From positions 1 to 23,542 of the forward strand of contig KN880758.1 in the NCBI GenBank assembly GCA_000934385.1: DNA of 23,542 nt, read 5' to 3'. Position 1 is the first letter of the stretch, and each line of letters starts with the position of its first letter. Under the pieces are notes generated by a model. It made no database searches. It saw only the letters and a list, made by a program, of their open reading frames with translations, and had not been told where the DNA came from. Source of the DNA: Cylindrobasidium torrendii FP15055 ss-10 (lineage: Eukaryota > Basidiomycota > Agaricomycetes > Agaricales > Physalacriaceae). This document shows positions 1 to 23,542 of this stretch, piece by piece. Both the position numbers and the translations under genes were made by a program.

Positions 1-452
1 CGTGCCGACCATTGCCGCCGGCTGGTGGCGACCTTCCTTTTCTTTCGAAGCTTGACTCGTACATCCATCTCCCGTGTTACATTGATGAGACATAGGTGCG
101 CATACGGTCTATTTCGTCTTAGGCTAATATGTATAACCCATGGACAATTGGAGGATAATATTTTCGCATCTGTGTGCCTGTGGGCAATATTAAAGGACGC
201 TACCTGGGATGGAACAATGAGGTCGCGACGGCTCAATCCAAGGGCCTTGGTACAAAATCTCTGTGCGTGGCAATCCCACCACATTATAATGTTCAAACTA
301 CTCAGGCCTTTGTCTACTAACATTACAAAGGTAACAAAGGCAGACAATGGGACTTCCGGGACAACACCTGCACACGCCATAAGGTCTTAGGAATAGCAAA
401 CTCGCTTAGCTGCGGGGCTCACTGCTACAAGGCCTTTGTTGCTGCATGTTAA
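1..452. other. outer part of the left TIR, no gene recognised (mirrored at 23091-23542)
   Basis: One 121-codon open frame runs from 25 to 390, but its sequence is not recognisable and it has no clear splice or promoter context, so I do not call it a gene. The words GGCCTTTGT and ACAAAGG recur in both orientations around 303-345 and 430-440, giving short hairpin potential. This segment probably holds the terminal sequences a transposase would recognise, if the element is mobile. Confidence 0.4.
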
Positions 453-460
453 TATATATG
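453..460 (+). promoter_or_regulatory. TATA-like box of the left TIR gene
   Basis: TATATATG lies in an AT-rich patch (TTAATATATATGG) 36 bp before the proposed ATG at 496. The spacing allows only a short leader. Confidence 0.4.
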
Positions 461-495
461 GTCTGCTCACACGATTTTCTCATGCCGAACAGAAC

Positions 496-1413
496 ATGCA
501 TTTCCTCACCTGCTACGAAGGTACGCACATTCCCTAGCACTTCTTAGATGATTGGCTTACGCCCTCCGGGCTAATTACTAGTCGTTGCTGCAACATTGGT
601 AGCTGTCTACCTTTCCACAGTTCCTCCCCCCGAAGAGTTTTCTATGGATGACTTCAAGCAAACTCGTATGGCAGGTCTATCTGTAGATGCTGCAGTACTG
701 ACACATATATTGGTTAGGAGATCAACTGACTTCGGCTCTGGGCAAGGAGACACCAGATGAAGGGATCGAAACCGCCGTATTGTTTTTGGTGAGTTGCCTC
801 TCATTCACACAAGCGCGCGACATTGATGTTCAACAATAGAACGAGATTGAATTCCTGCTGCGTACGGGTTCCGGTGTTCCCCAGGACCGGTTAAGGTTCA
901 CTGCCCGTTTTGTTTCGCAGTATGCCCCTTCTCGCAGCGATTCCAGGACATTGCTGAACGTCAATACTAGTGCGAAAACTGGCCTTGTTACTATTCAAGA
1001 GACATATCCGGTCGCTAGTAGGAATGGCATCGCTTATTTCAATGCGGTCTTCGAAACTACAAAGGAAATGGCCGTGTTTAGATTCGGAAGCGAGCACATC
1101 ACCCTCACAGACCTTGTATGTTTTCAGCTTCGCTCTTCGGGCCCTGTTCTCACCGAAGGTTTACTAGATCTGTCTGTTCAGGGATCAATTCACCTATCTG
1201 CGCAATGGAATGGAGCGTCAGGCGGGTATCTTGGGGATTGACCTGAGGGAGAAAATATGCGGCACTCTCGACAGAACCATCACTACCAATGTGGGCGAAG
1301 GAACCAGTGCGGTAGACTCCACCGCTGTCCATCTACCTACCGATGCGGGCCATGGATCCGGACCTATTCGTACCAAAGTGGTTCGTGCATCTCGCCGCCT
1401 TGGCCCATACTAG
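496..1413 (+). CDS. TIR-encoded protein of unknown function, left copy (5 exons, 233 aa)
   Basis: Manual splice model: exons 496-520, 582-665, 718-788, 840-1115 and 1168-1413. The introns (61, 52, 51, 52 nt) start GTACGC, GTATGG, GTGAGT and GTATGT and end in TAG; branch-like sequences include CTAAT and CTGAC. Joining them gives an uninterrupted frame of 233 residues. The protein starts MHFLTCYE and has one short hydrophobic stretch at about residues 9-19 (VVAATLVAVYL), then PPPEEF, a helical, charged middle (LNEIEFLLRTG) and a basic C-terminus ending RRLGPY. I do not recognise the family, and no catalytic motif is evident. The start rests on the phase-1 first junction and the upstream TATA-like box; the ATG at 484 is out of phase. 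An identical copy lies in the other TIR. Its position at both ends suggests a role in the element's biology, but that is inference. Confidence 0.6.
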
Positions 1414-1952
1414 TTAGCTTTGTCCACCGTCACTTTGCTACAGTTTTAGACCTACTGATAATGCCGACGGATATCACTCGTGTCAAATTGTACATTCTGT
1501 ATTTGCTGAGTTTTTTCGAGCCAAGTACTCAGTGCCAAAGTCAGCTTACGCGCAGCTTACCCAATTCCTCGTCTTTATTGTCAGATCCCGCCTCCAGTAT
1601 GTACATCGGTGTTGTCTTCTGAGCTGCCATGACGGTTGAGAGAGTGGAAGAGGCGCGGACTCCATGCCGGGGAGTGTTGAAGGCAAGGCCACCGAGTGGC
1701 ATTGTGGAGGCTATAGTTTAGAAACCCCTCGTGGAAGAGATGATGTGCACGGGGATGGTTTGAAGCACCCATACTGTCGTTCACCCAACCGGTCCACCAT
1801 GATGCATGATGCATGAATGTGTCGTGCGGCAAGATGTATATTTCAATATTGAATGGCAGAATCTGAAGGCAGGGAAACAGATATAATTGGGGACTGGCAA
1901 CATGTAATAGCATTCCTCATGTATCCACCACATAGCCCTGCTTGCTACGCAT
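1414..1952. other. intergenic, TIR inner edge and dioxygenase 3' flank
   Basis: No gene recognised. The TIR ends at 1610. A small hairpin (GCCAC/GTGGC) lies at about 1690-1702, and ATGATGC is directly repeated at about 1799-1813. The rest is the convergent 3' flank of the left TIR gene and the dioxygenase-like gene. Confidence 0.5.
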
Positions 1953-3513
1953 CTAAAGCCCCGGTGTACTGTTACATGGCATGAACCGCTGCACGTCCTT
2001 CAGTCCTTCGAAGGCCTTGCGCACTGCTCCCAGAGAGGTTAGGGCAAGTATGTGATTCCTGGCACCGTATCCTGGCGTAGTCCCATGTAGGTGGCGGGGC
2101 TTGAATGCTATGGTAGTTCCCACCGCCTGCTGGACAACTACACGCAGTGTACAGTCAACAAAGTTGGCTCCACAGCCAGATGGGAGTGCAGGCGAAGCTG
2201 TGCGTGCAAATACCCCCGCAAAGGCCCAATCCACCCATACTGGATCGATGTGTGTCCATGATTCATAGCCCACAGTCGCATATCCTTCCGGCGGGCACCT
2301 GTTTGCCAGTGGAAATGTGTATTCGGTGCCACCAAGATGAATAGTATATCCAGCACCTGGCTTTACATGTGCCGTAGCCATTGGCGGGTAGGGAAGGAGT
2401 GTGTCGTTTATTCGAGCAGTTACATCTGCCATAATCTCGGTAGGCATATTTGCATGCAGCATCGCCCAGAATATGGAGAGAGCGCCAATGAGCTCGATAT
2501 CCTGGCGCTCGCGCTCATCATCAGGTGTCGATGGCTTCAGAAAAGATTTCCCGTAGTCCAGCTGGGGTTTGTGCCGTGCACCCATAGAGAGGCCAATCTG
2601 CGCCATTGTGCCACCGTGTGTTGGCTTGCAGGAGTAAGTAAGGGCGGAAAATGGTGGAATGCGTCGGACGTACACGTTGATTGCGTCGGCAGGTGCATGC
2701 TTCGTCAATGACCCTCTCCATTGTTGCAAAGAAGGGGCCCTGGAGCTTGCTCTCGCCTGGCACATCACGGAGAACAACCAGCTCGAGGACGAGGGTATCT
2801 GCTCGAGTGAGTGAGCGTATATACATGGGTAACGACTCTAGGGGCGCACTTCCGTCACGCGAGACAAAAATGGCACTAGCGTCCGGGGCAAGGCTGTAGA
2901 AGTCGTCTGTCGAGACATCGATATATCCATGTGTAAGCCGGCACGAAGAAAGCTGTGCTGGATGCTCAACCAGGTCATAGCACCGCTTGTAAGAACTGGA
3001 TAGGGTGCAGAAAACAAGGTGGATGCTGTGTTTCTCAAGCATATGCCGTGCTGCACCCGCCTCGCCGAGCTCCTGTACTAAATCCTGGATCATGGCAGCC
3101 CCCAGTAGGGTGGTTGGCTGTGGGTGTGCGAGTAGAGAAATCTACAGCCGTTACGTCAGTGGAAGGGATCACTGGGTCGATGTATAGCTTACAAGCCTGC
3201 GCTTTTCTTGATGGGATGCCCGACCAGCGCTATGACGGGCATGCAGCCGACCAATCACAGGCCACAGGCTGTCCGTTATGGGTATTGCCTGCTTCGCACC
3301 AGCCAGGAAGTCTCCCCATACACCCCCAGCATAGAACGGGGGCATCTGCGGGCTACATGCTAGTAACCGCGCTATAATAGACATGTCGAGGCCCTCGGCG
3401 TCCATTATAACAAGCTCCTGAGCAATGCCATGCAGAAAGGCAACTACTAAGTGAGGGGACGCCACGAATATATCTGGTGCACACATACCGCTTTTACTCT
3501 TTTTCTTCCCCAT
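1953..3513 (-). CDS. 2-oxoglutarate/Fe(II) dioxygenase-like protein, possibly TET/JBP-type (472 aa)
   Basis: Model: exons 3513-3489, 3446-3193, 3141-2674 and 2624-1953; introns of 42, 51 and 49 nt start GTATGT, GTAAGC and GTACGT. The start MGKKKSKS sits in a good context (CCACCATGG) and gives a lysine-rich N-terminus. The C-terminal third has the features of the double-stranded beta-helix dioxygenase fold: an HxD pair in WTHIDPVWVDW (His374, Asp376), then LHGTTPGYGARN with the distal iron ligand His429 and Arg438 nine residues later, a spacing usual for the arginine that holds 2-oxoglutarate. Known: fungal TET/JBP relatives oxidise methylated DNA bases and in basidiomycetes are often carried by KDZ transposons (Iyer and colleagues, 2014). 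Inferred: assignment to that branch; another 2OG-Fe family is possible. Residues 1-250 match nothing I know. The intact motif suggests an active enzyme, perhaps acting on DNA or RNA. Confidence 0.6.
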
Positions 3514-4162
3514 GGTGGTGTGTAAGTGCGTTCTGCGATCGCAGCTGATTTTACAGCTCTTTTGCCGGTTTCTCGATCAATGTACAGCGTCGGCCAGCAT
3601 TTCCATTACCATTTGACTTAGTGGTCTGGTACGGCGGCCCTGTGTGTAACGGGCATGTCTTCCTCCGCTGGATCAACCCTGGGTGAATGCGCCTACCCTA
3701 CGAATTCATGAGACGGTTTTGCAGATTTTATGAGCTGACAGCTGCGGCTGACAGCCTTCGCCTACAGGGACCCGAGCGGCGAGTGACACGCGCTGACTCC
3801 TGAGCGCTGAGCGGGGGCGTCGAACGGCGGGTGCGTATTGCAGCAATGATGCAGACGCCTGTGAACACTTTCACGTAGGCTCGCTACCAGCCGTTTGACT
3901 CATCGACACCACGCTCATTTCTACGCCACTGCTCACTGCTGATCTTATTATAGACTGATCTGATCCTTTGATGTGATTTCGGTGATGGGCGCGCAGGGTG
4001 TCGATCGTCAACAGACCGTGCGCGCTCGACCCAGATGCCTCGCCCAACGCATCGCGATGGGCAGGTCTTCTCACCCACTCACACGAACGGTTGTTCTTTG
4101 GACACAGGGACTCTATTGCATCACAGGAGATCTAAGTTCAAGAGAGCCAGCAATGAAAGTGT
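3514..4162. other. intergenic between the dioxygenase-like and exon-array genes
   Basis: Upstream region of the dioxygenase-like gene and 3' flank of the large gene. No clear TATA box is seen ahead of 3513. It contains CTGAGCGCTGAG at 3800-3811, a word repeated exactly at 10876-10887, and one copy of a dispersed repeat (3983-4158). Confidence 0.5.
3983..4158 (+). repeat. dispersed repeat, copy 1
   Basis: About 85 percent similar by eye to the reverse complement of 12695-12872. The best part is 4016-4158 and includes CAGGTCTTCTCACCCACTCA and GAGCCAGCAATGAAA. It ends 5 bp past the stop codon of the large minus-strand gene. It codes for nothing recognisable and may be a MITE or solo fragment of another element. 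Confidence 0.7.
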
Positions 4163-7100
4163 TTATCCCATATTCGTCTGCCTGGCAGGGACTATATCTG
4201 TGATTTCTGTAGACGCCAGCGCAGCCTGTATCGACCTGGGAATGTATCAGTGCAGCGACATGAATACCAGCAGCTTACTCACTCCTGGACATACGGCGAG
4301 AAGTTGAGGGTGTTAAGATCAATGGCCGGGGCTACCTGCAGACGGTCGAGGGCCAGTGTATCCAGCCGCGCAAGATATGATTTCCGGTAGAAATTCCGAG
4401 GCAGGCCCAGCGGCGCAGGCGCATCATTCGTCCGACCTGTGTCAACGCGCCGAGCTGGCAGGGCCCCGCGCATACAATGTTCAAGGGTGCCACCACGGAA
4501 TCGGTGCATAGCATAGAGATAGTCAGCATAATGGAATAACCGTGTAATCCTTGCGTCGGGATTCCGCCACATGGGCGTGAGGATCTCTGTGGTCGATGTC
4601 ACGGGGTCCTCCTCGTCGTCGCTGGTACCACCGGTCCCCATTTTCCTTATCCAGGACAGGGCCCTTTTGGCCGAGGGATCCTGTATATGCCAGCGATACC
4701 CACAGATTCGGCGGTCGAGAAGCTACATGGACAGTGTTACGCCGTGTGAAAACCAGTCCATGAAAACATACCGACGCCTTGCGGGCCTTGGCATTCAGTG
4801 CAGGCTGATCCCGTGTGCGCGGGTGCGGATTTTTCGGGTGGTGGTCCTTGACATACTTGAAATATGTCGAAATTCGGCTGTAGAGCTCTCCTGGAAGTGT
4901 CCCAGCCGGGATGTATCCAGCATACTCTGATGATTTGAAACCTCTGACTATCAGTGCGCGCACATCCATGTTCCACCTTGTGCCGATGCTACCACTGAAG
5001 TCGATGCCAATAGTATCCATCGATGGCTTACGCCCACTGGGGTCGCCACGATTCCAGCGCTTGACATCCCGCTTGTGGGCACGGGTCAGTTTGAGCGAGC
5101 GTATGTATAGGTGTATGCCCTCCTGTCCCCTGCAGTGAGCATCACACGACCGACATGGAAGGTTGTGCCCCACCAGGAGCCTGTTCTTCGCTGATTTCGG
5201 GCCGGAGCGTGGTTGACTTGCTGCTGAACGTCTCGGTTTACGCTGGTTGTGAAAGAGTAAGCAGCAGATCCTCAGGATGCAGTCCTTCACTTACTCCTGG
5301 ATATTTGCGGTAATACTCTGTGTAGTCCGTATGATTTACGACGGCGCTGCTGTCCGAGGCAGGGTCGTCCGCATCATTCAATGGGTCACCGGGCTGGCTG
5401 TCTTCGTCATGAAGTGGCCTTTCCACCACGATGAAACTAGGGGGGGGAGGCACATGCGGTGGACGGTCTACTTGACCTGGAAGTGACATGCCTGGAGAAC
5501 ATCAGCGCAATAACATCAGAGAACGCAGGATTCACTATGTAGATCAGGCCCCTGCATAAATGTGCCATCAGAGTCCCTGCGTCTTCGTGGGGGAACGTGG
5601 GTGCTTCTAGAGGGCCCGGGCACGCTCTCCGGCGGATTAGCGGGCGAAGCATATGGGCTCGCCGTATGAGATGCCTCGTGACCACGTCGTGTTATGGGTT
5701 CCTTGGGAACAAAGGTTATGACATCTGGTTCAATAGTGAGGCGGCGCATGCAGGATCGAAAAGACCGCAACCATTGTATCCACGACTTAGCCACTGCTGT
5801 AAAGTACCCCTGTCGAGGCGGAAAAACATGTAGCGTTCTGGTGGTGGTACTGGGCCGCCAGCTCGTGCGAAGAGTCAGAACCAAGTCGGCTGATAGGACG
5901 AAACCATACCGGACACCGTAGGAGTGGGTCTATCGCCGTGCTGTTCACTGGCTACAGGATGCCTTGTGGAAAGGATAGCAGGAGAAACACTGCAGGAAGA
6001 TAGGGAAGAGGGTGCTGATATGGTTCAGAAGACTGAGCACCCAGGTCAAATGTACAGAAAGCAATTACCTATGTGGGGGTAGGGCGCCGTTCGCGAGGCT
6101 GCAGGCGTGGGATAGTCGTTGGTGGTTTGAGGCCGCACATTATGCGAGACTAGATGGCGAGGGACTTCATTGTATACAGAGACCTCTTCATCGTCTGCGC
6201 TGCGAAAAGGGATGGCGGACGTCACATTGATGAACGAAGGCGGGAGAGGAACTTGAACGGGTTGATCTGAGGTTATGCAGTCATCGAGTCGTGGCGACAC
6301 AGCGATACATACCTGATGGACTGCCGGCTGACACAGGTAATGCCCTTTCAGCGGATGGTTCGGAGACCACACTCACTGCTTCGGTAAGAATATCAGTGTG
6401 TGGAGGCTCAAGGAATGATGCCGGCAGCGGGATAGAGGTATCAAATCCACTGCCTGTGACATATTAGGACATTCCGACGAAAAAAGCGGCGGTACATACC
6501 TCTGGAAGAGCGAACGGGCAGAACAGGCAGGGGTTGTTGCACTAGTAGCCGAGCACCCATGTCGTCGGCGACTTCCTCGATGACGGTCGCAAACGGTACA
6601 CTGAGGAAAGTAGGCGGGAGAGGGGCTTGAACGAATGGATCTGAGGTCATCCAGCCGTCGAAGAGATCCAGTGTTACATACCTGATGGATTGTTGGCTGT
6701 CGCAGGCGATGCTCTCTTCGCGGCTGGGTTGGGGCCTGCATTGGCTGCTTCAATGAGAATTTCGGCGCGCGGGGGTTCGAGGAATGACACTGGCAGCGGG
6801 ATAGCAGGATTCAATCCAGTATCTGTCAATTATGAGGCCATGCAAGCAAAAACAGCGACGGTACACACATCTGGAAGAGCTAACGGGCAGAACAGCCGGG
6901 GGATGTTGCACGGGTAACTGAGCATTGATGTTGTCGGTGTCTCCCTCGATAATGGTGGAAAATGGTGCATTGTAGAACGGGGGTGGCGGATGAGCATGAA
7001 GAGGGTGATCTAGTATCGTTCAGACATACATCCCCACACAGAGAGTACTCCATACTTGGGATTTTGGCGACTGGCAAGACCGTGGGTGTTCCCTGCTTGG

Positions 7101-10100
7101 CAACAAGGTCGGGCTCCATGTGCTCCTCCTGTGGTAGCACAGTGGCCGAGCGCATCGTATCTACATGTGTTAGCAGTTGTCATGTGAAATGGCGAGGGAA
7201 CTCACCAACAGGACAGCCAACAGACGAGTGCAGTGAACAATATTCTTCGCTCGTCTGAGCATCCATGTCATCGTTGTCTTCCTCAATGACGGTCGCAAAC
7301 GGTGCACTGAGGAACGAAGGAGGGAGAGGGGCTTGAACGAATCGATCTGGGGTCATTCAGCCATCGAGTCGCATAGAGCCAGTGTTACATACCTGATGGA
7401 TTGCTGACTGCCGCAGGTGAAGCTCTCTCTACGGCTGGTTCAGAGCCTGCGTTGGCTGCTTCGATAAGACTTTTGCCGTGCAACGGTTCAAGGAATGGCA
7501 TTGGCATCGGGATGGCAGAAGTCAGTTCTGTAACTGTGACTTATGAGGATATGTCAGCGAGAGAAGTAGGAGTACGCACCCCCAGAAGAGCGAACAGGCG
7601 GGGATTGCTGCACGAGTAATTGAACATCCATGTCGTCGTCATCTTCCTCGACAATGGTCGAAAATGGTGCATTGAAGAACGAGGGTAGCGGACGAGCATG
7701 AAGAGGGTAATCTAGTATCGTTCAGACATACATCCACAAACAGAGAGTACTCCATACTTGGGAGAGTGCCGGCTGGCAAGACCATGGCTGTTGGCTGCTC
7801 GGCTGCATGCCCGAGGTCCATCTGTCCTTCATGTGAAGGCTCCGGTATAGGGGCGAATGTAATTGTATCTGCACTCGTGAGTAATTGTCATACAATATGA
7901 AGGGTGAAATTACCTCCAGCAGAGGCAACGGGCAAATCCAGTGGCCGATGTTGTGCGAAGTCTTGTGCATCCATGTCATTGTTGTCTTCCTCGACGATGG
8001 TGGCGAACTGGATGCTCATGAATGACTGTGGTGGGGGACAACCAGTAAAATCATCTAGTGTCGTTGAGACAACTATTCACACACAGAGAGTACCCCATAC
8101 CTGGAAGCATGCCGCCTGGCGAGACCATGGGCGATCCTTGTTGAAATACACATTCAACGACCCGCATAGGAGCGGGTGTAGTCATATCTGTGTTGGTGAG
8201 TAATCGCCATATAGCATGGCGAGGAGGATCACCTTCAGCAGGCGATCCCAGCGACGAGTGTCCCACATAGTATTGAACATCCATGTCCTCCTCTTCATCC
8301 GCATTCGCAACTGTGGCAGTGGACGGCACATCGAGGAAAGAAAGCGGCAGAGGAGTGCGAAGAGATGGAGCTAGCACACTTCAGACATCTATTTACACGC
8401 TCAGAATAGTGCATACCTAGAAGATTTTCCGCTGACGAGACCACGAGCGTTCCCGGTTCGACTCCATGTTTGGGACTTGGGTGCCCTTCTTCTGCGTGCT
8501 CAACGACTTGCATAGGAGCGGGTGTAGCCATATCTGCATTCGTGAGTATTTGCCATACAGCATGATAAGGGAAATCACCTCCAGCAGCAGGCGAACCCAG
8601 CGGCGAGTGTCCCACATAGGATTGAACATCCATGTCCTCCTTTTCATCCTCATCTGCGATGATAGCAGTGGGCGGCACGCTTAGGAAAGAGAGCGGTAGA
8701 GGGGTGCGAAGCGAGGTATCTAAAGCACTTCAGAAATCCATCCAGAGTGACATAGGAAAGCATGCCTGGAAGATTGTGCGCTGGCGAGACCATGGGCATT
8801 CCTTGTTCGACTGCATGTACGATGTTTCTCTGTACCTCTTGCGAAGGCTCAACGACTACCACAGGAGCGGGTGTGATCATATCTAGTCATGAGTAATAGT
8901 CACACAGTATAGCAGGGATAGTCACCTCCAGCAGCAGGCGAACCTAGCGACGAGTGTTCCACATAGGGTTTAACATCCATGTCCTCCTCTTCATCCCCAC
9001 TCGCGATTATGGCAGCGGACGGCACATCGAGGAAAGAAAGCGGCAGGGGAGTGCGAAGCAATGAAGCTACCGCACTTCAGACACCCATTTACAAGCACAG
9101 AATAGTGCATACCTGGAAGATTGCCCGCTGACGAGACCACGGGAATTCCTTGTTCGGCCGTATGCATGGTATCTATCTGTCTCTCCTGTGAAGGCTGTAC
9201 GACTGCCACAGGAGCGGCTGTAATGATGTCTGCACTTGTAAGTGACTTTCACACATAATATCGGGGAATATCACCTCCAGCAGAGCCGACAGGCGAGCCC
9301 ATCGGCGGGTGTTCTACGAAGCCTTCGGCATCCATGTCATCACTGGCTTCCTCCATGACGGTGGCGAACGATACACTCAGGAACGACTGTGGCAGAGGAG
9401 CAGGGACAGGTTGTTCTAAGGTTGTTTAGAGATCCATTCACACAAAGAGAGAAGTGAATACCTGGAAGGCTGCTGCCTAGCGGGACCATGCGCGATTCCT
9501 GCTCGGCTGCATGTTCGGGGCTGATTTGCCTTTCATGTGAAGGCTCAGCGGCCTTCACAGGAGCGAGTGTAATCATCTCTGCATCTCATGAGGAATTGTC
9601 GCACAGGATGGTGGGGGGAATCACCTCCAGCAGAGCCAGCACGCGAGCCCAGCATCAGGTGTTCGACGGAAGCCTGAACATCCATGTCCTCATCACCGTC
9701 CTCATTTGCGATTATGGCAGCGGAAGCCACGCTGAGGAAAGAAAGCGGAAAAGGAATGCGAAGCGACGAATCTAACACCCCTTAGCCCTCCATTTACACG
9801 TACAGAGTAGTGCACACCTGGAAGAGTGCCCACTGACGAGACCATGGGCGATCCCTGCCCGACCGTATGTTCAGAGTCTGTACCAAGCGCACCTGCAAGT
9901 GAGCCGGACTATTTGATTCCATAAGACAGAACACACTTACCTGGTGAGGCGCCACTCTCACGGATGTCGTCCTGCGCGGCAGCATTCTCGATGTCTTCAA
10001 CGTCGTCGCTGCCAGATGGGATACCTGCAGCGACCGCATCACCTGCCGCTACGAATGGGCCGCTAAGCAGTGCTCCAGTTACAGGTACTAGTGAGACCGC

Positions 10101-11215
10101 GCGAAGCCCAGGTATCTCGCCATCCTGTTGGTGGGGTTCTGGATTAGACCAGGAATCGAGCATTGAGTGATCAGACAGCCCATGGTTTCCTGATGTTTGT
10201 TCAGATTGTTTCGTCCCTGCAAATAAGCCCACATCATCTGCTAGCAATTCGGAGTTTGGGATTGATCCCATTCTGTCGTTATTGCGCTGCGCAGAATCTT
10301 GATAACGCTCTATGTGAGTCCAAACACGATCATGCGGTTCAACTAGAAGTACGTACCTCTAGACTGCATGTCTGCCTGATATTCCCTGTTCCCGGAAGCT
10401 TCGACCTCAACCTGCGACCTGATATCTTCATAGAGCGAGGTATCTATCGTGGAAGGATGATATGTTACACCAGACGCTTTACTTTGTGATCCAACGCACC
10501 AGCCGTCATTTGGGCGTCCTCTGCTAGCACATGATCGCTGTACATAGTGGATGATAAACCATGTGTATCCGTCGGCGCTACCACGCCTCCAGGATTCGTG
10601 GTAAGAACGAATAGTTCGCGAGAGGAACATTGTACAACGCACCTGTTGGTACTGGTGACTGGGTGGCTGGTCCTGGAATTGCAACATTATTAGCCTGAGG
10701 ATTAATGGCTGCTATAAATGGATCAGGACAGTTTAATTGAGGTGGTTGTGCGCTTTACTGTGGCTGGCCGTATCCTGATCATGGTGGTGAAAAGCGACTT
10801 GCAGCGATCGGGCTGACGCAGGGTAAACGTTAGCTCCATAATCCCGTACTCAAGTGTCAACGTCAACGCTGAACACTGAGCGCTGAGCACTGCCTTTGAC
10901 TAACTTGTTCTTGGATACTTCGCATGAGGTCTGCTTACTGCTGGCTGGTTCAGACAATCGTTTCCTCCCGTGCATGTTCTCGTACCACGTGGTTGTTCTT
11001 GATCTGGCGAAGTTATGGTCAGCGAATAGTGTTCATAAACTAGATACGACAAGTGGTCCTTTTGAATTCAAAGGATGATACTGACGGTGGTGCCTAAGCT
11101 TTTGTCTTTTTCTGTCTTCTGAATCCGCAGAATACATCGTGCTGCGCGCGCCCTCTACGGAGACTTCGCCTTCTGACGCCGACCCTGGAGAGCTTGGGCG
11201 TTTGTTCCTCTCCAT
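4163..11215 (-). CDS. large modular protein encoded by a 36-exon gene with a tandem exon array (about 1778 aa)
   Basis: Five-prime exons: 11215-11082, 11003-10939, 10848-10759, 10711-10643, 10586-10500, 10443-10357, 10309-9941. Then 22 array exons (9892-6069, listed separately), then 6014-5910, 5861-5772, 5724-5536, 5491-5295, 5242-4772, 4722-4283, 4235-4163. All junctions join in one frame. Residues 1-300 are polar and disordered, with a nuclear-localisation-like RKRQKLR at 35-41. Residues 301-1257 are about 11 degenerate module pairs built on P-L-P-x-S-F-L and acidic D/E-rich cores. Residues 1258-1778 end in a basic, folded-looking domain with CRSCDAHC (Cys1481, 1484, 1488), GIDFSGSIGTRWNMD and RRICGYRWHIQD; I do not recognise it. 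Weakest parts: exons 1-3, the GTTGCG donor at 5771 and the last exon. Several genes in tandem is possible, but the preserved phase across every junction favours one transcript. A nuclear scaffold or regulator is only a guess. Confidence 0.65.
6069..9892 (-). repeat. tandem array of 22 alternating short exons (11 B-A pairs)
   Basis: B exons: 9892-9818, 9578-9462, 9229-9113, 8882-8766, 8533-8417, 8187-8101, 7868-7758, 7533-7393, 7160-7056, 6822-6682, 6453-6313. A exons: 9771-9625, 9415-9275, 9066-8926, 8719-8579, 8370-8233, 8054-7914, 7711-7580, 7346-7206, 7009-6869, 6640-6500, 6266-6069. The favoured lengths are 141 nt (seven A and three B exons) and 117 nt (four B exons); all are multiples of three and all junctions are phase 1. 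Introns are 41-46 nt. Pair period is 314-373 bp, commonly 346-349. A modules read P-L-P-x-S-F-L-S-V-P followed by an acidic EEDMDVQ-like core and a G-S-P tail; B modules read TPAPVxVVEPS, a charged middle, and PMVSxAGNLP. Pairs 3-5 are the most alike. Confidence 0.85.
6454..7868 (-). repeat. higher-order duplication: two 4-exon blocks of about 708 bp
   Basis: Block B7-A7-B8-A8 (7868-7161) is repeated as B9-A9-B10-A10 (7160-6454). B7 and B9 share an unusual end (CCAA|GTATGGAG) and nearly identical introns (44 of 46 bases). B8 and B10 share the long 141-nt form with IEAANAG and the ending NPSG. A8 and A10 share FVQAPLPP and FATVIEE but differ in their tails; the A10 tail resembles A9, which suggests conversion. 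Confidence 0.7.
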
Positions 11216-11252
11216 AGTCCTAGTTATTCGTTATCGCCACTTCTCTTTCCGG

Positions 11253-11263
11253 CTTTATTTATG
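11253..11263 (-). promoter_or_regulatory. TATA-like box of the exon-array gene
   Basis: On the minus strand an ATAAATAAAG-like sequence lies about 40-48 nt before the proposed ATG at 11215. This supports 11215 as the true start of the large gene. Confidence 0.4.
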
Positions 11264-12694
11264 AAAGAAATCGAGGAGATGGGTTTCTGAGGGTTCAGGA
11301 CGCTGACAGCGATGCGATGATAGAGTTCGAGGGAGAGAGAGAATGCAACGTGGTATACATGCAACCGCCGCATGGATGGTCGGCATGTAGATCAAGTACA
11401 GACTTGAGGGAGTGCTGTAGGCGTCGGTTGTGGGATAATGCATCCGATTTTTCCCATCAAATACATGAAAAAAGTCTATGTTTCCGCTTATGATTCGGCC
11501 GGAGTTTGCATTAACATTGGGTATCGTACTCTACATGTACGACAGTATCATCTTTAGTATACGGAACACGGCTCGCAACTCGCAGGTCGCGGCCCTTCAT
11601 CAAGCCCCGCTTATTCATTTAGCTGTGATGACTGAGTCCAACTAGAAGAGACCGTATATTATTGAGTTTTACATCAGTACGCATCGGTCTTGGCACTGAT
11701 TTGGACAGTGAAGAGTCGCCTATAATAGCGATCATCCACACACGTGACCGCGCGAAGTATACATATTACAGTTCATGATCGTGAATCGTGATTGAATCAT
11801 TGATGATGCAGCGCTGAGTGGCACTGATCGGTGGCAATACTGACAAACCCACAGTGCCAGAGTGCGAATACTAGATAGAAAGACAGAAATCCCCCTGCGA
11901 GTAACATGCCAGTCGCATGTACCTCTCGTGGGGATGCTTCCTTCTTGAGCACTGAATTCAAGGGACTACAGATAAAAGCGGCTCATCGTCCGGAAACGGG
12001 GAAGCACCGGGCGAAGTGTATCCTTCACGGAGGGTCGGGAAGGTACGAAGTGAAGGATAGGTTCTATGAGGTCAAATAGAATGCACGCGACAGGCAAAAC
12101 GACGTGGCATTGATTCGTAAAATTTATGTATAATAGTTATAGTCAATCAGATGCCCGTTGGGATTCAAATCAATTCTTCATCCATAGCCGTGAGCGCTCC
12201 ATCAGCGCTATGTAAGCCCAATCGCCCTTCCGGATATACCGACCCGCGCTCAAGCCCCATTTCTCAACGAATATACGTGTTCCAGTATAACGCTCGCAGC
12301 AGCGCAAGGCCCCAGCGCTCAGTGCTCAGCGCCTTATATCCATGGAGCGTGACGTTCAACTTTCACTTCTCCTCCTCACTTGCCTTACAGGATCATTGGC
12401 TCGCAGTCTGCTTTGGCCGCCGTATGTCTTTCCCTCACCCATTCATACGTGTGTTCACCGTCATTTTGTAGCTACTTCTTCCTCGTATAGCGGCCACGCG
12501 TTTCTATCATCTCGCCCAGCTCCCACACCCGTGCCTCCGTCTCCGAGGTTAGCACATTTAGTCAGCGCGCTCTATCGATTCTGAACTCGCAAACACATAC
12601 ATGTTTGTATCGCCGCCCATCAACACACCGTTAAAAGGGGCTTCTTAGTATGTTAACTAACTCTATTTATAGTTCCTTACTTTAGTATATTCGT
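11264..12694. other. gene-poor region with two short hairpins
   Basis: No convincing gene. A 106-codon plus-strand frame at 12151-12471 has low-complexity, non-protein-like content and no splice context. Hairpin 1 (11891-11933) has nested stems CCCC/GGGG, CGAG/CTCG and ACATG/CATGT. Hairpin 2 has perfect 10-bp arms TATCCTTCAC (12019-12028) and GTGAAGGATA (12050-12059). Several AGCGCT words occur around 12187-12320. This is the likely promoter side of the large minus-strand gene. Confidence 0.5.
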
Positions 12695-12872
12695 TTTCAT
12701 TGCTGGCTCTTTCCAAACCTGAGATCTCCTGTAATATGAAGAGTTCCTGTGCAAAGCAACAACCGTTCGTGTGAGTGGGTGAGAAGACCTGTCCCAACGC
12801 GATGCGTTGGGAGAGGTATCTGGGTCGAGCGCGCACGGAGAGAGAGGTGACCGACAACCCGTGTCGCGCTTT
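12695..12872 (-). repeat. dispersed repeat, copy 2 (inverted relative to copy 1)
   Basis: The reverse complement matches 3983-4158 at about 85 percent by eye, including the shared CACACGAACGGTTGTT and ACAGGAGATCT words. Similarity fades on both sides, and no terminal inverted repeat or target duplication was found. Confidence 0.7.
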
Positions 12873-13083
12873 AGAACGGTTTATTCTTGCAGGGTGGGTG
12901 GGAGGTTTTAAGAATGCAAAGAGAGTCGAGATTTAAGTCTTGACTATAGTGATGGAAGTACAAGCTAAGAACGTGATCGGTCTACTCGATCACGTGTTCG
13001 TATCTCGCCACTTCATCCCTACCCGACCAAACCTTCGCGAAGGTGACACAGGAAGCATACTACTATGCAACATCTACGTGCGC

Positions 13084-13272
13084 CTAAGAATCTATGGCCG
13101 GCGTGTAAGATACCCTGATTACATCGCTCGGAGTGAACCCGCGACAACAAACGGCGTAATAAGAGGCGCCGTCGTCGGCCAGGGAGTCGGCGCCCTGTCC
13201 CACTAGGACGTTGAGGGCTGAGGTTCTGGGGGCGAAGATGGGGGTGCCGTTGCTGCCTCAAATGGTGGCCAT
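13084..13272 (-). pseudogene. decayed coding fragment of unknown origin
   Basis: One minus-strand frame has protein-like composition (GSNGTPIFAPRTSALN, then LVGQGADSLADDGASYYAVC) but carries an in-frame TGA four codons after the first ATG and ends at TAG by 13084, with further stops beyond. Upstream the same frame stays open through LSRIGMSMATI. It could be the remnant of a truncated gene; chance is not excluded. I do not recognise the family. Confidence 0.25.
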
Positions 13273-13640
13273 TGACATACCGATGCGCGAGAGCCGGCGC
13301 GCAGAGGCATGGGGCCAGCAGCGCACTTCCGAGTGCGTCATACTGGCAGTACCCTGTCCAATATCCTATCCTATCTTCTCAACGACGCGGTGAGAGAGGC
13401 TCGGCGATGGCCATAATGGGTGCCACTGGTGTAGTATGCGTTACTGTCAATAATCATGATATGTAGAGCCGGCGGACTTGTAATGCGCACGCCAGCGGAT
13501 GGATGGTGTTCGTATAATTCCCCGGTGCAGTTGATATCGGTCCGTAGCAAACGGGATTGGGAGCGCAGGTCATTGAAGACCCATTTTACCAGTCTGGGCA
13601 CAAGTCCAAATCTGTCTATGAAATCCATGCTAAATTACCC

Positions 13641-15185
13641 CTAATAGATATCTACACTAACTTGATTACGGTAACTTTTGCCACACCCCCAGTTACTATA
13701 CCCCTGATATGCGAGATATACAGTAACACCATCCTCTTCAAAGTGCATAAGGTCATCTTCCAGCGTACTATGGGTCCAGGCGGTGTTTCGCTCCTGCCAG
13801 TACGTCCTGATGCCATCATACTCTTCATCAGTGTATGTCGACGAAGGCCGACATAAGCGCCCCGCATTCCAGATTGTCAGCGCCAGGGTATCCAATACCG
13901 AGCCATTCATGACTCTTCGAGAAGCAAGCATGCTGCGCAACAAGGCGAGCTGATCGGCAACTACAACCAGAGAAAGAGAGCGAAGCAAAGGAAGGTTAGG
14001 TGCATGGAGGAATTCGAGTACACTGTCCGGGAGTGAGGGCACTGAACCGAATGTGTAACCGTACTCTTCGAAGTGGTGGAGCGAGAGTTCCGTCAAGCTA
14101 CTCTGGCACATTAAGATCTGGGTCATATCCTCGGAGAGCGGCCCATGCCACACGGACAGACGTTCGAGAGAACAGTGGCGAAAGAAATCCAGGTCGGAAT
14201 CATCTGGATCTTCCGGCCATGATGGGATGGGTATATCTTCTGTACGCTGGTATGATGTGTACTCCAGGGTCTTGAGCGCGGGAAATGTGAAAGAAGACAG
14301 TGCGTGCGATTGGCTGGGGTTCTCAATATACAGCACCTCCAGAGAGAAGTGCTCAACGTGCTCTTGTGAAACGTCGAGTCCTCCCCAAAATTCATCCTCC
14401 AAGATAGTCCCCACCCGAAGCTCCCTCAGGGTTGGAATGTCCCGGAGCATGTGTACGACCCAGCCCAGCGATAGGGACTTCGAGCTCAAATGAGTGAGGT
14501 GCAGGGAAAGATCGATGACATCCGCGTGCCCGTCCAGTAGACTGATACAGCTGACGCTGAAGTTGGTCCGCACCTCCCGCAGACTGGGCAAACAAATCAA
14601 GGAATACGCCCAGACTCGGGTGTTGGACGCAGGGGTATTTGAACACTTGTATGAACGAAGCCAGAGCTGGGTGATCCGGCCTGCCACCCAAACCTCTCGA
14701 AAGTCGATCCACCGCGAATGATCCAGGATTGAAGCCTGAGGCAGATAAAGAAGGAATGCGGAGGATTTTGCAAAGTACTTTGGAAGAACGCGTAGCAGCT
14801 TGTCGAGCTTTACACTGCCGTGCTCGGGGAGCACATCCGGGTCAACATGGCATAACACGCGCAATGGGAGGATACCAGCTCGGTGCAAGATAGTCCCGTC
14901 CTCGATATGCGGAGGGATGCATCCATCGCCACTCAGATGTAGAACGATAGTGCGCCAGAACTCTGCGGTCAGAAGAGTCGCCCCACGAAAGCGCCTGTCA
15001 ACGAAACTGATTGATGACTGCATACAGGCGACGCGTCTTGGTGCAGTGCACTTGTCGTTCTCTTCATCAAATGCTATGGCATCAAGGAATGTCGCGTCCA
15101 CGGCCAGTGTGAGGATGCTTGAAAGCAGCTCAAGATGGAGTCGCTTTATCGGGGGGGCGTTTGTATCGTCTGATACACCACGCAT
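13641..15185 (-). CDS. F-box-like/leucine-rich-region protein (514 aa)
   Basis: A single intronless frame from ATG at 15185 to the stop at 13641. The N-terminus has an F-box-like helix set at about residues 12-85: L-H-L-E-L-L-S-S-I-L, then S-F-V-D-R-R-F-R and the tryptophan region AEFWRTIVLH, which is the pattern of Agaricomycete F-box proteins. The rest has irregular leucine-rich segments (LPSLREVRTNF, LRELRVG, LRSLSLVVV). Known: F-box proteins bind Skp1 and bring substrates to SCF ubiquitin ligases; Agaricomycetes have hundreds of variable copies. Inferred: function of this one. It is paralogous along its whole length to the broken gene at 20084-21598. It is more likely a passenger than an element function. 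Confidence 0.8.
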   Translation of the reverse strand: MRGVSDDTNAPPIKRLHLELLSSILTLAVDATFLDAIAFDEENDKCTAPRRVACMQSSISFVDRRFRGATLLTAEFWRTIVLHLSGDGCIPPHIEDGTILHRAGILPLRVLCHVDPDVLPEHGSVKLDKLLRVLPKYFAKSSAFLLYLPQASILDHSRWIDFREVWVAGRITQLWLRSYKCSNTPASNTRVWAYSLICLPSLREVRTNFSVSCISLLDGHADVIDLSLHLTHLSSKSLSLGWVVHMLRDIPTLRELRVGTILEDEFWGGLDVSQEHVEHFSLEVLYIENPSQSHALSSFTFPALKTLEYTSYQRTEDIPIPSWPEDPDDSDLDFFRHCSLERLSVWHGPLSEDMTQILMCQSSLTELSLHHFEEYGYTFGSVPSLPDSVLEFLHAPNLPLLRSLSLVVVADQLALLRSMLASRRVMNGSVLDTLALTIWNAGRLCRPSSTYTDEEYDGIRTYWQERNTAWTHSTLEDDLMHFEEDGVTVYLAYQGYSNWGCGKSYRNQVSVDIY

Positions 15186-16060
15186 ACTACTTGATCATCA
15201 GAATCAGAGAACTAACAGAGGAGGATTATCATGGGCGTACATAGCGAGCGGTGTTGAAGCTTATGTATGAGTGGCGAAGCTGGGCGTTTCTTTCAAAAGC
15301 ATAAGTAACCCGGGGCAATGATCAGTCATGGCAATTGAATGGCCCGAACAAGGCAGGCATAGCCACTGATGTGTGCTCAAGCGCTCACCAGCACTGGTGT
15401 ACTTAACTCATACTGGTAACTGGAAAGCAGCATTGGACGCAATGGACGCGATCTCGGAATCCTGATAGGAGCAGTAGCAAACCAGTGTAGCGGGGACAGC
15501 CCGAGGGGACAAGGAGGACACAGAAGGATGAGGCGCACGTGGCGCGTGTTTACGAATGTTTAGACCATTTCCATACACGGTAGAGTGGCAGCGGTGGCCT
15601 AGATCACATCACGACGACGACGCCCGAGACAATCCCTCATTTGCTCTGTGCCCGCTCCACCAGTAGGGAAAGTCCCTACATCACACGTCGAGAATTTCAA
15701 CGCTGTTTGTTATAGCATGAGTATGCAATGCTGTACGTAGAACAGGAGCTACTAAACACCTTGAAAGAAGTAGAGTGCGTGACACGCAGCTCGCATGTTG
15801 CCTCTTGAAGAGTCACAGATCTTTGCACAGATAACAATTCAGATGACCTGACGCACTTGGCCCTCCTGTGGCCCTCACCTGGCAGATCGTTGTTTGTTAT
15901 TCTCGTCGAGCCCGGGAAAGCCAACAACTGCTCCAACCATGAATATTTGAATGGCAGCCTTGTACAGGGCCCTTTCGGAGACAGGGTCCACGCGGTTGTG
16001 ATTAAAGGCGGATTCGTATATCACACGGCCGGAAATCGAATCGCTTCGTCTCCTGCCTCC
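15186..16060. other. intergenic, nothing recognised
   Basis: Divergent upstream region between the F-box gene (minus) and the two-exon gene at 16061 (plus). Open frames here are short and unconvincing. The frame of the downstream gene is open back to 15857, but the residues upstream of 16061 look non-coding. No clear TATA box was seen. Confidence 0.5.
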
Positions 16061-16797
16061 ATGTCTTTAAAGCGGCAGCTCTCTATTACATTCGATGACG
16101 GGCCGCCGCGCCTCGGCCGTCGCTTAGAGCGGGAGGATAGCTACCTGCTGCGCATGGAAGAGGGCGTCCGAGCACTACGCACGCAAATCCATGACCCGAC
16201 TCGAGGGCCTATCAACTCCGAGAACGAACTCCCGTCCGCTCACATCGCGACCAAACCAGCGCCAGTTGTCCCCATTTCTGGCCCGACTCCGCCGCCATCG
16301 CCTCCACATATGAATGCTACCACTTCACCATCAGCCGGAGATCGTGCAGCCGTCTCTGACATAAGTGGACACCTGCCGTCCCATTCAGAGGCCACTAGAT
16401 CACGCACGGGGTCACGTGTACCCAAGTCGACCGACACAAACATCCGCACAACTGCAAAACGCGCAACGAAGAAGCCTCTCCCTCCCGTGGCTCCATCCGG
16501 CTCAAATAGACCGGTCAAAGCAAAAGGCCAGACCGCGGACCGCTATCGCAAGGAGAAGTACCGCGACCGTGGGAGTATGACTGCTAGGTAAATGACCACT
16601 GCATGTACTTATGCAGGTTGTCCTCAACTTTTCTTAGGTCTCTTTTTGGACGGGTATATCAAAAGTCCCACCCTGCATGTACAAATGGAGACGTTAACGA
16701 TGCATGGGCCAAAATCGAAAAAACCGCAGAGGCGGAGGTATTGCTCTATTATCTTGAGAGCACCAATGCTAAATATCCTCTAGACATACACTGCTGA
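16061..16797 (+). CDS. basic, mostly disordered protein of unknown function (2 exons, 228 aa)
   Basis: Exons 16061-16587 and 16638-16797 are joined across a 50-nt intron (donor GTAAAT, branch-like CTCAAC, acceptor CTTAG). Without splicing the frame would stop at the TAA just inside the intron; with it the protein continues through SLFGRVYQKSHPACTN and AWAKIEKTAEAEVLLYYLE to a proper end (DIHC, TGA). The N-terminus starts MSLKRQLSITFDD and has a charged helical part (about residues 25-45). The middle is rich in Pro, Ser, Thr and Arg with KKPLPP, and a basic cluster (DRYRKEKYRDRG) precedes the intron. The C-terminal 53 residues look folded and helical. I do not recognise the family. It could be nuclear or nucleic-acid binding, judging only from charge. 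It is one of three inferred intact genes on the plus strand, counting the left TIR gene. Confidence 0.6.
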
Positions 16798-18123
16798 GGC
16801 CAAGGCACTGAAGGCGAATGTCAGGACCTGAACAGTAAACCAGTCGAAACCCGTCTGTCCTAGTAGTCCCCATGTTCGGTCCCATTCAGCACCGGCGGCA
16901 TTCTGTGCGAGAGTCGTGTGGCATGCCGATAATGACGAAGGCCCCTACTGTAAGATACTTAGGTTACGATATCTCCAATATCAAGGGATGCAATGACGAA
17001 TGAGACCTAATGAGACTTCCTGACAATGTGCCCCTCGCAAAAACATGCAGAATAGCGAGTGGAAAGCTCAGCCTCTGATTCAGCATCCAGAGTAATGATA
17101 GCGGATGCGAGTCTCCATGAAGCTATCCATAAAGCGTACCCTTTCAACGTCTGCATCCCTCATACTCGTATGTCAATCCGAACGCGTCCCTAAATAAGGG
17201 GCGCCATCCCATCTTGCATGCGCATAAAGCAGAAGATGGAGGAATTCAGAAAGAGAGGATAGCAAGAGAGCAGTGATGATGGAAGTTCATGGATCGCCAC
17301 AGCGATCCTTAACTGACGGAAACCTGATGGAAACCCGAGCGTGGGACATCCACCTGTCGGCGTTCGCTAGTTCACTAGCCAGTCAGAGAGCAGCAGATTT
17401 GACGACGCTGCTGCTGCTCTATTAATCTGTTAGGACTACTCCATATAAATGCGTTGCCAAGTCTGCCGTCCTTCGCATAATACACCCTATACACGATTAA
17501 CGTGCAGCCCTCCAACCCAATTGTAAGTTCACCCTGCGTCTTCTCCGCGCGTATAGCAGTGGCCTCACATCTAAGCTGAAGCCCGTGGCAGTTCGCCTTT
17601 GAGTATGCTTCTTTGTCGAACTAAAAGCGCGGCATCCCACATGGCCACGAGCCTCGTGCTACTGCAGGCCCCAGTGCCTGGGCACCGCGTTTGTAATCGT
17701 GTAGGCACCCAGATAAAATATCCAATGATCTGTGACGCACTACTATGTAACCTAACAGCGTGACACATGAAAGCACCGTGAACGTTGAACGTTGAACGTT
17801 GAACCCCAGTATGAAATTGAATGCCGGACACAACGGCTTATATCGTTAAAACAGTGGCTGTAAAGCCTATGGAGCCGCGGCGTCCGGTATCATCCATTTG
17901 AGAAGGGTTACTCATATGAGCGCCCAATAGCAATGCATATTGGGTTGGGCGATCGTCTGACGAACATGACATGAATAGTCAAAGAAGCTGGTGCAACCCT
18001 TGTCTATTAGAGGTCATTCGTTGGATCAAACTTGTGCTCGAAAATCGAAATAGCGAAACTGGTCTCGTTTTCAAAATGTACAAATGAAATAAAATGAGGA
18101 GAAATGCCTTGGCTATAGACTGA
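16798..18123. other. gene-poor region with hairpins and a promoter-like start
   Basis: No protein gene recognised. Hairpin GCTAGT-TC-ACTAGC lies at 17363-17376. A second one, AGAGCAGCAG (17387-17396) with CTGCTGCTGCTCT (17408-17420), follows directly. About 25 bp later is TATAAAT (17444-17450), and a perfect GTAAGT donor word is at 17523, but no ATG-led frame follows. A short noncoding transcript is possible but unproven. Confidence 0.35.
17781..17804. repeat. tandem repeat (AACGTTGA)x3
   Basis: Three exact copies of an 8-base unit containing the palindrome AACGTT. The neighbouring sequence is not repetitive. Confidence 0.9.
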
Positions 18124-18300
18124 GGCTTGTTCTGCGTGTCCCTGCATCTGCAGAGACCTCCATCTTAGGCGCAGGACTGCCGGTGCCATTATGCTGAGCT
18201 ATCACAGCTCTTTTGCAGGATCCCCACACATGGAACCTCCAGATTTGATCCTGGCTCAGCACGACATAACTTGAGAGTCGCAATTCTTTCCGAGAAATTG
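18124..18300 (-). repeat. inverted duplicated segment, left arm (diverged)
   Basis: The reverse strand resembles 18413-18590. Shared words include TCAAATCTGGA, CCTGCAAA, AGCATAATG, CAGTCCTGC and AGAACAA. Similarity by eye is about 60-70 percent. Both arms have an open frame across the shared part (WGSCKRAVIAQHN on this arm, WGACKVAVVVEHN on the other), so this may be a duplicated coding piece. Confidence 0.6.
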
Positions 18301-18412
18301 ATGTACTCGAGGTAATTTGCAAGGCCAAATAAATTCACCTTTTGCATATTGATGGCCATAATTTCTGAATGTGAGCGATGTCTGTTATACTGACTTGTCG
18401 GCACTAGAAAAC

Positions 18413-18590
18413 CAATTTCGCAATGAAGAAATGAAATCCTTACTTGCCCTGTGCCAAGCTAGGCTCAAATCTGGATGTTCTGTGGATGGGGAGCCTGCAA
18501 AGTAGCTGTAGTAGTTGAGCATAATGTCGCAGACAGTCCTGCCCCTGCGCCGGACGCCTCTGTAGACGCTAGAACACGTAGAACAAAGCC
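18413..18590 (+). repeat. inverted duplicated segment, right arm (diverged)
   Basis: Partner of 18124-18300 across a 112-bp spacer. A second frame reads LENQFRNEEMKSLLALCQAR before stopping at a TAG. Neither arm gives a complete gene. It is probably an old inverted duplication or a gene fragment that has lost its ends. Confidence 0.6.
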
Positions 18591-18829
18591 GGTTCGTCAG
18601 GTAGGGAGTTGATCCACGTTCAGGCTATTCCGTACAAGAAATCAGTTTCAACGAAAACAAGATCGGTTCTGTTACTTTGACTTTTGTGCACAAGCTTGAA
18701 CATTCGGAAATCCTCTTCATTTTCATTTTATATATCCCCAGCAAATTACCTCTACTGTATATATCTTACTTGATTTACTTTTCGCTAGTAGCTAGCCATA
18801 ATCAACCGGTTTTCACATCACAAATTTAT

Positions 18830-19006
18830 GGGAACATCTGGGAATAAAGGTTTCTAGGAATCTGGGAACGTCCGGAACTGGATATTTGCGGAGCGTCTAA
18901 ATTATTGTAGATCCTATATTTTCCCATTTTATCTGGCGTGATCCTCTGGCGGGTTCTGGAAGAACCTGGGATCAAAGTCTTACCCCCGAGATTCCCAGAA
19001 CATCCC
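18830..19006. repeat. imperfect inverted repeat, MITE-like
   Basis: Arms GGGAACATCTGGGAAT (18830-18845) and ATTCCCAGAACATCCC (18991-19006) are imperfect reverse complements. Inside are a direct TCTGGGAA repeat and a perfect hairpin GGTTCT-GGA-AGAACC at 18954-18968. AT-rich DNA lies just upstream. It is too degenerate to assign to a family. Confidence 0.35.
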
Positions 19007-20083
19007 AGAGGGCGTTTCCACTGGGCATGTGAGAGGGCGGTTGTACCCTGTCCACATCACCTAGTATTTCACCGAGGCGGCTCCGATTCCGAACGACGGA
19101 ATTGGTACGCGTAAATGTAAAAAAATAAAAACTGATTCGCATTTACAGAGGGAGCATGTTCCGCACAGTATAACAGAAGGGCAAGATCCAAGGCATGTCG
19201 AGTAAGTACTGCCGGATATGTACGTGATCAATACAGCACGGAGAACGGTAATCAGACGGGAACGCACTCATATAAGCAGTCTAGGACCGAGCGACTGGGA
19301 CAGATTTATGAGCGTGGCAGATAAGGTGTAGACTGAAGCCCACCTTTTTCGTCAGCTTTCATCTACGCATCAGTAAGCGCAAGTCGAAGGCAGAACGTCG
19401 TGGGCGGAGTGGGGTTTCTCCGTGTCTCTAACAAGATCTGGAAAGACGGGGTCCTCAACCTACTCATAATTAGCCCTTTCGAAGGCTCCCATCGGCCAGT
19501 ATGTATTACTATGAGTTTACGCACGGATGATGGGCCTTGAGCGCGTGCCTGAGGGGGAAGATTCGACATGCAGAAGAACGTCAAACTATTTGGTCGACAG
19601 CGTTGTTGCTCGCTGAATTCGTCAAAGGATGTGCTGAATTCGAAACCCATGATGGTCGATAACAAGATTTCAAGCAGAACCTTGATACATCACATAAATG
19701 ATCAACGTTTCAACGGTGATTGCCGGATTATTAACCAGGCTGATACGTACCTGATCAGAAGCCTGAGCAGAGCTCCGCTATCCGAAACTTTGTACTTGAA
19801 AACACGACGCGGTCCTTGTCTTTTTGCCAATCCAGATCTTTCTCTGAAGAAAGAAAGAAAGAATTGAGGAGCCTGCAGCATCACTCTGAAAGCAATGCCA
19901 CAGTTTTCCGCGCTACTCCACCACAACCGCCAGGTCGACCCCGACTGGAGTAAAACTGGATAAAATGGGGTACAATACATGCAGGCAGATATGGACACGA
20001 CAAAGTAAGCAAAGTATCACTGTCTACTGCGTCCAAACAGCCAGATATTAGGTGAAGACACGCTGCACTACCATACTTCGGCC
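19007..20083. other. intergenic, nothing recognised
   Basis: Open frames up to 100 codons occur on both strands, but none has recognisable motifs or consistent splice signals. A short GAAA run lies at about 19849-19861. This is the 3' flank of the broken F-box gene. Confidence 0.45.
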
Positions 20084-21598
20084 TCAGTATTCATTCTGCC
20101 CAGCACCGAGCATCTGCCCAAGCTCTCGCGACTTCCCTGGAGCGGAGCTATACCCTTGATACGTCAGGAACACCTCGGCTCCTAGCTCTTCCAGGGCCTC
20201 CAGAGCACTATCCAAGAATTGATGGTGCATCCAACCGTTGTTTCTGTTCTCCCAGTAAATGCGGGCCGCCTCTGCTGCCCCCGTCTCTCCAGACTCGGAT
20301 GACACTAGCGGACGCCCCTCATTCCACACTGTGATCCCAAAACAGGACAACGGCGCCAAACCCACCTCGGTGGCGGCTATCCTGGATCGAAGCATCCCAC
20401 AAAGCTGCTGCAGCTGGGCCTCCACGATGACCAGAGAAAGAGAACGCAGGTTCGGGAGATTAGGGGCATAGAAACAGGCCAACACTTCGTCAGGTAGCGA
20501 GGGTCCAGTCCTCATGTCTGGATCCCCGTGCAACTGATGATGACAGAAAGAAAGCTCCTCCAATCCTACTAGCATAGGTAGAACGGACGCCATACGGATG
20601 CCAAGGCACCCGTGCCACGCGACAAGACGACGAAGGCAGAGATGGCTAGCCTGGAAAAACTCGACGTCCGCGACATGTGGCCATAGTGGGTCGGCATCAC
20701 GGTAGTTGAACGGCGCAAGATCCAGCGTCTTGATGGACGGCAGTGTGAGGTATTTCAAGATGTTGACACTGGAGGTCTCTGTAATACAAAGTGCCTCCAA
20801 GCGTGGGTGTACCACGTTGTGGTGGTCCTGGTGTGGTCCGTAAATATGACCGATCCTCAATTCTTGCATTAGGGGTGTAGCCTCGAGAAGAACAACACCC
20901 AGAACACCACAGCGTCGCCAAGGGCGAGGTGTGTGAGGTATGCGGAAACCGATGCGGAGTTGAGGGCGGTTCCCTCAGAAGACCAGCTCTTCGAGTTTGT
21001 GCTGATGCGCCGTAGATTGGGAAGTCGGAGGAACCCTTGGACCCACTCCGGGCGGCTGGATTGCGGCACTTCGGGGGGGGCGGCTGTACGACCTGAAACC
21101 AAATTGTACCACTTTCTCCTTCCTGGGAATCGACTCGACCAACGAACTCCATCGTCTGTCTCCGAGTATGGCGACGTCCGGGAGGTAAAGCAGGATAATA
21201 GAGGCCCTGGACAGATAATCGGGAAGGACACGGAACATCTCGCCAAGGTTGACGGCGGGCAGGGCGCTGGGTGGTATATAACATAGCACGCGCAACGGAA
21301 GTGCTCCGGCTCGTCGAATAACCTCGTTGTTTGCGACTCCAGCTGCAAGCGAGCCACGGCGATCCGGCTGTATCACAACAGTTCTCCAGAAAGCAGGATT
21401 CAATGCGTCGCGGAATCGAGTCGAAACCAGCATAATTCGACGCTGTTGTCGCGCAACATGGAGCGCGGCGGTGCATTTATTATAGACTTCGTCATAGAGA
21501 AATGCGTCCCAGAAGGCGTTTTCGAGAGCAAGGAGCAGGATCTCGCCGAGTACTTCCGAGGGTAGAGCGTTGATGTCCGTGACTTGAGGCGCGTCCAT
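20084..21598 (-). pseudogene. F-box-like paralogue with two compensating frameshifts
   Basis: Aligns along its whole length to the intact F-box gene at 13641-15185: start MDAPQVTDINALPSEVL (ATG at 21598), FWRTVVIQ, GALPLRVLCYIPP, then LPNLRRISTN, MQELRIGHIYG, APNLPNLRSLSLVIV and VFLTYQGYSS near the end. Two single-base shifts break it. The first is in a run of eight C on the minus strand (21073-21080), which behaves as one base too many. The second, near 20890, behaves as one base missing. They cancel, so only about 60 codons are out of frame and both ends share one frame. Either a recent pseudogene or a sequencing error at the homopolymer. The N-terminal F-box-like helices and the C-terminal leucine-rich part are well preserved, so decay is recent. 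Confidence 0.7.
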
Positions 21599-21932
21599 AA
21601 TCCTAGAGCATCTCAGGGAAATGAGTTCGTCTGCAGCCAACGGAGAGACGTTCCATACCTGCGATGGCGAGGATGAAAGCAGATGGAGAAAGGACCAGAG
21701 TTACACATAGACCATGTGCATGAGTGTCCAAATTACCATACATGGTGCCCTGCTGCCACTGAGGCTGCTGGCAATTGGCGTAGATCAGGGGAGCTAGCCG
21801 ACGATCAATTGAACAAACCATAAGAATGGGGCTGCACGCCTTACATAACCGTACGTACTTACAAGAATATGGGTGACAGTGAATGCTGTGTTCAAGGTGC
21901 CCTGCCTCATGCGCCTCAGGTAAGCAGAGGAT
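21599..21932. other. intergenic between the F-box paralogue and the right TIR
   Basis: Upstream side of the F-box paralogue. Nothing recognisable. The right TIR begins at 21933. Confidence 0.5.
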
Positions 21933-22129
21933 ACCGATGTACATACTGGAGGCGGGATCTGACAATAAAGACGAGGAATTGGGTAAGCTGCGCGTAAGCT
22001 GACTTTGGCACTGAGTACTTGGCTCGAAAAAACTCAGCAAATACAGAATGTACAATTTGACACGAGTGATATCCGTCGGCATTATCAGTAGGTCTAAAAC
22101 TGTAGCAAAGTGACGGTGGACAAAGCTAA

Positions 22130-23047
22130 CTAGTATGGGCCAAGGCGGCGAGATGCACGAACCACTTTGGTACGAATAGGTCCGGATCCATGGCCCGCAT
22201 CGGTAGGTAGATGGACAGCGGTGGAGTCTACCGCACTGGTTCCTTCGCCCACATTGGTAGTGATGGTTCTGTCGAGAGTGCCGCATATTTTCTCCCTCAG
22301 GTCAATCCCCAAGATACCCGCCTGACGCTCCATTCCATTGCGCAGATAGGTGAATTGATCCCTGAACAGACAGATCTAGTAAACCTTCGGTGAGAACAGG
22401 GCCCGAAGAGCGAAGCTGAAAACATACAAGGTCTGTGAGGGTGATGTGCTCGCTTCCGAATCTAAACACGGCCATTTCCTTTGTAGTTTCGAAGACCGCA
22501 TTGAAATAAGCGATGCCATTCCTACTAGCGACCGGATATGTCTCTTGAATAGTAACAAGGCCAGTTTTCGCACTAGTATTGACGTTCAGCAATGTCCTGG
22601 AATCGCTGCGAGAAGGGGCATACTGCGAAACAAAACGGGCAGTGAACCTTAACCGGTCCTGGGGAACACCGGAACCCGTACGCAGCAGGAATTCAATCTC
22701 GTTCTATTGTTGAACATCAATGTCGCGCGCTTGTGTGAATGAGAGGCAACTCACCAAAAACAATACGGCGGTTTCGATCCCTTCATCTGGTGTCTCCTTG
22801 CCCAGAGCCGAAGTCAGTTGATCTCCTAACCAATATATGTGTCAGTACTGCAGCATCTACAGATAGACCTGCCATACGAGTTTGCTTGAAGTCATCCATA
22901 GAAAACTCTTCGGGGGGAGGAACTGTGGAAAGGTAGACAGCTACCAATGTTGCAGCAACGACTAGTAATTAGCCCGGAGGGCGTAAGCCAATCATCTAAG
23001 AAGTGCTAGGGAATGTGCGTACCTTCGTAGCAGGTGAGGAAATGCAT
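22130..23047 (-). CDS. TIR-encoded protein of unknown function, right copy (5 exons, 233 aa)
   Basis: Exact mirror of the gene at 496-1413. Exons: 23047-23023, 22961-22878, 22825-22755, 22703-22428 and 22375-22130. All splice sites, start and stop are conserved and the translation is the same. Two intact identical copies at opposite ends point inward. If the pair is not just a by-product of recent TIR formation, it suggests the gene's dosage or its place beside the ends matters. Confidence 0.6.
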
Positions 23048-23082
23048 GTTCTGTTCGGCATGAGAAAATCGTGTGAGCAGAC

Positions 23083-23090
23083 CATATATA
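23083..23090 (-). promoter_or_regulatory. TATA-like box of the right TIR gene
   Basis: Mirror of the TATATATG at 453-460, again 36 bp before the ATG. Confidence 0.4.
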
Positions 23091-23542
23091 TTAACATGCA
23101 GCAACAAAGGCCTTGTAGCAGTGAGCCCCGCAGCTAAGCGAGTTTGCTATTCCTAAGACCTTATGGCGTGTGCAGGTGTTGTCCCGGAAGTCCCATTGTC
23201 TGCCTTTGTTACCTTTGTAATGTTAGTAGACAAAGGCCTGAGTAGTTTGAACATTATAATGTGGTGGGATTGCCACGCACAGAGATTTTGTACCAAGGCC
23301 CTTGGATTGAGCCGTCGCGACCTCATTGTTCCATCCCAGGTAGCGTCCTTTAATATTGCCCACAGGCACACAGATGCGAAAATATTATCCTCCAATTGTC
23401 CATGGGTTATACATATTAGCCTAAGACGAAATAGACCGTATGCGCACCTATGTCTCATCAATGTAACACGGGAGATGGATGTACGAGTCAAGCTTCGAAA
23501 GAAAAGGAAGGTCGCCACCAGCCGGCGGCAATGGTCGGCACG

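Follow-up and report, generated by a model that had tools for sequence, protein, structure and literature searches.

The window (the whole stretch of DNA analysed, 23,542 nucleotides) carries on its minus strand a predicted gene, described here by a curated model of 32 exons, whose central part is an array of 22 exons from 9892 to 6069. Exons of two types, 11 A and 11 B, alternate throughout the array, separated by introns of 41, 43, 45 or 46 nt, in agreement with the original prediction of two alternating exon types repeated 11 times with 41-46 nt introns. The host, predicted to be a fungus, is supported as a mushroom-type one, because the genome gave 10 DUF6533 and 36 KDZ-transposase matches, two families that are absent from all 14 control genomes and that we take to be typical of Agaricomycetes.

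Layout of the array and its flanks

In order along the minus strand, the array consists of A1 (9818-9892, 75 nt), B1 (9625-9771, 147 nt), A2 (9462-9578, 117 nt), B2 (9275-9415, 141 nt), A3 (9113-9229, 117 nt), B3 (8926-9066, 141 nt), A4 (8766-8882, 117 nt), B4 (8579-8719, 141 nt), A5 (8417-8533, 117 nt), B5 (8233-8370, 138 nt), A6 (8101-8187, 87 nt), B6 (7914-8054, 141 nt), A7 (7758-7868, 111 nt), B7 (7580-7711, 132 nt), A8 (7393-7533, 141 nt), B8 (7206-7346, 141 nt), A9 (7056-7160, 105 nt), B9 (6869-7009, 141 nt), A10 (6682-6822, 141 nt), B10 (6500-6640, 141 nt), A11 (6313-6453, 141 nt) and B11 (6069-6266, 198 nt). A8, A10 and A11 are of a type denoted A', and B11 is lengthened by an insertion and an extended tail. 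Exons A1 to B3 and B6 to B11 are present in both the automatic model restricted to phase 1 and the curated model. From ~8882 to ~8101 the automatic phase-1 model put introns elsewhere or read through, and there the curated model was fitted by eye to the other copies (the end of A4, B4, the start of A5, the end of B5 and the start of A6) and hence leans toward regularity. In the curated model, with this leaning, all 22 array exon lengths (ten different values) are divisible by three and all 21 internal introns are in phase 1. The array is bordered by introns of 48 nt (9940-9893) and 54 nt (6068-6015).

The introns start with GTATG after 8 of the 11 A exons and with GTG after 8 of the 11 B exons; describing the donors as interchangeable was therefore loose wording, each exon type having its favoured start. 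The intron that follows A4 (8765-8720) is GC-AG, the one case among the internal array introns. Of 22 introns, 19 contain a branch-like CTNAN or TTNAN sequence, and in all but one of these 19 it lies 10-11 nt before the 3' end.

Upstream of the array, the putative exons 10708-10643, 10577-10500, 10443-10357 and 10309-9941 are multiples of three and in phase 1; a competing reading takes 10708-10357 as one exon. Downstream lie exons 6014-5910, 5849-5784, 5724-5536 and 5491-5295, the last containing a B-like motif, and the automatic phase-1 model cuts the stretch from 6014 to 5536 differently. They are followed by a C-terminal exon of 157 aa (4772-5242), flanked by phase-0 introns and matching no family, and by a C-terminal domain common to paralogs (4285-4722), for which the exact 3' end and the gene stop are provisional. 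The downstream exons gave no match in Pfam or NCBIfam, and an initial idea that the 3' end encodes a transposase of KDZ type, with clustered cysteines, was dropped. In the preferred model 29 consecutive phase-1 introns, from 10642 to 5535, are followed by two phase-0 introns; the run counts 27 when 10708-10357 is read as a single exon, as in the automatic models. A chain restricted to phase 1 can be extended upstream to 34-35 introns, in a region where free-phase chains score higher. Thus the long run of phase-1 introns holds, with a count of 27-29 here, and the predicted figure of 31 is possible, not established.

Reading frame and support above chance

When spliced, the array contains no stop in the proper frame, compared with 24 and 35 in the other two; its 957 codons are free of stops and frameshifts, and the curated 32-exon model stays open for 1645 codons, against 44 and 72 stops in the two alternative frames. 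A gene model restricted to phase 1 on the minus strand scored 123.8, compared with 30.1 and 25.1 for minus-strand models restricted to phase 0 and phase 2, 21.6-27.9 for the plus-strand single-phase models, and maxima of 40.5 (phase 1) and 55.1 (best single phase) in 40 dinucleotide shuffles, all of these being scores with hand-set weights on repeat copies that are not independent. With phases left free, the minus strand scored 135.0 vs 70.8 for the plus strand (the 40 shuffles cover the single-phase scores only). Free-phase models assigned phase 1 to 17-18 of 20 array introns under one weight set and to only 13 of 22 under the first weight set, and the first free-phase automatic models divided the array differently at several places.

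Over part of its length the repeat runs in tandem at a regular spacing of 347-349 nt, which would also fit noncoding satellite DNA or a row of independent small genes, each made of one exon pair. We regard this reading as hardly credible, given the strong prominence of one strand and one phase, the third-position excess in the B exons (see below) and the extension of the phase-1 run into exons on both flanks.

Divergence of the copies, selection on the B exons and origin of the gene

Adjacent exons and their introns are copies related by homology, with order and strand kept throughout, and units 7-8 recur as units 9-10 at a distance of 702 nt. The B copies differ from one another by at least 13%, with a mean of 40% over 55 pairs, and the array is therefore not an assembly stutter. 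Mean p was 0.384 for the introns after A exons, compared with 0.397 for the B exons and 0.492 for B third positions; since these introns are no more diverged than the B exons, the exons are not simply conserved islands. The introns following A exons are alike (a7 versus a9, 0.04 difference; a8 versus a10, 0.12), a likeness that introner-like elements could also produce, had the introns spread on their own and split up a coding repeat that was once continuous. However, each duplicated unit contains exons as well as introns, and a degenerate intron pattern, insensitive in that it recovered only one of the array's introns, matched a single genome site, inside the array, so that we give this explanation very little weight.

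The pooled dN/dS ratio of the B exons was 0.50, with 85, 87 and 123 changes at the three codon positions (one-sided p = 0.0017), and these data show purifying selection on the B exons. The A exons look neutral (pooled dN/dS 0.87; 48, 54 and 54 changes; p = 0.40), and for the A' exons the ratio was 0.50 (19, 21 and 27 changes; p = 0.14). Close B pairs had near-neutral ratios, 0.92 for B3-B5 and 0.76 for B7-B9. A pseudogene or decaying repeat, formerly coding and now unexpressed, is improbable in view of the constraint on the B exons, the frame uninterrupted by stop or frameshift over both the array and the curated model, length changes that are all multiples of three and splice signals retained in nearly all copies, even though the A exons lack a third-position excess, recent copy pairs are near neutral and one donor is GC.

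We consider it very likely that the locus is a single minus-strand protein-coding gene, enlarged through successive copying of a module of alternating A and B exons with their introns, and that it bears an acidic tract before its C-terminal domain. Counting against this are the near-neutral ratios of close B pairs, the introns that are no more diverged than the B exons and the first free-phase count of 13 of 22. Of the original predictions, the copying of exons in a gene with short introns has good support, exons and introns having been copied together in the same order and on the same strand. The module (~349 nt: one A and one B exon, each followed by a short intron) would have been duplicated in tandem within the gene, repeatedly, each event adding roughly 75-95 residues with the frame unbroken and the intron ends carried along. 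Such duplications would be frame-safe because A and B exons both start and finish in phase 1. A subsequent duplication of 702 nt, covering four exons, together with exchanges inside exons, would then have produced the present mosaic. The product would be a long Pro/Ser/Ala-rich acidic tract, probably disordered as judged from composition only, ahead of the C-terminal domain common to four paralogs. In this product each B exon would contribute the constrained motif PLPxSFLxxP...(E/D)EDxxDMD, and many such motifs might allow multivalent partner binding, a function that is a guess, with the A exons acting mainly as spacers. We expect the gene to be transcribed and the array to be spliced constitutively.

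Possible exon choice in the array

All 231 of the 231 forward joins among the 22 array exons preserve the frame without creating a stop, which upholds for the array the prediction that any exon could be skipped or joined to any other without a frame change. By frames and architecture, therefore, combinatorial splicing would be permitted, and the symmetric phase of the exons and some weak donors, the GC donor among them, are consistent with it. If A and B cassettes were skipped or joined in many combinations, one gene would yield a family of isoforms, and a spliceosome working on very short introns would perform combinatorial exon choice. We consider this unlikely, as we do a fungal gene whose many isoforms are chosen among 22 frame-compatible cassettes that also vary in number and content between strains. 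Symmetric phase is equally required by duplication alone, and A and B stand in series rather than as alternative sets for one slot. The shortness of the introns (41-46 nt) suggests splice-site recognition across the intron, for which the usual variant is retention, not skipping, and retention of 16 of the 21 internal introns would shift the frame. In Dscam-type clusters, exons are likewise tandemly duplicated within one gene, but each transcript there takes a single copy from a set of alternatives for one slot, whereas here the two types follow each other in series under unequal constraint, arguing against slot alternatives. Skipping of coding exons was rare in Schizophyllum commune, at 1% of coding-region splicing events, although a looser junction count lists 1,527 cases within coding sequence, in the available text of PMC5034255.

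C-terminal domain, paralogs and comparable layouts

The C-terminal domain is paralogous to that of four other loci in the genome. It matched a profile of the four paralogs (C168, C106, C345 and C377) with E = 9.5e-12 for one sequence, the alignment has 15 invariant columns across its 5 rows, and a phase-0 intron directly precedes the domain in all five loci (junctions read by eye). The exon preceding the domain gave no significant match to the paralog profile (E = 0.09 for one sequence), and a further match, C42 (E = 0.0118), was not counted as a paralog. Repeats of at least 50 nt were found in none of the four paralog loci (8.0-9.9 kb of each), and among the five loci sharing the C-terminal domain the array is peculiar to the gene in the window. 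Within the same genome, no scored candidate proved to be a relative of the array. In the protein database, the C-terminal part found no relative, nor did the array or a paralog among the ~8,000 scored candidates sharing most words with each. The queried paralog is conserved within the genome and yet found no relative among the protein-database candidates scored, which suggests that these blanks reflect poor fungal coverage rather than novelty. For the C-terminal domain, a structure predicted with 5 sequences was too poor for a fold search (mean pLDDT 43.7, pTM 0.28).

The growth of the array has a smaller fungal precedent, likened by layout and not by sequence, in the basidiomycete gene CNN00420 of Cryptococcus neoformans, where, in the part of the paper available (Sharpton et al. 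2008, PMC2395259), a repeat of ~107 nt spanning exon ends and a whole intron has expanded within the gene, introns 3, 4 and 5 are identical, copy number varies between strains and ESTs support splicing. CNN00420 has six introns, five of them identical or nearly so, whereas the array comprises 22 alternating exons of two types, with B copies 40% diverged on average and a phase-1 run that continues through the flanks. In titles and abstract openings, a scope outside which most subscription journals fall, no fungal gene of such layout was recognised besides CNN00420. The locus would be a large, clean fungal example of gene growth through exon duplication, and its copies of graded age, two differently constrained exon types and paralogs that lack these repeats in one genome would allow tests of the way in which symmetric phase permits gene growth, of the survival of short introns through duplication and of the skipping of coding exons in such a fungus.

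Among animal genes, the titin PEVK region likewise has a long run of small repeat-encoding exons, whose duplication has been attributed to slippage, recombination and mobile elements, but it involves 113 annotated exons in human, larger segment duplications and a giant muscle protein (PMC6469411; the available text does not use the word 'phase'). PEVK repeats are described as disordered in the part available of PMC9100103. Human tropoelastin has 34 exons with alternating hydrophobic and cross-linking domains, and phase 1 intron/exon borders are mentioned in the accessible text of PMC3458006. The array shares the elastin-like feature of two exon classes alternating in one phase (11 A and 11 B, phase 1); the likeness is one of layout only, tropoelastin being an animal extracellular matrix protein whereas the predicted array product is acidic and Pro/Ser-rich, with few basic residues.

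Structure of the exon array and its phase-1 run

The genome comprises 29.3 Mb in 494 contigs, one of which (C328, 23,542 bases) is the complete window. As originally predicted, exons of two types, A and B, alternate between 9892 and 6069, 11 of each type and 22 in all; they lie on the minus strand. Each of the 22 has a length that is a multiple of three, and the 21 internal introns, of 41, 43, 45 or 46 nt, are all phase 1; borders from ~8882 to ~8101 were placed by eye with the other copies as guide. Spliced, the array comprises 957 codons; its phase-1 frame is free of stops, against 24 and 35 in the remaining two frames. Acceptors are CAG or TAG in 22 of 22 introns, and a branch-like CTNAN or TTNAN site was found in 19 of the 22, lying 10-11 nt from the 3' end in 18 of these. 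We noticed that the intron at 8765-8720 (minus strand) is GC-AG, amid array introns that are otherwise GT-AG.

A phase-1-only gene model of the minus strand scored 123.8, the remaining single phases and the plus strand scored 21.6-30.1, and the highest scores among 40 dinucleotide shuffles were 40.5 for phase 1 and 55.1 for the best single phase. With free phases, the minus strand scored 135.0 versus 70.8 for the plus strand. Since the weights were hand-set and the array copies are not independent, the scores show one strand and one phase to be right, not the number of times that it arose. The initial free-phase model assigned phase 1 to only 13 of 22 array introns; a later weight set, also with free phases, did so for 17-18 of 20.

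A curated 32-exon model, from 10708 to 4285, contains 29 consecutive phase-1 introns and, after them, two phase-0 introns. Its reading frame stays open through 1645 codons; the other two frames carry 44 and 72 stops. The free-phase program also arrived at phase 1 outside the repeat, in the introns at 10356, 9940, 6068, 5909, 5783 and 5535. This program reads 10708-10357 as a single exon, giving a run of 27 introns; our preference, a judgement, is for three small phase-1 exons, since they translate into a sequence similar in composition to the remaining product. Upstream, a phase-1-only chain can be extended to 34-35 introns in total, and in this extension a free-phase chain outscores it. The run thus counts 27 or 29 introns, depending on the model, and its proposed length of 31 is possible, not established.

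As an alternative, the frames would allow combinatorial splicing of the array exons, and all 231 forward exon joins are permitted, in agreement with the prediction that exons could be joined freely; symmetric phase, however, is demanded by duplication in any case. Of the 21 internal introns, 16 would cause a frameshift if retained. In Schizophyllum commune, one study gives exon skipping as 1% of coding-region events, with intron retention commonest, and 1,527 coding-region skipping events by a looser junction count (PMC5034255). In the array, all exons would normally be joined.

Selection on the exons and growth of the array

Every exon length difference is a multiple of three, and the intron length differences are not. 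The 11 B exons, pooled, gave a dN/dS of 0.50, with 85, 87 and 123 parsimony changes per codon position (one-sided p = 0.0017). The eight ordinary A exons gave 0.87 (48, 54 and 54 changes; p = 0.40), and the three A' exons, the type of A8, A10 and A11, gave 0.50 (19, 21 and 27; p = 0.14). The B exon is thus constrained, its motif presumably maintained by selection, and the ordinary A exon resembles a spacer that evolves neutrally. This simple picture is opposed by near-neutral dN/dS in some of the closest pairs (B3-B5, 0.92; B7-B9, 0.76) and by introns that have diverged no more than the B exons: over 55 unit pairs, mean divergence is 0.384 for introns after A, 0.397 for B exons and 0.492 for B third positions. 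The B exons encode 80 acidic and 19 basic among 534 residues, with three Cys, no Trp, and Pro, Ser and Ala commonest, a composition that suggests a disordered tract. The many copies of the PLPxSFL...EEDxxDMD motif may allow the product to bind multivalently, the A exons serving to space them.

A period of ~349 nt runs through much of the array's 5' part. The B copies are at least 13% divergent (mean 40%), which shows that the array is no assembly stutter. Units 7-8 reappear as units 9-10 at an offset of 702 nt, with 82% identity across a 244-nt stretch, and the alignment of the two pairs is patchy. B8 and B10 have dissimilar tails, and the tail of B10 resembles that of B9. The introns after A7 (7757-7712) and A9 (7055-7010), minus strand, differ by 4% and the adjoining B7 and B9 exons by 19%; this near-identity of the introns reflects either an exchange in the recent past or constraint acting on the intron as such. 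The patchy pattern is that of a mosaic, built by overlapping duplications or exchanges. The best supported mechanism is tandem duplication of the two-exon module, with the same phase on both sides, by unequal exchange or slippage. The exon at 5491-5295 carries a B-like motif (E = 0.00078, search size set to 100). A short PLPxSFL-like stretch is common to A' and B exons (E ~0.006 for A10 and A11), and the comparison of A' with B, profile against profile, gave only 9.9% probability.

The C-terminal domain and known systems

The product's C-terminal end, outside the array, is a domain common to four paralogous loci on contigs C168, C106, C345 and C377, whose profile matches the window exon, one sequence, with E = 9.5e-12. 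A phase-0 intron directly precedes the domain in all five loci (junctions read by eye). Homology of the preceding exon with the paralogs was not demonstrable by profile comparison. In the paralogs the region ahead of the domain is a single open stretch of 297-432 codons, and none of the four loci (8.0-9.9 kb each) contains repeats of 50 nt or more. In the window's gene, neither the array nor the C-terminal part matches a Pfam family; the paralog pieces gave one match below the cut-off (Ribosomal_60s, E = 0.31). The exon at 5242-4772, minus strand, contains a CxxCxxxC cluster (CRSCDAHC) inside a basic stretch, without family match. The genome has 10 DUF6533 and 36 KDZ matches, families found in none of 14 control genomes, a content we take to fit an agaricomycete.

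The closest fungal precedent found is Cryptococcus CNN00420, where a repeat of ~107 nt that includes an entire intron has expanded and varies among strains (PMC2395259). Closest in layout are the titin PEVK region (PMC6469411) and tropoelastin, whose domains alternate and whose borders are phase 1 (PMC3458006); the window's gene works like these in architecture without belonging to their families. No other fungal gene with an alternating-exon layout was recognised in the open-licence literature, judged by titles and abstract beginnings.

Other features of the contig

A 46-nt inverted repeat (4016-4061 and 12793-12838, 93% complementary, 8.7 kb apart) flanks the array gene on both sides. Downstream of that gene, at 1956-3576 on the minus strand, three open stretches (135, 206 and 294 codons) resemble the exons of a separate gene and have no Pfam match above cut-off. 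The contig ends, 1-1626 and 21917-23542, are 100% identical inverted repeats of 1626 nt with open stretches of at most ~130 codons. Among the scored genome candidates there was no further full copy, and just the initial 39 bases recur, on C490; the repeats are a genuine inverted duplication or else an artefact of assembly. A 260-codon open stretch without Pfam match lies at 15809-16588, plus strand. Two related minus-strand genes, at 13644-15194 and 20087-21700, share 44% identity over 144 residues and have further copies on contigs C478 and C86; the second of the two genes appears as two open stretches in different frames and gave an F-box-like match below the cut-off (E = 0.043).
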